Shown: one piece after another, positions 1 to 64,000 of the stretch | How the letters are laid out: each line of letters opens with the position of its first letter | How positions within the stretch are numbered: position 1 is the stretch's first letter | NCBI RefSeq assembly: GCF_000164695.2 | Contig: NC_014643.1 | Span: forward strand, 806,001-870,000 | Length of the DNA: 64,000 nt | Source of the DNA: Rothia dentocariosa ATCC 17931 | GTDB taxonomy: Bacteria; Actinomycetota; Actinomycetes; Actinomycetales; Micrococcaceae | Reading direction: 5' to 3' | Made by a program: the position numbers and the translations under genes | The notes under the pieces: model-generated | Database searches by the model: none | The model's input: the letters and a program-made list of their open reading frames with translations, nothing else | What the model was told of the DNA's origin: nothing

Positions 1-251
1 CTAGAAACAATAGCAGCATAGGCACTGATCCCGATCATATAGTAGGTCCCGGTATTCACCGACCCTTCCAAGCTGTCCCGCTGCGGATAAGCGATCATAA
101 AGAAGAACATAACAGGAAGCAAAATAGCCAGGAGAAAGATCCGCAAGTTACGGAACTTCCTGCGCAACTCCAGCAGAACAACAGTGCTATTAATCCACAC
201 AGGACGCACTTGAGGAAGACTCGCCGCCTGGGCACTAGTGTTATTTGGCAT
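1..251 (-). CDS. ABC-2 type transporter permease, N-terminal part (cut by window edge)
   Basis: About 83 residues of a membrane permease are visible, reading leftwards off the window. The start is the ATG complementary to 249-251, which overlaps the last codons of the upstream ABC ATPase by about 11 bases, so the two are translationally coupled. The N-terminus is polar; a basic stretch (LRRKFRNLR) is followed by a hydrophobic segment around residues 37-55 (IFLLAILLPVMFFFMIAY) and a second hydrophobic stretch at the cut. This is the usual layout of an ABC-2 (DrrB-like) permease. The substrate cannot be told from the sequence. The pair lies divergent from the two 42-residue peptide genes and could export them or protect against them; that link is inferred from position only. 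Confidence 0.75.
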   Translation of the reverse strand, partial: MPNNTSAQAASLPQVRPVWINSTVVLLELRRKFRNLRIFLLAILLPVMFFFMIAYPQRDSLEGSVNTGTYYMIGISAYAAIVS

Positions 252-1182
252 TCTTGTGCTCTCCTTCGGAATCGGTCTCGGTCAGTAACACAAACGCATC
301 ATCTAAGGAAGACGATGCGATCTCCAGGTTCTTAGCGAACCCATCAGCAAGCAGATGCGAAGCAACAGCGTCCGCATCAGCAGCAGAGATTTCCAAGCGA
401 ATACCGTGCAACGATACTGCACTCACACCGTCAAGAGCACGAAGCTCCGCAAGACGCTCCTCAATTTGCTCAGACGTCCACGCATCATTGACCGTCGCAC
501 GCAAAGTAGAACCCCGCGCATACGACCTGATCTCAGCAGGAGTCCCATCCGCTACCACATGCCCCTGATTAATGACCACCACACGATCAGCAAACTCATC
601 AACCTCAGCCAAATAATGAGTCGCAAACAAAACAGCACGCTGATGATCCCCCGACTGAGTCACCGACGCCCAAAAATCACGGCGACCCTGCACATCCATA
701 CCAGCCGTGGGCTCATCAAGAATCAAAAAATCCGGATCAGTCAACAACGCAATAGCAAAACGAAGACGCTGCTTCTGCCCACCAGAACATTTCTGCACAA
801 GCGTCTTAGCATTACCCTCAAGCCCGGCCTGAGCCAGAACAGCAGAAACATTCTTAAGCTTGCCGTACAAAGACGCCATATATTGCACGGTTTCTTTAAC
901 CGTCAAATCAGGAAGTAAACCACCATCCTGCTGCACGGCAGCAACATGCCCTGCTTTAACAGCATGCTGCGGAGTCGTTCCAAAAACCTCAACCGACCCA
1001 GCATACGGTTTAGTCAAACCCAAAATAATATCAACCGCAGTACTTTTCCCCGCACCATTCGGCCCTAAAAGAGCAACAATCTCACCAGGATTAACCGTCA
1101 GATCAAGACCATGCAAAACAGTAGTACTACCAAACTTCTGAACAACATCACGCATCACCACCGGAGGCGAAGAATACATCAT
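241..1182 (-). CDS. ABC transporter ATP-binding protein (DrrA-like)
   Basis: A 313-residue cytoplasmic ATPase that would power the permease encoded immediately downstream. Visible motifs are Walker A GPNGAGKST at residues 40-48, the signature CSGGQ at 132-136, Walker B FLILDEP at about 152-158 and an H-loop in FATHYLAE near 193. The C-terminal third (from about 215) has the small regulatory extension seen in DrrA/CcmA-like exporters. The start ATGATG has AAAGGA 7-9 bases upstream. The gene is divergent from the small-peptide units at 1.44-2.19 kb, with about 260 bases between its start and the first repeat. Family assignment is firm. The substrate (drug, lipid or peptide) is unknown. Confidence 0.9.
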   Translation of the reverse strand: MMYSSPPVVMRDVVQKFGSTTVLHGLDLTVNPGEIVALLGPNGAGKSTAVDIILGLTKPYAGSVEVFGTTPQHAVKAGHVAAVQQDGGLLPDLTVKETVQYMASLYGKLKNVSAVLAQAGLEGNAKTLVQKCSGGQKQRLRFAIALLTDPDFLILDEPTAGMDVQGRRDFWASVTQSGDHQRAVLFATHYLAEVDEFADRVVVINQGHVVADGTPAEIRSYARGSTLRATVNDAWTSEQIEERLAELRALDGVSAVSLHGIRLEISAADADAVASHLLADGFAKNLEIASSSLDDAFVLLTETDSEGEHKNAK

Positions 1183-1441
1183 CAGCAGTTCCTTTCAAGA
1201 GCTATAAAGGCTGAATACATCTGTGTCATCACATATGAATACACACAAAGGTAGTTACACCCATAAAAGAATAGTTTTATTACTTTTACTGCTGAAGAGG
1301 TGAATGAACAGAAATAGAAATAATGTGTAGAAGTCTCAGATGCGTACTTAAACACATATCAACAATACACCCAATATCATTCCATATGAACCCTGTTAAG
1401 TGAATGTGTAGACCGTGTTTTCGAGCTTCTGCTTATATTTG
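1183..1441. other. Divergent intergenic region between ABC exporter and peptide units
   Basis: AT-rich spacer that must hold the promoter of the ABC operon (leftward) and that of the first peptide unit (rightward). I see no convincing -35/-10 pair. TATATT at about 1433-1438, just before the conserved leader, is a possible -10 for the first peptide unit. No open frame with a ribosome site is present. Confidence 0.4.
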
Positions 1442-1548
1442 TTAGGTAAAGTTAATACTGCCCTCTTCCCGGGGTACGCACGCGCCACGCATATCAAAGT
1501 GAAATCCCTGCGCGTTGATTCTTGGGGCAGAGAGGTGGTGTGGTTAGG
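1442..1548 (+). promoter_or_regulatory. Conserved structured leader of peptide gene 1
   Basis: The first 34 bases (1442-1475) recur identically at 1839-1872, ahead of peptide gene 2. The transcript can pair CTGCCC (1458-1463) with GGGCAG (1525-1530), enclosing a second stem ACGCGC (1480-1485) with GCGCGT (1510-1515). In the other copy the second stem has a different sequence on both arms but still pairs, which supports a real RNA fold. CCTCT at 1462-1466 can instead pair with AGAGG in the ribosome site (1531-1535), so the fold could switch translation on and off. No known riboswitch class is recognised. Confidence 0.6.
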
Positions 1549-1677
1549 ATGTCTTTCTATGAATTCATAGAAACGACCCAGGCAATCCTCGTGAGCTTCA
1601 TCCTCACGGACGGATCATCCTGGGTCGTGTCAGCCATCTATGATTACGTCAAGAACCTACTGGAAATCTTGAAGTAA
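1549..1677 (+). CDS. 42-residue acidic amphipathic peptide, copy 1
   Basis: A short gene of 42 codons with GAGAGGTGG about 10 bases before the ATG and a terminator hairpin directly after the stop. The peptide has no signal sequence or cysteines. It has a hydrophobic centre (QAILVS, ILTDGS) flanked by acidic residues E5, E8, D21, D32 and E39, with lysines at 35 and 42, for a net charge of about -3. It aligns without gaps to the peptide encoded at 1944-2072, with 22 of 42 positions identical, including ET at 8-9, QAILVS at 11-16 and ILTDGS at 18-23. An in-frame GTG at 1540 could start it three codons earlier. Function is unknown. Size and amphipathicity recall leaderless bacteriocins, phenol-soluble modulins or small porin peptides, and a type I toxin is another option. 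Confidence 0.65.
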   Translation: MSFYEFIETTQAILVSFILTDGSSWVVSAIYDYVKNLLEILK

Positions 1678-1686
1678 TCCCCACCT

Positions 1687-1720
1687 GGGGCTCGGAAGTT
1701 CTCGCTTCTGAGCCCCTTCT
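1687..1720 (+). terminator. Terminator of peptide gene 1
   Basis: Inverted repeat GGGGCTC-GGAAG / CTTC-T-GAGCCCC followed by TTCTTCG, 9 bases after the stop codon of peptide gene 1. It marks the gene as its own transcription unit. Confidence 0.75.
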
Positions 1721-1838
1721 TCGTGTGCGAAAAGATGACTTTGCATATCAAAGTAATATCATCATGCTATCACACCACCATAGCTGTTTTATCAGCCTCT
1801 TACACCCACCGATTTAGGCGAAATCCACCACATACTTT

Positions 1839-1943
1839 TTAGGTAAAGTTAATACTGCCCTCTTCCCGGGGTGCGCCGCAGCACATCCATTTCAGTAAAT
1901 CCCTGCGGTCGACTCTTGGGGCAGAGGGGAGGTGAGTAGAGCC
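1839..1943 (+). promoter_or_regulatory. Conserved structured leader of peptide gene 2
   Basis: The second copy of the leader begins with the same 34 bases as 1442-1475. The outer stem is CTGCCC (1855-1860) with GGGCAG (1919-1924). The inner stem is CCGCAG (1876-1881) with CTGCGG (1903-1908), replacing ACGCGC/GCGCGT of copy 1, so pairing is kept while sequence changes. CCCTCT next to the outer stem can alternatively pair with AGAGGG at 1923-1928, beside the ribosome site GGGGAGGTG. Confidence 0.6.
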
Positions 1944-2072
1944 ATGATGTTCTTTGAACTCATGGAAACAGCCCAAGCAATCCTGGTAAGTCTCATCCTT
2001 ACCGATGGATCAGCTCAGGCTGTTTTGCATGCTCTTGATGCTCTCAAGGTTGTTATCCGCAACCTGAAGTAG
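1944..2072 (+). CDS. 42-residue amphipathic peptide, copy 2
   Basis: A second 42-codon gene starting ATGATG, with GGGGAGGTG about 11 bases upstream. It keeps E5, E8, T9, QAILVS, ILTDGS, D32, K35 and the C-terminal LK of copy 1. The C-terminal half is more alanine- and valine-rich and carries H29 and R39, so net charge is near -1. A strong terminator follows 13 bases after the stop. No function can be assigned. Equal length, gap-free alignment, conserved leader and separate terminators support two real paralogous peptide genes over chance frames. Confidence 0.65.
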   Translation: MMFFELMETAQAILVSLILTDGSAQAVLHALDALKVVIRNLK

Positions 2073-2085
2073 TATCAACTCGCAA

Positions 2086-2122
2086 GGAGAGGTTCGGTCG
2101 TTGCAAGCCGCCGAGCCTCTCC
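2086..2122 (+). terminator. Terminator of peptide gene 2
   Basis: Twelve-base inverted repeat GGAGAGGTTCGG / CCGAGCCTCTCC with one G-T pair and a 13-base loop. There is no long T run. It lies 13 bases after the stop codon of peptide gene 2. Confidence 0.7.
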
Positions 2123-2251
2123 GCTACATACATAAAGTATGTAGCTTTCCATTTCAGTAATATCTTCATGCTAGCACACCGTACTTCCGCCGTTGGCGGG
2201 GTTTCCCATGCGGTGAAGCGGCAGGCTTAGCGACTCGGCGAAGCACCCGTT

Positions 2252-2391
2252 TTACACCGCAGGAATAACCTCAGCACCGCCCATGATGGATGAGGGAACT
2301 GGGTGCGAGCGCGCGAGCACTTAAGAAGTTTCCGAATCAGGCGAGGTAACGAGCCTGGTGCCTCAGGAATACGTACCGAGCCGCCCGAATG
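2252..2391 (-). pseudogene. Degraded second copy of the serS 3' end
   Basis: On the minus strand, 2391-2359 reads [11 protein letters not shown] and 2284-2252 reads [10 protein letters not shown] followed by a stop. These match the C-terminus of the intact seryl-tRNA synthetase just upstream in transcription (GSVRIPEA...MGGAEVIP). The two blocks are in different frames and separated by about 75 unrelated bases instead of the three codons of the intact gene. At DNA level the blocks differ from the intact gene mainly at third positions, so the remnant comes from a diverged serS rather than a recent local duplication. It is not expected to be translated. Confidence 0.7.
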
Positions 2392-2488
2392 CTGAGGGGA
2401 CGGAGGGCCGCACCTTCCGAGCGCGCGAGGGAACCAAGGTGCGCCCGGAGTGGAGACCCACTCCAACACCCCTCAAACTATCTCAAAT

Positions 2489-3793
2489 CTACGACGCGAC
2501 CGGAATAACCTCAGCACCGCCCATATACGGGCGCAGTGCTTCAGGGATACGCACCGAACCGTCGGGCTGCTGGTGTGTCTCCAGAATCGCCACAACCCAA
2601 CGGGTAGTCGCCAAGGTGCCGTTGAGGGTTGCGACCGCGCGGGTGCGGCCCTTGCGTACATTGCCCACATCGTCCACGGTGTCTGCGGTGCGTTCGCGTA
2701 TGTTCAGGCGGCGTGCCTGGTAGGTGGTGCAGTTCGAGGTCGAGGTCAGCTCGCGGTAGGTGCCCTGGGTGGGAACCCATGCCTCACAGTCGAATTTGCG
2801 TGCGGCAGAGGTGCCCAGGTCCCCTGCGGCGGTATCAATCACGCGATACGCAAGGCCGCATTTTTGCAGCATTTCTTCTTCGAGGGCGCGCATCTGCTCG
2901 TGTATTTCTTCCGCCTGTTCCACCTGGCAGTAGACGAACATTTCGGCCTTGTTGAACTGGTGCACGCGAATGATACCGCGGGTGTCTTTACCTGCGGCAC
3001 CGGCTTCGCGGCGATAGCAGGATGACCATCCCAGGTATTTTTTGGGTCCGTCGCTAAGGTCGAGTATTTCGTCCATATGGTAGCCCGCAAGCGCCACCTC
3101 CGAGGTGCCGACCAGGTACAGGTCATCACGTTCGAGGCGGTATATTTCGTCGTCGTGCTTGACGTTGAACCCGGTTCCGTTCATAATTTCGGGGCGCACG
3201 AGGGTGGGGGTTGTCATCATGGTGAAGCCGTTGGCTGTTGCCAGATCGAGCGCCATCCACATGAGCGCCTGCTCCAGGCGGGCAACCTGCCCTTTGAGGA
3301 AGTAAAAGCGCGAGCCGGAGACCTTGGCGCCACGTGCCATATCGATGCCGCCGATGAGTTCGCCTATTTCCAGGTGGTCGCGCGGTTCAAAACCTTCTGC
3401 GGCGAAATCGCGGGGGGTGCCGACTTCTTTGAGCACCACAAAGTCGTCTTCGCCGCCGGTGGGTACGCCGTCGATAATCAGGTTTTCGATGGAGCTTAGC
3501 AGCTCTTCATATTCGGCGGTTTTCGCCTCAGATGCCGCTTTCGCATTTGCCACGTGGGCGGCGAGTTCTTTCGCCTGCGCTACGAGAGCGGGTTTCTCTT
3601 CCTTGGGTGCCTTCGCCACCTGTTTACCGAAGGCGTTCTGTTCGGCGCGCAGGTTCTCGTAGGTGCCGATCGAGGCGCGGCGTGCGGCATCCGCCTCAAG
3701 AATACGGTCTACGTGGGCTTCGTCTTTGCCGCGTGCTCGCTGGGAGGCGCGGAAAATCTCGGGGTTTTCGCGGAGGAGGTTAATATCAATCAC
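2489..3793 (-). CDS. serS: Seryl-tRNA synthetase
   Basis: A 434-residue class II aminoacyl-tRNA synthetase that charges tRNA-Ser in the cytoplasm. The N-terminal 110 residues form the coiled-coil arm that grips the tRNA long variable loop. The catalytic core shows motif 2 ([17 protein letters not shown]) and motif 3 near the C-terminus ([19 protein letters not shown]). Length matches the family. It starts [12 protein letters not shown], as is usual for SerRS. The gene is monocistronic, with an inverted-repeat terminator upstream (3825-3888) separating it from pheA and a degraded serS tail downstream. Confidence 0.97.
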
Positions 3794-3824
3794 ATATCAA
3801 TAGTACCCAGTCGCCCCCAGCCGT

Positions 3825-3888
3825 AAAAAGAGCCTTTATGCGAATAAAGCGGGATTCCCAACGCTTTATTCGCATAAAGGCTCTTTTT
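3825..3888. terminator. GGCTCTTTAT-family inverted repeat, site 1 (terminator)
   Basis: A near-perfect 64-base inverted repeat, AAAAAGAGCCTTTAT... to ...ATAAAGGCTCTTTTT, with an internal GCGAATAAAGCG/CGCTTTATTCGC stem. A-run and T-run ends make it look bidirectional. It lies 20 bases after the pheA stop in the direction of transcription and probably ends pheA. Related elements lie at 35670, 36687, 43142, 44052 and 52184. Confidence 0.8.
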
Positions 3889-3908
3889 ATACGGTCGCGG
3901 GGGGCGGT

Positions 3909-4874
3909 TTAGCGTTTCAGATGCGCCGGTCGCCCACCCGGGAAGAGCGATTCCACCCATGCGTGGGCAGCATCGAACGAATTCTCGGAGTGGATGCGCG
4001 GCGCAACGGTGGGCTGCCGGTCGGCACGCGGGTACGATCCCAGGTATTTAATGCCGGGTGCTATGCGGTGCAGGCCACGCAGGGCGTCGCGCATTCGAGC
4101 CTCATAAATATGCCCGTCTGCGTCCACACTGAACATATAGGATCCCATTTGCCTGCCGGTGGGGCGCGATTCGATGCGTGAGAGGTTAACGCCGCGCGAA
4201 GCAAACTGTTCGAGCAGTTCCAGGAGCGCACCCGAACGGTTTTCGGGAGTGCCCTCTCGATTTTCGGGCAGAGGGATCGTGAGCGTCGTCTTATCGGCGC
4301 CGGTAGGCTCTGGAATATCCGCGGTACTGCTGATAAGCACAAACCGGGTGACGGCGTTTTTGTTATCGCCGATGTCCTCGGCAAGCACATGCAGGTCGGG
4401 GTGAGTTGCCAAAAGCGCGGGCGAACAAATCGCGGCATCATAAGCACAGGAAGGATCAAGCAAACCCACGGCTGCTGCCGCGGTGGAGGAACCGGGCAGG
4501 TACTCGGCGGTGGGGATAGTCTCATCTACCCATTGCCGCACCTGGGCCCAGGCATGCGAGTGGGTTGAAACGGTTTTAATATCTTCCAAAGCGAGCGGAC
4601 GCGCCGCGACCAGCACGAACCTGATAGGTACCAAAACTTCGCGGATAATGCGCATTCCCTCGGAAGCCGCGATCGCATCAAGAGTGGCGCTCACCCCGCC
4701 TTCGACCGAGTTCTCAATGGGCACCATAGCTGCATCCACATCGCCACTGCGAAGACGTTCGAGCGCGTTAGGCACGCTGGTGGCGGGAATGCGTTCGGCA
4801 CCGACCACGCCGGGCACGGAAAGCAGGGCGGATTCGGTGAAAGTGCCTGAGGGTCCAAGGTAGGTGTATCGCAT
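3909..4874 (-). CDS. pheA: Prephenate dehydratase
   Basis: A monofunctional enzyme (321 residues from this start) converting prephenate to phenylpyruvate in phenylalanine synthesis. Visible are the PDT domain beginning MRYTYLGPSGTFTESAL, the region around NAVTRFVLIS with the conserved TRF motif, and a C-terminal ACT domain with the ESRPTGR motif that binds phenylalanine for feedback control. The frame stays open 49 codons further upstream, but that extension is unlike the family and would run into the divergent gene starting at 5015, so the ATG at 4874 is preferred. Monocistronic, with an inverted-repeat terminator downstream. Confidence 0.95.
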   Translation of the reverse strand: MRYTYLGPSGTFTESALLSVPGVVGAERIPATSVPNALERLRSGDVDAAMVPIENSVEGGVSATLDAIAASEGMRIIREVLVPIRFVLVAARPLALEDIKTVSTHSHAWAQVRQWVDETIPTAEYLPGSSTAAAAVGLLDPSCAYDAAICSPALLATHPDLHVLAEDIGDNKNAVTRFVLISSTADIPEPTGADKTTLTIPLPENREGTPENRSGALLELLEQFASRGVNLSRIESRPTGRQMGSYMFSVDADGHIYEARMRDALRGLHRIAPGIKYLGSYPRADRQPTVAPRIHSENSFDAAHAWVESLFPGGRPAHLKR

Positions 4875-5014
4875 GGGTTCAATCTTAGCGCGAGGTGGGT
4901 TCGGCACCGCCACAAGCTCGCAGGATGAGACGTTATTTAACACAAGGTTGAGCTCTATGACGCATATCGTCTTCGTGCGCTGAGTGGTGTTCATGTCGTG
5001 CCATACTTGAGGAT

Positions 5015-5944
5015 ATGTCACCCAACTTCACGCTTCTTGATCAGCTTTATACCCAGGAAAGGCTGCTTAATTCCGGGTATACCCGCACCACGATGCGGCG
5101 TAAACTACGCACAAAAGAGCTGATCAGCGTGCTTCAAGGGGTGTATATTGCCGCATCGGTCTGGGATTCTTTTACGCCTTCTCTTCAGGTTTTGGCGCGC
5201 CACACCGCGCTGGCGCTGCGTGACTCTACCTGCGTGTTTTGCCTATCTTCGGCGGCGTTTTTGTACGGTCTGCCTCTTCTGCATGTGCCGCAGAATTTGC
5301 ATGTGCTCGCCGGATATTCGGTGCGAGGGGCGGCATCGGACGGCGTTCTGGAGCATACAAGCAATGAAGCCTCAGTACAGGTGACGGTCTTACGCCCGAA
5401 TTTTCGGGTTACTGAGCTCTCGCAGACCCTCCTGGATTGTGCCCGCACACTTCCCGTTCTTGAAGGATGCGCTCTCGTTGATGCCGCGCTGCACCGCCGA
5501 ATGCTTGCACCCGAAGAGATTTTGCCGCGTTTGCAGGCGAGCCAAAATTCGGCGGCCACCCATATTGCCACGCATGCGGATGCGCGCAGCAGCTCACTTC
5601 TGGAAAGCGTTGCGCGTCTGCAGCTGGTTGAGATGGGTCTTCCCGCGCCCGTGCATCGGCTGGATTTTGAGGCATATCTGTTGAGAGCTTCGGATGCACA
5701 TGCCCCGAACCGAGCCTCGGACTATGTGGGTGTGTACCGCATGTTACGCACCCGGCAGGCGAGTTTCGTGTGGCTCGAACAGCGGGTGGGTCTTGCAATG
5801 GTGGCTTCCGACGCCGTGCTTCCTCACGCGGATGCACCCACCCCCGAAGGTTGGCATATGGTTCAGGTTCGGTGGGAAGATTTTTATCCTTCGTCGCGAG
5901 TGCTTCGTGAGAAACTGCACCCCTATTTTCCACAACTTAGGTAA
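5015..5944 (+). CDS. AbiEi-type antitoxin-like / DUF559-like protein, orphan
   Basis: A 309-residue cytoplasmic protein. The N-terminal 60 residues (LYTQERLLNSGYTR...ISVLQGVYI) have the winged-helix pattern of AbiEi-type antitoxins, and the middle (residues 65-150) resembles the second AbiEi domain. The last third looks like a worn DUF559/Vsr-like endonuclease fold (LQLVEMGLPAPVHRLDF...), without the usual catalytic D...ExK being clear. No AbiEii nucleotidyltransferase toxin is adjacent. Such stand-alone proteins are common in Micrococcales and their job is not established. A GAGG sits only two bases before the ATG, so the transcript may be leaderless. It is divergent from pheA. Confidence 0.6.
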   Translation: MSPNFTLLDQLYTQERLLNSGYTRTTMRRKLRTKELISVLQGVYIAASVWDSFTPSLQVLARHTALALRDSTCVFCLSSAAFLYGLPLLHVPQNLHVLAGYSVRGAASDGVLEHTSNEASVQVTVLRPNFRVTELSQTLLDCARTLPVLEGCALVDAALHRRMLAPEEILPRLQASQNSAATHIATHADARSSSLLESVARLQLVEMGLPAPVHRLDFEAYLLRASDAHAPNRASDYVGVYRMLRTRQASFVWLEQRVGLAMVASDAVLPHADAPTPEGWHMVQVRWEDFYPSSRVLREKLHPYFPQLR

Positions 5945-5965
5945 GTGCTTTTTGGGCACATAAAA

Positions 5966-5987
5966 TATATTCCGATATAGGAATATA
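5966..5987. repeat. Perfect inverted repeat TATATTCC-N6-GGAATATA
   Basis: Eight-base perfect arms around GATATA in an AT-rich gap between convergent genes. It looks like a protein-binding site or weak terminator. No T run follows. Its role is unknown. Confidence 0.45.
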
Positions 5988-6081
5988 AGGTATTTGACTA
6001 GTATAAATAAAAATTTATGCCGATATATGCCATATTCCCGATCAGGCATATAGCAGGTGCTAGGGGCTAAGTAAACACGGT

Positions 6082-6951
6082 TTATGCACCCTTCCGGGCG
6101 AAGGCCCGAACCTTCTCAGTATCCCAATACTGGGCAGGTACTCCCCCACCCATGAGGACACGAGAAATAGACGCCGCCTCGGCGCTTCCAAGCTGCGGAA
6201 GCGGAACATGTGAACCCGCCAGAATAATATTTCCGCGCCGCCTTCCTTTGAGCATTGCGGAATCGGCCACAATACTCACGTATTCAAATACCTCAAGCAA
6301 GGCGGCGGCTTCGGCGCGGGCGGCATTAAGCGTGCGGTCATCGCCGCAGTTGAGAATATACAGCCCACCGGGCCCCAGAGAGTTATCAACCGTCCGCACG
6401 AAATCCACACCCGTAAGTTCCGCCGGAGTTTTATCTACCGCGAATACATCGCGAATAACCACATCGCGCGATGCCGGTGCAAACGAACGAGTGACGGTGC
6501 CTGCATCACCCACCCGAATTTTTACGCGCGGCGACTTAGGAATATCAAACCAGTCACGCACATGTTCGGCCAGCTTGGCATCAAGCTCCACAACGGTATT
6601 GCGTGAATTTGGGTATACGTCCGCGCAATAGCGCGCTAGAGAACACGCCCCGCCGCCTAGATGGGTGATACGCAGTTTTTCGGGATTAAGATGAGTCTGA
6701 ATATGCGAGTCGAGAACCGCAACAATCCAGCGCATGTACTCAAAATCGAGCATGCGCGGCTGCCCCACTATTACATGCGACGACTGCACACCGTTGATGA
6801 GCAGAAGCCAACCATCAGAGTGGTAACCATCGGGCACAAGCTCAGCCTCACCGGTCGAAATGGGGTACACACCGGCAACCGCACCTGTTTTGTTCGGATG
6901 CTCGGCGCGGCGCGAGGCAGCGCTGCGGTTTTTCTTTTTCGCCATGCACAT
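6082..6951 (-). CDS. Spermidine synthase-like protein
   Basis: A 289-residue protein with the class I methyltransferase-like fold of polyamine aminopropyltransferases. The glycine-rich nucleotide site is LRITHLGGGACSLARY (around residues 94-109), followed by TVVELDAKLAEHVRDWF, where the acidic residue would bind the ribose, and the DVVIRDVFAVDKTP region near the active site. The N-terminus is lysine-rich. No SpeD or other polyamine gene is adjacent. Actinobacterial proteins of this group are annotated as spermidine synthases or fused relatives, but activity is rarely proven. ATG codons at 6951 and 6945 are equally possible starts. Confidence 0.75.
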   Translation of the reverse strand: MCMAKKKNRSAASRRAEHPNKTGAVAGVYPISTGEAELVPDGYHSDGWLLLINGVQSSHVIVGQPRMLDFEYMRWIVAVLDSHIQTHLNPEKLRITHLGGGACSLARYCADVYPNSRNTVVELDAKLAEHVRDWFDIPKSPRVKIRVGDAGTVTRSFAPASRDVVIRDVFAVDKTPAELTGVDFVRTVDNSLGPGGLYILNCGDDRTLNAARAEAAALLEVFEYVSIVADSAMLKGRRRGNIILAGSHVPLPQLGSAEAASISRVLMGGGVPAQYWDTEKVRAFARKGA

Positions 6952-6967
6952 AAGCCTACGCTAGGTT

Positions 6968-7022
6968 CGGGCAGCAGGCAGGAATTCGAGTCCTAAACTA
7001 TGAACCTGCCTGTCGCTGCCCG
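6968..7022. terminator. Hairpin downstream of thiamine-binding gene
   Basis: CGGGCAGC-A-GGCAGG pairs with CCTGCC-TGTC-GCTGCCCG. A second hairpin, GCCGCA..GGAA / TTCC.GCGGC, lies at 7045-7079. The two sit between the stop of the thiamine-binding gene (7220) and the start of the spermidine-synthase-like gene (6951). No T run is present, so termination is only likely. Confidence 0.45.
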
Positions 7023-7219
7023 AGCTACCGGGTCAGCCGTATATGCCGCATCTGGAATACAGTTGAGTGTTCCTGCGGCGCAAGCATTTCAACGGCTAGG
7101 AGTACCTTCACAAGGACTGTAAGCACCGCCCGTTACGCACGCATAGAGCATCGCCACGATAGCCGTTAATTCTATATGCCGCATACAACATATAGCCTTG
7201 TCAAGCCAGTATTCCGAGC

Positions 7220-7540
7220 TTATTTACCAGATTCCATCTGATCTATAGCCGCATTGAGACGCTGCACCTTACCCTCAATTTCGCCATGATCGTGACCGGG
7301 GCGAATATCGGCCTTGACCACCAGTGAGACGCGCGGGGCACGTTTCGTCACCGCCTCGGTAGCGCGTTTAATAACATCCATGCACTCGTCCCAGTCGCCT
7401 TCAATCGTGGTGAACATGGGTCCGGTTTGATGCGGCAGACCGGAAGAACGAACGATAGATACGGCCTCGGCAACCGCATCGTGAACAGAACCGTCGGCGG
7501 AACCCCCGCCCGTAGGAGCTACAGAAAATGCAAACAACAT
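7220..7540 (-). CDS. MTH1187-family thiamine-binding protein
   Basis: A 106-residue cytoplasmic protein of the MTH1187/YkoF-like (DUF77) family: ferredoxin-like beta-alpha-beta units that oligomerise and bind thiamine or its precursors. The family pattern is seen in [13 protein letters not shown] at the start, [22 protein letters not shown] in the middle and [12 protein letters not shown] towards the end. Length is normal (about 100). No thiamine biosynthesis gene or TPP riboswitch is visible nearby. It is divergent from pta across a 396-base gap. Confidence 0.85.
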
Positions 7541-7936
7541 ATTTCAATCGTAGGTTCTCACACGAAAAATCTACAGAGGGCCGATACGCGCCCCGGGGAC
7601 TTTCGCTGAAAGTACAAGAATTTTGCATGAAAGCGACGTTTGATAGGGCGAGATATTTGATTGTGTGTTTAGTGCATGAAAACATGCTTTTCGCCACAAA
7701 ATATTTCTCAAACCCCACCTAAAACCATATTAACTGCGAAAATACGCACCAAAAACACACCATGATGCAGTCTTCAATCCCCCTTGCACCGCGACAAAAG
7801 GTTTGCCCGACTCTCAACCCCGATAAGATAGAAAGGACAAGACAAACTCGACGAGAGTCGCCGCATCCGGCGCATCCAACGTACGTACCGGATTGTTAGC
7901 GCGCCCCCGCCGAACGTTCAACGCCAAAGGAGCACT
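7541..7936. promoter_or_regulatory. Divergent promoter region upstream of pta
   Basis: A 396-base gap between the leftward thiamine-binding gene and rightward pta. It contains the small palindrome GCATG-AAAA-CATGC (about 7672-7685) and, nearer pta, TTGCCC (7803-7808) with TAAGAT (7824-7829), a possible -35/-10 pair with a short 15-base spacer that would give a leader of about 100 bases. No small gene with a good ribosome site was seen. Confidence 0.35.
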
Positions 7937-10030
7937 ATGACCACCGGCATTTATCTCTCGGCGATGACCCAGGACTCAGGCAAATCCCTGATCGCCTTGG
8001 GCCTCGCAGATTCCCTTGTGAAGCGCGCCGATCGAGTAGGCTTTTTCCGCCCCATTTTCAAGGGCGAAACTGCCAGCGATGACCCCATGATCCGCCTGAT
8101 GAAAGAGCACTTTAACCTCTCTGACGAGCAGGTGGGCGGCGCAGTATCGCTCACCGAGGCACTAGAGTTCATTGCGGAGGGCAACACCGAAGAAATTTCG
8201 GCCCGCGCGGTTTCCGCCTATGAAGAAATTGCCGCCCACAGCGATGTTGTGATCGTGGACGGCATATACCTGACCGCCCAGAACGCACTCGCCGTCGAGT
8301 TCGATCTCAACGCCCAGGTATCCCGCGATTTAGGTCTGCCCGTGATCGCTATCGTGGGTGCGAACGAGGCATCCCTCGAAGAGGCAACCAACGCCGTAGA
8401 GGTTGCACGTTCCGAACTTAAGGCAGCCAAGGTCGATCTGTTCTCGATTATCGTCAACCGTGCCGACCCCGAGCTGCGGGAGAGCATTGAGAAGAACGTT
8501 AAGCTGGGCGAGCATAAGTTCCCCGTCTACGTTCTGCCCGAAATCGCAGACTTGGGTAAGCCTACCATCGCGGAGGTCGTCTCCGCCCTCAAACTCGACG
8601 GTTCGCACCTGTCGCAGGAAGATCTTGGCCGTGACATTAACGAGATCAAGATTGCCGCAATGACCGTCTCAAACTTCCTCAACCAGTTTGCCGACGGCGA
8701 CTTCGTGATCGTTCCCGGCGACCGCGCCGATGTTGTGGCCGCGACCCTCGCATCCGCGCTTTCGCCCACGTTCCCGGCACCTTCGGGCATGCTGCTCACA
8801 GGCGGACTCAACAACCTGCCCGGCAATAACACCGCTGTGGGCAGCCTGCTTGAAAGCGCGCCTTTCCCAGTACTATCGACCGACCGTGACACCTTTAAGT
8901 CGGCGCGCGCTGTTTCCCGCGTGCACGGCAGCGTGATTAACGGCCAGGCCCGCAAGCTTGCGAGCGCATTCGGCGGCTGGGATGAATACGTGAACCAGGA
9001 AGAGCTGCTTTCACGCCTTGAGCTTGAGCGCCCGGCTTCGATGACCCCGCTGCGATTCCTGCACAACCTGATTGAGACCGCTCGTGCGAACCGCCGTTCC
9101 GTGGTTCTGCCTGAGGGCTATGATGTGCGTATTCTGCGTGCAGCCGAGATGATTGCACGCCGCGATTTCTGTGACCTGATTCTGCTGGGCAACCCGGATA
9201 AGATTTCGGAAATCTGCCAGGCTGAGGGTATTAACTTGCCTGCCTCGATTCGTATTATCGACATTGCGAATAACGAATACAGTGAGGATTTTGCGGCGAC
9301 TTATGCTGAGCTGCGCGCGCACAAGGGCATGACTATTGAGGGCGCGCGTGAACGCATGAGCGATCCCTCGTATTTCGGTACGATGCTGGTTTACAAGGGT
9401 CTTGCGGATGGCATGGTCTCGGGCGCTATCAACACGACCGCGAACACGATTCGCCCCTCGCTGGAGTTCATTAAGACCCGCCCGGGCACCAAGATTGTGT
9501 CTTCGGTGTTCCTGATGCTCATGGAAGACCGCGTGCTGGTGTACGGCGACTGTGCCGTGAACCCGAACCCGAATGCTGAGCAGCTGGCGGATATTGCGAA
9601 GGCTTCCGCCGAGACTGCGCGCCAGTTCGGGGTTGATCCGAAGGTGGCTATGCTGTCGTACTCGACCGGTACCTCCGGTTCCGGTGCGGATGTGGATGTG
9701 GTGCGCGAGGCCACCGAGATTGTGCGCGCCTCTAACCCGGATTTCGCGGTGGAGGGTCCGATTCAGTACGACGCGGCCTCGAACATGTCGATTGCTTCAA
9801 CCAAGATGCCCGACAGCCAGGTGGCGGGTCAGGCGACCGTGTTCATCTTCCCCGACCTGAACACCGGCAACAACACCTACAAGGCTGTGCAGCAGTCTTC
9901 GGGTGCACCCGCCGTTGGCCCCGTGCTGCAGGGTCTGCGCAAGCCCGTGAACGACCTTTCACGCGGTACCACCGTTGAGGACATCATCAACACGGTGGCG
10001 ATCACCGCTATCCAGGCGCAGGGGATGTAA
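7937..10030 (+). CDS. pta: Phosphate acetyltransferase (BioD-DRTGG-PTA type)
   Basis: A 697-residue enzyme interconverting acetyl-CoA and acetyl phosphate. Three parts are visible: an N-terminal BioD-like P-loop domain (TTGIYLSAMTQDSGKSL, residues 1-200), a DRTGG regulatory domain (about 215-330) and the catalytic PTA/PTB domain (about 370-690), with motifs such as VVLPEGYDVRILRAAEM, ATAQ-like SYSTGTSGSG and IQYDAASN. This is the long class II architecture. Start ATG has AAAGGAG 6 bases upstream. Acetate kinase, often next door, is not present: downstream lies a terminator, then toxin-antitoxin genes on the other strand. Confidence 0.96.
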   Translation: MTTGIYLSAMTQDSGKSLIALGLADSLVKRADRVGFFRPIFKGETASDDPMIRLMKEHFNLSDEQVGGAVSLTEALEFIAEGNTEEISARAVSAYEEIAAHSDVVIVDGIYLTAQNALAVEFDLNAQVSRDLGLPVIAIVGANEASLEEATNAVEVARSELKAAKVDLFSIIVNRADPELRESIEKNVKLGEHKFPVYVLPEIADLGKPTIAEVVSALKLDGSHLSQEDLGRDINEIKIAAMTVSNFLNQFADGDFVIVPGDRADVVAATLASALSPTFPAPSGMLLTGGLNNLPGNNTAVGSLLESAPFPVLSTDRDTFKSARAVSRVHGSVINGQARKLASAFGGWDEYVNQEELLSRLELERPASMTPLRFLHNLIETARANRRSVVLPEGYDVRILRAAEMIARRDFCDLILLGNPDKISEICQAEGINLPASIRIIDIANNEYSEDFAATYAELRAHKGMTIEGARERMSDPSYFGTMLVYKGLADGMVSGAINTTANTIRPSLEFIKTRPGTKIVSSVFLMLMEDRVLVYGDCAVNPNPNAEQLADIAKASAETARQFGVDPKVAMLSYSTGTSGSGADVDVVREATEIVRASNPDFAVEGPIQYDAASNMSIASTKMPDSQVAGQATVFIFPDLNTGNNTYKAVQQSSGAPAVGPVLQGLRKPVNDLSRGTTVEDIINTVAITAIQAQGM

Positions 10031-10071
10031 GCCGCGGTTAAACACCACGAACGCTTCAGCAAAAACCAGAT

Positions 10072-10116
10072 AAAACCCCGGAGTGCAGCAGTGTTTCTGC
10101 GCCCCGGGGTTTTTCT
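10072..10116 (+). terminator. Terminator of pta
   Basis: AAAACCCCGG ... CCGGGGTTTTT hairpin with a T run, 41 bases after the pta stop. The A-rich left side may also let it serve the convergent hepT gene. Confidence 0.85.
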
Positions 10117-10134
10117 GTTTCAGCCTACGACGGG

Positions 10135-10488
10135 TTACAGGTCGGGAAGAGATGATGCCTGCAAAGTCTCCAACTCTTGCATCACACCTGATAGGTGCTG
10201 TGAAGCTATGCGCCACACAATATTGAGGTCGATATCGCCGTAACCATGAGAGATAACATTACGCAATCCGATCAGGCGGTGCCAGCTCTCACTATGGTGA
10301 GCCTGGTAATAATCAGGAAACTGCTGACGAATTTTAGACAGATTCTCGCCCATTTCCTGCAGCCGCATACAAATAGCATCTTGTATAAGCTCTGATTCAA
10401 AAAATGCTTCTGCAGACTCTGGGGTGTAACGCTGCACGCGTCTGCCTGCATCAAGCGCCATGATGATGTAAGGGTCTGGAACTTTCAC
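10135..10488 (-). CDS. hepT: HepT-like toxin (HEPN ribonuclease family)
   Basis: A 117-residue HEPN-domain protein (DUF86). The catalytic Rx4HxY motif is intact as R-NVIS-H-GY near residue 77. In characterised MntA/HepT pairs HepT is an RNase toxin held inactive when its partner AMPylates the tyrosine of this motif. The GTG start overlaps the stop of the upstream mntA (GTGA), so the pair is translationally coupled. It sits between pta and the copper operon, convergent with pta. Strong family match; toxicity here is untested. Confidence 0.88.
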   Translation of the reverse strand: MKVPDPYIIMALDAGRRVQRYTPESAEAFFESELIQDAICMRLQEMGENLSKIRQQFPDYYQAHHSESWHRLIGLRNVISHGYGDIDLNIVWRIASQHLSGVMQELETLQASSLPDL

Positions 10489-10787
10489 AACGGCAGCTCC
10501 GTCAAGTCGGGTTCGATGTAAGGGCGAAAAACAGGCTTAATAGAGGTCAGTACGTCGACCGGGTACCCTGTAATCTGCTCAAGCTCCTCAGATAACCGCA
10601 ACAATACGCCGTAATCTGGGGAGTCTTTCATCTCTATCAAAAAATCAAGATCACTGGCGGGGGTAAGCTCGCCGCGTGCCGCGCTACCGAATAGGTGTGC
10701 TTTAACCACCCCATACTTCCGCAGGGTATTGAGCACCGTTTGCTCGTGCGGAAGCGTATAGACCGATTGAGGGTGTGGTGCACGCAT
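10485..10787 (-). CDS. mntA: MntA-like nucleotidyltransferase antitoxin
   Basis: A 100-residue minimal nucleotidyltransferase. The active-site motif GSx10DxD is exact: GS-AARGELTPAS-DLD at about residues 34-48. In known systems this protein transfers AMP onto the tyrosine of HepT and neutralises it. It is first in a two-gene unit with hepT. It is divergent from csoR with only 68 bases between the starts, so its promoter must overlap or abut the CsoR-type operator. Confidence 0.88.
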   Translation of the reverse strand: MRAPHPQSVYTLPHEQTVLNTLRKYGVVKAHLFGSAARGELTPASDLDFLIEMKDSPDYGVLLRLSEELEQITGYPVDVLTSIKPVFRPYIEPDLTELPL

Positions 10788-10826
10788 AAAGCCAATATAT
10801 CAAATCACTTTCACCACCTCTTGATA

Positions 10827-10845
10827 TATACCCCCCTAGGGTATA
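10827..10845. promoter_or_regulatory. CsoR-type operator
   Basis: Palindrome TATACCC-CCCTA-GGGTATA ending 10 bases before the csoR ATG. The G/C-tract core flanked by TAC/GTA matches sites bound by apo-CsoR in other bacteria. It should repress csoR-copZ-orf-copA until Cu(I) binds CsoR. Confidence 0.8.
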
Positions 10846-10855
10846 CACTGGATCT

Positions 10856-11179
10856 ATGACAAACCGTGATTCCTCAGCACAGCCACACGGGTACACCCCA
10901 AACAAGGAGGCGCATTTGAAGCGCCTGCGCCGCATCGAAGGGCAAGTGCGCGGTATCGCCCGCATGGTCGAGGAAGACAAGTACTGTATTGATGTGCTTA
11001 CTCAGGTCGCGGCGGTTTCCAAAGCGCTTCACGCAGTCTCACTCAACCTGCTCGAAGAACATATGGGGCATTGCGTCACCAACGCCGCAATTGAATCCGA
11101 ACGTACAGGTGATGCGACAATAGTTGATGAGAAAATAAAAGAGGCAACCGCCGCCATATCCCGCATGATGCGCAGCTGA
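10856..11179 (+). CDS. csoR: CsoR-family copper-sensing repressor
   Basis: A 107-residue all-helical repressor. The Cu(I) ligands C44, H69 and C73 are present with the family spacing (25 and 4 residues), and Y43 precedes the first cysteine as in characterised CsoR. The sequence KRLRRIEGQVRGIARMVEEDKYC is typical of the family. It is first in the operon with copZ, a small orf and copA, preceded by a matching palindrome. Apo-protein should bind DNA and Cu(I) should release it. Confidence 0.92.
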   Translation: MTNRDSSAQPHGYTPNKEAHLKRLRRIEGQVRGIARMVEEDKYCIDVLTQVAAVSKALHAVSLNLLEEHMGHCVTNAAIESERTGDATIVDEKIKEATAAISRMMRS

Positions 11180-11236
11180 CATGCGGGCGGCGCATCCACA
11201 AGTTTTGTAATTCCAAAAATTCTGGAAGGAAACATC

Positions 11237-11452
11237 ATGGCAATCACCACCGTCAAAGCAACCGGCCTCACCTGCAACCACTGCGCCATGAGCGTGAGTG
11301 AAGAAGTCGGCGAAGTTCCGGGCGTCACCGGCGTGAACGTAGACGTGGTCAAAGACGGCGTTTCGACCGTCACCATCGAGCACGAAGGCACCCTCAATAC
11401 GCAAGCCGTAGCGGACGCCATCGTCGAAGCTGGCTTCACTCCCGCCGTCTAA
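11237..11452 (+). CDS. copZ: CopZ-like copper chaperone
   Basis: A 71-residue ferredoxin-like HMA domain with the metal-binding CNHC motif (C13, C16) in loop 1. Such proteins hand Cu(I) to CopA and to CsoR. Ribosome site GGAAGGAAAC lies directly before the ATG. It is in the csoR operon, 57 bases after csoR and 2 bases before the next orf. Confidence 0.9.
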   Translation: MAITTVKATGLTCNHCAMSVSEEVGEVPGVTGVNVDVVKDGVSTVTIEHEGTLNTQAVADAIVEAGFTPAV

Positions 11453-11454
11453 TC

Positions 11455-11892
11455 ATGGCGTATTCTCCGCAGTACCAGGCAATGGCGGTCGGGGCAGTGC
11501 GCGCACTCGTAGGCACCGAGAACATTCACCTGACCGAGGCGATTTCCCGCGTGGCACGGCAGATGGGGCTCGACTCCGATCTGCTGGATGCGTGGGTGCG
11601 CGACTCCACCCCCTACACGGCGCGCGAGGATCAGCGCGGGCTGAAGCGACGGGGCGCATCGCGAATATATTCCTCACAGGATCATGCGGCGAATACCCCC
11701 GCAGACGGCACCGGCGATAATCTGCATCCCGGTGTGCACGGCACCGCATACGACGCCCTCGCTCAACGCCGCACATTCAGGCGTGCTGCCCTCACGCGGG
11801 TTCGCGGGGTGAACGATCGAGGCTCGAAACTAACCGGGCAGCGACCGCGCAGCAACCGTGCCGATGGACTGCCGGACGAAGGCGAAGTATAG
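11455..11892 (+). CDS. Unknown protein with transposase-like HTH, inside copper operon
   Basis: A 145-residue protein whose ATG comes two bases after the copZ stop, so it is probably co-translated. Residues 1-50 (YSPQYQAMAVGAVRALV...ISRVARQMGLDSDLLDAWVR) follow the pattern of the HTH_Tnp_1 domain found at the N-terminus of IS3-type transposase OrfA. The rest is polar, basic and probably disordered (KRRGASRIYSS..., QRPRSNRADG), with no catalytic domain and no insertion-sequence ends nearby. It could be a domesticated transposase fragment acting as a DNA-binding protein, or a decaying relic. Confidence 0.5.
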   Translation: MAYSPQYQAMAVGAVRALVGTENIHLTEAISRVARQMGLDSDLLDAWVRDSTPYTAREDQRGLKRRGASRIYSSQDHAANTPADGTGDNLHPGVHGTAYDALAQRRTFRRAALTRVRGVNDRGSKLTGQRPRSNRADGLPDEGEV

Positions 11893-11966
11893 ATCAGGGC
11901 GGACTGCAGCAGGCAAAGCCCGAAGACAGCACAGCATCGTGAGCATTGAGAACCGAGGCGAAGAAC

Positions 11967-14366
11967 ATGGGTAACTCAACTCAAACAGCATCCACCACAG
12001 CTGAGAACGACCATTCTCTTTTCGATTCCTCGGCTAATGGCGGGCAGACGCGCATTATCCACCTGGATGTTCAGGGCATGACGTGCGCATCCTGCGTGGG
12101 TCGCGTGGAACGTAAACTCCGCAAAATTCCGGGGGTTGATCCCGCCGTGAACCTGCCGCTGGAGTCTGCGCGCGTGATCGTTCCCGCCGATATTACCGAT
12201 GAGCAGATCATTGAAACGGTCAATAACGCCGGGTATACGGCATCGCTCAAAACCGAGGTTCGCGATGCAGAGTCCGAAGAGACGACCAACGCGCGCAGTG
12301 GGGGCTTGGGGTGGCGCATCGTTGTGGCGTTATTGCTGGGTGTGCCGATTTTCTTGATTTCGATGTTCCCCACGTTCCAGTTCCCGCACTGGGGCTGGGT
12401 GCTTGCGCTTATCACGCTGCCGGTTGCGGTCTATAGCGCCGAGCCGTTTCACCGCGCCGCTCTCACGAACGCACGCCACTTCAGCAGCACGATGGACACG
12501 CTGGTTTCTCTCGGGGTGATTGTCGCCTACCTGTATTCACTCGCACAGCTGTTCATGAACCCCGGGCTGACCGAGCATGTTCACCCCATGCAGGGGGGCA
12601 TTCTCGGCATGTTCTTGAGCGGTAACCATGCGCCACTGTATTTTGATTCGGCGTCGATGGTGACTTTATTCCTGCTGATCGGGCGGGCAGTTGAGCACCG
12701 TACACGAACCCGCTCTTCCGAGGCTCTGCGCACCCTGCTGAGCCTGGGAGCACGCACCGCGACCCTGCTTCGCACCGACAAGCGGGGAACCACGCGCGAG
12801 GTGCAGATTCCGGTCGAGGATCTGTTGCCGGGAGACGAATTCTTGGTGCGCCCGGGTGAAAAAATCGCTACCGACGGCACGGTTATTGCAGGGTCTTCCG
12901 CCGTGGATGCCTCCCTGCTGACCGGCGAATCGGTGCCTGTCGAGGTTTCGGTGGGCGATGCGGTCACCGGCGCAACCCTGAACACCTCCGGGTCGCTGAC
13001 GGTGCGCGCCACCCGCGTGGGCTCTGAGACGACGCTCGCAAAAATGGGTGAGCTGGTTGCCGCCGCCCAGGAAACGAAGGCACCCATCGCGCGCCTTGCC
13101 GACCGTGTTTCTGCGATTTTCGTGCCAACAATTCTGGTGATTTCACTCCTGACTCTCATCGGGTGGCTGGCTGTATCGCACGATGTGCCGCGTGCGTTCA
13201 ACGCGGCGGTTTCGGTGCTGGTGATCGCCTGTCCGTGCGCACTCGGTCTGGCTACCCCCACGGCGCTGCTGGCGGGCACCGGGCGCGGCTCGCAGCTGGG
13301 CATACTGATTCGCAACGCGCAGGTGCTGGAAACTACGTATGCGGTGAACCGCATCGTGCTGGATAAAACCGGGACCGTCACCGAAGGTACAATGCGCGTG
13401 GCACGCTTTGGAACCTTCGACGATTTCACCGAAGTCACAGACGACAACGCCTCTTCAAAGAGCGAACGTTCTGTATCTATTCTGAGCGATGCCGCAGCCG
13501 TGGAGGCACTGAGCGAGCATCCAATAGCCCATGCTATTGCGCGTTTTGCGACAGAAAATTATGGAGCATTTCTCGGTACCGTTGAGAACTTTGAGGGCGT
13601 GCCCGGAGGCGTGCGCGGCGAGCTCGTGCGCACTCGGGGCGAGGGGGAGTCCCGCCGCCTGGTGCTGGTGGGCACCCCCGAATACCTGCTGCAGGCGGGC
13701 GTTCCCCTCACTGAGAAGCAGCATCAGATGCTTGAGCAAACGCGTTCGGAAGGGCTGACCACCGTGGCTGTGGCTCGCGCGATCGGCACAAAGGACCCCT
13801 TGCCTGTCGGGCTCATCGCACTGGCAGACTCCCCCAAACCCGAGTCGGCGCAGGCTATCGCCGAGCTTCACGAACTGGGCTTAGAACCCACGCTGCTGAC
13901 TGGTGACGCCCCCGAAGTTGCCCAGGCTATCGCATCCAGCGTGGGGATTAATCCTGAAAACGTCTTTGCGGGGGTCACGCCCGAACGTAAATCTGAGGTT
14001 ATCGCGAAGCTTCAAGATGAAGGCTACCGGGTGGCGATGGTTGGCGACGGCGTGAACGATGCGCCTGCCCTGGCCCGCGCAGACCTGGGCATGGCGATGG
14101 GCTCGGGTACGGATGTTGCGGTGCAGGCTTCGGATATTGTGCTGATGCGCTCGGATATGCGCGCGATCCCCACGTCGCTGCGGCTTTCGCGGGCGACTTT
14201 GCACACCATCAAGTCGAATCTGTTCTGGGCGTTCGCATACAACACTATCGCGGTGCCGGTCGCAGCGGCAGGGTTGCTGAACCCGATGATTGCGGGCGCG
14301 GCCATGGCGTTCAGTTCGGTGTTTGTGGTGCTCAATTCGATGCGCCTCACCCGATTTGAGCGTTAG
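11967..14366 (+). CDS. copA: Cu(I)-exporting P-type ATPase
   Basis: A 799-residue P1B-1 ATPase that pumps Cu(I) out of the cytoplasm. It shows one N-terminal HMA domain with CASC, paired transmembrane helices, the actuator motif TGES, the intramembrane [14 protein letters not shown] with the CPC copper site, phosphorylation motif DKTGT, the SEHPIAHA loop and the hinge [11 protein letters not shown]. The ATG at 11967 has GAGG about 9 bases upstream. An in-frame TTG at 11946 is less likely. Last gene of the csoR operon. Confidence 0.95.
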
Positions 14367-14537
14367 CCCGGTTTGGGACGGGGGGCTTCGTCTTTTGTGC
14401 GTCTTTGCGCAAATCCCTTGTACTCCCCTGCTGACGCTGGCATGATAAGAGGAATCATATGACCGCACTATTTTCAGGGGTATGACTCTGAAATTTGTGG
14501 TGCAGGTAATACGTGCCGAAGCATCCGGGAGATTCAC

Positions 14538-15230
14538 ATGCCCAAATTAACCCCGCAAATGTTCACATTCCTCAACGACCCACCGGTCGAAGACACACTC
14601 TATGACCTCTACGACGCCACGCTCAAGCAGGGCAAGCGCATGTTCATACATTTTCTGCCGAAAATCCACCAGATTTTAGGCAGGGGGATTGATTGGGAGA
14701 CCGAGAACGAAGATTTTTATACCGATAAATACATCCCCATAACCCCGCAGCAGGGAGAGTTTCTGTATATGCAGGCGCTGGCGAGCGGCGCGCGGAATAT
14801 CGTTGAGTTTGGTACGTCCTACGGCATCTCGACGCTGTATCTTGCCGCCGCCGCAAAACGCAATGGCGGGCGCGTAATCACCTGCGAATATGTGCCTCAT
14901 AAGGCTGAGGCCGCGCGGAAAAATTTTGAGCGGGCGGGGCTTGCGGACTATATCGAGCTGCGCGAAGGCGATGCGCTGAAGACCCTGCAAGACCTGGATT
15001 TCAGCCCCGATTTTGTACTTCTCGACGGGTGGCCTGACCTGGTGCTTCCCGTCTTTCAGCTGTTGGAGCCGCATCTTGCCGACCGCGCCGTGATTGCCGT
15101 AGACGATGTTGAAGGATTTGGTCCGTCTATGGAAGATTACCTCGACTATGTGCGCACCCCCGCCAACGGATACGTCTCAGTAACCATGCACCCGAGCAAA
15201 GCCCTGGAATACACCGTAAAAGTGGCGTAA
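14538..15230 (+). CDS. Class I SAM-dependent O-methyltransferase
   Basis: A 230-residue cytoplasmic enzyme with the catechol O-methyltransferase-type fold. The SAM site is IVEFGTSYGISTLYLA (about residues 89-104), followed by GRVITCEYVPHKAEAARKNF. The catalytic or metal aspartate region is FSPDFVLLDGWPD, and AVIAVDDVEGFGPSM follows. The N-terminal 70 residues form an extra helical region. GGGAG lies ahead of the ATG. The gene stands alone, 171 bases after copA. Substrate unknown. Confidence 0.8.
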   Translation: MPKLTPQMFTFLNDPPVEDTLYDLYDATLKQGKRMFIHFLPKIHQILGRGIDWETENEDFYTDKYIPITPQQGEFLYMQALASGARNIVEFGTSYGISTLYLAAAAKRNGGRVITCEYVPHKAEAARKNFERAGLADYIELREGDALKTLQDLDFSPDFVLLDGWPDLVLPVFQLLEPHLADRAVIAVDDVEGFGPSMEDYLDYVRTPANGYVSVTMHPSKALEYTVKVA

Positions 15231-15302
15231 ACACTGGCGTGCCCACGCCCCATCTCATCACAACCAAATAGATTATAGTTTCAAAAGGAAAGGTAGTCCC
15301 TG

Positions 15303-15731
15303 ATGAAAACTTTACCTATTATCTGGCAGCACCTTGTCAATGCCGAAAAACAAACCTGCTCACGGTGCGGTACAACAGGTGAGGAGCTGCGCAAGGCTTT
15401 ACAGGTATTGGAAGCTGAGCTCTTGCCTCAGGGTATTCAGCCTCATCTGGAAATCCGTACAATGAGTGAAGAAGAATTCTTGACTCATCCTGAGGAATCC
15501 AATCGTATCTGGATTATGGGTGTACCCCTGGAAGATCTAGTGGGTGGGATACAGGGAAGCAGCACCTGCGACGATGTGTGCCACGGTGAACAGTGCCGAA
15601 CCGTCGAGTCCCAGGGGAAAACATATGATGCAGTTCCAGCCTCTCTGATTGTGCAGGCCGCTCACCGGGCTCTTTCACTCGAAAAACCAGCTGAAGATCG
15701 GCGGCAGTTTGTCCAAACGATATGTTGTTAG
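15303..15731 (+). CDS. DUF2703 cysteine-rich protein
   Basis: A 142-residue protein matching the DUF2703 pattern: LPIIWQ at the start, TCSRCGTTGEEL near residue 19, and a second cysteine cluster STCDDVCHGEQCRT around residues 87-100. Eight or so cysteines in paired arrangements suggest metal or redox binding. It ends in CC. AAAGGAAAGG precedes the ATG. The 3' neighbour is a nitroreductase 132 bases on. Members of this family often sit near metal or arsenic genes, but function is unknown. Confidence 0.7.
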   Translation: MKTLPIIWQHLVNAEKQTCSRCGTTGEELRKALQVLEAELLPQGIQPHLEIRTMSEEEFLTHPEESNRIWIMGVPLEDLVGGIQGSSTCDDVCHGEQCRTVESQGKTYDAVPASLIVQAAHRALSLEKPAEDRRQFVQTICC

Positions 15732-15863
15732 CCGTAGGAGCACATCTAAAGCACGCTTTGGGCAACGCAGTCAATCACGCTGTGCGAAAAAACCGGCGGG
15801 AGGCGCATCCCTGCTCGATATACTAAATTCCGTCATAGAAACCCAGCACAGAAAAGGAAAACC

Positions 15864-16523
15864 ATGATTCTCACTCGTGAACAAGCAATTGAAATTTTCA
15901 AGCGTCGCGTTTCTACCCGCTCCTACGACCCCGCCCGTACAATCAGCGACAAAGACTTTAACACAATCCTTGAGTTCGGCCGCCTCTCCCCCAGCTCGGT
16001 TGGTTCCGAGCCGTGGAAATTTCTGGTGATACAGAATAAAGAGCTACGTGAGAAGCTCAAGCCTATCGCCTGGGGTATGGCAAACACGCTCGATGACGCC
16101 AGCCATGTGGTGATTATTGTGGCGAAGAAGAACGCCCGCTATGATTCCGATTTCCTGCTGCAAGCGCTAGCGAAGCGCAATCTTCCCGAAGACCAGATGC
16201 AGATGGCGCTGGATATGTACAAAAACTTCCAGGTGCACGATATGAAGATCGCCGACGACGAGCGTGCCCTTTTCGAGTGGACTAGGAAGAACACTTATAT
16301 TGCGCTAGGGAATATGCTCACGGGCGCAGCAATGCTCGGCATCGATTCCTGCCCCGTTGAAGGCATGGACTACGATGCGGTCACCCAGCTCCTCACCGAG
16401 GAAGGGCTTCTCGACCCTGAGGATTACGGCGTATCCGTTGCCGCAACCTTCGGCTACCGCTCGCGCGAGATCGACCCGAAGCCACGCAAGCCGCTTGATG
16501 AGCTCGTTGTGTGGGCCAAGTAG
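15864..16523 (+). CDS. NAD(P)H nitroreductase family protein
   Basis: A 219-residue FMN enzyme of the NfsB/FRP type. FMN-phosphate contacts are in RRVSTRSYDP (residues 14-23) and the isoalloxazine region in LSPSSVGSEPWKFLVI. The C-terminal GIDSCPVEGMD is the family's second FMN loop. AAAAGGAAAACC precedes the ATG. A second, diverged nitroreductase lies 0.7 kb downstream. These dimers reduce quinones, nitroaromatics or flavins; the physiological substrate is not visible. Confidence 0.9.
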   Translation: MILTREQAIEIFKRRVSTRSYDPARTISDKDFNTILEFGRLSPSSVGSEPWKFLVIQNKELREKLKPIAWGMANTLDDASHVVIIVAKKNARYDSDFLLQALAKRNLPEDQMQMALDMYKNFQVHDMKIADDERALFEWTRKNTYIALGNMLTGAAMLGIDSCPVEGMDYDAVTQLLTEEGLLDPEDYGVSVAATFGYRSREIDPKPRKPLDELVVWAK

Positions 16524-16806
16524 TCTGCTCTCCCTGAGTTCCCGCGCGGGACTCTTATCTGGGGGTCGGGTTCAGGTACTTAGCAGCCTGCCCGGTCCCC
16601 TAATTTACCCGGTTTCTGCACTCACTGGGCGTACCTATGCGCTGGCGCTTCACTAGTGGAATGAGTCGGTGCTACGTTCCGTGTCGCTGGTGCGTGAACA
16701 CGGATTTTCCCCACTAACCCCGCTCCTGGGACATTTCGATGCGCACACGGTCACCGAAAACTGGTTCACCGGGTAGCTTCCCGCCCGGTCTCTTCGTACC
16801 GGCCAG

Positions 16807-17067
16807 CTATTCTTTGCGGTGTTCCCGGTATTTATCGTGTGCCGTGCGACCAAGTTTCTTTCCGGTTTTTGTGGCGATTTTGCGTTCCGCTTTATGGGCG
16901 GCGCGTTGGGAGGTATCGCCCGAATCCCGCATAATACCCTTGAGAATAACGGCACCGATAGCCACGAACGCGATAACAACAACTGCAAGCACAACGGGGA
17001 GTATCCAGCCGGGCGCATCAGCCTGTTCGTTGAGGGTATCGTGGGCGAGAATGTTCAGAAGTATCAC
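16807..17067 (-). CDS. Small single-pass membrane protein
   Basis: An 86-residue protein with one hydrophobic helix (about residues 22-44, ILPVVLAVVVIAFVAIGAVIL) and a highly charged, basic C-terminal tail (AERKIATKTGKKLGRTAHDKYREHRKE). The GTG start has an unusually good ribosome site, AGGAGG, four bases upstream. It is divergent from the nitroreductase at 17262. No family is recognised; the tail would face the cytoplasm by the positive-inside rule. Confidence 0.6.
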   Translation of the reverse strand: MILLNILAHDTLNEQADAPGWILPVVLAVVVIAFVAIGAVILKGIMRDSGDTSQRAAHKAERKIATKTGKKLGRTAHDKYREHRKE

Positions 17068-17261
17068 GGAGCCTCCTCGTTCTTATACTGCGCCTGCTTC
17101 TTTCCACTATAAAACCTGTGCTCACAAGGCGCTTTATACGGCATCGCGTTCGCTTAAATATCCAAAATTATGCGTGAATTCCGCACCCGTAAACGATAGT
17201 CTTAAAGGTGAGGGTTAGTTTTATATGCCTTCGGAACGCCGCTGTGGAAAGGAGTCGCATA

Positions 17262-17990
17262 ATGTCCCTGCTAGATTTGCTGAACCGCCGCCGTTCGGTG
17301 CGCCATTACGACGAAAACCAGCCCATTGATGCCGATGTTGTCAAAGAGTGTTTGCGGGCGGCTCAGCTGGCGCCCACAAGTTCGAATATGCAGCTGTACG
17401 AGCTCTACCACGTAACTGATCCCGCCACCCTGAATAAACTCGCCGCAGCGTGCATGCACCAACAGGCCGCCAAGACCGCGCAGCAGATGGTGGTGTTCGT
17501 AACCCGCCAGGATTTGTACCGCCGCCGTGCGAAAGCCGCACTGGAATTTGAACGCGGCAATGTTGAGCGTAACAGCCCGGCTGAGAAGCAGAAAGACCGC
17601 ATCAAGAATTGGGAAATGTACTACACCAAGGCTATGCCGCTCCTGTACGCGCGCTGCTTTGGTCTGCTGGGCGCATCCCGCGCAGCAATGGCGAATTGTG
17701 CGGGTTTGTTCGTTCCGATGATGCGTGAGGTTTCGGAGCACGATTATCGCGTGGTTGTGCACAAGAGCTGCGGCCTGGTGGCGCAGACGTTTATGCTCGC
17801 GATGACCGAGGCGGGGTACGATACCTGCCCGATGGAAGGCTTCGACAGTCACCGCGTGAAGAAACTCCTCAACCTGCCGCGCAATGTCGAGATTAACATG
17901 GTGGTTGCCTGCGGTATTCGCAAACCCGGCCACGGCATCTGGGGCGAGCGCTTCCGCCTGCCCTTCGACGAGGTTTACCGTAGGGTTTAG
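17262..17990 (+). CDS. Nitroreductase family protein
   Basis: A 242-residue FMN-dependent protein starting MSLLDLLNRRRSVRHYDENQP, with the FMN contact RRSVRHY near the N-terminus, QLAPTSSNMQLYELY as the second segment and DTCPMEGFD near residue 190. Start at 17262 is chosen because GGAAAGGAG lies 8 bases upstream; the frame extends 18 codons further up without a ribosome site. It is longer than the 15864 paralogue because of a mid-protein insertion. A DJ-1/PfpI gene follows after 32 bases and is probably co-transcribed. Confidence 0.88.
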   Translation: MSLLDLLNRRRSVRHYDENQPIDADVVKECLRAAQLAPTSSNMQLYELYHVTDPATLNKLAAACMHQQAAKTAQQMVVFVTRQDLYRRRAKAALEFERGNVERNSPAEKQKDRIKNWEMYYTKAMPLLYARCFGLLGASRAAMANCAGLFVPMMREVSEHDYRVVVHKSCGLVAQTFMLAMTEAGYDTCPMEGFDSHRVKKLLNLPRNVEINMVVACGIRKPGHGIWGERFRLPFDEVYRRV

Positions 17991-18022
17991 AGACAAGTGA
18001 GCTGAGGTTACAAGGAGTTCCC

Positions 18023-18595
18023 ATGAAAACACTTGCTGTCGTCATTCTGGATAAATTCGCCGACTGGGAACCTGCCCTGCTTGCCGCCGGGCTGCAGAGC
18101 ATCATCGGCGGGTACACAGTGCGGTGGGCGTCCGTCAATCGAGAAGTGAAAACCTCTATGGGCGGGTTGCGTGTGGAACCCGATATGACAATTCCCGAGA
18201 TTCCCTCAACTGCGGATGCGGTCATCGTCATCGGCGCGGAGGGCTCATGGCGCGCCCTGCCCGCCGAAGATTCCCAGAAGCTCGCCTCAATTCTGCGTAG
18301 TTTCAAGGATGCGGGCAAACCGGTCGGCGGTATCTGCGACGGCGCATATTTCTTGGCTTCTGCTGGCCTGCTCGACGGGCGCAGGCACACGGCTAACAGC
18401 TTTGAGGACATCAAGGATTTGCCCGCCTACACGAACCCGCATCAGTACGTAAACACCACGCGCGAGGCGGTGCGCGATAAGAACCTGGTGACCGCCAGCG
18501 GGCTGGGATTCGTTGATTTCACCTTTGAGATGCTGCATGCTCTCGGTGATATTCCTGACGCCGCCATTGAGCAGTTTAACCAGATGCTGCGATAA
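18023..18595 (+). CDS. DJ-1/PfpI family protein
   Basis: A 190-residue protein of the class I glutamine amidotransferase-like superfamily. The nucleophile elbow is GGICDGAYFLASAGLLDG, with the reactive cysteine near residue 101, and the acidic partner lies in ADAVIVIGAEGS. Related proteins are chaperones, glyoxalase-like enzymes or proteases. AAGGAG precedes the ATG, 32 bases after the nitroreductase, suggesting a redox-stress pair. Confidence 0.82.
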   Translation: MKTLAVVILDKFADWEPALLAAGLQSIIGGYTVRWASVNREVKTSMGGLRVEPDMTIPEIPSTADAVIVIGAEGSWRALPAEDSQKLASILRSFKDAGKPVGGICDGAYFLASAGLLDGRRHTANSFEDIKDLPAYTNPHQYVNTTREAVRDKNLVTASGLGFVDFTFEMLHALGDIPDAAIEQFNQMLR

Positions 18596-18649
18596 CTGCC
18601 GGGTTCATCTCAACTAGTATATTCACTCCATACAGAATACGGAGGGCGC

Positions 18650-18799
18650 ATGAAACATTCACACGATTCCGCCCCTGACGACTGGTCTTGGCTTGATGAG
18701 TTGGGGGAGCTGGACCCGAGTTTTATTGAGGCGATCCAGCAGCTACATGCCGCTCCAATCTACTATCAGATCCCGGAACGAGCACACGGTGACATATAG
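18650..18799 (+). CDS. Small acidic protein of 49 residues
   Basis: A short frame with GGAGGG just ahead of the ATG. The product is acidic and aromatic (DDWSWLDELGELDPSF, then IYYQIPERAHGDI), with no membrane segment. It resembles the C-terminal arm of a small antitoxin but no toxin follows. The next gene starts 117 bases on. Real coding status rests on the ribosome site and plausible composition only. Confidence 0.4.
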   Translation: MKHSHDSAPDDWSWLDELGELDPSFIEAIQQLHAAPIYYQIPERAHGDI

Positions 18800-18916
18800 C
18801 GGTTCCGATTATTTGCACATCCTTCATTCAGTAAATAATGCGCCTTTGGGTATATTACGTATGTTTCGAGGGTACTTTATAAGGATTTTCATTATCCCTC
18901 ATGAAAGGTGAAGAAT

Positions 18917-19351
18917 ATGGATTTTCAGTTTGAGGTCCCGCCCCAGCTGGAGCTCGGACAGCCTATCGGTTACTACCACGAGCGATTCAATAAAGACCTT
19001 TACGATTCATCATTTCATGGAAGTGAGCGTTTCATGGGTCGCGTTACTCTGGGCAACGCCGAACGCCTGGTAGATCTTGGGTTGGCTGAGGGGAAGGTTG
19101 TTCTGTTCTCCCTGCAGATCCTGGATGGTGACACCCTCAACGGCGTGAGTCTGGGGCTTTCACCGCATGAATTTCACGAAAAAATGCGCATAGAGGGCCA
19201 TGACAGTTCTATATTTTCCGAGCGCCTGATTTTCTTCGAGGATTTCCTCACCCTCGGATGCGAAGGTAAAAACATCGAATTTATCGAATGGTGGGATCGC
19301 GGATATTGGGATGACTATTCTTTCCTCGAAGAAGCATATCCGAATACATAA
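18917..19351 (+). CDS. Acidic protein of unknown function (immunity-protein-like)
   Basis: A 144-residue soluble acidic protein, starting MDFQFEVPPQLELGQP with AAAGGTG six bases upstream. It is rich in aspartate, glutamate and aromatic residues, especially at the end (EFIEWWDRGYWDDYSFLEEAY). No family is recognised. Size, acidity and isolation in an AT-rich stretch resemble orphan immunity proteins of contact-dependent toxins. That is an impression, not a match, and no toxin gene is nearby. Confidence 0.5.
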   Translation: MDFQFEVPPQLELGQPIGYYHERFNKDLYDSSFHGSERFMGRVTLGNAERLVDLGLAEGKVVLFSLQILDGDTLNGVSLGLSPHEFHEKMRIEGHDSSIFSERLIFFEDFLTLGCEGKNIEFIEWWDRGYWDDYSFLEEAYPNT

Positions 19352-19549
19352 TCTTCAGAATTATAAAATATTTAAACTGTGTCGGCATGAACCGCCATAA
19401 AATGATCGGTATATATCATCAAGAAAATATTTTTACATTAAATCCTAGAGTCAAAAAACATTCTAAAATTTAAAATAATTCAGCATCAGTGCGGCCTGCG
19501 GCAGATACAATAATTTGCCGCAGACCGCATCTGGATATCAATCTTGCCG

Positions 19550-19888
19550 CTATCCTCGCGGGGAAGCAGTAATAGCCGGATGATATTCCTCGCCAGCGAC
19601 CGCCACCTGCGTATGGTTTGATACCAGGTGTTTTGTCACCGTTTCGTTCCCGCACGCCGTTACGGTTTCATACCGGGGCTCCTGGTAGTTAATGGGAGTG
19701 TAAAACACATAGATAACACTGTGGCACCACCAGCTAGACCCCGGCCCGTGGACCGTGGCATCAATCTCAGTTCGCGGCGGAACGAGACTTGACGTGCTGG
19801 ATGCAGCATTCGCCGGAATAGCGGCACCGGCCGCAAGAACCGCGCCTGCAACCCCGGCCACCAGGGTTCGTTTGAATGACTTTTTCAT
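19550..19888 (-). CDS. Small secreted protein
   Basis: A 112-residue protein with a clear Sec signal peptide: KKSFKR, a hydrophobic core (TLVAGVAGAVLAAGAAI) and a likely cut after ANA. The mature part has two cysteines (in WWCHSV and TACGNE), probably a disulfide, and several aromatic residues. The start at 19888 is preferred because AGGCG lies 7 bases upstream; an ATG five codons earlier is possible. No family recognised. Confidence 0.65.
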   Translation of the reverse strand: MKKSFKRTLVAGVAGAVLAAGAAIPANAASSTSSLVPPRTEIDATVHGPGSSWWCHSVIYVFYTPINYQEPRYETVTACGNETVTKHLVSNHTQVAVAGEEYHPAITASPRG

Positions 19889-20637
19889 AGCGTATCGCCT
19901 CATTTCTTTCTTAATCCTGACAGTTTTGAGTATTTTTTATCCACGATTCATTAAGGTATGTGCACCACCTCCTCGCATTTAATAATGCAGAAAACCTTAA
20001 AAAATAGATATGTAAGATACTTCCTCATGATCACTTATCCGTGAATTCATGAGGTATTTTTAATGTAATTCCAGAACATTCGTCAAAACAACCTTTTTTA
20101 GATTTTTGTCAGCCTACTCTCATTCAATTCTGAGGAATTTCCCCGGATTTATTAATAAAACCCCTTCACTCCCATAATGTATTTAAAAATTTACAACAGC
20201 ATTCACGAATTTATTATTAAAGCGGATGCTCAAGAATAAGATTTTTTATTTATGTACTACACCGGTCAAGTCCATACCGACCAAAAGCCCATCTGCCAGC
20301 GCCCCACCCTCCCTGCCCCACGGCACCAGGAGGCAAGAAGCAGAACAGAAGGACGTAAGAGCACCCTTCACACTAAAGGTGATGTAAAACACTTATAGAA
20401 CGCGTGAGGATCTGCGCACTCATGGCGTCTTCATATCAGCGCCGTAGGCTTGAGAGACGACGGCAGGCGATAACAGCCCCGTCGAATCACGCAATATGTG
20501 ACAGGAAAGGCAGCTGAAATCCCGGCTGCTTCTGAACTTTCAGGCAGAACCTCACCGATCTGCGCTTTTAAGACCCCATATCATCACCGTTCAGGCGCGC
20601 ACGCGCTATGGCGGATACTCACAAAGGAAGAACCATT
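19889..20637. other. AT-rich non-coding stretch
   Basis: About 750 bases without a supportable gene. From 19.95 to 20.25 kb the DNA is markedly AT-rich (many runs of A and T) compared with flanking genes, then returns to normal composition. It must hold the promoters of the divergent secreted protein and of the GlsB-like gene. No tRNA, hairpin terminator or riboswitch could be recognised. Confidence 0.4.
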
Positions 20638-20895
20638 ATGCTTGGACTCATCGGAATGATCATTGCCGGCGCTATCATCGGCGCTCTGGCACGCCTCATC
20701 ATGCGAGGTCACCAGAACATCTCGGCACTGTGGACCGTTATCTTGGGTGCTGTTGGCGCATTCGTTGGCGGAGGGATCGCGAGCTTCTTCGGCGTTGCAG
20801 ATACTGCTGGTATCGACTGGATTCGCTGGATCCTCTCCATTATCGCCGCTATTGTAGCAATCTCCATATACCTAAGCGTAACCAAAAAGAACTAA
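20638..20895 (+). CDS. GlsB/YeaQ/YmgE family stress-response membrane protein
   Basis: An 85-residue membrane protein made of three hydrophobic helices with glycine-rich packing (LIGMIIAGAIIGALARLIM, LGAVGAFVGGGIASFFG, ILSIIAAIVAISIYL). This is the transglycosylase-associated/GlsB family, induced in envelope and general stress. The ATG at 20638 is preferred with AAAGGAAG before it. A hairpin follows, and the Asp23-type operon starts 367 bases downstream, in keeping with the glsB-gls24 association in other Gram-positives. Confidence 0.88.
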   Translation: MLGLIGMIIAGAIIGALARLIMRGHQNISALWTVILGAVGAFVGGGIASFFGVADTAGIDWIRWILSIIAAIVAISIYLSVTKKN

Positions 20896-20936
20896 TAGCC
20901 TATATTCTCGCGTCGCTTCAGCATCGCAGGAACAAA

Positions 20937-20989
20937 GCCAAGCGGGGTATGCAGAAACTATTCCCAGCTTCCGCATAGCCCGCTTTGGC
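20937..20989 (+). terminator. Hairpin after the GlsB-like gene
   Basis: GCCAAGCGGG..ATGC pairs with GCAT.GCCCGCTTTGGC, 42 bases after the stop. No T run. It probably limits read-through into the next operon; the remaining bases up to 21262 are promoter region with no clear motif. Confidence 0.5.
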
Positions 20990-21262
20990 GTATATGAGGA
21001 CTACCCGCACGATAGGCAGCTGAGCCGAGCAAACATGGGCAACAGTCGTTTTTGTACACGCTCATCAAAGCAAAGTGTTATATATCACCATTTTGATTCG
21101 TGAGGAATTCAGCGCCTCAAGCGTCTTTATAGTAGCGTCACCATCGACCGCAAGGACGGACAAAGGGCGTGGGTAGCGCCTGAACTCCCCAGCCGTCGAT
21201 GCGTGCCGCACATATCAAACATCATAATCCGCGCAGCGGAAAACACATGAAATGAGGCTCCC

Positions 21263-21745
21263 ATGAGCGATAACTCCATTCCCCAAACCGGTCAGCAGCG
21301 CGAGCGCGAAAACAACAAGGAAACCCAGCAGGATAAGACTCCTCGCGGTCCCCTACAGACTTCGCACGGTGTAACCACCATTGAAGAGAACGTTGTTGCC
21401 AAAATCGCTGGCATGGCAACCCGCGAAGTTCCCGGTGTGTACGATATGGGCAATGCCGTACGCCGTGCCTTCAGCGCCGTGACCGACCGCATCCCCAACG
21501 CCCAGACCAATGTTGCTGGCGGTATTAGCGTCCAGAAGGGCGAGACCCAGGCAGCCGTAGATGTTACCGTCGTGGTCGAATATGGAGTCTCCATTGTGGA
21601 AGTAGCCAATGCTATCCGCCGCAACATTATCGAGCAGATTGAGGGGACCACGGGGCTGGAGGTAGTAGAGGTCAATATCGACGTCACCGATGTTCATCTG
21701 CCCGACGACGATTCCACTTCCGCTGACTCTGCCGATCTCAAGTAA
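21263..21745 (+). CDS. Asp23/Gls24 family envelope stress protein, copy 1
   Basis: A 160-residue Asp23/Gls24 protein. The core domain spans residues 35-148: GVTTIEENVVAKIAGMATREVPGV, VDVTVVVEYGVSIVEVANAIRRNI and VVEVNIDVTDVHLPDD. The N-terminal 30 residues are polar. In Staphylococcus Asp23 lies under the membrane, anchored by AmaP, and is induced by alkaline shock. Here it heads a run of genes with DUF2273, another Asp23-like protein, DUF6286, AmaP and a sigma factor. Confidence 0.92.
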   Translation: MSDNSIPQTGQQRERENNKETQQDKTPRGPLQTSHGVTTIEENVVAKIAGMATREVPGVYDMGNAVRRAFSAVTDRIPNAQTNVAGGISVQKGETQAAVDVTVVVEYGVSIVEVANAIRRNIIEQIEGTTGLEVVEVNIDVTDVHLPDDDSTSADSADLK

Positions 21746-21773
21746 TTCAACGCCCCCGATCTGAGGATCTTTT

Positions 21774-21950
21774 ATGAAGACAACACACCTGGCCCTTTTG
21801 GTGGGCCTATTCCTGGGAACAATTCTTGCTTTCGGTTCCTTCGCCGACTTCATCCTGGTGGCACTGTGCGGCCTGGTTGGAACGGTGGTGGGTCTTTACC
21901 TGGAGGGCCGGGTCGATGTCCAAAGCATCCTTAATCGATGGAGGAAGTAA
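21774..21950 (+). CDS. DUF2273 small membrane protein
   Basis: A 58-residue protein with two hydrophobic segments (LALLVGLFLGTILAFGSF and LVALCGLVGTVVGLYL) and a short charged tail with EGRVDVQSIL. This matches the DUF2273 pattern, whose genes regularly sit beside Asp23. TGAGGAT precedes the ATG. Its TAA overlaps the ATG of the next gene (TAATG), so translation is coupled. Confidence 0.75.
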   Translation: MKTTHLALLVGLFLGTILAFGSFADFILVALCGLVGTVVGLYLEGRVDVQSILNRWRK

Positions 21951-22369
21951 TGACGGAGACCAATACACAGCCCGCTGCTGTCAGTGTCGAGGACTCTCAG
22001 ACAGAGAGCCCCTGGCAGGAGCAGCGCGGCGTCACCGTCATTCCCGCCCAGGTTGTTGCGCAGATCGCGGCTCAAGCTGCCTACGAGAGCGCAAATGTGG
22101 GCTCGAACGCTGGGGGGCTGCTCGGGATCGGGGCACGTCGAAATTTCCATTCACGCCCCGAGGCAAAGTGTGATCTCTACGGTCAGGTTGCTGTCCTTCA
22201 CTTAGATCTCGGCCTTACCTTCCCTACAGCACTGGTTTCAACTCTTCAACAGGTGCGTGAGCATGTGAGCCAGCGCGTCGAGTATTTCACTGGGCTGAGG
22301 GTTGAGAAGATCAACATTGAGATCTCCTGGCTCAATCCGAACAACCAGGTAAGGAGGGCTCTGCGATGA
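21950..22369 (+). CDS. Asp23/Gls24-like protein, copy 2
   Basis: A 139-residue soluble protein with a shortened, diverged Asp23/Gls24 fold: GVTVIPAQVVAQIAAQAAYE (helix 1), CDLYGQVAVLHLDLGLTFPTALVSTLQQVREHV, and the C-terminal strand LRVEKINIEISWL. GGAGGAAGTA lies immediately upstream within the previous gene. The stop overlaps the next start (ATGA). It presumably forms mixed assemblies with the other Asp23-type proteins of the operon. Confidence 0.8.
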   Translation: MTETNTQPAAVSVEDSQTESPWQEQRGVTVIPAQVVAQIAAQAAYESANVGSNAGGLLGIGARRNFHSRPEAKCDLYGQVAVLHLDLGLTFPTALVSTLQQVREHVSQRVEYFTGLRVEKINIEISWLNPNNQVRRALR

Positions 22370-22914
22370 AAGCTCCCGTACAAAATCTCATCCGGCGCCC
22401 ATCGCGGAGTTTGCCCGTCATTATCCTGGCGTTACTATTCCTCATCGTAGGAGGGCTGGGAATCTGGGCGCTGGGAAACCGTCTCCTGAACGGAGCGTGG
22501 CCGAATGGAACATCCTCAGCAGTCAGCGGGCTCGGCTCCACGATTATAGGGTCGCCAGCGGTACTCGCGGCAGCCTGCTTTGTGATCGTATGCAGTCTGT
22601 TCATGATTCTCCTGGCTCTGTGGCCGGGAGCTCCTGAACGCACTGAAGTTCTTGCAGATAACATACCCGGTCAGACAGCTATTTCACGCCGTGACCTAGC
22701 AAGGCTGGTACAAGCCCATGTCGAGCGGGTCGATGGTGTTCACAGCGCTAGGGTTCGAGTCCGTCGAACGCGCGTGAATGTGACCGTGTTCAGCGTTCTG
22801 GATGACCTCGAACCTGTGCGTCAGGCCGCACAGAAGGCAGCTGAACAGGCTATACAGACCTTGAAACCCGTCGGAACCGCACACAGCCGAGTGCGTATCC
22901 AGCACACGAGCTGA
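22366..22914 (+). CDS. DUF6286-type membrane protein
   Basis: A 182-residue protein with two transmembrane helices (about residues 18-38 and 60-85) and a cytoplasmic C-terminal domain from about 100 (ISRRDLARLVQAHVERVDGVHSA...VRVQHT pattern) resembling an Asp23-like half domain. Members occur in actinobacterial alkaline-shock clusters, as here. Start overlaps the previous stop by four bases. Confidence 0.75.
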   Translation: MKAPVQNLIRRPSRSLPVIILALLFLIVGGLGIWALGNRLLNGAWPNGTSSAVSGLGSTIIGSPAVLAAACFVIVCSLFMILLALWPGAPERTEVLADNIPGQTAISRRDLARLVQAHVERVDGVHSARVRVRRTRVNVTVFSVLDDLEPVRQAAQKAAEQAIQTLKPVGTAHSRVRIQHTS

Positions 22915-22927
22915 AAGAGAGAAAACC

Positions 22928-23578
22928 ATGCGTTCGGTATCTGGAATTCTCAATAGGATAGTCCTTGCGGTAAGCGGTTTGCTCATCGCGGTGATAGCCC
23001 TTTGGCTTATAGCTTCCGGCATGGGTGTGGGTCAGTCATGGCCCGCCCTTAACTCGGTTCTCGCCAAAGCTGATACCCGGGTCGATACCTGGGTCGGACC
23101 CCAGGCACACTGGCTGTTGCCAGCCGCCGTTATTGGGTCGGTTCTTCTTCTCGCGATTGGCTTAGTCCTGCTCATTAAGCAGGTGCCCCGTAAAGCTGCC
23201 GCATCCCCCTTACGTCTGACAGGCTCCGATGGCACACTTCTGGCCACACTCAGCCCCGATGTCATATCCCAAGCGCTTTCTGAGCGAGCCGAAGACGTTC
23301 CTGGGGTTCAGCGGTGCTCAGTATGGGTCACTGGTTCACCCAGCAACCTGTGGGTGCAGGCAACCGTCACCGTAGCAGAGAACAGCGAGGTTGCATGGAC
23401 CGTGAGCGAGCTCAGGAACCGACTTGACCACGACGTTAGTTCCTCTCTGGGAAAGCATGCTCGCCAGATCGACGTACTGCTGCGCCTAGAACAAGCCAGC
23501 AAACCCCAGAGTGCAGCCCACACTGTGGCAGGACAACACTCATTAGAGAGCGGCGGTTCTGATAACCATGACCGATGA
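22928..23578 (+). CDS. amaP: AmaP-like alkaline shock membrane anchor
   Basis: A 216-residue membrane protein with two N-terminal helices (residues 7-30 and 62-86) separated by about 30 residues, and a C-terminal cytoplasmic domain with the Asp23-related pattern (LSPDVISQALSERAEDVPGVQ..., VQATVTVAENSEVAWTVSELRNRL). In staphylococci AmaP tethers Asp23 to the membrane; order and architecture agree. The 3' end overlaps the sigma-factor start by 11 bases. Confidence 0.8.
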   Translation: MRSVSGILNRIVLAVSGLLIAVIALWLIASGMGVGQSWPALNSVLAKADTRVDTWVGPQAHWLLPAAVIGSVLLLAIGLVLLIKQVPRKAAASPLRLTGSDGTLLATLSPDVISQALSERAEDVPGVQRCSVWVTGSPSNLWVQATVTVAENSEVAWTVSELRNRLDHDVSSSLGKHARQIDVLLRLEQASKPQSAAHTVAGQHSLESGGSDNHDR

Positions 23579-24215
23579 ACAGCGCAGCAATGCAGGGCAG
23601 TCCACCGGTCCGCCCACCGAGCATGTGCCTCATCCGAACGCTGCGTCTCAGGGCAAAGACAGGTACCTGGTGCTGCGAGCTCAGGACGGTGACATTGACG
23701 CCTTCGGAAAGCTCGTCGAACGTTATCAGGGACGCCTGTTTCGCACTGCCTACATGATCGTGCGTAACCGCCACGACAGTGAGGACATCGTCCAAGAGAC
23801 CCTTGTCCAGGCGTGGCGGAGTCTTCATCTGCTTCGGGATCCTGATGCCTTCCGGGGTTGGCTCATGCGCATCTGCACTAATAAGGCCACCAGCACTATT
23901 CGTCAACTTCAGCGCCGAGCCACTGACCCTTACGATTCAGAGGGTCTTGAGAGCGCGAGCGTCCTCCCTAACACGACGTCGACAGCGACCGACGATCCGG
24001 CACAGTCCAGTGAGGTCAACGCCCAGATAGAAGCATTAGCCAAGCTGTTGGCATCCGCTCCTGAAGAGCTGCGTATCGTCTGGGTGCTTCGAGAGGTTGA
24101 TGACATGTCCTACGAGGAGATATCCCAAACCCTGAACCTAACCGAATCCACAGTCCGGGGGAGGCTGGCACGCGCCCGTTCCCTCGTCATGCGCCATATG
24201 AAGGAGTGGGAATGA
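23568..24215 (+). CDS. ECF-type RNA polymerase sigma factor
   Basis: A 215-residue sigma-70 family protein lacking regions 1 and 3. Region 2 covers about residues 40-105 (DIDAFGKLVERYQGRLFRTAYMIVRN, then DSEDIVQETLVQAWR, RGWLMRICTNKA); region 4 covers about 155-210 (APEELRIVWVLREVDDMSYEEISQTLNLTES, TVRGRLARARS). No zinc anti-sigma (CxxC/HxxxC) is encoded beside it. The gene is coupled by overlaps to amaP before and an Asp23-like gene after, so it is part of the envelope-stress operon and probably controls it. Confidence 0.93.
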   Translation: MTDEQRSNAGQSTGPPTEHVPHPNAASQGKDRYLVLRAQDGDIDAFGKLVERYQGRLFRTAYMIVRNRHDSEDIVQETLVQAWRSLHLLRDPDAFRGWLMRICTNKATSTIRQLQRRATDPYDSEGLESASVLPNTTSTATDDPAQSSEVNAQIEALAKLLASAPEELRIVWVLREVDDMSYEEISQTLNLTESTVRGRLARARSLVMRHMKEWE

Positions 24216-24748
24216 GTTCCACCACCCGCATCCCACACGCAGAACCGCGGCACACCAAGTCAGCTCAGTCTTATGAGCTTGACGAAGCCTCCACACGGGA
24301 GTACCTGCGTCTAATCGCTTCACTCCACAAAACCTGGGACACATTGGAAGCACAGTCGAGCACATCGGTGATGCCTCAGCGCCATATGATGGATGCGGTA
24401 CTCGCCGAAACGCGCCACGGTGCCCAGGTAGAGATGCCGCCGACCGACTTAGGTCCATATAGTATGTCCGAATTCTCCCTACGCGCCCTAGTGCGACGCA
24501 GTGTAGACTCCGTACCCGGAGCTCGCGCACTCAAGTCTTCCTTCAAACATGCCCCAGCCCCCGAAGGTCAGCGAGAGCTGGGGATACCGGATACGATCTT
24601 CTGCCGTATCTCTGCGCACGTTACAACCAGTAGCCTCCCCCAACTTGCTCAACAGGTTCGTGATGCTGTGCGCCAGGCGTGTTTTGAGAACCTAGAATTA
24701 TCCCCAACCGTCAATATCCACATTGAGGATCTGCACGATGACGATTAA
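24212..24748 (+). CDS. Asp23/Gls24-like protein, copy 3 (next to sigma factor)
   Basis: A 178-residue soluble protein. The N-terminal 65 residues are helical and polar (STREYLRLIASLHKTWDTLEAQ...), unlike Asp23; the C-terminal part from about residue 88 follows the Asp23 pattern (FSLRALVRRSVDSVPGARALKS, CRISAHVTTSSLPQLAQQVRDAVRQACFE, VNIHIEDL). The ATG at 24212 overlaps the sigma-factor stop (ATGA). Its position, directly after an ECF sigma, is where an anti-sigma usually lies; a regulatory role is a guess. Confidence 0.65.
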   Translation: MSSTTRIPHAEPRHTKSAQSYELDEASTREYLRLIASLHKTWDTLEAQSSTSVMPQRHMMDAVLAETRHGAQVEMPPTDLGPYSMSEFSLRALVRRSVDSVPGARALKSSFKHAPAPEGQRELGIPDTIFCRISAHVTTSSLPQLAQQVRDAVRQACFENLELSPTVNIHIEDLHDDD

Positions 24749-25073
24749 CCTCTCAGCAGCCGAATTGACTCATGTAGTCACGGCCGTTCCCGGTGTGCGC
24801 GGCATTGAACCGGGGATCGGATCCACGCTGAAAGCCATCGGCAACCGTATGAGCGGCGATCCTGCGACCGCCCGATTCGGGATCATCATCGAGTCGGGCG
24901 CGCAGAAAGTCATTATCGAGATTGGAATCGACGACTCTCGTACGGTCAAAGAAATTGTCCGTGATGTTCAAGAGGCGGTTCTGCGCTCACTGTCGCAAGC
25001 AAGTCGAGAGGGCGGCGCTTCGGGGTCAGGTTCCAAGCCTCAGGTGAGGGTGCGAATACAGTCCCTTCTCTGA
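24738..25073 (+). CDS. Asp23/Gls24-like protein, copy 4
   Basis: A 111-residue protein, last of the operon, overlapping the previous gene by 11 bases. The Asp23-like pattern is VTAVPGVRGIEPGI..., FGIIIESGAQKVIIEIGIDDSRTVKEIVRDVQEAV and C-terminal VRVRIQSLL. It lacks the polar N-terminal tail of copy 1. A short CCCTG/CAGGG hairpin lies about 25 bases after the stop. Confidence 0.7.
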   Translation: MTINLSAAELTHVVTAVPGVRGIEPGIGSTLKAIGNRMSGDPATARFGIIIESGAQKVIIEIGIDDSRTVKEIVRDVQEAVLRSLSQASREGGASGSGSKPQVRVRIQSLL

Positions 25074-25249
25074 ACACTGCGTATCGCATAACCGTCCCTG
25101 TTTCAGGGAACACATACCGCTAAGGGTATAGTCCGTTCGCCATAGATGCCGTGGGGGGCACCAGTCGATGCCTCAACGCTATGCGTAAGCTAAAAGACCG
25201 TGAAATCACTTGTCCTCAGCACCTGAATTCTGCGTAAACCCCGGAAAAA

Positions 25250-26752
25250 TTACGCTTTAATCCACACGTCCGAGGCGGCGCGGCGGCCGAAGATAAACGC
25301 CCGCACGCCCTGGTACCACAGGATGTACGCCGCCCACAGCCCCAGGTACCCCACCGTGGCACTCAGCAGACCACCGGAAACCGCCCAGTGAATCCCGAAA
25401 ATAACGGGCGCATAAACAACCAGCATCACAAATGAGCCAATTGCCAGGTATTTCACGTCCTGAGCACCCATGAGGATACCATCAAGAACGAATACATATG
25501 CGGCTATCGGCTGCCCCACGCCAATCACGAGGGTAGCCCACGCGAAGAGGGTGGCGACGGGCGCATCCTGCGTGAAAATCCAGTTCCCGAAGAAACCGAT
25601 CACGGGCGCAACAACGCCGGTAACGACCCCGTACACCAGGCTCATACGCACCAGGCGATTCTTGAGTTCACGCACTTTCGCACGCCCGGATTCAGCCGTC
25701 AGGTCGCGTTCCCCAAGTTCCTTGCCCAGCAGTGCCTGCGCCGCAATTGCAAGAGAATCCAGGGCGAAGAGCAACAGGTTGAACACGCTCATACCCAGTT
25801 GATATGCCGCCGTCTGCTCGTCACCCAGGCGAGCCACCACAAATACGGTAGACAGCAGCGCTAGGCGCATCGAGAGGGTGCGCAGCATCAGCCAGGAGCC
25901 GAGGGATAGCACGCCGCGCATCCCCGCAATATCGGGACGCCACGTCACGCCCTGCGGGCGCATCTTAAGATGAATAAATATACCGAGTGCGAGCGCCATG
26001 CCCCACTGCGTGAGCGATGTGCCCGTCGCCGAACCGGCCACGCCCCAGCCGACCGGGTATATCAGCACCCAGTTCAGCGCCACATTCACCACGGTGCCCA
26101 CACCCGCAACTTTGAGCGGGGTCACGGTATCTTGCAGCCCGCGCAGGGTGCCCATGAGCGCCAGAATCATCATCATGGGCGGAATGCCCCACAGCGAATG
26201 GTGCAGGTAGTCGCGCGCATAGCCGATGGTTGCGTCGTTCGCGCCCATGCCGCGCAGCGCAGGGTCGGCAAAGATATAACCCACACCCATAATGAGCAGA
26301 CCGAGTCCAAGCGCAACCCACACGCCGTCCACGCCGATGCGGTAGGCGTGCGCCAGCCGATGCGCCCCGAACGCGCGCGCAACCGCCGGGGTCACCGAGT
26401 ATGCGAGGAAGTTCATGAGCCCCACCACGGTTGTGATGAGGGTTGCCGCAATGCTCATGCCCGCCAGGGTTTCGGTGCCCAGCTGCCCCACGAGTGCGGA
26501 ATCGGCGAGCACGAACAGCGGCTCGGCAATCAGTGCGCCGAAGGCGGGTACGGCGAGCGCCAGAATACGCCTGTTGAGCGATTTTTCGGGTTGGGTTTTC
26601 CCAGAGTCCGCGCCGCCTTCCCCCAGGTGAAGGGGGATGCTGCCGGTGCGCGGGGTCGCATCCAGCAGGTTTTGGGGTTCGTGCGTGCTGGCGGTGCCGT
26701 CGGATGTGTTCGCGGCGCCTGATGTGTTGGGTTCTGAGGCCTTGTTGCTCAT
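25250..26752 (-). CDS. MATE family efflux transporter (DinF-like)
   Basis: A 500-residue inner-membrane protein with 12 predicted helices in two halves after a 55-residue polar N-terminal tail rich in S, T, N and P. The first helix begins ILALAVPAFGALIAEPLFVLADSALVGQLG, the diagnostic MATE pattern, repeated in the second half (MLRTLSMRLALLSTVFVVARLGDEQTAAYQ). Such proteins export drugs or metabolites using Na+ or H+. DinF-type by overall shape. It stands alone, convergent with the alkaline-shock operon. Confidence 0.92.
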   Translation of the reverse strand: MSNKASEPNTSGAANTSDGTASTHEPQNLLDATPRTGSIPLHLGEGGADSGKTQPEKSLNRRILALAVPAFGALIAEPLFVLADSALVGQLGTETLAGMSIAATLITTVVGLMNFLAYSVTPAVARAFGAHRLAHAYRIGVDGVWVALGLGLLIMGVGYIFADPALRGMGANDATIGYARDYLHHSLWGIPPMMMILALMGTLRGLQDTVTPLKVAGVGTVVNVALNWVLIYPVGWGVAGSATGTSLTQWGMALALGIFIHLKMRPQGVTWRPDIAGMRGVLSLGSWLMLRTLSMRLALLSTVFVVARLGDEQTAAYQLGMSVFNLLLFALDSLAIAAQALLGKELGERDLTAESGRAKVRELKNRLVRMSLVYGVVTGVVAPVIGFFGNWIFTQDAPVATLFAWATLVIGVGQPIAAYVFVLDGILMGAQDVKYLAIGSFVMLVVYAPVIFGIHWAVSGGLLSATVGYLGLWAAYILWYQGVRAFIFGRRAASDVWIKA

Positions 26753-26827
26753 AGGTACAGCCTACTCCCGCAAAGATGGCACGTCAGCGATGTGTTTATC
26801 TGTCTCACGCTATGACCGCTTCTTATT

Positions 26828-26901
26828 CCGCGAGCAGGTGGTTTTTGGTTTGAGCAGGTAGGAAAAACTCACCTGTTCGGCAAAATCCTACCTGCTCGCG
26901 G
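26828..26901. repeat. CGCGAGCAGGT-family inverted repeat, site 1
   Basis: CCGCGAGCAGGT and ACCTGCTCGCGG face each other over 50 bases that contain further GAGCAGGTAGG / CACCTG.TC and CCTACC blocks. A close relative is at 41512-41587 and a shorter, perfect palindrome at 27356-27394. Lies between the S4-protein stop and the MATE start; likely terminator for the S4 gene. Confidence 0.7.
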
Positions 26902-26943
26902 TTCTTAACGACGATCGCGGGGTGAGAGAAAGCGGAACTGGGT

Positions 26944-27333
26944 TTAGCCTTTTCGCCCCCGCAGCTCGTCTAGGGCACGGCGTTCTTTCTTGGTGGGTCG
27001 CCCGGTGCCGCGTTCACGTTTGGCGACTGGCGGCATCGACAGGTGCGCGGGGCGCGGCCCCGAGAGGTCTTCGTAACAGGTGACGGCGATCGGCGCGCCC
27101 ACCCGTTTGGTGATGAGTTTTTCGACCTTAAACACCCGCTCCCAGCCGGGGTAGCGCACCCGCACAATGTCGCCTCGTTTGAGTTTTTGTGAGGGTTTTG
27201 CGGATGCATCGTTCACGCGCACGTGCCCGCCTTTGCATTCGTCGGCTGCGAGTGCGCGGGTTTTGAAGATGCGCACCGACCACAGCCAGACGTCGATGCG
27301 GGCGCTGGTGATCTCTTCGCTCATACTTCCCAT
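26944..27333 (-). CDS. S4-domain RNA-binding protein (Hsp15-like)
   Basis: A 129-residue basic protein with an S4 domain at residues 8-70 (ARIDVWLWSVRIFKTRALAADECKGGHVRVND, then LKRGDIVRVRY). The C-terminal tail RERGTGRPTKKERRALDELRGRKG is lysine/arginine rich, as in Hsp15/HslR, which rescues nascent-chain-blocked 50S subunits. The ATG at 27333 is preferred because GGGGGAG lies 9 bases upstream; another ATG is at 27324. Confidence 0.85.
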   Translation of the reverse strand: MGSMSEEITSARIDVWLWSVRIFKTRALAADECKGGHVRVNDASAKPSQKLKRGDIVRVRYPGWERVFKVEKLITKRVGAPIAVTCYEDLSGPRPAHLSMPPVAKRERGTGRPTKKERRALDELRGRKG

Positions 27334-27355
27334 TCTAGGAATCTCCCCCATGCGA

Positions 27356-27394
27356 CGCGAGCAGATAGTATTTTGAAAATACTATCTGCTCGCG
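27356..27394. terminator. CGCGAGCAG-family perfect palindrome, site 2
   Basis: A 39-base perfect inverted repeat, CGCGAGCAGATAGTATTTT then its complement, 23 bases beyond the stop of the 27417 membrane-protein gene. Probably its terminator; the outer bases match sites 26828 and 41512 while the inner bases differ. Confidence 0.7.
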
Positions 27395-27416
27395 GATCTA
27401 CTCGCAGGCGGTGTCG

Positions 27417-28622
27417 CTATGTGTTTGCCGTTTTCCAGGGAATCTCAACGTTGTCCGGCACATCTGCGTTCGCCTCGGTTTTCGCGCCAACGCTCGCGGT
27501 ATCATCCTCTGCGCTCATGTGAGTTGCTCGGCGTTCTTTCCACGCCCAGCCGATCGCCCCGGCGAGAAGGCCAAACCCTGCCCAGCCCAACAGCACAGCC
27601 CATTGCAGGGAGTTTGAAGCATTCGGAAAATAGGCGATATTCCGCAGCAACGTGTTGGATGCACCCGGCACCATCAGCTGCCCGAAGGCACCCCAGGGTG
27701 CGGGGATGAACTGCCACGGCATGTTTGCCCCGGAGAGCGGGTTGCCGATGAACATGGAGATCACGGCGCCAAGACCGATACCGACGGCGTCTGCAAACAG
27801 CGCGGACATTCCGATCATGAAGGAGGCCGTCGCGAAAACGGTCATGCCGAAGGTCGCCCAAAGTGCCCCGAAATCGCCGGGAACAAACCCGAACCAGGTT
27901 CCTAGAATAAGGGTCATGAAGAGTCCGCCAAGAATCCCGTAGAGTCCTGCAGTCGCGAAGCGTCGCACGGTTCCTTTGACAAGAGAGATACTGAGAACCC
28001 CGCCGATTATGCCGCCCATAACAAGCGGGAATGCGGCAACCGCCAGACCCATACCGTTGGGGTCACCGTCGCCGAGTGGTACGACTGCGGTGGTTTTGAC
28101 CTGCGCCTGCTGCAGTTTTTCCTGCTCGGTTTTCAGCTGTTCGAGCTGCTGGGTGGCGATAGCGCCCTGCTGCCCGCCCGCCTGGGCGGCCTGCTGCAGT
28201 GCCTGAGTTTTAGCTGCGGTAGCTTGCTGCTGTACCTGAGCGTTCATCTGCTGGGCTACGCCAGTGAGCATCTGGTTTGCGGATGCGTTTGCGGCGGGCG
28301 CGGTCATGACCTCGGGCGCCGCACCTTCGGTGAAGACGATCGCGCCGTAGGTTTCACGTTCTTTGATCTGCCGTTCGGCGTCTTCGCGCGAGGATGCCTG
28401 TTTGAACTCGAAGGTTTCGATTCCTCGCTCTTTGAGTCCTTGCTCGAATTGGCTGACGGCTGCTTCCGGTCCCGCGATGGAGACGGGTAGGTTCGTCTCC
28501 ATGGCTTTAGTGGGCCACGTGAAGGCGAGAATCACGATGCTGACGATGACGGATGCCAGCGTGGCGATGGCGATAACTTTACGCCAGGATGAGGGCGTAA
28601 TCGCCTCCGGTGTGCGTGCCAT
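27417..28622 (-). CDS. ABC-2/YhgE-like membrane protein under TetR control
   Basis: A 401-residue membrane protein. One N-terminal helix (residues 15-35) precedes an extracytoplasmic region of about 150 residues, with a Q/A-rich coiled-coil stretch (QMNAQVQQQATAAKTQALQQAAQAGGQQ); five or so helices follow from about residue 190. This matches DUF3533/YhgE-like ABC-2-type proteins. ATG at 28622 follows GGAGAG by four bases. It is divergent from a TetR gene, with an operator-like palindrome at its start, so it is probably a TetR-controlled efflux or secretion factor. Confidence 0.7.
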   Translation of the reverse strand: MARTPEAITPSSWRKVIAIATLASVIVSIVILAFTWPTKAMETNLPVSIAGPEAAVSQFEQGLKERGIETFEFKQASSREDAERQIKERETYGAIVFTEGAAPEVMTAPAANASANQMLTGVAQQMNAQVQQQATAAKTQALQQAAQAGGQQGAIATQQLEQLKTEQEKLQQAQVKTTAVVPLGDGDPNGMGLAVAAFPLVMGGIIGGVLSISLVKGTVRRFATAGLYGILGGLFMTLILGTWFGFVPGDFGALWATFGMTVFATASFMIGMSALFADAVGIGLGAVISMFIGNPLSGANMPWQFIPAPWGAFGQLMVPGASNTLLRNIAYFPNASNSLQWAVLLGWAGFGLLAGAIGWAWKERRATHMSAEDDTASVGAKTEANADVPDNVEIPWKTANT

Positions 28623-28632
28623 GAAACTCTCC

Positions 28633-28654
28633 AAACAAAATAGATGTTTTGTTT
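28633..28654. promoter_or_regulatory. TetR operator candidate
   Basis: AAACAAAA-TAGATG-TTTTGTTT, a perfect 8-base inverted repeat 11 bases before the membrane-protein ATG. Half-sites recur nearby as TGTTTAT (28712) and ATAAACA (28735) close to the TetR start. Expected target of the divergent TetR protein. Confidence 0.65.
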
Positions 28655-28790
28655 ATTAACACCTAAGACTCTACTCTGCATAAAGACCAGACGCAAACAC
28701 AATAATCATTTTGTTTATAATTTCACAACAGAGAATAAACATTCTATTTTTATCTAGCGCAAACTCCTCGGAAAGGTATAGTCTTAAGGC

Positions 28791-29387
28791 ATGCCACGTC
28801 TGACCGAAGCCACTAAACAGGCACGTCGACGCCAAATTATCGACGCCGCCTTCACGTGTTTTACCGCCAAGGGGTACACCCATACCTCCATGACGGACAT
28901 CATCAGAGAATCCGGACTTTCCTCGGGTTCCATTTACTCGCACTTCAGCGGCAAAGGCGACATTCTTTACGCCACTGTTCAACAGCGTATCGATATGATC
29001 GCCGCAGCTTACGGGGAACTCAAAGACCCCTCCCCACGCGACATTATGCGCATGATCTTCGCCACCTCAACCGTCGAAGCGAACTTCACCTCGATGCTGC
29101 GCATCCGTCTGGAATCGTTTACCGTTCCCGAGGTGCAAGAATCCACCAACACGCTTTTTACCACTCTGCACGATATCGTTGCCCAATCGCTCATCCCCTG
29201 GGGCCAGCGGTATCTTGAGGCAGAGAATAAACGCAAACCTTCTGCCGACGAACTTCAAGCCTTCGTCAGCGACACAGCGGATGCGCTCATCCTCACTTTC
29301 CAGGGGTTCATGGTGCGCTCAACCCTGTCCCCCTCGACCGACCGTGAGCACCTTTTCCAGATTGCGCTGAGCCTGCTGCCCGAATAA
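28791..29387 (+). CDS. TetR family transcriptional regulator
   Basis: A 198-residue repressor with the N-terminal TetR HTH: RRQIIDAAFTCFTAKGYTHTSMTDIIRESGLSSGSIYSHFSGKGDILYATV at residues 13-63, and a ligand-binding helical C-terminal domain. It is divergent from the YhgE-like membrane protein across a 168-base gap with operator-like repeats. The usual arrangement is autorepression and repression of the transporter until an inducer binds. A strong hairpin follows the gene. Confidence 0.92.
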   Translation: MPRLTEATKQARRRQIIDAAFTCFTAKGYTHTSMTDIIRESGLSSGSIYSHFSGKGDILYATVQQRIDMIAAAYGELKDPSPRDIMRMIFATSTVEANFTSMLRIRLESFTVPEVQESTNTLFTTLHDIVAQSLIPWGQRYLEAENKRKPSADELQAFVSDTADALILTFQGFMVRSTLSPSTDREHLFQIALSLLPE

Positions 29388-29425
29388 CCTCCCCGCGAGC
29401 ACCGGTAAGAAAATACAAAAAGCTA

Positions 29426-29464
29426 GAGGGGCGCATCCCGTATAACATACAGGATGCGCCCCTC
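29426..29464. terminator. Bidirectional hairpin between TetR and DUF6891 genes
   Basis: Thirteen-base perfect arms GAGGGGCGCATCC / GGATGCGCCCCTC, loop 13 bases, between convergent genes. No T run. Confidence 0.7.
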
Positions 29465-29511
29465 AACTCACGCGCGACTCCTCCGGCGGACCGCACGCAC
29501 GGTTTTATAGC

Positions 29512-30261
29512 TTACGGAATCTCGTAGACCTCAACGTTATCGAGGCGCGGGCGGGTATCGTAGCTACCGTTCCAGGTCACCTTAATGCCGTAGCGTTCCA
29601 GCGTCGGAATCACGGTATCAAGCATCAACGCGAGTGATAGTTCCTCATGTTTGCGGGTGACGGCCGCGCGCTGCTCATCACTGAGTTTCTTCCACGCCTC
29701 TTCATCAGAGGGGTACGCCTCAAACGAGCCGAAGCCAATGTAGGTGCTCCCGCTTTCCGCCAGATTCTCGGCATCCTGCTGGTGATAGTAGATATAGCCC
29801 TTCCATCGGTCAGAGCCCTCACGCTCATCCCAGATTTCGGCGCTGGCGCAGGTTCCGCAGCACGAAAATTTACCGCGCGCAAGCACGCCGTGCGCCTCCA
29901 AATCAGCGAAAGCCGCAGCCAAGTTGCCAGAATCACCCGTAACACCCAAACGCTCGGCGAGCGCACGGCGCTCCCTCACGACTTTCTGCGCGTATTGTTC
30001 AATATCGTGGTAGAAGTCGCCTTTGACCTGCGATTCGCCTAGAAATTCTTCTAGGCAGTCGTTGAGGTAATCCGCATATTCGCTGGCGTCCTCGCCGGTG
30101 AGGAGCAGGAGCATGATTGCATCTTCAAAGTCTTCTCGTGCTTCTTCGGGCAGTTCCCAGGACGTGGGAACGGGTGGAGTGAGTTGCCATTTAAACCATG
30201 CGTCCCGAGCTTCGGGGCTCACAGTCGTTACAGCTTTTTTATCGGTGAATGAAGTTGTCAT
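29512..30261 (-). CDS. DUF6891 family protein
   Basis: A 249-residue soluble acidic protein. Residues 125-200 show the pattern of the DUF6891 family: FADLEAHGVLARGKFSCCGTCASAEI, then YIYYHQQDAENLAESGSTYIGFG. The SCCGTCA cluster suggests a metal or redox site. The N-terminal half is helical and acidic. Function is unknown. Monocistronic; no partner gene suggests a role. Confidence 0.7.
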   Translation of the reverse strand: MTTSFTDKKAVTTVSPEARDAWFKWQLTPPVPTSWELPEEAREDFEDAIMLLLLTGEDASEYADYLNDCLEEFLGESQVKGDFYHDIEQYAQKVVRERRALAERLGVTGDSGNLAAAFADLEAHGVLARGKFSCCGTCASAEIWDEREGSDRWKGYIYYHQQDAENLAESGSTYIGFGSFEAYPSDEEAWKKLSDEQRAAVTRKHEELSLALMLDTVIPTLERYGIKVTWNGSYDTRPRLDNVEVYEIP

Positions 30262-30379
30262 GCCCCTAGAGTAGCACCTAGATCAGCATCGCCTTAACCC
30301 CGCCCGAATTGCTACGGTAACCTGTACCTGACGTCAAACAGTTTTTGTGCACTGCCCAACTTCTTCTTGGCGAACCCGC

Positions 30380-30419
30380 GGCGGCTTATCCACACAATTT
30401 TCTCGGGTGGATAAGCCGC
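30380..30419 (-). terminator. Terminator of the GDPD gene
   Basis: GCGGCTTATCCAC / GTGGATAAGCCGC, 13-base perfect arms with a 14-base loop, 22 bases beyond the GDPD stop on the minus strand. Confidence 0.75.
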
Positions 30420-30441
30420 CCTGGCAGCCTGGTTCAAAGGC

Positions 30442-32103
30442 TTATGCCCATGACTCACGGGCAAGTGCGCGGGTGAGCACGAGCGGACCGCCGGTTGCAT
30501 TGCCGTGATAGCGGCCGAAATGCACGTAGGGACCGCGGTAGGCGGCATCATGAATCTGCGCGGAATACTGGCCGTTAATCACAAAGTAGAAGTACTTGCC
30601 CTTCACCACAATTTTGCCTTCGATACTCTCGTTGGGCTTGATAGGCTTTTTCAAGTTCATGGTGTGCAGAACCTTACCTTCGCGAGACGCACCCGGCCCG
30701 CCGTCAAGACGAATCAGCTGTGCAAGATCGCCCGTCCGGTATTTGCCGTGCTCGTCCCGAACCTTCGCGCCGGGGCGAAGAGCGAGCACATAGCAGCCGT
30801 CCTCGGATGCACCCCGGAACTTCCCGGCGATACCGAGCGGACCGTCGTGGCTGCGACCGAACGCCATGTACCCGTAATTCCAGGTGGTTGTGGGCAGTTT
30901 CTTATCCCAGTGCATAGCGAATTCGAGGGTGTACTGTTCCCTGTCAGTGGCAGCAGCGAGCGGCCCCAACAGCAAGGATTCGTCGTAATTCTGTTGGTGC
31001 ATGATTGCCCCGCGGGTGAAGTCGGGGTAATCCTGGGCGTTGGTGATGCTGGAGGGCAGCATGCCGTGCTCCCGACGGCCGCTTTCAACGTTGATCGTGG
31101 CCTGTTTTTTCCACCCGCACACCCAGGACGGGTCGGGGCTCATAAACCCGCGCACGCCCAGGCTCTTGTAGTGTTCGTAGGTGCTTCGGCGGTGCACCTC
31201 CCAAACAATCACGGGCTTGCCGAAGCCGACAATGGCACGCACCTTATCATCCGCCATGGAACCGTACCCGGGGCCGCGCACGGATTCAAAGTAGGGCACG
31301 CCGAGCGCATCCACGTTGTTGGATCCCGCCAGCTGACGGATTCCTTCAAGGCTGTCGTTGGCGTCGAAGTAGCACCAGGTCTGGCAGCCCGCGGCTTTCG
31401 CTTGGGCCAGATACTTTGAGTTGGGGTTGAAACCGCCGTGGCCGTCGCGGTACATCTTGATCACCACACGATGCGCCAGCCCGCGTTCTTTGATAGCTTT
31501 CAACAGATGGCCCTGTGCGCGCCAGTCTTTCGCTTCGATGAAGAGGGGAAGGCGCTTGCCGGTGGGGGCGTTGTTAATCGCATCCACGGCCTCTTCAAAG
31601 GTGGGAATCTGCTCCAGCGGTGTACCTTCACCGAGGGTCTTGCGCATATTGACGTAAACGCCGCGCAGTTTTTGCAGGGTAAGATCACGTACTTTGCGAT
31701 TAAGTCCAGTAACGCGCATCAGCGATTCATCATGAATGCAAACGGGAATATTATCAGCCGTGGTTCGTAAAGAAATTTCGATAGCATCGGCATTTCTTGC
31801 AGTTTGAGTATATGCGTATGCGGTGTGTTCGGGATTAATATCGCCCGAACCACGATGTGCTACAAAGAATTCTTTTTGTCTAAGAAAGGTCCAGGCCGCA
31901 TGTTCCGGGTCAAATTCAATATCTTCGTCGAGGATAGGCTGCTGTTCATCATTGACAGGCTGTTCCTTCTCGCCGGGAAGACTTCCTTGAATTCTCGCCT
32001 CTGCTGCGGATGCGCCCACCACGGGCATCATAGCGGCGGCAGCGCCAAGCGTGGTGGCGCCAAGAACGGTACGTCGGTTGAGTTTCTGCGAAGAAAGGCT
32101 CAT
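30442..32103 (-). CDS. Tat-exported glycerophosphodiester phosphodiesterase family protein
   Basis: A 553-residue exported protein. The N-terminus has a twin-arginine signal, NRRTVLGATTLGAAAAMMPVVG, ending near ASA. The GDPD domain covers about residues 75-350: FVAHRGSGDINPEHTAYAY, then DAIEISLRTTADNIPVCIHD. In the canonical enzyme the segment is ExD; here it is E-I-S, so one metal-binding acid is replaced. The C-terminal 190 residues look like a concanavalin/LamG-type beta-sandwich. Expected substrate is glycerophosphodiesters or teichoic-acid-like polymer at the cell surface. Monocistronic. Confidence 0.85.
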   Translation of the reverse strand: MSLSSQKLNRRTVLGATTLGAAAAMMPVVGASAAEARIQGSLPGEKEQPVNDEQQPILDEDIEFDPEHAAWTFLRQKEFFVAHRGSGDINPEHTAYAYTQTARNADAIEISLRTTADNIPVCIHDESLMRVTGLNRKVRDLTLQKLRGVYVNMRKTLGEGTPLEQIPTFEEAVDAINNAPTGKRLPLFIEAKDWRAQGHLLKAIKERGLAHRVVIKMYRDGHGGFNPNSKYLAQAKAAGCQTWCYFDANDSLEGIRQLAGSNNVDALGVPYFESVRGPGYGSMADDKVRAIVGFGKPVIVWEVHRRSTYEHYKSLGVRGFMSPDPSWVCGWKKQATINVESGRREHGMLPSSITNAQDYPDFTRGAIMHQQNYDESLLLGPLAAATDREQYTLEFAMHWDKKLPTTTWNYGYMAFGRSHDGPLGIAGKFRGASEDGCYVLALRPGAKVRDEHGKYRTGDLAQLIRLDGGPGASREGKVLHTMNLKKPIKPNESIEGKIVVKGKYFYFVINGQYSAQIHDAAYRGPYVHFGRYHGNATGGPLVLTRALARESWA

Positions 32104-32504
32104 GGGTATGAACTCCCAAATACTATATGTTGCTGAGTGAATGAATAGGCGGACACATCAAAAAATATTTTCTTGACGCGTCACATAAATAGCATAACTA
32201 TTTTTTACCTGTAAATCACTTTTGCTTGAGCGAGAAAATTTATCTTTGTCAAGTATTTTCCCACGCCTATTTCTTCGAGACAATATCTTTTGCCCGTTAA
32301 AAAGTTTTTGTTAAAAAATATGGTTCCACCGAAAATCGGTGAAACCATATGAGAAAGCCTCTTTCGTAAGGTCTGTGCGTCGGCACCTGCGGCACAAGAC
32401 CTCACATAAAGCGAGGCTGTGTAAAGCCAAAGCATCGTGCCAGACAGAGCGAGAAAACCAGCACCTTCCGCCCTGTCGAAGCATCACAAGGCTCTACGCG
32501 TCTT
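32104..32504. other. Intergenic region between EIIA-Glc and GDPD genes
   Basis: About 400 bases. It holds the promoter of the GDPD gene (AT-rich, 32104-32310) and a canonical leftward terminator at 32318-32350. Between the terminator and the EIIA stop there are about 150 bases of transcribed but apparently non-coding sequence with a small GCCTCGC.../...GTGAGG hairpin. Confidence 0.45.
32312..32350 (-). terminator. Terminator of the EIIA-Glc transcript
   Basis: Read on the minus strand: ATATGGTTTCACCG-ATTTT-CGGTGGAACCATAT followed by TTTTTTAAC. Strong stem with T run; it lies about 155 bases after the EIIA stop. Confidence 0.85.
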
Positions 32505-33017
32505 CTACTTCTTGGTCGCTTCCGCCACGTGATCGCCCGCGTTGACGGTGCGGCGTTCTTCGGAGTCCTTCACAATATTGAACTTGGGGGTGTTAGTAAC
32601 CATCACCATCGTCTCCTTGGAGGGAATACGATCCTTAATAGCCTCCCAATCAACCTCAATAATGGGAGCACCCGCCTCAACCTTATCGCCCACCTTAGCG
32701 TGCGAGGTAAAGCCTTCGCCATTGAGATCTACAGTATCGATACCGATATGCACCAGCACCTCGCCGCCGTTATCGGTGCGCAGCATAAAGGCATGCATGG
32801 TGTCTTGGATCAAGGCGATCGTACCTGCCGCAGGGGCAACGATCATATTCGATGTAGGGTTAACGGCGTAGCCATCCCCCATGACACCCTGCGAAAATAC
32901 GGGGTCAGAAACTTCAGACAGCGGAAGGTACTCCCCCGTCACCGGTGCCACATAAATATCAGCGGTTGCGGTCGATTCCGTCGGTGCCGCTGCTTTTTTC
33001 TTCCCGAAACCAAACAT
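32505..33017 (-). CDS. crr: PTS glucose-type EIIA component
   Basis: A 170-residue EIIA-Glc domain protein that accepts phosphate from HPr and passes it to an EIIB. Visible are PVTGEYLPLSEVSDPVFSQGVMGDG, VAPAAGTIALIQDTMHAF with the first active-site histidine, and GGEVLVHIGIDTV with the phosphorylated histidine. The start MFGFGKKK at 33017 follows AAAGGAG by 6 bases; an open extension of 22 codons upstream lacks a ribosome site. Stand-alone; no EIIB or EIIC in the window. Confidence 0.93.
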   Translation of the reverse strand: MFGFGKKKAAAPTESTATADIYVAPVTGEYLPLSEVSDPVFSQGVMGDGYAVNPTSNMIVAPAAGTIALIQDTMHAFMLRTDNGGEVLVHIGIDTVDLNGEGFTSHAKVGDKVEAGAPIIEVDWEAIKDRIPSKETMVMVTNTPKFNIVKDSEERRTVNAGDHVAEATKK

Positions 33018-33366
33018 AAGATCTCCTTTGATGTAGTAAACACCCGAAAGATGTCGTTTGTGTAACGACACAGGCAAATACATGTATTTGCCCTTTAGAA
33101 TACCGTACTCGTCAGGTTTTTGTTACTGTGTCCACCATAGGTCGAGGGATTTTGAAAAAATATTCCCAGCCTGCATAATATGCCGAATTTCCAGAGTATA
33201 TTTCATGATGCAGTCGCTCAATCAGGCGGCAGACACAGCACTAGAGCTCCGGAGGATTTCGCTGATCGCTCAGTATTTTTGTAAGCCCTCCCTGCATCGG
33301 GTAAACACGAGTACACTTAGAGCATATTGAAGGCTTGAACCCCTAACAACGAGAAAGTGTTCCCGC
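33018..33366. promoter_or_regulatory. Divergent promoter region of crr and ArsD-like gene
   Basis: About 350 bases between divergent starts. I see no convincing promoter hexamers or palindrome; short repeats of TACATGTATTTG are near 33075. No gene supported. Confidence 0.3.
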
Positions 33367-33969
33367 ATGAGTGAGCATACCGAAGAACTAACCGGCACCA
33401 TCCTTGAGGTTTTCATTCCGGGTCCGGGCGAGAACCCTGAGGACCCTAACGATATGGAACGAACCCTCTTTTTGGGCGCTGCGCAGGAAGCACTCGATTC
33501 GGGGGTCGATATTGAGGTTTACTCAACCGATAGTTACCCTTCAGCATTCGAAGAATGCGAACCCGTCGCCGAGCAGATTGCGATGAGCGGTGCCGACGTT
33601 CTACCGATTATGCTCGTCAACGGCGAGGTCAAAGTTTCGTTTATGTACCCGACCGCCGAGCAGATTACGCGCTTCTCTAAGGCGCACAAGATCAAAAAGC
33701 CGAAGGCGAATGCGGCTGCAGCGGCATGCGGTCCGAGCGGTTCCTCCGGCTTCACTCCCATTCCCGATTTGGCACCCGGTGCTCTGCGCGAACCCGCCGG
33801 TTTCGCGGCTACCCTCGCCGGTAAAAAGCCCCAGGTGGTAGGTGGTCCCGATATTGGTAACCGCGTGAACCTCATGGGCGGCGACACCGGTGACGGCATT
33901 CCCTCTGAGGGTTCAGTCGCCACCAAATCCGGCGGATGCGGATGTGGTGGCTGCGGGTGCGGCGGCTAA
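33367..33969 (+). CDS. ArsD-like protein with C-terminal CGCGGCGCGG metal tail
   Basis: A 200-residue protein. Residues 9-105 follow the thioredoxin-like ArsD pattern: ILEVFIPGPG, GVDIEVYSTDSYPSAFEE, ADVLPIMLVNGEVKVSFMYPTAEQI. ArsD's N-terminal arsenic-binding cysteines are missing; the equivalent loop is GPGENPEDPND. After a 70-residue linker rich in G, P and A, the protein ends SGGCGCGGCGCGG, a four-cysteine glycine tail. It probably binds a soft metal or acts as a metallochaperone. No ars genes are adjacent. A terminator follows. Confidence 0.6.
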   Translation: MSEHTEELTGTILEVFIPGPGENPEDPNDMERTLFLGAAQEALDSGVDIEVYSTDSYPSAFEECEPVAEQIAMSGADVLPIMLVNGEVKVSFMYPTAEQITRFSKAHKIKKPKANAAAAACGPSGSSGFTPIPDLAPGALREPAGFAATLAGKKPQVVGGPDIGNRVNLMGGDTGDGIPSEGSVATKSGGCGCGGCGCGG

Positions 33970-34015
33970 AGCGCGCATCCCTGCACGAGTAGTTCCCTCC
34001 CCGAATGTTTATATG

Positions 34016-34058
34016 CGAGTGCCCCGGACTTCTTGATAAAGAGTCTGGGGCACTCATA
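34016..34058. terminator. Terminator T1, between ArsD-like and membrane-protein genes
   Basis: GAGTGCCCCGGACT ... AGTCTGGGGCACTC followed by ATATGTTTT. Lies 47 bases after the ArsD-like stop and 22 bases from the convergent gene's stop. A near copy with its flanks is at 35780-35828. Confidence 0.8.
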
Positions 34059-34080
34059 TGTTTTCACAGCTGGCTACCGG

Positions 34081-34737
34081 CTACATTAAAGACTCCGCTC
34101 CCTGAGTCCAAACCGTTTTGTTCTTCCGGCGGCGAGAATATTCACGAACCGTCACGAAGATAAAGAATATGCACAGGGCTACATCTATGAAATCTAGAGC
34201 CCAACTGAGGTACCCCAAGCCATAGGTGTACTGAAGGGAGCCACCCGCAAAGACGATGCTGAACAGTTGAATGAGCGATGCTGCCTCTACACCTTGAAGG
34301 AACAAACCAATAATATTGATGCCCAGAATAAATCCCAGCGATTTAGACCTGAGATAGAAGGTACCGGCGAGTATCTGAAGCCCGTAATATACCGGATATG
34401 CACACGCCAATGCTATGCGCTGAAAATCTTCTGCATCCCAATAGTCGAATCCATGCTTAACGGTAAGCTCCACATAGTCATATAGACCCCACACGGACAT
34501 TCCCAGGCTCACTATCATGAATGCGATACGCACCCCATACAGCCAACGGAACGGAAATTTGGGGTCTGCCGTCGTCACGGCTATGGACGCCTCCGTTTGG
34601 TTCGCAGCTCCCGGGTGCGCATACTGCCCCGGTACCGTCGAAGCCCGTTCGTCGGAAGGCTGCGACGCCGCCCAAGGTTTTACCGCATCCTGCGGATTCT
34701 GTTCGGCAAAGTTTTCTCTCGATGATTGCTCGCTCAT
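34081..34737 (-). CDS. Four-helix membrane protein, paralogue A1
   Basis: A 218-residue protein with a polar, Q/S/P-rich N-terminal tail (MSEQSSRENFAEQNPQDAV...) of about 65 residues followed by four hydrophobic segments and a basic C-terminus (REYSRRRKNK). It is closely similar in the tail and first helix (KFPFRWLYGVRI) to the product of 35855-36604. Start at 34737 follows the paralogue comparison; the ribosome site is poor and an ATG eight codons upstream is also possible. No family recognised. Confidence 0.65.
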   Translation of the reverse strand: MSEQSSRENFAEQNPQDAVKPWAASQPSDERASTVPGQYAHPGAANQTEASIAVTTADPKFPFRWLYGVRIAFMIVSLGMSVWGLYDYVELTVKHGFDYWDAEDFQRIALACAYPVYYGLQILAGTFYLRSKSLGFILGINIIGLFLQGVEAASLIQLFSIVFAGGSLQYTYGLGYLSWALDFIDVALCIFFIFVTVREYSRRRKNKTVWTQGAESLM

Positions 34738-34773
34738 AAATTCAAAACTATCACGCATATCGTTCACATCTCG

Positions 34774-35580
34774 CTATTTTTCTGCCTCTTCGTCACTGAG
34801 ACTGTTGTTTGAACTTTCCTTACTATCGAGGTCTGCGATATTTAGGGGCCGGGCAGCAGGTTTAGTTTTTGCCGTCCCTGAACCCATCATTTTCACGAAA
34901 ACAATGCTCACCCCAAGGTCAAAAAGAACCATTAGACACCCAAAGGGGTTATCGTATGCGACGGTAATCATGGTCATCACGAAAGAGAATACAAGACCAT
35001 AGTTATTCACCTTTTTAACCCAGGGATAGTCTTTGCGCCGTATAAATTTTGCGCAGGCGCGGGTCTGTACGGCCGTAATATATACTGCATAAGGAATCAT
35101 CAGAAACCCAAGAATTGCTATATGGGATAATGGCCGTTCAACCGATAACAGATTTACAGAAGTTTCTTCGCGATATGAAGTTGAATACCGCGCCATAGAG
35201 TTTATCCACGAATAAGCTATAACTACTATCGGAATATACGCCAGAGCTATACGAAGAACATAGAATATCTTGAGATTCTCAAGCCCTAGGGGTTTTGCCG
35301 CAGAGACTTCCACTGAATCGTGCGCCTTCTCTAGCGATTTTACGGGACTTCCTGAACTTGTGGGATTTTCCGGCTTTTCGGCATCATTTTCCGGCTCTCC
35401 ACTAGGGCGGATCACGAGTTCCTCATCCCCCAGCTGGCCGTAAAGTGCCGTATACGCAGGAAGTTCATTATCTGCCGAGGCGCTATCGACCATACCCGAC
35501 CAAGGAACCTTACGGCTGCTTTGAGCGGCAGGCGCATCGCGAGCAGAATTATGGGGCGAAAAGTCATGGTCAGTACTCAT
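34774..35580 (-). CDS. Membrane protein of unknown function (between the paralogues)
   Basis: A 268-residue protein with a long polar N-terminus (about 95 residues, acidic and S/P-rich), four hydrophobic segments (FYVLRIALAYIPIVVIAYSW, IAILGFLMIPYAVYITAVQ, YGLVFSFVMTMITVAY, CLMVLFDLGVSIVFVKMM) and an acidic serine-rich C-terminus. The architecture matches its two neighbours without clear sequence identity. It may form a transcription unit with A1, which starts 36 bases downstream. Confidence 0.65.
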   Translation of the reverse strand: MSTDHDFSPHNSARDAPAAQSSRKVPWSGMVDSASADNELPAYTALYGQLGDEELVIRPSGEPENDAEKPENPTSSGSPVKSLEKAHDSVEVSAAKPLGLENLKIFYVLRIALAYIPIVVIAYSWINSMARYSTSYREETSVNLLSVERPLSHIAILGFLMIPYAVYITAVQTRACAKFIRRKDYPWVKKVNNYGLVFSFVMTMITVAYDNPFGCLMVLFDLGVSIVFVKMMGSGTAKTKPAARPLNIADLDSKESSNNSLSDEEAEK

Positions 35581-35669
35581 ATTTTCACCCTAGGATTACA
35601 CCCTGGATATTCTATGAAAACCCCCTGAACATTCTCAATGAATATACTCCTTACATATTTCCTCATACT

Positions 35670-35716
35670 AAAAAGGCTCTTTACGTCAATAAAGCATTGG
35701 AAAAACCGCTCCAATG
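35670..35716. repeat. GGCTCTTTAT-family element, site 2 (half element)
   Basis: Left half AAAAAGGCTCTTTAC-GTCAATAAAGC is present; the right half is lost, leaving only CATTGG/CCAATG. The preceding bases CATACTAAAAAGGCTCTTTA also precede site 3 at 36687. Confidence 0.6.
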
Positions 35717-35726
35717 ACATAAGCAG

Positions 35727-35828
35727 ATGCGGCAGCTAAAGCGCGCATTTCCACACGGGTAGCGTTCGTTCCCGAATGTTTATATGAGAGCGCCCCGGAC
35801 CCCTTGAAAAAGTCCGGGGCACTCATGT
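35727..35828. repeat. Duplicated ArsD-gene tail and terminator T2
   Basis: The bases from GCGGCAGCTAAAGCGCGCAT through GAATGTTTATATG and the hairpin GCGCCCCGGAC.../GTCCGGGGCACTC copy 33958-34058, including the last codons of the ArsD-like gene. It shows the membrane-protein gene was duplicated together with its upstream neighbour's 3' end. The hairpin at about 35780-35828 should still end transcription from gene A2. Confidence 0.75.
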
Positions 35829-35854
35829 ATTTCACAACTTGAAGAGTATCGAGA

Positions 35855-36604
35855 CTACATTAAGGGCTGCTCCGGCGGGTTCTGAGGCTGTGCATGCTGA
35901 GATTGTGCGGTTTGTGCTTGTGCTGGCACATCAGGGGTTTGCGGCACATAAGTATGTGGAGCCGCCGCGTAAACAGGCTGAGTCTGAGTCGTCTTCATTT
36001 TCTGGCGGCGAGAATATTCGCGAATCACAATGATGATAAAGAATATACACAGAACCAGATTAATAATGTACAGTCCCCAGTCTAAGTACGTTGAAGCTTT
36101 GGCATATTCAAAGAAAATATCTAAGCGCAGAAGATTCTCAATCAGTTTAGGCAGCGAGGGCAACTGGACGATTAAACCTAGGATATTCACGCCCAGAATA
36201 TAGCCAAGCCCTTTGGACCGTAGGTATAGTATTGCCGCGATAATCTGCATGATTTCGTAGACCGGATATCCAATAACCTGGGGTGCTTCGATAATTTCTG
36301 CGAGGGCGAGCGACACATAACCATCAAGAATCGTGGTAACAAGTTTGTAGAGAATCCGCACGCTGAGCCATAAACTCACCGCCGTGACCACGATGCGCAC
36401 CCCATACAGCCAACGGAACGGGAATTTAGGGTATGCCGTCGTCACGGCTATGGGCGCTTCCGTTGGGTTCGCGGCACCCAGGTATGCATCCTGCCCCGGT
36501 ACCGTCGAAGCCTGATCGTCGGAAGGCTGCGACGCCGTCCCAGGTTTTACCGCATCCTGCGGATTCTGTTCGACAAAGTTTTCTCTCGATGATTGCTCAC
36601 TCAT
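35855..36604 (-). CDS. Four-helix membrane protein, paralogue A2
   Basis: A 249-residue paralogue of the 34081-34737 product, nearly identical for the first 80 residues (MSEQSSRENFVEQNPQDAVKP...), then diverged in the helices, and with a longer C-terminal tail rich in Q, P and A (QTAQSQHAQPQNPPEQP). Hydrophobic segments at about residues 70-90, 105-135, 140-165 and 185-210. Function unknown. Confidence 0.65.
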   Translation of the reverse strand: MSEQSSRENFVEQNPQDAVKPGTASQPSDDQASTVPGQDAYLGAANPTEAPIAVTTAYPKFPFRWLYGVRIVVTAVSLWLSVRILYKLVTTILDGYVSLALAEIIEAPQVIGYPVYEIMQIIAAILYLRSKGLGYILGVNILGLIVQLPSLPKLIENLLRLDIFFEYAKASTYLDWGLYIINLVLCIFFIIIVIREYSRRQKMKTTQTQPVYAAAPHTYVPQTPDVPAQAQTAQSQHAQPQNPPEQPLM

Positions 36605-36686
36605 AAATTTAAAACTACCATGTACACCGTTCACGACGGCGACTATTTTCGCCGGATTCGCCCGGCAGACCTCTCACACACATACT

Positions 36687-36747
36687 AAAAAGGCTCTTTA
36701 TTCCAATAAAGCGGTGGAAAACCCGCTTTATTGGAATAAAGAGCCTT
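36687..36747. terminator. GGCTCTTTAT-family inverted repeat, site 3
   Basis: AAAAAGGCTCTTTATTCCAATAAAGCG ... CGCTTTATTGGAATAAAGAGCCTT. Complete element, 32 bases beyond the fba stop on the minus strand; probable fba terminator. Confidence 0.8.
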
Positions 36748-36778
36748 CTGATGCCGGGGCAAACCGGCTAAGCATTAC

Positions 36779-37804
36779 CTACTTGTTCAGCGAGGTGCCT
36801 GCCGAGCCGAGCTGCTGGCAAGCCTCAACCACGCGAGCTGCCATGCCCTCTTCAGCCTTAGCGCCCCACACGCGGGGGTCGTATGCCTTCTTGTTGCCGA
36901 CCTCGCCGTCAACCTTGAGCACGCCGTCGTAGTTGGTGAACATGTGACCGGCGACCGGGCGGGTGAAGGCGTACTGGGTATCGGTATCAATGTTCATCTT
37001 GATCACACCGTAGGAAACCGCATCCGCGATCTCCTGAGCGGTCGAACCGGAACCACCGTGGAACACCAGCGAGAACGGCTTCTCCTTACCGTACTTAGCG
37101 CCGATCTCGTCCTGAATCTGCTTGAGCAGTTCGGGGCGCAGGTGCACGTTACCGGGCTTGTACACACCGTGCACGTTACCGAAGGTCAGCGCCGCAATGT
37201 AGCGGCCCTTCTCGCCCAGACCCAGAGCCTCAACGGTCTTCACCGCGTCATCAACGGTGGTGTACAGGGAGTCGTCAATAGCGCCTTCAACGCCGTCTTC
37301 CTCGCCGCCGACGGCACCAATCTCAACCTCAAGCACAATCTTTGCCTTGTTGGTGCGCTCCAGAAGCTCAGCCGCAATCTTGAGGTTCTCATCTAGATCA
37401 ATAGCGGAACCATCCCACATATGAGAGTTAAAGATGGGGTCTTCGCCGCGCGCCACAGCCTTTTCAGACTCGGCGAGCAGGGGAAGAACAAAGCCATCCA
37501 GCTTGTCCTTGGGGCAGTGGTCAGTGTGCAGCGCGATGTTCACGTCGTACTGTTTGGCGATCTCACGAGCGTATGCCGCGAATGCCAGGGAACCAGCGAC
37601 CATATCCTTCTTCGATGCTCCCGACCAGTACGCTGCGCCACCAGTGGATGCCTGAACAATACCGTCAGAACCAGCCTCAGCGAAACCGCGAAGAGCGGCG
37701 TTGAGGGTCTGCGAGGAGGTGACGTTTACTGCCGGGTAGGCGAAGCCTTTTGCTTTCGCATTCTCCAGCATCTCTGCGTAGACTTCGGGGGTTGCAATAG
37801 CCAT
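36779..37804 (-). CDS. fba: Class II fructose-bisphosphate aldolase
   Basis: A 341-residue zinc aldolase splitting fructose 1,6-bisphosphate in glycolysis. Visible are ALHTDHCPK with the catalytic and zinc-binding residues, LEVEIGAVGGEEDG, LTFGNVHGVY, LVFHGGSGST and the GVIKMNIDTDTQYAF phosphate-binding stretch. Start MAIATPEVYAEML at 37804 has AAGGAG 6 bases upstream; an open 23-codon extension is disregarded. Length is normal for actinobacteria. Monocistronic. Confidence 0.97.
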   Translation of the reverse strand: MAIATPEVYAEMLENAKAKGFAYPAVNVTSSQTLNAALRGFAEAGSDGIVQASTGGAAYWSGASKKDMVAGSLAFAAYAREIAKQYDVNIALHTDHCPKDKLDGFVLPLLAESEKAVARGEDPIFNSHMWDGSAIDLDENLKIAAELLERTNKAKIVLEVEIGAVGGEEDGVEGAIDDSLYTTVDDAVKTVEALGLGEKGRYIAALTFGNVHGVYKPGNVHLRPELLKQIQDEIGAKYGKEKPFSLVFHGGSGSTAQEIADAVSYGVIKMNIDTDTQYAFTRPVAGHMFTNYDGVLKVDGEVGNKKAYDPRVWGAKAEEGMAARVVEACQQLGSAGTSLNK

Positions 37805-38011
37805 GCTGACTCCTTGACTAGGGTGCGGGAAAACGTAAATTCCCGTGGTTTTGTTGGCGCGTCTGAACGCCATCTACAGAGACTATTTTACCAAGGGGGT
37901 TAGGGTTTTCTGTAGACTGAAAGCGCCGGTTTTTCGGCTTATTTCGGGCTTTGATGAGGCATTTTAGCCCGTATTTGAGAGTCATTGTCATCATAATGAG
38001 GGGAACGCCGA

Positions 38012-38317
38012 ATGGGTGAAAATAACCCTAAGAATGCACGGCTGGCACGCCTGCAAGAACGCCGCGCAGCGATTCAAGCCCGCATGGATGCGCACGTCAT
38101 TGGAGGCGGCCCCGTCGCCAAATCCCTCGCCCTCATTGAACGGATGCGCGCCGAAGGTGCCACCGATCTTGAGATCGACACCACCCTCGCCAAGAAGAAG
38201 CTCCCCTCCGTCATCGAGGTGGGGCGCAAATCCGCGCTTCACGTACCCGGCTGGTGGCTGCTGACCCGCCGCAAGAAGCGCCTCGACCGAAAGATTCACG
38301 CACTAGGCGGCAGCTAA
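38012..38317 (+). CDS. Small basic protein of unknown function
   Basis: A 101-residue soluble protein, starting MGENNPKNARLARLQERRAAIQ, with GAGGGGAAC upstream of the ATG. It is helical and basic, especially at both ends (RRKKRLDRKIH). No family recognised. Its charge suggests nucleic-acid or membrane association. Monocistronic, divergent from fba. Confidence 0.6.
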   Translation: MGENNPKNARLARLQERRAAIQARMDAHVIGGGPVAKSLALIERMRAEGATDLEIDTTLAKKKLPSVIEVGRKSALHVPGWWLLTRRKKRLDRKIHALGGS

Positions 38318-38689
38318 ACCCACGACAAGCGAGCGCCGTCTCCTCGCATCCTGTACACCCTACCTGTATAAATACACACATATTTTTCTGTGAGCCAGGG
38401 ATAATTTTATGTTCCCTGCTATAGCAAGGAATAAACTGTATTTATTAAATTTCAATAACAATTTTCGGAATATTCCCGGCATCACAGTAGTACGTGCATT
38501 ATGCATTGACGCGCATATTATCGGGGTGTGCTCCCCGTAACATTCTTATACTTGGTCTGCTATAGTCTTAAAAAACTCCATGCGGCTTCCGGAATTTACT
38601 ATATATCCGCGTGGAACAACACCGTATTGTGGCGCTCTGAGAAGGTACACCATCGTTCCCACTGGGCGCTGCAGGTCATAAGGAAAAAT
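38318..38689. promoter_or_regulatory. Regulatory region upstream of amino-acid permease
   Basis: About 370 bases. It contains an inverted repeat AGGGATAA...TTATGTTCCCT (about 38397-38418), the palindrome GGAATATTCC (38467-38476) and CATCACAGTA soon after. The last motif recurs upstream of the ornithine cyclodeaminase gene near 40365, so one regulator may bind both. No gene supported. Confidence 0.45.
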
Positions 38690-40273
38690 ATGAGTCTCGA
38701 TTCACCTAAAAAACCTATGACGCGACCAGACCACGAAGACGCCTTCGCTCATGAGCAGGAAGGTCTGCACAAGGGGCTAGGCGCTCGACAACTTCAAATG
38801 ATTGCGATCGGTTCCGCTATCGGTACCGGTCTATTCTTGGGGACAGGCGGGCGCCTCGAAAAGGCCGGCCCCATGCTTGCGATCATTTTCGCCGTCTGCG
38901 GGTTCTTCGGCTACCTGATCCTGCGCGCACTGGGCGAGCTGATCCTGCACCGCCCCTCCTCTGGCTCGTTCGTCTCATACACCCGCGAATTCTACGGCGA
39001 AAAGGCGGCGTTCGTCTCCGGCTGGCTGTACTGGCTCAACTGGGCTATGACGGCGGTGGCGGATGCGACCGCAATTGCTATCTACATCTCCTGGTTTGGG
39101 CGATATAACCAATTCTTTGCCGACCTACCGCAATGGCTCACCGCCTTCATTGTGGTGATTGTGACCGTGTCCCTGAACCTGGTCTCGGTTAAGCTCTTCG
39201 GCGAGCTGGAGTTCTGGTTTGCACTCATCAAGATTCTGGCACTGCTGACCTTCATGGCGGTTGGTATTTGGTACCTCATCTTCGGACAGCCCATCAACGG
39301 CGTGCAACCCGGTATTCCGCTGATTATGTCGCATGAAGGGCTCTTCCCGCAGGGTGTTCTTCCGGCGTTAATTGTTGTGCAGGGCGTTGTGTTCGCATAC
39401 GCCGGTATCGAACTGGTGGGCACCACCTCCGGCGAAACAAAGGACGTCAAGAAGATTATTCCGCGCGCTATCAACGCTGTGGTGTGGCGCATTGCCATCT
39501 TCTACGTGGGCGCCGTAGTGCTGCTGTGCCTGCTCATGCCGTACACCGTCTACAGCGATGACGAGTCGCCCTTCGTGACCTTCTTCGACAATATTGGCGT
39601 GACCGCAAGTGCCCCAATCATGCAGCTGGTCGTGATTACCGCCGCCGCATCGTCGCTGAACGCGGGCCTGTATTCGACCGGTCGCATTCTGCACTCAATG
39701 GGTGTTGCCGGGTCTGCGCCGAAGTTCGCAACTAAGGTTTCTAAGTCCGGCGTTCCGGTGGCGGGTATTCTGTTGACCGGCGTGGTGGGGCTTTTCGGTG
39801 TGGTTCTGAATTTCATTGTTCCCGAACAGGCGTTTGAGGTCGTGCTCAATATTGCGGCCTTCGGTACGATGGCATCCTGGGTTGCTATTTCGCTCTCGCA
39901 TCAGAAGTTCCTCAAGCTGGCCAAGGAAGGAAAGTACACACGCCCCGAGTACCGTGCCCCCGGCGGGCGCTTTGCCGACTGGTCGGTTCTGACCTTCATG
40001 GCTATTGTTATTGTGCTGATGGCACTCGACTACCCCGTGGGCACATGGACTCTCATCTCGCTTCTTTTCGTGATTCCGCTGCTCATTATTGGTTGGTTTG
40101 TGGTACGCGATCGAGTGAATGAGGTTGCGCGTGTTCGTGAGGGCTTCACGGGCGCTGTTCCGGTGATTGCGGCTCCTCCGATGGCGCGTAAGCTCTCGAA
40201 TGAGGGCGTTTACAAGAATTACTTCACGGAACTTGCCGAACACGACGATGATTCGGATGAGGATCGGAAGTAG
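38690..40273 (+). CDS. APC family amino-acid permease (AnsP/GabP-like)
   Basis: A 527-residue transporter with twelve helices. The N-terminal region has LGARQLQMIAIGSAIGTGLFLGTGG, the diagnostic first-helix motif of the AAT group, and LRALGELILHRPSSGSFVSYTREFYG after helix 2. ATG at 38690 has AAGGA seven bases upstream; a 54-codon open extension lies in the regulatory region. An ornithine cyclodeaminase gene follows after 176 bases, suggesting a basic amino acid or proline-related substrate. Confidence 0.92.
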   Translation: MSLDSPKKPMTRPDHEDAFAHEQEGLHKGLGARQLQMIAIGSAIGTGLFLGTGGRLEKAGPMLAIIFAVCGFFGYLILRALGELILHRPSSGSFVSYTREFYGEKAAFVSGWLYWLNWAMTAVADATAIAIYISWFGRYNQFFADLPQWLTAFIVVIVTVSLNLVSVKLFGELEFWFALIKILALLTFMAVGIWYLIFGQPINGVQPGIPLIMSHEGLFPQGVLPALIVVQGVVFAYAGIELVGTTSGETKDVKKIIPRAINAVVWRIAIFYVGAVVLLCLLMPYTVYSDDESPFVTFFDNIGVTASAPIMQLVVITAAASSLNAGLYSTGRILHSMGVAGSAPKFATKVSKSGVPVAGILLTGVVGLFGVVLNFIVPEQAFEVVLNIAAFGTMASWVAISLSHQKFLKLAKEGKYTRPEYRAPGGRFADWSVLTFMAIVIVLMALDYPVGTWTLISLLFVIPLLIIGWFVVRDRVNEVARVREGFTGAVPVIAAPPMARKLSNEGVYKNYFTELAEHDDDSDEDRK

Positions 40274-40312
40274 CTTTTTACACACATTATTTTCCGGATA
40301 TTGCACACACTA

Positions 40313-40343
40313 CGCTGACATAATGTCATGCATATTGTCAGCG
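40313..40343. promoter_or_regulatory. Inverted repeat CGCTGACA-N15-TGTCAGCG
   Basis: Eight-base perfect arms between the permease stop and the cyclodeaminase start. No T run follows, so it may be an operator for the downstream gene or a weak terminator. ATTCCGGGGAAT (40345-40356) and CATCACAGTA (about 40364-40373) follow. Confidence 0.5.
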
Positions 40344-40449
40344 TATTCCGGGGAATATTATATACATCACAGTAATAATCTATACATTTGACCGCTGATA
40401 TACTGGTCCAGTATTTCATGTCAGCCTCTCACGACTAAGGAGATTTATC

Positions 40450-41490
40450 GTGACCGACCACAGGGTTGAATTTGTTGATGTTGCATCCATGGCACAGTGG
40501 ATTCAGCGTGACGGCGTTGGGAATATTATTGCCGGTATGGTGAATTTCTTGGAAGAAGATTTCAAGAAATGGCAGAGCTTCGATAAGATTCCGCGCGTAG
40601 CATCCCACACCCCCTTCGGCGTGATTGAGTTAATGCCCACCTCAGATAACATCACCTATTCCTTCAAGTACGTGAACGGGCATCCCTCGAACCCTGCACG
40701 TGGATACCAGACCGTGACCGCGTTCGGTCTGCTGGCTGATGTGGATAACGGCTACCCCGTCTTCCTCGCGGAGATGACCCTGCTGACCGCCCTTCGTACC
40801 GCCGCTGTTTCTGCCATGGTGGCTAAGCATCTGGCACGCAAGGACTCGCGGAAGATAGCGATGATCGGCGCCGGTTCGCAGTCCGAGTTCCAAGCCCTTG
40901 GGATGCGCGCCGTCCTCGGCATCGAAGACCTTGCGGTGTACGATGTTGATCCCGCCGCTATCGAGAAGTTCCGCCGTAATCTGGAGCCGCTGGGGTTCAG
41001 GATTCATGCCGCATCCAGCGTGGACGAGGCCGTTGCAGACGCCGATATTATTACCACCTGCACCGCCGATAAACAGCAGGCAAAGGTGCTTCTAAATTCG
41101 CAGGTGAAACCCGGCGTGCATCTGAATGCTATTGGAGGCGACTGCCCCGGCAAAACCGAGCTGGAGAGCGAGATTTTAGATCGTTCGACCGTGTTCGTGG
41201 AGTTCCCGCCGCAGACCCGCATCGAGGGTGAAATTCAGCAGAAGGATCCGGATTTCCCCGTGGTGGAGTTCTGGAAGGTTCTGACCGGCGAGGAGCCCGG
41301 GCGTACCTCGGATGAACAGATTACTCTCTTCGATTCGGTGGGCTTTGCGATCGCCGACTTCTCGGGTCTGCGCTATGCACGCGAGGCAACCCGGGGCACC
41401 GATCTGCAGCAGTTCATTGACCTGGTGGCAAACCCGGACGATCCGAAGGATCTTTTCTCGCTCGTGAACGTGAACGTTCCGGTGGGCTAG
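40450..41490 (+). CDS. ocd: Ornithine cyclodeaminase family protein
   Basis: A 346-residue NAD-dependent enzyme of the OCD/mu-crystallin family; the group's best-known member converts ornithine to proline and ammonia. Visible are MTLLTALRTAAVSAMVAKHLAR with the substrate arginine, the Rossmann loop IAMIGAGSQSEFQALGM near residue 135, and GVHLNAIGGDCPGKTEL with the catalytic aspartate. The length and the HPSNPARGYQTV segment match ornithine cyclodeaminases better than alanine dehydrogenases. It follows an amino-acid permease. Confidence 0.88.
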   Translation: MTDHRVEFVDVASMAQWIQRDGVGNIIAGMVNFLEEDFKKWQSFDKIPRVASHTPFGVIELMPTSDNITYSFKYVNGHPSNPARGYQTVTAFGLLADVDNGYPVFLAEMTLLTALRTAAVSAMVAKHLARKDSRKIAMIGAGSQSEFQALGMRAVLGIEDLAVYDVDPAAIEKFRRNLEPLGFRIHAASSVDEAVADADIITTCTADKQQAKVLLNSQVKPGVHLNAIGGDCPGKTELESEILDRSTVFVEFPPQTRIEGEIQQKDPDFPVVEFWKVLTGEEPGRTSDEQITLFDSVGFAIADFSGLRYAREATRGTDLQQFIDLVANPDDPKDLFSLVNVNVPVG

Positions 41491-41511
41491 GGGTTCACTC
41501 CCCTACACAAC

Positions 41512-41587
41512 ACCGCGAGCAGGTGGTTTTTGATCCGAGCAGGTAGGATTTTCCTACCTTTTCGGCAAAATCCTACCTGCTCGCGGT
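41512..41587. terminator. CGCGAGCAGGT-family inverted repeat, site 3
   Basis: ACCGCGAGCAGGT ... ACCTGCTCGCGGT with internal GAGCAGGTAGGATTTTCCTACC and TTCGGCAAAATCCTACC. Very close to 26828-26901. Lies between convergent genes, as a bidirectional terminator would. Confidence 0.75.
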
Positions 41588-41596
41588 GTATTTGCT

Positions 41597-42337
41597 TTAA
41601 GGCTTCTGCCCGAAAACGTGGCGGCGCACCCAGGCGTGCATCGCGATCCCAGCGGCGGTTGCCGCATTCATCGACCGGGTTGAGCCGAATTGTTCGATCG
41701 AGAGCGTATCGCGCGCGGCGGCGTGAATTTCCTCCGACAACCCTGGGCCTTCCTGTCCAAAGACCAGCACACAGTTCTTCGGCAGATCATAGGTTTCAAG
41801 CGGCACAGAATCCGGAAAAATATCGATACCGATAATGTCCAGCCCCTCGCCCTGCGCCCACGCCACAAAATCCTCAATCGTGGGATGATGCCGCACATGC
41901 TGATACCGGTCGGTCACCATCGCACCGCGTCGGTTCCAGCGTTTCTTACCAATAATATGCACTTCTTTCGCCAAAAAGGCGTTCGCGGTGCGCACCACGG
42001 TACCGATATTCAGATCGTGCTGCCAGTTCTCGATCGCGACGTGAAAATCATGGCGGCGCGTGTCAAGGTCGGCGATAATCGCCTCCATGCTCCAGTAACG
42101 GTACTTATCCACCACATTGCGGCGGTCGCCTTCACGCAGAAGCTGTTCATCCCAATGCTCGCCCTCAGGCCACTCGCCCTCCCAGGGGCCGACGCCAACC
42201 TCAAACCGGGGCGTTCCGAAAGCCTCGCTTTCGGGGTACTCCTGCGGTGTATTCTGCGGCTCTGCAGGCTCGTTCACGCGGGAATCCTGCCCGTAATCTG
42301 AGGGGTCAAGGGGTGTCTGATGGCTTGGGGAACTCAT
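41597..42337 (-). CDS. TrmH/SpoU family RNA 2'-O-methyltransferase
   Basis: A 246-residue SPOUT methyltransferase acting on tRNA or rRNA. Motifs are NWQHDLNIGTVVRTANAF (motif 1 with the conserved asparagine and arginine), KNCVLVFGQEGPGLSEEI (motif 2) and LSIEQFGSTRSMNAATAAGIAMHAW (motif 3, the SAM-binding knot). The N-terminal 65 residues are proline- and acid-rich. Target nucleotide is not evident. AGAAAG precedes the ATG. Confidence 0.9.
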   Translation of the reverse strand: MSSPSHQTPLDPSDYGQDSRVNEPAEPQNTPQEYPESEAFGTPRFEVGVGPWEGEWPEGEHWDEQLLREGDRRNVVDKYRYWSMEAIIADLDTRRHDFHVAIENWQHDLNIGTVVRTANAFLAKEVHIIGKKRWNRRGAMVTDRYQHVRHHPTIEDFVAWAQGEGLDIIGIDIFPDSVPLETYDLPKNCVLVFGQEGPGLSEEIHAAARDTLSIEQFGSTRSMNAATAAGIAMHAWVRRHVFGQKP

Positions 42338-42460
42338 GGTTTCTTTCTGATGGCGCGTACATATAGTGCCGGATGCGCGGCGAAGGAGTCTGGGGTGGGC
42401 GGTGCGGCAATGCCCGCACGCCGCTAACTACCGGCACGCGCGGGCATCTATGAAGCTCCC

Positions 42461-43042
42461 TTAGTCGAGCCCTAAATCATCCTTGGAGTAGGCGTAGAAG
42501 CAGGGGACCCCGGCAACCTCTTCGATATGTTCTTTCGCCCCGGTTGCACGGTCTACAATGACGGCGACGGCGACGACCTCGGCGCCCGCTGTGCGCAGCG
42601 CATCCACTGCGGTTAAAGCGGACCCGCCGGTGGTGGAAGTATCTTCAACGGCGACCACGCGGCGACCCTCAACGCTGGGCCCCTCAACCTGGCGACCCAT
42701 GCCGTAGGACTTTTGTGCCTTACGCACCACAAACGAATCGATAGCGCGGTCCTGATCGCCCGCCGCGCGCATAATTGCGGAACCAACGGGGTCGGCACCC
42801 ATCGTTAGACCACCGGCGGCCTCGAACTCGATACCGTTGCGGTCGAGCAGATCGAGCATCACCTGACCGACCAAACGCGACGCTTCGTGATGCAGGGTGA
42901 TACGGCGCAAGTCGACGTAGTAGTCGGCTTCTTTCCCGGAGGCAAGAGTCACTTTACCGCGCACCACGGCAAGCTCGGAGATGAGCTGGCGCAAACGTTC
43001 GCGGGCTTCTTCGATGGGCAGGGTTTCGGAAAGTTTAGTCAT
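42461..43042 (-). CDS. pyrE: Orotate phosphoribosyltransferase
   Basis: A 193-residue enzyme making OMP from orotate and PRPP in pyrimidine synthesis. The PRPP-binding motif VVAVEDTSTTGGSAL lies at residues 124-138, with SGKEADYYVDLRRITL and VRKAQKSYGMGRQVEG upstream for orotate and phosphate binding. Length is typical. Separate from other pyr genes in the window, although a uracil-type permease is encoded 9 kb away. No PyrR-type leader is seen. Confidence 0.96.
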   Translation of the reverse strand: MTKLSETLPIEEARERLRQLISELAVVRGKVTLASGKEADYYVDLRRITLHHEASRLVGQVMLDLLDRNGIEFEAAGGLTMGADPVGSAIMRAAGDQDRAIDSFVVRKAQKSYGMGRQVEGPSVEGRRVVAVEDTSTTGGSALTAVDALRTAGAEVVAVAVIVDRATGAKEHIEEVAGVPCFYAYSKDDLGLD

Positions 43043-43141
43043 ATTTCAAGTTTAGCGGGTTACCCCGGGCACGGGCTGGCGGTGGGTGTCCAGGGCTATG
43101 CCTTAGGTGCCTTAGGGGTGCGTCCCGGCTCTCTGCCGCGT

Positions 43142-43175
43142 AAAAAAGGCTCTTTATTCACATAAAGAGCCTTTT
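43142..43175. terminator. GGCTCTTTAT-family inverted repeat, site 4 (short form)
   Basis: AAAAAAGGCTCTTTAT-TCAC-ATAAAGAGCCTTTTT; outer stem only, without the GCG inner arms of sites 1, 3 and 6. It lies just beyond the 3' end of the 43204 gene (minus strand) and would end it. Confidence 0.8.
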
Positions 43176-43203
43176 TAGCACCTACTGCCCCTAAATATGC
43201 AGG

Positions 43204-43914
43204 TTAGTTCTGGTACGGCGCCTGGGGTTGAACGGGCTGCGCCTGTACGACTGTGGGCTGGGCCATCGGATTCTGTGCCAGACGGTACGCCTTGGAGTCA
43301 CGCATAAACCTGTTGGTCCCGGGCAGCCACAAGAAAACAATCAGGGCAACGTTAGCAATAAACAACACCACGTAGATCACAATGAGCGTGGAAAGGGAAG
43401 ACGTAAAACCGGGCGCGAGCGATGACCTCTCTTCATTCATGCCGCTCAAAGCCGCCGATGTGATAAACGTGTGCAAAACAATACCGGCAAGAGCCAAAAC
43501 AGCGATAACGGTCATGACGATACGCGACCAGTTGTATCCTCGGTAGATGAAAACACCGAACAGGATGTACAGAATAATGCTGAGGAACAGCGGAAGAGAA
43601 ATAAAGGACACAAACGATTCTAGAGTATTGTAGTTTCTGAGTGACTGCCCGCCATTCATCGCAGCCACAGTCTGCAGAGAGCTCATGGCAGACCTCATGG
43701 TACCGAACTCAACGAGGCGTAAGAGCGCGCACGCCAGACTGACTATAAAAGCGGTCATAGCCAACGCCGTAATTTTGGGGCGAGTGGCTGGTATTGAAGC
43801 TGCAGAGGCGTAAGCTGTCGGTGCGGGCTGCATCATAGGCTGCTGAGAAGAAGTTTGCTGAACAGACGGGGAATTCTGCGGTTTTTCTTGACCGGACGTA
43901 ATGTTCTCACTCAT
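43204..43914 (-). CDS. Four-helix membrane protein with Q/P-rich tails
   Basis: A 236-residue protein with a Q/S/P-rich N-terminal tail (MSENITSGQEKPQNSPS...) of about 48 residues, four hydrophobic segments (about 52-70, 105-130, 138-158, 180-203) and a Q/P-rich C-terminus. Overall architecture resembles the duplicated proteins at 34-36.6 kb, without obvious identity. AAGGAG lies 9 bases before the ATG. Function unknown. Confidence 0.65.
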   Translation of the reverse strand: MSENITSGQEKPQNSPSVQQTSSQQPMMQPAPTAYASAASIPATRPKITALAMTAFIVSLACALLRLVEFGTMRSAMSSLQTVAAMNGGQSLRNYNTLESFVSFISLPLFLSIILYILFGVFIYRGYNWSRIVMTVIAVLALAGIVLHTFITSAALSGMNEERSSLAPGFTSSLSTLIVIYVVLFIANVALIVFLWLPGTNRFMRDSKAYRLAQNPMAQPTVVQAQPVQPQAPYQN

Positions 43915-44051
43915 CGGTGATGCTCCTTCAAATATTGTGTGCGGAAAGCTGGTTTTGTGAAACCACCTCTAGAGCATAGCCGAAATTAGGATGGAATAGG
44001 GGTATTCTGCGATGGTTCGTCGGATTTCAGATGCACCAAACATGCCGCATC

Positions 44052-44113
44052 AAAAGAGCCTTGATAGTGAATAAAGCGTTAAAAACTGCTTGATATAAAT
44101 AAAGAGCCTTTTT
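44052..44113. terminator. GGCTCTTTAT-family inverted repeat, site 5
   Basis: AAAAGAGCCTTGATAGTGAATAAAGCG ... AAATAAAGAGCCTTTTT, somewhat decayed on the inner right arm. It overlaps the 3' end region of the HAD gene (stop at 44112) and would end the pabB-HAD transcript. Confidence 0.65.
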
Positions 44114-44903
44114 ACAAGGCGGACGAGGAAGCGAGGGCGCGAATGGCGGCGGCGACCGCATCCGGATGCGGGTCCACCGTCAGATCTGCGAGCGGCAGCA
44201 AGGATTCATGCGAGCCCACCGCGACCGCATACCGAGCACCTTCAAGCAGCCCTGCATCGTTCACATCGTTGCCAAACGCGATATAAGGATCGGGTTTTTC
44301 GCCCGAACGCGCGCCAAGCGCCTGCGGAAGAGCCGAAACTTTATGCACTCCCCTGGGTGCCAAGTCAATACTCGTGGTGGCATCCTGGTGCTTAGTCACA
44401 TGCAGGTTTAGGCTCGCAATAGTCTCTTCAAGCTCGGCGTAAAGATGCGGATTATTGATGTCAAGCAGAATTATTTTGACAGGATTCTCCAGGTCTTTCA
44501 AAGAAAATAGGCGGTCTGTTCCCTCGGGGTTTAGCCGCTCCACGAGCACATGCGCATCGGGCAAATCAAAGGCGTAAGAGTCCAGGGAATCCGCAATATA
44601 GTGCAGTCCATGACGTTCGATAAGGTCCCGAATTTTCGCATAACTATGCGCATCTAGGTGTTCCCGCGCCCGCAGCTGCCCGTCCCGGTACAGCAGCGAA
44701 CCGTTCGCGCCGATCAGCGCCAACCCGCTATGCGTGCGCACATCCTCAGAGAGCATGGGCAGAATATCGCGCACCGGTCGGGCGGAGGCAAAAACTATGC
44801 GGTGTCCCGCCCGCAGCAGCGCATAGATTTCACGCTCAATGGCGGGCTCAATTACCATGCCGTTAAAGCTGGTGGTGCCGTCAATATCGAAGACAAAATT
44901 CAT
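44112..44903 (-). CDS. HAD superfamily hydrolase, Cof-type
   Basis: A 263-residue phosphatase with the HAD motif I FDIDGTTSFNG at residues 4-14, motif II in IVFASARPVRD, motif III lysine in the DLAPRGVHKVSAL region and motif IV FGNDVNDAGLL. The cap is of the IIB (Cof) type. The ATG overlaps the stop of pabB (ATGA), so it is co-translated with it. Cof-type enzymes dephosphorylate sugar phosphates or cofactor precursors; a link with folate synthesis is possible by position only. Confidence 0.88.
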   Translation of the reverse strand: MNFVFDIDGTTSFNGMVIEPAIEREIYALLRAGHRIVFASARPVRDILPMLSEDVRTHSGLALIGANGSLLYRDGQLRAREHLDAHSYAKIRDLIERHGLHYIADSLDSYAFDLPDAHVLVERLNPEGTDRLFSLKDLENPVKIILLDINNPHLYAELEETIASLNLHVTKHQDATTSIDLAPRGVHKVSALPQALGARSGEKPDPYIAFGNDVNDAGLLEGARYAVAVGSHESLLPLADLTVDPHPDAVAAAIRALASSSAL

Positions 44904-46399
44904 AATATTCCTGGGCTTTCCCGGTCGGTCGCGGCGACGCTCTGCTTACTCACACCCTTTTCAACGATGTGCCCCACACTCGGTGGAAGCGCCGCACGTA
45001 GTTTCGTCAGCATTTCTTCGTACTCGGCGTTCGGGTCTGAATCGGCGACAATCGCGCCGCCGGCGGCGAGGGTTATAAGCCCATTATCGTGCGCAACCAA
45101 GGTGCGTATGACAATAGAGAGATTGGCGCCGCCATCCGCCGAGAAAAATCCGAGAGCACCCGAGTATACGCCGCGGGGGCGCGCCTCTAGATCCTCAATA
45201 ATATTCATTGTTGAGGGCTTGGGTGCGCCGGTCATAGATCCGCCAGGGAAGCACGCCGCACTGGCATGCACCGCGGAAATTTCGGGTTTAAGACGCGCAG
45301 TGACGGTAGAAACAAGCTGATGCACCGTTGCATAACTTTCCACGCTCATGAGTACAGGAACCTGCACGCTCGCGGGGTCACTCACCGTCGAGAGGTCGTT
45401 GCGCAAAAGATCGACGATCATCAGGTTCTCGGCACGGGTTTTCGCATCGTGTTGCAGCCAGTGAGCCGCAGCGGCGTCATCCTGAGGATTCGCACCGCGC
45501 GGGCATGTCCCTTTAATCGGCTTCGTTTCGGCGTTTCCGTGTGTATCAACCATCAGAAAACGCTCGGGAGACGAAGAAAGCACAGAGAAATCGCCGCACC
45601 GCAAATAGGCGGCATAGGGCGCGGGATTGTGCTTACGCTGAGTGCGGTACAGCTCAAAAAGCTGATCGGGCGTGAGAGGATGTTCTACCCGCGCGGTACT
45701 TTCGGCGCTCAGGCACACCTCATAACTATTCCCCTCGTAAATATGCCATTGTGCGCGCTCAATATCTGCGCAATAGCTTTCGCAATCCGGGGCTTCAAAA
45801 AGCAGATGCTCCACGTGCTGACTCAATGGTTTATCGCCGTCATGTGCGTTATCACCCGGTATCTCACGCCAAGAATCCCGCGCCAATTCGCGCAAACGCG
45901 GCTCAATTTTCTCAAGCCAGGGTTCATCGCCAAGCAGCCACGCGCGGCGAGTTTCATGTTCATAGACCAGGTACCGCACGGCGGGCATCCAGAGAGAATC
46001 CGGGGTTTGTGCCGTGTGCCGGGGTGTGTATCCGATGCGCCCGGGGTGCAGGGCGGCGCGCGCCTCATACCCGAAATAACCCACGTAACCACCGCGCAAA
46101 CCTTCGGGCAGCTCGGCAATGTCATCGGGTTCAGGCATACTGGCAAGCGCAGTATCGAGGGCATCCCAAGGAGTCGTGTTTGTTGCCTCACGTGCGTTTT
46201 CGATGCGCAGCACAGCCGCCCAATGCGGGACGACGCCCACATACGAGACGCGAGACATAGGCGATTCTTCTCGTGCGGAATCAAGCCAATAGGCGTACCG
46301 AGCACCCGCAGCGATCACGGGGTATGCAGCCTCGGGCATGATCTCAAAGTCGAGGGCGCGCACGTGCAGCGTTGGGTATTGATTGGGCTGAAGAATCAC
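44900..46399 (-). CDS. pabB: Aminodeoxychorismate synthase component I
   Basis: A 499-residue chorismate-utilising enzyme in folate synthesis. The C-terminal catalytic half shows DFSVLSSSPERFL, the PabB-specific TKPIKGTCPRG (TrpE has PIAGT), ENLMIVDLLRNDLS and CFPGGSMTGAPK. The frame is open to an ATG at 46483, but that start lies inside a hairpin that ends the rhodanese transcript, so the GTG at 46399 (VILQPNQYPTLHV) is preferred; an ATG at 46339 is another option. Coupled to the HAD gene. No pabA/trpG nearby. Confidence 0.9.
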   Translation of the reverse strand: MILQPNQYPTLHVRALDFEIMPEAAYPVIAAGARYAYWLDSAREESPMSRVSYVGVVPHWAAVLRIENAREATNTTPWDALDTALASMPEPDDIAELPEGLRGGYVGYFGYEARAALHPGRIGYTPRHTAQTPDSLWMPAVRYLVYEHETRRAWLLGDEPWLEKIEPRLRELARDSWREIPGDNAHDGDKPLSQHVEHLLFEAPDCESYCADIERAQWHIYEGNSYEVCLSAESTARVEHPLTPDQLFELYRTQRKHNPAPYAAYLRCGDFSVLSSSPERFLMVDTHGNAETKPIKGTCPRGANPQDDAAAAHWLQHDAKTRAENLMIVDLLRNDLSTVSDPASVQVPVLMSVESYATVHQLVSTVTARLKPEISAVHASAACFPGGSMTGAPKPSTMNIIEDLEARPRGVYSGALGFFSADGGANLSIVIRTLVAHDNGLITLAAGGAIVADSDPNAEYEEMLTKLRAALPPSVGHIVEKGVSKQSVAATDRESPGIL

Positions 46400-46462
46400 G
46401 TTTCCTATTGTAGAGTGCGTTGCCGTCGGTCTTGAGCGGCGTGGCTTCGACCCGAATACAAA

Positions 46463-46504
46463 GGATGCGGCACCAGCAGCCATTTCGGGGGCTGGAGTGC
46501 CGCA
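46463..46504 (-). terminator. Terminator between rhodanese and pabB
   Basis: GATGCGGCACCAGCAGCC pairs imperfectly with GGCTGGAGTGCCGCATC around ATTTCGGG. Lies 73 bases beyond the rhodanese stop and just upstream of pabB. Confidence 0.65.
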
Positions 46505-46576
46505 TCTTTATATGTCGTTTTGGCTATATACACTATTCAAAATGGATATATTCCAAATTTTTAGGGTATAGCGTCA

Positions 46577-46909
46577 TTAGTGAACGACGGCAGGTTCCTG
46601 CCCGTTTTCGCTTTCCATGGGCAGCTTTGCGGTGAACCAAGCACTTGTTCCGCCAGCAATATTTTTCGCCTGGTATCCGTTCTGGCGCAGGTATTCAGCC
46701 GCACGGTTTGAACGCCCGCCGCCGTGGCAGATCACATAGAATTCTTCATCTTTGCTGGGTAGTTCTGAAAGTCGCTCGGTCAGCGTTCCTAGGGTGATGT
46801 GCTGGGCACCAGCAACGTGGCCGGCTTCCCATTCGTAGTCTTCGCGCACATCAATAATCTTGGCACCGGCAGGAACATCGGCAGGGGTTACCTGGGGTAC
46901 GTTATTCAT
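46577..46909 (-). CDS. Single-domain rhodanese-like sulfurtransferase
   Basis: A 110-residue protein covering one rhodanese domain: AKIIDVREDYEWEAGHVAGAQHI, then the active-site loop VICHGGGRSNRAAEYL with the reactive cysteine, and NIAGGTSAWF near the end. It can move sulfur from thiosulfate or persulfides to cyanide or thiols. Ribosome site AGGAG before the ATG. Monocistronic. Confidence 0.92.
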   Translation of the reverse strand: MNNVPQVTPADVPAGAKIIDVREDYEWEAGHVAGAQHITLGTLTERLSELPSKDEEFYVICHGGGRSNRAAEYLRQNGYQAKNIAGGTSAWFTAKLPMESENGQEPAVVH

Positions 46910-47071
46910 GGATTCTCCTCTGTAGTCTCGTGAGATACATTATCAACTCTACAAAATTTTGAGGTCATAAGGCACGCGCGCGTGCACGCAATACACCCCA
47001 GCCCCACCATTAGACATGAGATTTCATGCAGAGTAAATACGGAATTTATGCCTAATTTCTGCACAAACATC

Positions 47072-47115
47072 TGTATACATATGCATTTTACAGGTATACA
47101 CTGAGGAAATATAAC
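47072..47115 (+). promoter_or_regulatory. Promoter and operator of the peptide transporter
   Basis: TTTACA (47087-47092) and TATAAC (47110-47115) are spaced by 17 bases, 38 bases ahead of the transporter ATG. TGTATAC (47072) and GTATACA (47094) form an inverted repeat around the -35, which suggests a repressor site. Confidence 0.55.
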
Positions 47116-47153
47116 CTAGAACACTTCCGGTTTGTGTATTCTTGGGAGGCTTT

Positions 47154-48608
47154 ATGGTAGCCACGCAACCAGCGGCGCAGAAGCCGCGAACATTTTTTGG
47201 GCATCCAAAGATGCTCGCCAATCTTTTCACCGTGGAAATGTGGGAACGGTTCTCATTCTATGGGATGCAAGCTCTTGCCCTCTATTACCTGTACTACGCT
47301 ATTGAAGACGGCGGATTAGGGATCCCCAAAGAAGCAGCCACCGGCGCTATGGGAGCGTATGGTGCAACCGTTTACCTCATGGCGATCCTCGGCGGTATTT
47401 TGGGCGACCGCGTCCTAGGCCCCGAACGCACCCTCTTTTATTCCGCTATCGGTATTATGGCGGGGCACATTGTCCTTGCGGTCATGCCCGGCGCAGCTGG
47501 CGTGATCACCGGTCTGCTTCTGGTCGCGATCGGTTCAGGGTGTCTCAAAAGCAGCGCATCGGTTCTGGTCGGTTCGCTCTACAGCAAAGACGACTCCAAA
47601 CGCGAAGCGGGGTTCACGCTTTTCTATATCGGCATCAACATCGGCGCGCTTTTAGGTCCGGCGCTAACCGGCTGGGGATGGGGTTGGCTAGGCTTCCATT
47701 TCGGCTTCGGAATCGCGGCTATCGGCATGGCGGCCGGGCTTATTCAGTATGTGCTCACTCGCAAGAACCTGCCCGAGTCGGTGCACGAGGTAACCGTTCC
47801 TTTCACCCCACGCCAGAACGGTATTTTAGCCGGTGTTCTGGCAGGGATAGCTCTCATAACATTTCTGCTGGTGATGATGGGCTGGATGACTACAGGCAAC
47901 CTCGCCACGTGGGTGGTAAGTGCCGTCGGCATCGGGGCCATAGCTCTCTTTATTCAGTTGCTCACCGCCAAGAACGTAACCAACACCGAACGCTCGCGGG
48001 TGTGGGCGTTTATTCCCCTCTGGATTGCCAACGCTATTTTCTGGGCGCTCTACCAGCAGCAGTTCACGGTCATTCCCATCTATTCTGATGAGCGACTCGA
48101 CTGGCATATTCTGGGCATGGATCTTCCTCCGACCCTCGTCAATTCCCTTGCCCCTATTTTCGTGATTCTTCTGGGGGCGGGGTTCGCCGCCATGTGGACG
48201 AAATTGGGCGATCGGCAGCCGCGCACAACCACCAAGTTCTCACTCGCGCTCGTGATTATCGGCCCGGCATACTGGGTTTTCCTCACGCAGGTGGGTGTCT
48301 CTCGCGTGGCGGTCTACTGGATGGTTATCATCATGTTTATCTTCACTGTTGCCGAGCTTACGATTTCGCCCACGGGCATGGCGCTGACCACCAGGCTCGC
48401 ACCCGAAGCGTATAAGGTGAACATGATGGCGCTTTACTGGACCTCGCTGGCGATGGGTACCGCATTCGCGGGTTGGTGCGCACAGTTCTACAGCCAAGAC
48501 ACTGAGGCTTCCTACTTTATGTGGGTGGGTGCCGTCTCGGTTATTGCTGGTATCGTCCTCTTCCTCTGCCGTGCGCCCATCCAGAAACTTATGCGCGATG
48601 TGAAGTAG
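47154..48608 (+). CDS. POT/PTR family proton-dependent oligopeptide transporter
   Basis: A 484-residue membrane protein with about 14 helices. The proton-coupling motif on helix 1 is intact in TVEMWERFSFYGMQALALYYL (ExxERFxYYG), and the helix-5 PTR signature is FTLFYIGINIGALLGPALTG. These transporters import di- and tripeptides. The ATG at 47154 has GGGAGG 5 bases upstream. Monocistronic between a promoter with inverted repeat and a strong terminator. Confidence 0.95.
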   Translation: MVATQPAAQKPRTFFGHPKMLANLFTVEMWERFSFYGMQALALYYLYYAIEDGGLGIPKEAATGAMGAYGATVYLMAILGGILGDRVLGPERTLFYSAIGIMAGHIVLAVMPGAAGVITGLLLVAIGSGCLKSSASVLVGSLYSKDDSKREAGFTLFYIGINIGALLGPALTGWGWGWLGFHFGFGIAAIGMAAGLIQYVLTRKNLPESVHEVTVPFTPRQNGILAGVLAGIALITFLLVMMGWMTTGNLATWVVSAVGIGAIALFIQLLTAKNVTNTERSRVWAFIPLWIANAIFWALYQQQFTVIPIYSDERLDWHILGMDLPPTLVNSLAPIFVILLGAGFAAMWTKLGDRQPRTTTKFSLALVIIGPAYWVFLTQVGVSRVAVYWMVIIMFIFTVAELTISPTGMALTTRLAPEAYKVNMMALYWTSLAMGTAFAGWCAQFYSQDTEASYFMWVGAVSVIAGIVLFLCRAPIQKLMRDVK

Positions 48609-48632
48609 TATTCCGTTTTAGGCATATATAGC

Positions 48633-48669
48633 GGTGGGTGCATCTTCAACACTTGAAGATGCACCCACC
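48633..48669 (+). terminator. Terminator of the peptide transporter
   Basis: GGTGGGTGCATCTTCAA / TTGAAGATGCACCCACC, 17-base perfect arms with a short loop, followed by GATTTTAATTT, 25 bases after the stop. Confidence 0.9.
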
Positions 48670-48751
48670 GATTTTAATTTCTGTGGTTTGACTTGGGTAT
48701 ATGCCGCCTACGTTATATTCCAGGAAGGGTATAGAGCCTCTCACAACATGA

Positions 48752-49948
48752 TTATTCAGCCTGGATGCGCCGCCCAGCACGCGCCGCAAATGCGTCAAGC
48801 GCATCGTTAAGGTGAGGAACCGTCCATACGCGCTGACCTGCAACAAAGGTTTTCTCACGGCGTATCACACCCGCTTTCTCAAGGGTTGCGATGATGCGAT
48901 ATATCGTTGCCGGTGCCACAGACGTATTCTGCTCCACCATCTGTACCGTAAAAGCCGGTTCGGTGCAGCAAAAATCGGCGACCGCCTTCAAAGCGGATGT
49001 TGTTCGACGTGCTGTTCCCAGAATTTTATCGCGCAATCCGGAGATGTCCTCTGCCAAGATACGAGCGTTCTTGACGGCAGCATTTGAAGCTTGAATAAAG
49101 CACCGGATCATAGGCTCTATATCTCCAGCGCGGTATGCGGTAAGCGCCGCAATATAGTCTGCGACGTCATGCAGAAGCCCCGAAGAAATTGGCAGCACAA
49201 CATGTTCGGTGACTCCACGTGCCATGAGCAAAGCCGAAATAAGCGCCCGACCGGTACGCCCATTCCCATCAGTAAAAGGGTGAATAGTCTCAAATTGTGC
49301 ATGAGCGATGGCAGCCTGCACCAGCGGGTCAAGATCACGACGCGCCATAAATTCAACGAGGTCATTCATGGCGGCGGGTACTAGCTTCCAGTGCGGTGCT
49401 ACATAATCTGCTGTTACAGGCGACTGCCCGCCAACCCACACCCACTGTTGGCGGAACTTCCCGGCGTCATCTAGGGTGCCAGCTGTCAGTTCATGGTGCA
49501 TATGCACGATAGATTCAATGGTCAGGCTCTCTGCCACCCCTAAAGCTGCCTGCATGGCGCGAACATTGCGTGCCACCAACTCGGCATTATGCCCCACAGT
49601 GGAACCGGAAGCGCCCACCACCGCCAACGATAACCTACGTGCTGAAACCGTCAGGTTTTCAATCTGCGAACTTGATGCCGATTCACCCCGCAAAAGCACC
49701 GCCGCAAATGGCACGCCACCTAACGCCGCATGCTGCTCGTCGAAGCGAGTAATCGTGCGCGTGCAATCCTGCACCAGAGTATGTAGCTGCGGGGAAAGCT
49801 GAGGTGCTTGCTCGGCGATGCGCGGTGTAACGGCACTTTTAAACTCGCCAGTGTTCCGCTGACGAGCACGACGGGATGCGAGTGGGTCACGATGCTGCCA
49901 CAGAGGCTGCTGTTCCCAATCGAGAGAAGCCCATGAGATGGCTGGCAT
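48752..49948 (-). CDS. Fic family protein (class II) with winged-helix C-terminus
   Basis: A 398-residue protein that probably AMPylates a target. The catalytic motif HPFTDGNGRTGR is complete. A class II inhibitory helix, SSQIEN, matching (S/T)xxxE(G/N), lies about 140 residues upstream. The last 75 residues form a winged helix (VADFCCTEPAFTVQMVEQNTSVAPATIYRIIATLEKAGVI), suggesting DNA binding. The start at 49948 has AAAGGAG 8 bases upstream; an ATG eight codons earlier spans that ribosome site. Two palindromes lie upstream, so autoregulation is plausible. Confidence 0.88.
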   Translation of the reverse strand: MPAISWASLDWEQQPLWQHRDPLASRRARQRNTGEFKSAVTPRIAEQAPQLSPQLHTLVQDCTRTITRFDEQHAALGGVPFAAVLLRGESASSSQIENLTVSARRLSLAVVGASGSTVGHNAELVARNVRAMQAALGVAESLTIESIVHMHHELTAGTLDDAGKFRQQWVWVGGQSPVTADYVAPHWKLVPAAMNDLVEFMARRDLDPLVQAAIAHAQFETIHPFTDGNGRTGRALISALLMARGVTEHVVLPISSGLLHDVADYIAALTAYRAGDIEPMIRCFIQASNAAVKNARILAEDISGLRDKILGTARRTTSALKAVADFCCTEPAFTVQMVEQNTSVAPATIYRIIATLEKAGVIRREKTFVAGQRVWTVPHLNDALDAFAARAGRRIQAE

Positions 49949-50027
49949 ACCCCACGCTCCTTTCTGCTGCATGATAGGGAATGCCCTAAAAAATGAGAGG
50001 GTACAGGCAGTTAATGAGAATTTGGAG

Positions 50028-50066
50028 CTCTATTTTCTCATTAAGAATACTATTGAGAAAATAGAG
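50028..50066. promoter_or_regulatory. Inverted repeat upstream of fic
   Basis: CTCTATTTTCTCA / TGAGAAAATAGAG, perfect 13-base arms spaced 13 bases, about 80 bases upstream of the fic ATG. Likely operator, possibly for the winged helix of Fic itself. Confidence 0.6.
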
Positions 50067-50200
50067 TTCTCATTTCTCGCTAGGGTAAGCTACTGCACGC
50101 TATTCAGCCAGCAGGGGCATGAGGGCAGAATAAGCCCCTCGTCAGCAGATCTGACAAAACACGTATTTTCACTAGTCAGATAGTAAATAGAGGCATTCTG

Positions 50201-50262
50201 CGCTACCAAAAGTCAGCCAGTTACGCTACCAAAAGTCAGGTGTTTACGCTACCAAAAGTCAG
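50201..50262. repeat. Three direct repeats CGCTACCAAAAGTCAG, period 23
   Basis: Perfect copies start at 50201, 50224 and 50247, separated by CCAGTTA and GTGTTTA. Regular spacing of about two DNA turns resembles iterons or the multiple terminal repeats of IS21-type ends. No replication or transposase gene is adjacent. Confidence 0.75.
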
Positions 50263-50527
50263 GTTTTGCTCGCTGCGCGTCATCTCCTGTGACTTCTGAA
50301 ACCCACCTCGAACATTAGACGCCGTATAAATATTCCCGTCACCGCTGTAACATGACGTTTTGTGTCTCCGCATTACTTCATGTGACGGGTGAAGGGTTCT
50401 TAAATCTTCGTTTTAGGACTCATAGCGAAAAACATTATGCGCCGCGCCCGCGACCGGTTTAGGGTATATGCCAGACCCGCCGTACAGGCAGGTAAAAGAC
50501 AACGTCCTATCTAAGGAGAAAACAGAC

Positions 50528-51052
50528 ATGGCACTGTACCTGATCGAGCTGACCCCAGCAACCGCATCCAAGGACGAGGCAACCGCGCTCATCGAAACCG
50601 TTTCCAGCTCCCTGAGCGAAGGCGCGGAGCTCATCGAAACCCAGGTTTCCGCCGATCACAAGCTGATCTTCGCCATCATTGAGTCAGAAAACACCGCGTT
50701 CGCACCCGCCCTCACTGCGGCTATTGGCGAGCGCGCATCCGTGGTTGGCCCCGACGAGGTTCGCCTAGTGGGCGCAGAACTCGACGACATCAAGAAGCTC
50801 AAGAAAGATGCAGACTACTTGGTCGAGTGGGATATTCCCGCCGAAATCACGATGGAGCAGTACCTGACTCGCAAGAAGGCGAACGCACCCAAGTATGCCG
50901 AGGTGCCCGAGGTTTCCTTCCTGCGCACCTACGTGCGCGAGGATACCGCCAAGTGCCTGTGCTTCTATGACGCACCCGATGAGGATGCGGTACTTCGCGC
51001 CCGCAAAGCCGTGAGCACCCCCATCGACCGCCTCTTCAAGCTACACGCATAA
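50528..51052 (+). CDS. DUF4242 (SCO4226-like) protein, duplicated ferredoxin-like
   Basis: A 174-residue soluble protein. The C-terminal 80 residues (YLVEWDIPAEITMEQYLTRKKANAPKYAEV...VSFLRTYVREDTAKCLCFYDAPDEDAV) match DUF4242, the fold of the nickel-binding SCO4226 protein. The N-terminal half (LYLIELTPATASKDEATALIETVSS) looks like a second, diverged copy. ATG at 50528 follows AAGGAG by 8 bases. An acyl-CoA dehydrogenase-like gene follows after 35 bases and is probably co-transcribed. Confidence 0.7.
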   Translation: MALYLIELTPATASKDEATALIETVSSSLSEGAELIETQVSADHKLIFAIIESENTAFAPALTAAIGERASVVGPDEVRLVGAELDDIKKLKKDADYLVEWDIPAEITMEQYLTRKKANAPKYAEVPEVSFLRTYVREDTAKCLCFYDAPDEDAVLRARKAVSTPIDRLFKLHA

Positions 51053-51087
51053 GCACACCTGCACATTGCATATAGGAGCTCTCTACC

Positions 51088-52170
51088 ATGTCTGAATTCA
51101 CTCTTGAACCCCTTGAGGATTATCCTCAGCGCGAGCGAGTGCTTGCGCTTGCCGCCGAACACGCAGATGCCGTCGATGCCGGTGAGCGTTCCCCGTTTGA
51201 GAATCTGCGCGAGATTGCGAAGGATGGTCTGCTGACTCTGGGGCGCACCGGGTCTTTGCTTCCGCAGGTTTCGGTTGCTTTTGACCTTGCTTCGCAGGAT
51301 GCGACAACCGGGTTCTCGCTGTGGGCTCATCGTTCTACGATTGCGTTCTTTGATGCGGTGAACCGTGAGCTGCCCGAGGGCTTGGCTGAGGCCACGACGA
51401 GCGGTACAAGCGCGATGGCGGCGGCATATAAGGAGGCTTCGGGGCTTGCGCCGATCAAGGTTTTGGGCACTTTGGTAGAGGGCGGTGTGAAGCTCAACGG
51501 CACGGTGTCGTGGGCTTCTAACCTGTACCCGGGCGGCGTGATTGTGCTGCCGGTAGCAGTGCAGAATGCGCAGGAGGGGCATCCGAACCGGTATATTGTG
51601 ACGGTTCGCCAGGATGTTCCGGGGGTGAAGGTTGTATATCACCGTAACCTGCTGGCGCTCAACGGAACCGAGTCTGGCACGATCATTTTTGAGGATGTTT
51701 TTGTGCCGACCGAGGATATTTTGACCGATAATTTTGAGGGTTTCCTCAACGATGTGACCGCGCCGTTCTTGCTGGTGCAGTCCGCGTTCTGCTTGGGTCT
51801 TTCCGCCGGTGCGCTGGTGGAGGCTTCGAAGCATCTTGAGGCTTCGCAGGGTATTTTCAGTTCTGAGTTCCCGCTGATTGTGGGCGAGTACGAGAGCTTG
51901 CGCGATGAGCTGGTGCGTTTGGCGCGTGAGCCGCAGCGTGCCGAGCGTCGCGATTTGTTGAGCCTGCGTCTGGGTGTTTCGCATCTGGCGACGATTGCTA
52001 CGCATTTTGAACTGCAGGTTGTTGGAGGCGCCGGTTACGTTGCTTCCTCGCCGACTGCGCGGCGTTTGCGTGAGGCTTCGTTCCTGCCGGTGCAGTCGCC
52101 GACTGAAGGGCATCTGCGTTTCGAGCTCTCAAAGTACGACCACTTAGAGGATTTGCAGGCGGCACTGTAG
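51088..52170 (+). CDS. Acyl-CoA dehydrogenase family protein
   Basis: A 360-residue FAD protein with the DszC/acyl-CoA dehydrogenase fold: helical N-domain, beta domain around LNGTVSWASNLYPGGVIVLPV and a C-terminal helical bundle. It is shorter at the C-terminus than standard acyl-CoA dehydrogenases (about 380-400) and the catalytic glutamate is not obvious. AGGAG precedes the ATG. No beta-oxidation genes are nearby; an oxidative desulfurisation-like or flavin-dependent monooxygenase role is possible. Confidence 0.8.
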   Translation: MSEFTLEPLEDYPQRERVLALAAEHADAVDAGERSPFENLREIAKDGLLTLGRTGSLLPQVSVAFDLASQDATTGFSLWAHRSTIAFFDAVNRELPEGLAEATTSGTSAMAAAYKEASGLAPIKVLGTLVEGGVKLNGTVSWASNLYPGGVIVLPVAVQNAQEGHPNRYIVTVRQDVPGVKVVYHRNLLALNGTESGTIIFEDVFVPTEDILTDNFEGFLNDVTAPFLLVQSAFCLGLSAGALVEASKHLEASQGIFSSEFPLIVGEYESLRDELVRLAREPQRAERRDLLSLRLGVSHLATIATHFELQVVGGAGYVASSPTARRLREASFLPVQSPTEGHLRFELSKYDHLEDLQAAL

Positions 52171-52183
52171 CGGTCCCCCTGTT

Positions 52184-52245
52184 AAATAGGCTCTTGGTGT
52201 GAATAAAGCGGTGAAAATCCGTTTATTCACACCAAGAGCCTTTTT
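52184..52245. terminator. GGCTCTTTAT-family inverted repeat, site 6
   Basis: AAATAGGCTCTTGGTGTGAATAAAGCG ... CGTTTATTCACACCAAGAGCCTTTTT, 14 bases after the acyl-CoA dehydrogenase stop. Outer GGCTCTT/AAGAGCC is conserved; the middle differs between sites but stays self-complementary. Confidence 0.85.
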
Positions 52246-52322
52246 ACAATGCGCGTGCAGGAGCCAACAGGTGTAGAATTACTGGGAATTTTGTCCTCAC
52301 TTTCACCTGGAGATCGCATCCC

Positions 52323-53657
52323 ATGAGCACACAGAAATCCGGTTTTGGCTGGCGTCTGCACGGCGACGGCAGAAGCATTAAACCCGGCTCGGTCGTGGCG
52401 CCGAGCGAACGCCTCGCCTGGCCTATTACGATCGGCATCGGCGCCCAGCATGTGGTGGCGATGTTCGGCGCAACTTTCCTGGTGCCGCTGCTGACCGGGT
52501 TCCCGCCCGCAACCACACTGTTCTTCTCGGGCCTGGGCACAGTTTTGTTCCTGCTCATCACACGCGGGCGTGTGCCTTCTTATCTGGGCTCTTCCTTTGC
52601 GTTTATCGCACCTCTGGCGGCGGCGACAAACCAGCACGGTCCGGCGGGTGCGCTCGGCGGCATCGTCATGGCGGGTCTGTCGCTCTTCCTGGTGGGCGTT
52701 ATTGTGCAGTTTGCGGGCACCGGCTGGCTGACGAAACTCATGCCGCCCGTGGTAACCGGCGCGATCGTGGCACTTATCGGCTTTAACTTGGCACCGAGTG
52801 CGAAAGCGAACTTCATGAAGGCGCCCATCACCGCGCTCGTAACCCTTATCTCGATTATCCTGATTTCGGTGCTGTTCAAGGGTATTATTGGCCGCCTCTC
52901 GATTCTGTTGGGCGTGATCATCGGGTATGTGACTGCGGTTGTGCGCGGCGAGGTAGACTTCTCGAACATCGAAAAGACCGTGCAGCAGCAGGGCATTATC
53001 GGTCTGCCGCATTTTCAGAACCCCGAGTTCCACTGGGAGCTTGCCGGGCTGTTTATCCCCGTAATTCTGGTGCTGGTTGCCGAGAACATTGGGCACGTGA
53101 AGTCGGTGGCGCTCATGACGGGCGAGAACCTGGATGAGTACTCGGGTCGCGCGCTCATGGCAGACGGTTTAGCGACCACAGTCGCCGGTTTTGGCGGCGG
53201 TTCCGGTACGACCACCTACGCCGAGAATATCGGTGTTATGGCGGCAACCAAGGTGTATTCGACGGCGGCATACTGGGTGGCCGCGATTTTCGCGATCGCT
53301 CTCTCGCTTTTCCCGGCGTTCGGCGCGGCGATTGCGACCGTCCCGGCGGGTGTTCTTGGAGGTGCCGCAACCGTGCTGTACGGCATGATCGGGATGCTCG
53401 GCGTGCGCATTTGGAGCGAGAACCGCGTGGATTTCTCAAACCAGATTAACCTGACGACCGCCGCTGTGGCGCTGATTGTGGGCATCGCGGATTACACCTG
53501 GGAGTTCTCGGGCTTGTCGTTCGCGGGTATTGCACTCGGCACGGCGGCGACCTTGATTGTGTTCCACCTGATGACGTTCATCGCCAAACGTACGAAAGCG
53601 GCGGGCGACCCGCTGGAACCCTTCACTGACAGGGACCACGACGAGCTGGGGCACTAG
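52323..53657 (+). CDS. NCS2 family uracil/xanthine permease
   Basis: A 444-residue transporter with 14 helices. Motifs include QHVVAMFGATFLVPLLTG in helix 1, SYLGSSFAFIAPLAAA in helix 3, LVAENIGHVKSV in helix 8 with the conserved glutamate, and GGSGTTTYAENIGVMAATKVYS (residues about 288-309) of the UraA type. GGAG lies 11 bases before the ATG. The length and the SSF and TTYAENIG motifs favour a uracil substrate. Confidence 0.92.
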   Translation: MSTQKSGFGWRLHGDGRSIKPGSVVAPSERLAWPITIGIGAQHVVAMFGATFLVPLLTGFPPATTLFFSGLGTVLFLLITRGRVPSYLGSSFAFIAPLAAATNQHGPAGALGGIVMAGLSLFLVGVIVQFAGTGWLTKLMPPVVTGAIVALIGFNLAPSAKANFMKAPITALVTLISIILISVLFKGIIGRLSILLGVIIGYVTAVVRGEVDFSNIEKTVQQQGIIGLPHFQNPEFHWELAGLFIPVILVLVAENIGHVKSVALMTGENLDEYSGRALMADGLATTVAGFGGGSGTTTYAENIGVMAATKVYSTAAYWVAAIFAIALSLFPAFGAAIATVPAGVLGGAATVLYGMIGMLGVRIWSENRVDFSNQINLTTAAVALIVGIADYTWEFSGLSFAGIALGTAATLIVFHLMTFIAKRTKAAGDPLEPFTDRDHDELGH

Positions 53658-53686
53658 ACCGGCAAAAGTTTCCTTCCGAGGACGCC

Positions 53687-53733
53687 AAAATGCCTTGGTG
53701 CACATAACACGCTATGTGCGCCAAGGCATTTTT
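53687..53733. terminator. Terminator between NCS2 permease and RES genes
   Basis: AAAATGCCTTGGTGCACATA ... TATGTGCGCCAAGGCATTTTT; A-run and T-run ends between convergent genes, so bidirectional. Confidence 0.88.
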
Positions 53734-53770
53734 AGATGTCATATGAGTATGAAGATACAGCCCGTACTCA

Positions 53771-54421
53771 TTACTCGAATTCGAACTCTTCCTCTTCAAC
53801 ACTCACGATCTCAGGGAAGAAGGGTATAGCGCGCGCTACGCTGAGTGCTGTCTCTTCGCCGCCAATGCTGCCAAACTCCCGGTTTTCGCCGCTAGTTCCA
53901 AAAAGGTATAGAGCACTTCCACTGCTGAACCTCGAACGTGCAATAATCCCCTCTAACCCTGCTTCCCGAACCGCTTCTGCCCACTGTTGAGTAACAGAAT
54001 AGCCCTCAGCGTGAAACAACGCAGAAGAAATATCCCCGGGCGCAAAGCCACCAAATGCTTGACGAAAATCAGCAACCTTAAATACGCGTGGGAGCTGAAC
54101 ACGAGCCACATAAACGCCGTCGAACCTGTTCATGGGAAGCGCTATAAGACCAATAAGTCGAGGACCTAAGCGTTCTCGAAGTGCAGCCTCAGGAGTACTT
54201 GCAAGATTAAGCGTCCCGTTGGGCATATTAAGATCGAATCTGCCCCGTTTGGGAGAAAAATATCGACAATCTCGTTTAGTATCGCCTACATATTTTTGAT
54301 ACGACCGGTACCATGTGCCAGGTTCTTCACCCCCGTACCCTACTGAAATTGCAGGAATCCCAGAGAGATCTAAGGGGCGGTTCGGTGGGAGTAGGGTTGA
54401 TTCATGACGTTCTGTTGGCAT
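53771..54421 (-). CDS. RES-domain toxin
   Basis: A 216-residue protein of the RES (ParT/MbcT) toxin family, NAD+-degrading or ADP-ribosylating. Likely active-site residues are the arginine in TWYRSY, the tyrosine around CRYFSP and the serine in SRFSSGSALYLFG. The order gene (antitoxin then toxin) and the TGATG overlap with the upstream gene fit a RES-Xre pair. The family match is by pattern only; the C-terminus is an acidic tail EEEEFEFE. Confidence 0.68.
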   Translation of the reverse strand: MPTERHESTLLPPNRPLDLSGIPAISVGYGGEEPGTWYRSYQKYVGDTKRDCRYFSPKRGRFDLNMPNGTLNLASTPEAALRERLGPRLIGLIALPMNRFDGVYVARVQLPRVFKVADFRQAFGGFAPGDISSALFHAEGYSVTQQWAEAVREAGLEGIIARSRFSSGSALYLFGTSGENREFGSIGGEETALSVARAIPFFPEIVSVEEEEFEFE

Positions 54422-54963
54422 CAGTAGTTTGCCCTCCGGTCAGCAGCATCCTGAACTGCACATGCCAGCACAAATTTGAAGTTCTCTTCGGAATCCTTCA
54501 TGTACTCAGCTGCGGGGCGGCCATCAAAGAAATTCGACGGCATAGCGAGCCAAAAAGCAACTTCCCACTCAGTCAGTTTTCCGTCTAATAGGGTTTTAAT
54601 AACCTGCCGAACCTGCGGATCCACTGCCCCGTCTTTGAACTGAAAAACCGGATATCCGTTACGTCCCGCCTTGTTTTTGAGGCGCAGAATATTGTTCTTG
54701 CGCACCCTATCGTTGAGGGCCTGCAGACTGATGCCGCCAAGGTATTCGCGGGTGCTGCGGCTATCCTTCACCTTGCCAATATACTTCCCAGATCCCCGCG
54801 CGCCCTTGCGCACCTCAACCGTATGCGAGAGCGCGTTCGAGAGCTCCTGCATAGACTCGGCAGTGGGAGTGATTTCACCCCGATCGATCTGTTCACGGAT
54901 GCGCCGCTCAGTATCGTGTAGAACACCTGTGATGAACTCTTCGGTCGCTAAACTCTTAGGCAT
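54421..54963 (-). CDS. Antitoxin of RES-Xre type
   Basis: A 180-residue protein. The C-terminal 60 residues ([38 protein letters not shown]) match the MbcA/ParS/Xre toxin-binding domain. The central part ([37 protein letters not shown]) has a DNA-binding pattern. GGAAGGAG precedes the ATG. It should bind and silence the RES toxin encoded next and repress the operon. Confidence 0.75.
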
Positions 54964-55067
54964 GATGCACTCCTTCCCTTGTACACACCACCCTATCAGC
55001 TTTATATGGCTTTATAAAGCTGATAGGTGCAAGAATTCTTGCACTCGGCAATGTTAGAGTGGGAAAG

Positions 55068-55262
55068 ATGAAGACGAAATCGAACTACCTCATGGTCTTT
55101 CTGATTATCACCTTCGGTGTGGACGTGCTAGATCGGCACATGAAAATCGAATATATAACGGTTCCAATAATCCTCATCATCATGCTGATCGTTTTTGTTC
55201 AAATTATTTACTATTCCTTCTTTAAAAGGAATGATGCGGAAGATAATCAGCAGAACCGCTAA
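55068..55262 (+). CDS. Small membrane protein
   Basis: A 64-residue frame beginning MKTKSNYLMVFLIITFGVDVL, with two hydrophobic segments (residues 8-22 and 31-50) and a polar tail EDNQQNR. GTG three codons upstream is an alternative start; the ribosome site is weak. It is divergent from the antitoxin gene. Real coding status is uncertain. Confidence 0.4.
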   Translation: MKTKSNYLMVFLIITFGVDVLDRHMKIEYITVPIILIIMLIVFVQIIYYSFFKRNDAEDNQQNR

Positions 55263-55339
55263 TGCGACGAGTCAGTCTTGACTCTAGATAAATACGCAAC
55301 AGCACTATAAATTCAGTTAATCAGCTGCTTCACCCATAG

Positions 55340-55654
55340 TTACCAGCCCATTTCACTTTTGGGGATGCGCACCGATTTGGGGAGTTTTTCGCTGGCGCGC
55401 AGGCGGCCGACATCCGTGAGGTACGGGTCGGTGGCGGTGACGACCGCATCCAGCATGCCGAGCACCCGCAGCACACGAAAAAGTACGTCGGTACGCACCG
55501 ATTCGCCCTGCTCAATGCGCCGCAGGGTCACGGTCGTAATGTCTGCACGTTCCGCAACCATCTGGGCGGTCAGACCCATCAGTTTGCGTTGGATGCGCAG
55601 CTGCTCACCTATCGTCCGCGCGGCTCGGCGCACTTTGGTGGGAATATACACCAT
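55340..55654 (-). CDS. XRE-family transcriptional regulator
   Basis: A 104-residue regulator with an HTH at residues 15-70 (IGEQLRIQRKLMGLTAQMVAERADITTVTLRRIEQGESV). Resembles HipB-type antitoxins, but no HipA or other partner is encoded alongside. Two matching 18-base palindromes lie directly upstream of its start, so it probably represses itself. ATG at 55654 is followed by a basic N-terminus. Confidence 0.85.
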   Translation of the reverse strand: MVYIPTKVRRAARTIGEQLRIQRKLMGLTAQMVAERADITTVTLRRIEQGESVRTDVLFRVLRVLGMLDAVVTATDPYLTDVGRLRASEKLPKSVRIPKSEMGW

Positions 55655-55672
55655 AATCTTTATACCCTCATA

Positions 55673-55721
55673 TAGAAAGAACTATTTCTAGTATAAGCGA
55701 TAATAGAAAGAATTACTTCTA
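55673..55721. promoter_or_regulatory. Paired operator palindromes of the XRE gene
   Basis: Site A TAGAAA-GAACTA-TTTCTA (55673-55690) and site B TAGAAA-GAATTA-CTTCTA (55704-55721), 31 bases centre to centre (about three DNA turns), 19 bases and further upstream of the ATG. Sequence and placement fit cooperative binding by the XRE protein. Confidence 0.75.
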
Positions 55722-55781
55722 TATAGACGACCGTTTTATGCCCAGTACGTACTTTCGACGGCTCCCTCATCCAAAAAATAC

Positions 55782-55813
55782 GCCTCTCATCCAAAAATTT
55801 TTAGATGAGAGGC
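55782..55813 (-). terminator. Terminator of the pfkB-PEBP-HAD operon
   Basis: GCCTCTCATC / GATGAGAGGC with a 12-base loop, in an A/T-run context; 55 bases beyond the HAD stop on the minus strand. Confidence 0.75.
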
Positions 55814-55867
55814 AAAAATTTAGATGAAGATTTGGGTGAGGCTGCACGGTACGCAGCCGCGCGGAGT

Positions 55868-56701
55868 CTACATCGCTCGGTACTGTGCCTCGCCGCGACC
55901 CTGAAGCATCGCCTCGATCACCTGCGCCACGCCGTCTTCCCCAAAGGGCGGGCAGGTGCGCCCTACCTTCTTAATCAGCGCAGGCTCGCCGGATGCCATC
56001 GCATACCCACGACCCGCCCAGCACAGCATCTCAGCATCGTTCGGCATATCGCCGAAGGCCATCACCTCGTGCGCCTCAATACCGTGTCTTGCGGCAAATT
56101 GGGCGAGAGTGCGCCCCTTATTCACGGTCTTCGAACCCATCTCGATCAGCGGCTCGCCCACAACCCCGCGCGTGACCGACACCAGCTCACCCACGGTCTG
56201 CGCCACACGCACATGCAGAATATCGGGGTCCATACCGGGCACCCGAACCAGGTATTTAATGATCGGAGTATCACCAAGCGCCACGAATGCCTCCGCCATA
56301 GAGGATTCAACCACGCGAGCGCCCTCAAGCACGTCTCCCCCGTCGTGCGGCCCCTGAATGTAGACGGTATCCACGGTTTCGAGGGTGTAGGTGACCTCGG
56401 GGAATATCGGCTCAAGCCGAGTGTGGGCACGCTCGATCACGGCGGGTTCGGCACCGTTAACCGTCTCTACTTCGTTGGCGCCCAGATGATACACCACGGC
56501 GCCGTTCGAGCAAATGGCGTAAGAGTCAAAATCGGTTTGTTCCCGCAGCGGGGTAAGCCAACGGCTCGGGCGCCCGGTTACGAACACGATGTCGATGCCC
56601 GCCGCACGCGCCGCCTCTAGGGCGTGCAGAGTGCGAGGGCGAAAACGAAAATCAGGCCCGATGAGCGTGCCGTCCAGATCGCTGGCGATGAGCTTAATCA
56701 T
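55868..56701 (-). CDS. HAD superfamily hydrolase, Cof-type
   Basis: A 277-residue phosphatase with motif I ASDLDGTLIGPD at residues 6-17, motif II IVFVTGRPSRW, the lysine in GSKTVNKGRTLAQFAARHG and motif IV MAFGDMPNDAEML. It differs from the 44112 HAD in sequence. It is last in a three-gene minus-strand operon (pfkB, PEBP, HAD) with a 14-base gap. Substrate unknown; sugar phosphates are likely for this class. Confidence 0.9.
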   Translation of the reverse strand: MIKLIASDLDGTLIGPDFRFRPRTLHALEAARAAGIDIVFVTGRPSRWLTPLREQTDFDSYAICSNGAVVYHLGANEVETVNGAEPAVIERAHTRLEPIFPEVTYTLETVDTVYIQGPHDGGDVLEGARVVESSMAEAFVALGDTPIIKYLVRVPGMDPDILHVRVAQTVGELVSVTRGVVGEPLIEMGSKTVNKGRTLAQFAARHGIEAHEVMAFGDMPNDAEMLCWAGRGYAMASGEPALIKKVGRTCPPFGEDGVAQVIEAMLQGRGEAQYRAM

Positions 56702-56715
56702 GCGAGAATAAGCGC

Positions 56716-57294
56716 CTACTCCGCCGGTTCTGCGTAGGTGACGGTCAAAAAAGTGCGCGCGATGCCGTGGAAGAAGAGGTTGAAGTTCACGACGGCAGGT
56801 GAGGTATTCTCGTCTACCTCAAGTTCGGGTACGTCCACGGCAGTCACGCAGAATATGTAACGGTGCGGCCCATGCCCCGCTGGGGGTACAGCACCCACGA
56901 ATCCGGGGGTTCCGGCGTCGTTGCGATGCGCTATCGCCCCGGCGGGAAGCGCCGCGCCGCCCTGGCCGCCGACGATAGCGCCCGCGTTGGTCTCAAGCGC
57001 GGTAACCGATGCGGGGATGTTTGATACGGTCCAGTGCCAGAAGCCGCTGGGGGTGGGCGCATCCGGGTCGTAGCAGGTGACAACGAAGGATTTGGTCTCT
57101 TCGGGGAATCCCGACCAGCTCAGCTGCGGAGACTGATCCTGCCCGCCGGGCACGCCGAAGAGCGCCGAGAGCATGGCGGTGGGCGCGGTGGCACCGTTTT
57201 CAATGTCGGTGGAGGTCAGGTTGAAGAGCGGCAGGTCGGGCAGCCCGGCGTAGGGTTCACGCGGCAGGGGTGCGGTGCCGAGGTTGTTAGTCAC
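56716..57294 (-). CDS. YbhB/YbcL-type PEBP family protein
   Basis: A 192-residue phosphatidylethanolamine-binding protein. The ligand pocket motifs are PQLSWSGFPEETKSFVVTCYDPDAPTPSGFWHWTVSNIP (residues 53-91), RNDAGTPGFVGAVPPAGHGPHRYIF and a C-terminal helix. GTG start with GAGGAGG 6 bases upstream. Middle gene of the pfkB operon. Function of bacterial members is unclear. Confidence 0.93.
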   Translation of the reverse strand: MTNNLGTAPLPREPYAGLPDLPLFNLTSTDIENGATAPTAMLSALFGVPGGQDQSPQLSWSGFPEETKSFVVTCYDPDAPTPSGFWHWTVSNIPASVTALETNAGAIVGGQGGAALPAGAIAHRNDAGTPGFVGAVPPAGHGPHRYIFCVTAVDVPELEVDENTSPAVVNFNLFFHGIARTFLTVTYAEPAE

Positions 57295-57326
57295 GGTAGT
57301 CCTCCTCGTTTGGTCGGGTGGCTGAC

Positions 57327-58262
57327 TTAGCCGTTGAGCACGGCGTTAAGTTCTTCGCGGGTGGGCGGGTTCGCTCCGGAACGCGAGACGGTAATTCCCG
57401 CCGCCGTTGCGGAGAATCGTAGCAGATTTTGAATATCTTCGCGGGTGAGTGCGGCAAGTTTGCTGCGTGCTTGGGCACCGCTGATACCTCTGTCGAGGAG
57501 TGCGGCGATCAGCGCCGCCATGAGCGAATCGCCCGCGCCTACGGTATCTGCAACCTCTACGCGATAGGCTGGTTCTTCAATTCCATTGGTGTAGGCACGG
57601 GTGTAGGCGATCGGCCCGCCTTCACCGCGGGTTATCACCATCAGCTCTACGCCGAGGTCGAGCCAGGCATGCGCGGTTTCTGCAAGGGAACGGTCAGGAT
57701 ATAGCCACGTCAGATCTTCGTCGCTTGCTTTCACCACCGAGGCGAGCGCAGCAAATTTTTCTGCCCAGCTCTGGGCGAGGGCACGGTCGCTAATAATGGT
57801 GGGGCGGCAGTTTGGGTCGTAGCTGATAAGTGCGCTTTCACGTGCCGCCGTGAGTGCTTGAGCGACCACGTGGGCGCCCGGTTCGAGCATCGCCCCGATA
57901 GAGCCGGTGTGCAGCGCTTCGCAGCTGGGGGCTAAGGCCAGAATGTCGTCGGCGTAGCTGTCGAGGCTCCAGTCGATATCGAATTCGTAGCGTGCCGCGC
58001 CGTCTTCCCCGATATACGCCTGCGCGGTTGAGGTTCGTGCGGCGCGCGGTTCGAAGGGTACCTGCACTTTGGATGCGCTCAGGTGCGCGGCGATGCTGGC
58101 GCCGTGTTCGTCGGTTCCGTAGTGGCCGATAAACCGGGTCTTGTGCCCTAGCCGCGCGGCGCCGACGGCGACGTTGAGGGGAGATCCGCCGGGGTAGGCG
58201 TGCATGGGGGCGTCGTTGCTGTGGACGACATCTACGAGTGCTTCACCGATGACAGTTAACAT
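57327..58262 (-). CDS. PfkB family carbohydrate kinase (fructokinase-like)
   Basis: A 311-residue ribokinase-type kinase. Motif 1 is GGSPLNVAVGAARLG at residues 25-39; motif 2, with catalytic aspartate, is VADTVGAGDSLMAALIAALLDRG near residue 245. Length and sequence suggest fructokinase or related sugar kinase. First gene of the operon with PEBP and HAD proteins; no transporter is adjacent. Divergent from gapB. Confidence 0.9.
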   Translation of the reverse strand: MLTVIGEALVDVVHSNDAPMHAYPGGSPLNVAVGAARLGHKTRFIGHYGTDEHGASIAAHLSASKVQVPFEPRAARTSTAQAYIGEDGAARYEFDIDWSLDSYADDILALAPSCEALHTGSIGAMLEPGAHVVAQALTAARESALISYDPNCRPTIISDRALAQSWAEKFAALASVVKASDEDLTWLYPDRSLAETAHAWLDLGVELMVITRGEGGPIAYTRAYTNGIEEPAYRVEVADTVGAGDSLMAALIAALLDRGISGAQARSKLAALTREDIQNLLRFSATAAGITVSRSGANPPTREELNAVLNG

Positions 58263-58552
58263 GTCTCAATTCTACTCAAGGTTGCCGCGCGACGGGTGTG
58301 TTTCTGTGTGTTATTCCCGTTGTTTTCGCTTCTTGTGTGAGGGGTTGTGTGGGCTTTATTGGCTTCGGGCGTAGCGCATCGTGCAAAGCGTGCTAGATTT
58401 CACAGATTCGGCGGCGTGAGGGAATAAAACCGTTCGCCACAGCGGTTAGACTTAAAGCAGAGTCGGTTGCGTGCGACCCGATGAATTGGGCATGCGCATC
58501 GGCGCGAACAACAAATTCCGACGAAGACGTCCATTGAGGAAGAAGGTCAAGA
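58263..58552. promoter_or_regulatory. Divergent promoter region of pfkB and gapB
   Basis: A 290-base gap. GGTTAGACTTAAAG near 58443-58456 contains a TAGACT -10-like element about 100 bases before the gapB start. No further motif is evident. Confidence 0.3.
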
Positions 58553-59995
58553 GTGACGACTCCCGAAAACACTCACGAGCAGTGGATTGCCCGCGAAACC
58601 CAGGCCGAAGAGATGATTCCCCTCATCGGTAAGCTAAACCGCGAGAACGGTGTAGTTCTTAATATTCACGGTCGCAGCCTGGTCAATAAGTCCGTTATTC
58701 AGCTGTTGCGCCTGCATGATGGTGCCGCGAAGGTTGATGGAACCCCGCTGAACCCCGAGCATACGCTAGAGCTGGTTCAGGCACTTTTTGACCTTAACCT
58801 TGGTCCCTGCTCGATCAACATTGCGGCTCTGCATCGCCAGCATGTTGATGCGGGTTCCCCCGACTTCTCCATGTGGCTGCCCGAGCAGGTTGGTGCATCG
58901 GTTGGCAAGAAGGGCGAGACCGTCAAGCAGCAGGATGTGGTGCTCTACGGTTTCGGGCGCATTGGTCGTCTGTTGGCGCGTATTCTGCTGGAGCGTTCCT
59001 CATCGCTGGGTGCAAACCTGCGCCTGCGTGCGGTGGTGGTGCGTAAGAACACCGAGAACGATCTTGAGAAGCGGGCTTCTTTGTTGGCACGCGATTCGGT
59101 GCACGGTCCGTTCAAGGGCACTATTAAGGTAGATGCTGAGAACGACACCATTATTGCTAACGGTCTGCCGGTGCGTTTCATCTACTCGTCAGATCCGACC
59201 ACTGTGGATTACACCGAGTACGGTATTGAGGATGCGCTTCTGGTCGATAACACCGGTCGCTGGCGCGATGTTCCGGGGCTGACCCAGCACCTTGAGCGCC
59301 CCGGTATTTCCCGCGTTCTGCTGACCGCTCCCGGTAAGGGCGATATGAAAAATATTGTCTTCGGCGTGAACGATAGCATCATTACCGACGACGATAAGAT
59401 TCTTTCGGCGGCATCCTGCACGACCAACGCGATTACCCCCGCGCTGAAGGTTCTTGATGATGTGTACGGTGTGGAACGCGGTCACGTGGAGACCGTGCAC
59501 GCTTTCACGAATGATCAGAACCTGATCGATAACTTCCACAAGGGTGATCGTCGCGGCCGTTCGGCAGTGCTGAACATGGTGATTACCGAAACCGGCGCGG
59601 CGCGTGCCGTTTCTAAGGCACTCCCCCAGTTGGAGGGCAAGCTGACCGGTAACGCTATTCGCGTTCCCACCCCGGATGTTTCGATGGCTATTCTGAACGT
59701 GAAGCTGGCTAAGCCCGCCGGTTCTAAGGATGAACTGAACGAGGTCTTCCGTCAGGTTGCCCTCAACGGTGAACTTCGCCGTCAGATTGGTTACTCCGAT
59801 TCGCATGAGGCCGTCTCCACCGACTTTGTGGGTTCGCGCAACGCGGGTGTGGTGGATGCGCTTGCCACCGTCGTCAGCGACGACTCGGCAATCCTGTACG
59901 TCTGGTACGACAACGAGTTCGGTTACTCCTGCCAGGTGGTGCGCGTGTTGGAACGTATGGCTGGCGAAGAGGCACCTTCATACCCCACAAAATAA
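58553..59995 (+). CDS. Glyceraldehyde-3-phosphate dehydrogenase, long GapB type
   Basis: A 480-residue GAPDH with a roughly 125-residue N-terminal extension before the NAD-binding YGFGRIGRLLARILL. The catalytic motif is SAASCTTNAITPALK with the nucleophilic cysteine; ETVHAFTNDQNLIDN and WYDNEFGYSCQVVRVLERM follow. This matches the longer actinobacterial GapB form described in Corynebacterium, used in gluconeogenesis with NADP there, not the usual 335-residue GapA. GTG start. Divergent from pfkB, convergent with a CMD gene. Confidence 0.93.
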   Translation: MTTPENTHEQWIARETQAEEMIPLIGKLNRENGVVLNIHGRSLVNKSVIQLLRLHDGAAKVDGTPLNPEHTLELVQALFDLNLGPCSINIAALHRQHVDAGSPDFSMWLPEQVGASVGKKGETVKQQDVVLYGFGRIGRLLARILLERSSSLGANLRLRAVVVRKNTENDLEKRASLLARDSVHGPFKGTIKVDAENDTIIANGLPVRFIYSSDPTTVDYTEYGIEDALLVDNTGRWRDVPGLTQHLERPGISRVLLTAPGKGDMKNIVFGVNDSIITDDDKILSAASCTTNAITPALKVLDDVYGVERGHVETVHAFTNDQNLIDNFHKGDRRGRSAVLNMVITETGAARAVSKALPQLEGKLTGNAIRVPTPDVSMAILNVKLAKPAGSKDELNEVFRQVALNGELRRQIGYSDSHEAVSTDFVGSRNAGVVDALATVVSDDSAILYVWYDNEFGYSCQVVRVLERMAGEEAPSYPTK

Positions 59996-60041
59996 AGTTT
60001 GAGTAGTATATATAGCCGAACAGCTATATAACTTGATAAGA

Positions 60042-60092
60042 ATATACGGGTGGTTCCCTGACATATTTTCAGGGAATCACCCGTATATTTTT
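60042..60092. terminator. Bidirectional terminator between gapB and CMD genes
   Basis: ATATACGGGTGGTTCCCTGA ... TCAGGGAATCACCCGTATAT followed by TTTTTATG; stem with one mismatch between convergent genes. Confidence 0.88.
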
Positions 60093-60157
60093 ATGTACTG
60101 CCCTGCAAACAGAGCCGCCTTTAAAATCTTGGTTTCACCACTTCGTGCGCATCGTAA

Positions 60158-60946
60158 TTATGCCTTATTCTCTGCTAATACTTTCCGCAAACTGGCGATA
60201 GCATTTAGGGCGGCGGGGAATCCTGCATAGACCGCTATCTGAATCATCAGCTCCACAAGTTCCTCTTGAGTGCCGCCTACGTTCAAGAAGCCGTTGATAT
60301 GAACATGCAGCTGAGGCACGCACGTTCCTAAAGCGCTGCACGCAGATACAGAGACCAGTTCACGCTCCCATAGGCTCAGCCCGGGCCGAGAATAAACATC
60401 GCCAAATGAGTACTCGACAATGTAGCGGCCTAAATCCGGCGCAATATCCTGAAGCGATTCAACCACAGCTTCCCCGCCAGCCCCATCTACACGCTCAAGA
60501 TACGAAGAGCCTACCTCGAAACGCTTGGCGGGCTCGGTACTATGCGTATCTAAGTTCACGTCAATACCGCGTTCGGTGAAAACCTTACGGGCAACAGAGA
60601 CAGCATTTAATGCAGCAGGGAAACCAGCGTATATGGTCACATGGATAAAAGTCTCGATAATCTGCTCAGGAGAACAGCCCACATTGAGGGCACCATTAAT
60701 GTGGAATTCCAGCTGCGGAGCTGCATTCCCAAGTGCGGCCAAAGCAGATATGGTAATGAGCTGGCGAGACTGATCGGATAAACCTTCCCGATCAAAAACA
60801 TCCGCATACCCAAACTCCACGACGAACCGTTCTAAATCAGGCGAAAAAGAAGCTAAGCTATCAAGAATAGATCCGTGAGGGTTCTGCTCTACCCGAGCAA
60901 GTACCTCTTTCCCACGCAGATAACGTTCATTGTTCTCAGCAGCCAT
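60158..60946 (-). CDS. Tandem carboxymuconolactone decarboxylase-domain protein
   Basis: A 262-residue protein with two copies of the CMD fold: QLITISALAALGNAAPQLEFHINGALNVGCS (first) and ELVSVSACSALGTCVPQLHVHINGFLNVGGT (second), each followed by YAGFPAALNA. No CxxC of AhpD-type peroxidases is present, so a decarboxylase or other role is likely. The start at 60946 follows GGAAGG; a further 17 codons are open upstream. Followed in the same direction, upstream, by a quinone reductase gene with a 126-base gap. Confidence 0.9.
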   Translation of the reverse strand: MAAENNERYLRGKEVLARVEQNPHGSILDSLASFSPDLERFVVEFGYADVFDREGLSDQSRQLITISALAALGNAAPQLEFHINGALNVGCSPEQIIETFIHVTIYAGFPAALNAVSVARKVFTERGIDVNLDTHSTEPAKRFEVGSSYLERVDGAGGEAVVESLQDIAPDLGRYIVEYSFGDVYSRPGLSLWERELVSVSACSALGTCVPQLHVHINGFLNVGGTQEELVELMIQIAVYAGFPAALNAIASLRKVLAENKA

Positions 60947-61072
60947 AATCTTAACTACCTTCCTGGTGATGACATGATGCGATGGAGAAATCTGCATCCG
61001 ATTCTATGCGGTCAGCTTTCACGTGAGGCCGTCTCCTCAGGCATGCTTATGAGGGTATGCAGGTTTAAGCCC

Positions 61073-61657
61073 TTACGCCCGACCGAAGACCTCGTTGAGG
61101 TGGGCAGTATAGTCGGCGATATACTGTTCGACCTGTGGATTTTTAATCACATCATTGCAAATAAAGGTGGGTAATTGGGTAGTTCCCAAGAACTCATTAG
61201 CTTTATGAAAGTGCATGTAGAGGGCATCTACCCCGACTCCCTCGAAGAAGTCGCCCTCCCGGATAAAAGCTTCGCGAGGCGCGTTCCACGTCAGCGACAG
61301 CATATGCCGCCGCCCCTGAAGAAGACCGCCCGTGCCGTATCCTTCAGTGGGGTTGGCACTGCTGCGGCCATCATTAGCGTACAGGGTGCCCGCGCCGGTG
61401 GTAAACACCTCGTCCATATATTTTTTCACGGTCCACGGCTCATGCATCCACCAACCGGGCATCTGCCAGATGACCGCATCCATCCACTGGAATTTTTCTA
61501 CTTCCTGGTGAATATCGTACCCGTCGTCAATCACAGTTTCTCGCACATGATGACCGAGCGCCGATAACGTATCACGGGCGGTTTGATGCAGGGTGTGGTT
61601 CAGGCGACCCGCCGAGTGGCCGAATGCTTTACCGCCGTCGATCAAAAGAATATTCAC
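61073..61657 (-). CDS. NAD(P)H-dependent quinone oxidoreductase (MdaB/flavodoxin-like)
   Basis: A 194-residue flavoprotein of the flavodoxin-2 fold: MNILLIDGGKAFGHSAGRLNHTL (phosphate loop), WQMPGWWMHEPWTVKKYMDEV (the MdaB-specific stretch) and a C-terminal helix. Homologues reduce quinones by two electrons and protect from oxidative stress. GTG start with GGAG 9 bases upstream. The CMD-domain gene lies downstream and might share its transcript. Confidence 0.92.
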   Translation of the reverse strand: MNILLIDGGKAFGHSAGRLNHTLHQTARDTLSALGHHVRETVIDDGYDIHQEVEKFQWMDAVIWQMPGWWMHEPWTVKKYMDEVFTTGAGTLYANDGRSSANPTEGYGTGGLLQGRRHMLSLTWNAPREAFIREGDFFEGVGVDALYMHFHKANEFLGTTQLPTFICNDVIKNPQVEQYIADYTAHLNEVFGRA

Positions 61658-61810
61658 TGTAATTCACTCCTTAAACTCAGCACCACGAGAATAGTTGGTC
61701 GTATTCCAACCGCTTGTTCCACAGTACAGGGATGCTGCGCTGTGAATCAGCCCGTTTCTTGACATGAAACGGACTTCATTCCGGTCTGTTGCCACTACCC
61801 TTAACAGATA

Positions 61811-61849
61811 GGCGGTATTCCCACCCCGGGCAGGGTACAGAATACCGCC
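61811..61849 (-). terminator. Terminator of the glycan operon
   Basis: GGCGGTATTC / GAATACCGCC with a 19-base loop, about 30 bases beyond the stop of the GHL15-like gene on the minus strand. Confidence 0.75.
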
Positions 61850-61879
61850 GTATATACGCTATAGCAAGAGACCTTAAAA

Positions 61880-63097
61880 TTACCGCTTACGGTAAATAAC
61901 CCCGCGGTGGCCTTCTAGGGTGAGGGTGGCGGGTGCCGCGTTGTTTTGCGCATCTACGAGCCCCTGATCCTGCGGCACGCGCACCATCGTGGTGCGGTCG
62001 CTCGTATTCAGAGCCGCCCAGCCGTGCGTGAAAGCACGGGTCTGCACGCTGTCCTGAGCCTCAATCTCACCGGATGCAGCCCCCAAGTCAAAGGACAGCT
62101 CGGGCGCGTTCGGAGTACCGTCATAGGCATCGTGCTGAGTTGCGTTGATACCGGTAAAGCGACCGCCTCCAAAAACCCAGAACCCAGCCAGACCATACAG
62201 CAGATTCTCATCCGTGCCGCTAATCGGCGATGTCGAGTACCCGTGCGGGGTGCGCAAAATCGTGACCTTAGGAAGGGACTGCTGGGTATTCACAGCGCCG
62301 TAGGCATCGCCCGAGCGGTCCTGCACCGCATTCAGCGTTACCAAGCCTTCGGCGCCGCGCCCAATATGGTTTCCCTGCATGGTGGCGTAGGCGCCGCTGA
62401 GGAATTCTTGTGCGCCCCAGCCGAGCCACACTTCCTCGAACCCGCCGCCGTAGGCACTGTGGCTTTCCCATTTGCCCCAGCGCAGGCGCGATTCGGCAAT
62501 ATTAGGCACCAGGATTTTGCCGATCTTATTCAGCTCAATACCGGCGAAGGAGATCAAGAAATCGAGATGCTGCCGAATCGTGGTGATGCTTTCAACGCCC
62601 TGAATCGGCAGGTTTAGTCCGTAATAATCATTCTCTACGTCGTTATCAGCCATCACGCCGTCAAAGGGCGAGTTACGCAGTTCTTCCACCACGGAGTGCA
62701 CCCACTGCCAGCGGTAGTCGGCACTCCACACCGCCATCTGGTAGTGCTGCCAGTACCCCGACCACTCAATCAGAGAGCCGTCTAGGCGGCGGGCGAACAA
62801 ATCCTTACCGGTTGTGTTCAGAAGATCCTGCGCATATTTATAAGAGACACCCGAAGAGTAAATGGGGCCTGGTTCATAGGCGCGACTGGAAGAAAGGCAC
62901 TTATAGGCGAGCACCACCATATTAGGTGACTGCTCTTTGAGGTAGCGTGCCGCATCCAGCTCCCAGGGCTGCAGAATAGCTACCGCGTAGTTCTGCGCCG
63001 CAAAGGCCAGCTGCTCTTCCGATATAGGGTCGCCGCCGTATCGAATCCAGGCACCAAATTTTCCCGGAGTGCCGGCTCGTAGAGAATTATCGCTCAT
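61880..63097 (-). CDS. Putative glycoside hydrolase (GHL15-like)
   Basis: A 405-residue protein without signal peptide. It follows the pattern of TIM-barrel putative glycoside hydrolases of the GHL family: FGAWIRYGG at the start, NMVVLAYKCLSSSR, SPFDGVMADNDVEND in the middle with likely catalytic acids, and a beta-rich C-terminus. ATG overlaps the stop of the upstream glycosyltransferase by four bases. A role in trimming or modifying an extracellular or cell-wall polysaccharide is inferred. Cytoplasmic unless exported another way. Confidence 0.65.
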   Translation of the reverse strand: MSDNSLRAGTPGKFGAWIRYGGDPISEEQLAFAAQNYAVAILQPWELDAARYLKEQSPNMVVLAYKCLSSSRAYEPGPIYSSGVSYKYAQDLLNTTGKDLFARRLDGSLIEWSGYWQHYQMAVWSADYRWQWVHSVVEELRNSPFDGVMADNDVENDYYGLNLPIQGVESITTIRQHLDFLISFAGIELNKIGKILVPNIAESRLRWGKWESHSAYGGGFEEVWLGWGAQEFLSGAYATMQGNHIGRGAEGLVTLNAVQDRSGDAYGAVNTQQSLPKVTILRTPHGYSTSPISGTDENLLYGLAGFWVFGGGRFTGINATQHDAYDGTPNAPELSFDLGAASGEIEAQDSVQTRAFTHGWAALNTSDRTTMVRVPQDQGLVDAQNNAAPATLTLEGHRGVIYRKR

Positions 63098-64000
63098 TCT
63101 TCAATCTGCTCCGTAACTCGCTGAGGTATTTTACCTAGCTTACGGTATATCTGGTCATAACGGTCCATAACCAGGCGAAGTTGGAAGAACTTTACAACTC
63201 GGTTGTAAGCGTTAACACAGTACCGCTCATAGATGCTGGGTTCCTCCATCATGGTGCGAAGCGCCTGCGTGAAGCCTTCAACATCGCCCGGAATGGTTAG
63301 AATACCGCAGTTACCTATTTCACTGCCATCCGAGGTGACCAGCACATCATCGATCAGCTGCGACATACCGCCCACGTCGGTACTCACCAGCGGAATGGAT
63401 GCTGCCATCGCTTCCAGCGCCACAATGGGCTGACCTTCGTTGTAGCTGGGCATGAGCAGAACATCGAAGCGGTCCAGCATTTCGCGCACCTTCACGGTGC
63501 CGTGGAAGGTAATGAAGTCGCCCATATTGAGCTCTTCGATCGTGCGCACGCACAGCTCATAGTATTCGGGCATGTGGTTCTTCGGCCCGAGCACATCCAG
63601 GTGGAAGTTGTCGAGCCCGGCATCACGCAGCAGCGCAAGCGACTTCACAAGGTCTGTGAGCCCCTTAATGGGCACCACACGCGCAATAAACACGAAACGC
63701 CACATGTGACCGCGCCCCTCCGCCAGGATGCGCGCCCGAGCAGTCTGGCGCCCCACATACGCCGGGTACACGCTCTCGATAAGCATACCGTTCGGCAGCA
63801 CGACCGCGCGGTCTTCTTCACCCTCGTTGTACTGGTCGATGGGCGCACCAATACCGCGTGCCTCTTCAATCGCCTTGGGGTACAGATAGGTCACCATATC
63901 GGCGCTGGGGTAGCAGAAACGTCCCATTTCCAGGAACCAGACGCACCACGCAGTCTCTTCGAGCGTGACGGGACCCAGCTCGGGTTTATCGCGCGGCTCC
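63094..64000 (-). CDS. GT4 glycosyltransferase, PelF-like (cut by window edge)
   Basis: The frame stays open to the right edge; 302 residues are visible. The C-terminal GT-B half is clear: WRFVFIARVVPIKGLTDLVKSLALL, LDVLGPKNHMPEYYELC, FDVLLMPSYNEGQPIVALEAMAASIPLVSTDVGGM with the EX7E-like donor site. Upstream, WFLEMGRFCYPSADMVTYLYPKAIEEARGIGAP...VVLPNGM fits PelF, the cytoplasmic enzyme of Pel-type polysaccharide synthesis. ATG at 63927 is internal. Overlaps the GHL15-like gene. Confidence 0.85.
   Translation of the reverse strand, partial: EPRDKPELGPVTLEETAWCVWFLEMGRFCYPSADMVTYLYPKAIEEARGIGAPIDQYNEGEEDRAVVLPNGMLIESVYPAYVGRQTARARILAEGRGHMWRFVFIARVVPIKGLTDLVKSLALLRDAGLDNFHLDVLGPKNHMPEYYELCVRTIEELNMGDFITFHGTVKVREMLDRFDVLLMPSYNEGQPIVALEAMAASIPLVSTDVGGMSQLIDDVLVTSDGSEIGNCGILTIPGDVEGFTQALRTMMEEPSIYERYCVNAYNRVVKFFQLRLVMDRYDQIYRKLGKIPQRVTEQIEE

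Follow-up and report, generated by a model that had tools for sequence, protein, structure and literature searches.

A Pair of 42-Residue Peptide Genes

The stretch of DNA analysed here (the window) comprised 64,000 nucleotides, positions 806001-870000 of the 2,506,025-base single-contig genome of Rothia dentocariosa (G000). Near its left end, two small open reading frames were found, each followed by a hairpin region:

1549..1677, plus strand: copy 1, predicted toxin peptide of 42 aa (ORF, family alignment, coding constraint, AlphaFold model)
1944..2072, plus strand: copy 2, predicted toxin peptide of 42 aa (ORF, family alignment, coding constraint)
1687..1716, unstranded: copy 1, hairpin with T-rich tail, probably common to mRNA and antisense RNA (z of -5.8 for 1684-1718)
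2086..2145, unstranded: copy 2, two hairpins (2086-2122 and 2123-2145), a region probably common to mRNA and antisense RNA (terminator scan, folding)

The preliminary description of this DNA had reported an ungapped pair of related peptides with identical leader starts and good ribosome sites, and this was borne out. The two peptides share 22 of 42 residues (52%) without gaps, the leaders begin with an identical 34-base stretch (1442-1475 and 1839-1872, spacing of 397), and purine-rich ribosome sites lie upstream of both ORFs. Among the 11 copies of the family described below, pN was lower than pS in 55/55 ORF pairs, which are non-independent, and one close pair had a pN/pS ratio of 0.91, resting on four changes. 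The peptide frames look coding, and the ORF appears to be under purifying constraint.

All 11 peptides are 42 aa long with GRAVY values of 0.68-0.94, and all have the size and hydropathy expected of type I toxins (small, mostly hydrophobic, below ~60 aa). Their 17-residue hydropathy peaks are modest (1.3-1.7), which by rule of thumb falls under a typical transmembrane segment. The net charge is -1 in ten peptides and -3 in the other, the second half is amphipathic (helical moment of 0.34-0.48), and proline is absent from all 11. The AlphaFold model of the copy 1 peptide has helices at residues 3-21 and 24-41, predicted to break at a conserved D-G. Because the mean pLDDT was 73, the pTM 0.35 and the alignment contained just 11 sequences, this model was used for secondary structure only.

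Searches of Pfam, NCBIfam, PHROG, PADLOC and PDB sequences found no relative of the peptides above chance; the best family-library and PDB-sequence matches were at chance level (E of 0.046 and 0.067). The earlier statement that no known family was recognised held in these collections. On the same grounds, secreted bacteriocin, modulin and porin identities gained no support. Leaderless bacteriocin-like or modulin-like family membership was set aside because there was no sequence relationship to a known family, and the PorA/PorH-type small porins of mycolate bacteria because there was no Pfam or NCBIfam match.

Eleven Copies in Two Rothia Species

The family was found to comprise 11 copies, seven in the R. 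dentocariosa genome (805183, 807549 (copy 1), 807944 (copy 2), 1128249, 1183735, 1193503 and 1194808) and four in Rothia aeria (G001; 599821, 287943, 250537 and 253546), each species being represented by one genome. Nine of them lie outside the window, five in R. dentocariosa and four in R. aeria. One copy, G000:805183-805311, sits just ahead of the window start. By their neighbours, 807944 is orthologous to R. aeria 599821 (beside serS), 1128249 to 287943, and 1193503 to 250537.

The search of relatives proposed in the preliminary description yielded further copies, limited to R. dentocariosa and R. aeria. Of 35 genus genomes, two gave matches to a family consensus made by eye (E <= 0.01), amounting to these 11 copies, and the other 33 gave none at this threshold. 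A single-sequence search of 57 other relatives gave no match at E <= 0.1. By profile search of an order-wide draw, the family was present in one of 396 genomes, R. dentocariosa's own, R. aeria being evidently outside the draw; among one-genome-per-species contigs, from which records near the own genome were possibly omitted, the only match was in R. aeria. The R. aeria record AP017895.1 carries three of the four G001 copies in the same places. Profile matches at E of 0.07-0.93 (15 other genus genomes and two extra in the own genome) were treated as chance, and four of these loci were read. No family match was found in plasmid, phage and viral-contig collections. The first 700 bases after serS contained no family copy in four more distant genus members (L089, L090, L091 and L093).

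The RNA level gave a similar picture. A leader model (R1) and an antitoxin model (R2) had low-E matches in the two carrier species only, among 35 genomes, when 120 first-look candidates per genome were scored out of 1,004-2,091 and 298-859, respectively; R2 rows at E of 0.06-0.99 (7/19) were put down to chance or to hairpins already known, read on the other strand. A scan for the word plus promoter described below, at 30 serS loci (of 35 genomes), also matched in the two carrier species only. An Rfam search of window positions 1-6000 gave two matches, both at chance level.

A Private Word on Both Sides of Each Gene

A direct repeat, absent from the preliminary description, was found around each gene. 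The leader of each copy contains a private 12-14-base word, which recurs past the hairpin in the same orientation:

1489..1500, plus strand: copy 1, private leader word, predicted antitoxin target (direct-repeat match, duplex prediction)
1743..1754, unstranded: copy 1, second private word in the same orientation, whose complement opens the predicted antisense RNA (direct-repeat match)
1886..1898, plus strand: copy 2, private leader word (direct-repeat match, duplex prediction)
2148..2160, unstranded: copy 2, second private word (direct-repeat match)

In the tested range, an exact 12-14-nt word was present in 9/11 loci, starting 55-60 bases ahead of the ATG and 63-77 bases past the stop codon. 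The word of the copy at 1183735 is inexact, with a single mismatch that could pair as G-U. In the copy at 1193503 (G0_1193503m) the word is present, and an inserted stretch nearer the gene displaces it beyond the tested range.

The longest exact leader/downstream matches of the 11 loci summed to 127, which was reached in 0 of 100,000 permutations (largest value of 118), and the mean match between loci was 6.7. As read from these sequences, the words appear to match inside loci and not across loci. Predicted duplexes led to the same view: cognate pairs had a mean of -20.6 kcal/mol versus -11.7 kcal/mol for the others, among which orthologues sharing one word were counted (0/100,000 permutations). 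For the seven copies of R. dentocariosa, the cognate duplex was the strongest in 7/7 rows and columns (1/5,040 exact permutations), with narrow insulation in places, the strongest non-cognate duplex being -16.7 kcal/mol versus -17.0 kcal/mol for the weakest cognate one. Cross-talk would be likeliest between the 1128249 leader and the 1193503 RNA.

To compare segments, four paralogue pairs and two orthologue pairs were chosen. The ORFs of the paralogues were 86-97% identical, as against 57-71% for the leader words and 56-70% for the hairpins; random 12-mers gave 42% by the same alignment procedure. In the two orthologue pairs the words were identical. From this six-pair comparison, the recognition parts diverge among the copies of one lineage yet stay matched at each locus.

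A Predicted Convergent Antisense Promoter

On the minus strand, just past the second word, an extended -10 box of the pattern [GA]TGnTAnnnT was found in 11/11 copies. If transcription starts 7 nt past the -10 hexamer, the predicted RNA would begin 0-2 nt ahead of the complement of the word, and therefore a convergent small RNA would open with the complement of the leader word:

1764..1773, minus strand: copy 1, extended -10 box of the predicted antitoxin, GTGATAGCAT (pattern in 11/11 copies; no call by the sigma-70 scan)
2168..2177, minus strand: copy 2, extended -10 box of the predicted antitoxin, GTGCTAGCAT (pattern in 11/11 copies)
1680..1757, minus strand: copy 1, predicted antitoxin RNA, start ~1757 (7 nt after the hexamer), end past the hairpin (-10 box, model R2, fold)
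2075..2161, minus strand: copy 2, predicted antitoxin RNA, start ~2161, with an unpaired 15-nt 5' seed and two hairpins (-10 box, model R2, fold)

Model R2 matched the copy 1 antitoxin, copy 1 itself being part of the model, and 1676-1756 folds with a z of -3.5. The antisense fold of copy 2 (2071-2160) has a z of -5.5, and 0/200 shuffles were as stable. The complementarity and the -10 box are clear, and on these a predicted antisense RNA complementary to the toxin mRNA would be encoded at the locus. A consensus sigma-70 scan called neither this promoter nor that of the toxin mRNA, and a conserved -35 box is evident at neither, so that both promoters rest on conservation among the copies.

The hairpins lie between the two convergent genes in the copies that were read. 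It had been proposed that each peptide gene has a private hairpin terminator. Hairpins do follow both ORFs, but this wording understates their nature, as they diverge among the copies and are probably common to both RNAs. The first hairpin of copy 2 has a folding z of -3.3 (2088-2124) and no T-run of its own, and the second (2123-2145) is followed by TTTCC. Most hairpins of the copies read by eye have no T-run on either strand, and termination in both directions is therefore an assumption; the terminator scan is weak evidence alone, with 2 found versus 1.3 expected in shuffles.

A scan for the whole geometry, run on both strands of the window and eight further stretches (356,016 strand-bases from 178 kb, with ~10 kb of overlap counted twice), found 10/11 copies and nothing else, by a rule written after the loci were seen; the missed copy was the one with the mismatched word. 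No match was obtained in 2.56 million bases of Markov sequence. Of the four identities that had been offered, the private direct repeat and the predicted convergent antisense promoter favour the type I toxin. Each unit is probably a type I toxin-antitoxin locus of a new family, laid out like par(pAD1) and carrying a private RNA antitoxin.

A second small gene was observed in both species (G000:C1:1361471-1361670, plus strand; R. aeria 28596-28700, minus strand). It encodes a cationic amphipathic peptide of 35 aa, identical in the two and unrelated to the 42-aa family, and a weaker relative (55%) lies at G000:1049416. Its leader weakly matches the leader model (E of 0.014). Inspection by eye showed an 11-base word of the leader repeated within the ORF, and a TATAAT box downstream on the opposite strand. 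It is possibly another antisense-controlled peptide.

Predicted Promoter and Structured Leader of the Toxin mRNA

The following parts of the predicted toxin mRNAs were assigned:

1447..1452, plus strand: copy 1, predicted toxin-mRNA -10 box (TAAAGT), predicted start ~1458 (conservation across copies)
1844..1849, plus strand: copy 2, predicted toxin-mRNA -10 box, predicted start ~1855 (conservation across copies)
1458..1541, plus strand: copy 1, structured leader, whose 5' end pairs with the Shine-Dalgarno region and whose helix b presents the word (z of -2.5 for 1455-1541)
1855..1935, plus strand: copy 2, structured leader, its apical loop holding the word and its base the Shine-Dalgarno region (z of -2.6 for 1852-1935)

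TAAAGT/G occurs at -96 to -102 from the ATG in 9/11 copies and at -157 in the disrupted copy 1193503m; R. aeria 599821m has a TAGTTA-like box in its place. In the RNAalifold structure of the 10 intact leaders, the 5' end of the mRNA is paired with the Shine-Dalgarno region. Single folds gave an unpaired probability of 0.58-0.93 for the word in 9/10 leaders (0.34 in the tenth) and of 0.04-0.41 for the Shine-Dalgarno sequence, which is thus mostly paired.

Two helices were picked by eye before counting, and their statistics are therefore post hoc. Helix a (GGGGU/AUCCC and variants) is paired in 50/50 cells of the 10 intact leaders, and three of its five columns show both G-C and A-U (74/100,000 permutations, or 640 with the 8 non-redundant leaders); in the disrupted eleventh leader, 1193503m, one of the five pairs is broken. 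Helix b, which closes the word loop, varies among the copies yet pairs (22/100,000 permutations, or 295 with the 8 non-redundant leaders).

Helix a competes with the long leader hairpin. A pseudoknot switch in which helix a frees the ribosome site was considered and rejected, as reserving helix a shifted the Shine-Dalgarno accessibility by only 0 to 0.09. The reservation cost 3.4-10.9 kcal/mol before the gain of the helix itself. Given these values, no switch is put forward to account for the covariation of helix a. When the word was blocked in the nested fold, the Shine-Dalgarno pairing stayed within 0.01 in 8/10 leaders and became slightly more open in two; since blocking the word barely alters this pairing, pairing alone fails to explain repression. 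A Hok-like fold-back of the 3' end onto the Shine-Dalgarno sequence is possible at each of the 10 loci, and this 3' pairing is not locus-specific (5,288/100,000 permutations).

Decayed Loci

Three decayed loci were found. At G000:1190574-1190659 the leader and the ORF are gone and the hairpin, the word and the antisense promoter remain, with 31 consecutive identical bases over the word-promoter stretch, giving a predicted orphan antitoxin. In copy 1193503m the ribosome site is replaced by the inserted stretch and the antitoxin is kept. A leader without its ribosome-site end survives in R. aeria near 260216-260313, where the ORF and the antitoxin are gone. All 10 copies that have an intact leader also have the second word. 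Decay thus appears asymmetric, one of the three sites retaining the antitoxin alone.

The orphan bears on the possibility that the words are leftovers of duplication, or a target-site-like sequence of a protein or mobile element, and no RNA-RNA target. Repeats in the same orientation around a gene could mark an insertion, and relatives have sites without units. However, the orphan site keeps the downstream word and the promoter after loss of the leader and the ORF, so that the word does not bound the lost segment. Both words also stand at fixed positions in the locus and differ among the copies while the flanking -10 box and the helices are kept. The probability of this explanation is almost negligible, and the words are better read as the matched halves of an RNA-RNA pairing in a type I locus.

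Several similar stretches were observed by eye near serS and at one copy. After serS, at window positions 2220-2470, lies a stretch with GAGCGCGCGAG and, by eye, an apparently duplicated 3'-end sequence of serS. The stretch that replaced the ribosome site in 1193503m (G000 ~1193504-1193564) resembles it, and similar stretches follow serS in two other Rothia genomes (L089 and L091). The GAGCGCGCGAG 12-mer alone was unenriched in the window, with 3 matches at <=1 mismatch versus 1.2 expected.

Transporter Genes next to the Copies

To the left of copy 1, two genes of an ABC exporter run away from the peptide genes:

241-1182, minus strand: ABC exporter ATPase, left of copy 1
G000:805469-806251, minus strand: ABC-2 permease, left of the ATPase and extending past the left edge of the window

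The divergent arrangement given in the preliminary description was therefore correct. The suggested link between the peptides and the exporter was not conserved: in R. aeria, the orthologue stands alone, flanked immediately by serS and a diacylglycerol-kinase-like gene, and the exporter is absent. Because of this absence, the ABC exporter is not a conserved partner and a partnership with it was rejected; at the other sites, the adjoining transporters belong to other families. In R. dentocariosa the exporter is located between copies 805183 and 807549. Since the copies bracket it (G000:C1:805183-808180) and it is absent from the corresponding place in R. aeria, the exporter cassette could be acquired or deleted through recombination between them.

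The same evidence weighs on the view that these are secreted peptides, such as a leaderless bacteriocin, a modulin-like peptide or a signal, carried out by the ABC exporter and timed by the antisense RNA. The peptide size, the helical-hairpin model, the amphipathic second half (0.34-0.48) and the adjoining exporter would all be compatible with it. The net charge (-1 in 10/11, -3 in one) speaks against it, being unusual among bacteriocins, as does the lack of the exporter beside the R. aeria orthologue; moreover, secretion accounts for neither the private words nor an antitoxin without a peptide gene. Secretion is thus very unlikely as the main role, and a type I function is preferred.

By Pfam, an MFS gene adjoins 1128249, an ABC_tran protein gene 1183735 and a MATE gene 1194808, and EamA is next to the orphan site at 1190574 and to the R. 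aeria counterpart 253546. In all, a transporter gene adjoins a copy or the orphan at 5/5 R. dentocariosa sites (805183-808180, 1128249, 1183735, 1193503-1194808 and 1190574) and at 3/5 R. aeria sites, the exceptions being 599821 (serS and DAGK-like gene) and 250537 (flavodoxin-like gene and MarR). Among 20 control genes of the window, 3 are transporters (P-type ATPase, MATE and amino-acid permease), or 4 counting PTS EIIA. The excess of transporters near the copies is suggestive; it comes from few sites, was noticed after the fact and is unexplained.

All five R. dentocariosa sites have transporter neighbours, which would not be expected from a plain addiction module. It might be supposed that the peptides are regulators or helpers of the adjoining transporters, or useful small membrane proteins, held low by the antisense RNA and non-toxic at natural levels. 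The ABC-2, MFS, ABC_tran, MATE and (orphan) EamA neighbours, compared with 3-4 of 20 controls, speak for such a role, as does the chromosomal position of the copies, which have no relatives in the plasmid, phage and viral-contig collections and of which three are orthologous across the two species. But two of the five R. aeria sites (599821 and 250537) have no immediate transporter neighbour, the transporter families vary while the peptides stay similar, and the neighbour count was made post hoc on few sites. Addiction fits better with six intact-leader copies in one genome, the absence from 33 genus genomes, the private words and the toxin-first decay. A helper role is therefore unlikely. The type I reading in turn draws on a family carried by two species, with decay seen at three loci.

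A long inverted repeat was also observed between serS and a pheA-like gene (window 3822-3892); its best Rfam match was a chance microRNA (E of 0.15).

Proposed Mode of Action

The repeats, the word specificity, the conserved antisense -10 box, the helices, the coding constraint and the asymmetric decay were obtained from sequence; from them we infer both transcripts, the toxicity, the repression mechanism and the biological role. In the proposed toxin-antitoxin locus, the plus-strand mRNA would encode a 42-residue hydrophobic helical-hairpin peptide, which may harm the membrane of its own cell if made. A convergent minus-strand small RNA of ~75-90 nt would enter the same hairpin from the opposite side, and pairing at the word and between the two complementary hairpins would silence the mRNA. 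The target precedes the Shine-Dalgarno sequence by ~30 nt, and that sequence is itself paired into a helix with the 5' end of the mRNA; a block of a ribosome standby site or RNase III cleavage of the duplex is therefore likelier than a cover of the start site. Loss or silencing of the locus would allow the peptide to be made, as the short RNA would be the first to disappear. The private words would restrict cross-silencing among the loci of one genome.

A broader proposal is more tentative, and we give it slightly less than an even chance: that this is an undescribed type I family and the first in Actinomycetota; that one chromosome encodes eight RNA antitoxins of differing specificity, seven with toxin genes and one orphan; that new specificities arise when the 12-14-base word changes in step at the antitoxin 5' end and in the leader loop, with the toxin under purifying selection; and that the orphan protects against the loci of relatives as an anti-addiction RNA. 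If true, the recurring transporter neighbours would mean that the loci anchor exchangeable efflux genes, or that the peptides act on them. The paralogues also form a ready-made series for experiments on the diversification of RNA-RNA specificity.

Comparison with Known Type I Systems

A parallel exists with the standby-site model of tisB/istR-1 of E. coli, in that the predicted antisense RNA would bind the leader at an accessible site preceding a sequestered ribosome site. IstR-1 is encoded by a separate gene adjoining tisB, and that system is not known to have a direct-repeat layout or a shared terminator. As in Ldr/Rdl and Ibs/Sib of E. coli, one chromosome has several paralogous peptide genes, each with a predicted antisense RNA of its own. 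Those systems comprise other peptide families, and their antisense RNAs overlap the target gene directly, without a direct repeat.

According to a 2025 article, the known range of type I systems was confined to Proteobacteria, Firmicutes and Tenericutes before its own cyanobacterial proposal, msoT1/msoA1 of Microcystis, a proposed type I locus outside those phyla, and this narrow range was blamed on searches starting from known loci (PMC12390103). No type I report from Actinobacteria or Rothia was found in the open-licence PMC literature. The present loci are possibly the first noted in Actinomycetota, a tentative statement because the search covered that literature only. The loci were recognised by regulatory geometry alone, without toxin homology, and a search rule for other phyla could be built on it: a small ORF bracketed by a word repeated in one orientation, followed directly by an extended -10 box on the antisense strand. 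In the same article, the msoT1 toxin is given two predicted helices, the second lying in the membrane, and the msoA1 antitoxin is predicted to pair with the 3' part of the coding sequence and with the 3' UTR (PMC12390103). The two-helix model of the Rothia peptide might match the former; unlike msoA1, which is from another phylum, the Rothia antitoxin is predicted to target the leader word.

The closest layout is that of par(pAD1). As a published account describes it, its promoters converge, the two transcripts cross direct repeats in opposite directions, one terminator serves both, and leader helices hold the 5' end and the Shine-Dalgarno sequence (PMC7472228). Like this RNA I-RNA II system of Firmicutes, the Rothia loci have predicted convergent genes crossing a direct repeat, a hairpin between the genes, and leader helices that sequester the 5' end and the Shine-Dalgarno sequence in RNAalifold and single folds. 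Unlike par(pAD1), which has DRa and DRb, they have a single direct repeat, located ~30 nt upstream of the ribosome site; the hairpin tails are mostly without T-runs, the host is actinobacterial, and there are many paralogues with different words. The peptides differ as well. The same account names a PXXXG motif for the Fst/par peptides (PMC7472228), and this is absent from the Rothia peptides because they contain no proline; the Fst/Ldr motif as a whole (PXXXG(C), charged tail) was not found, and the unrelated 42-aa peptide had no Pfam, NCBIfam or PDB match. Judged by layout and peptide together, the Rothia loci would work like par, yet they are not members of the Fst family.
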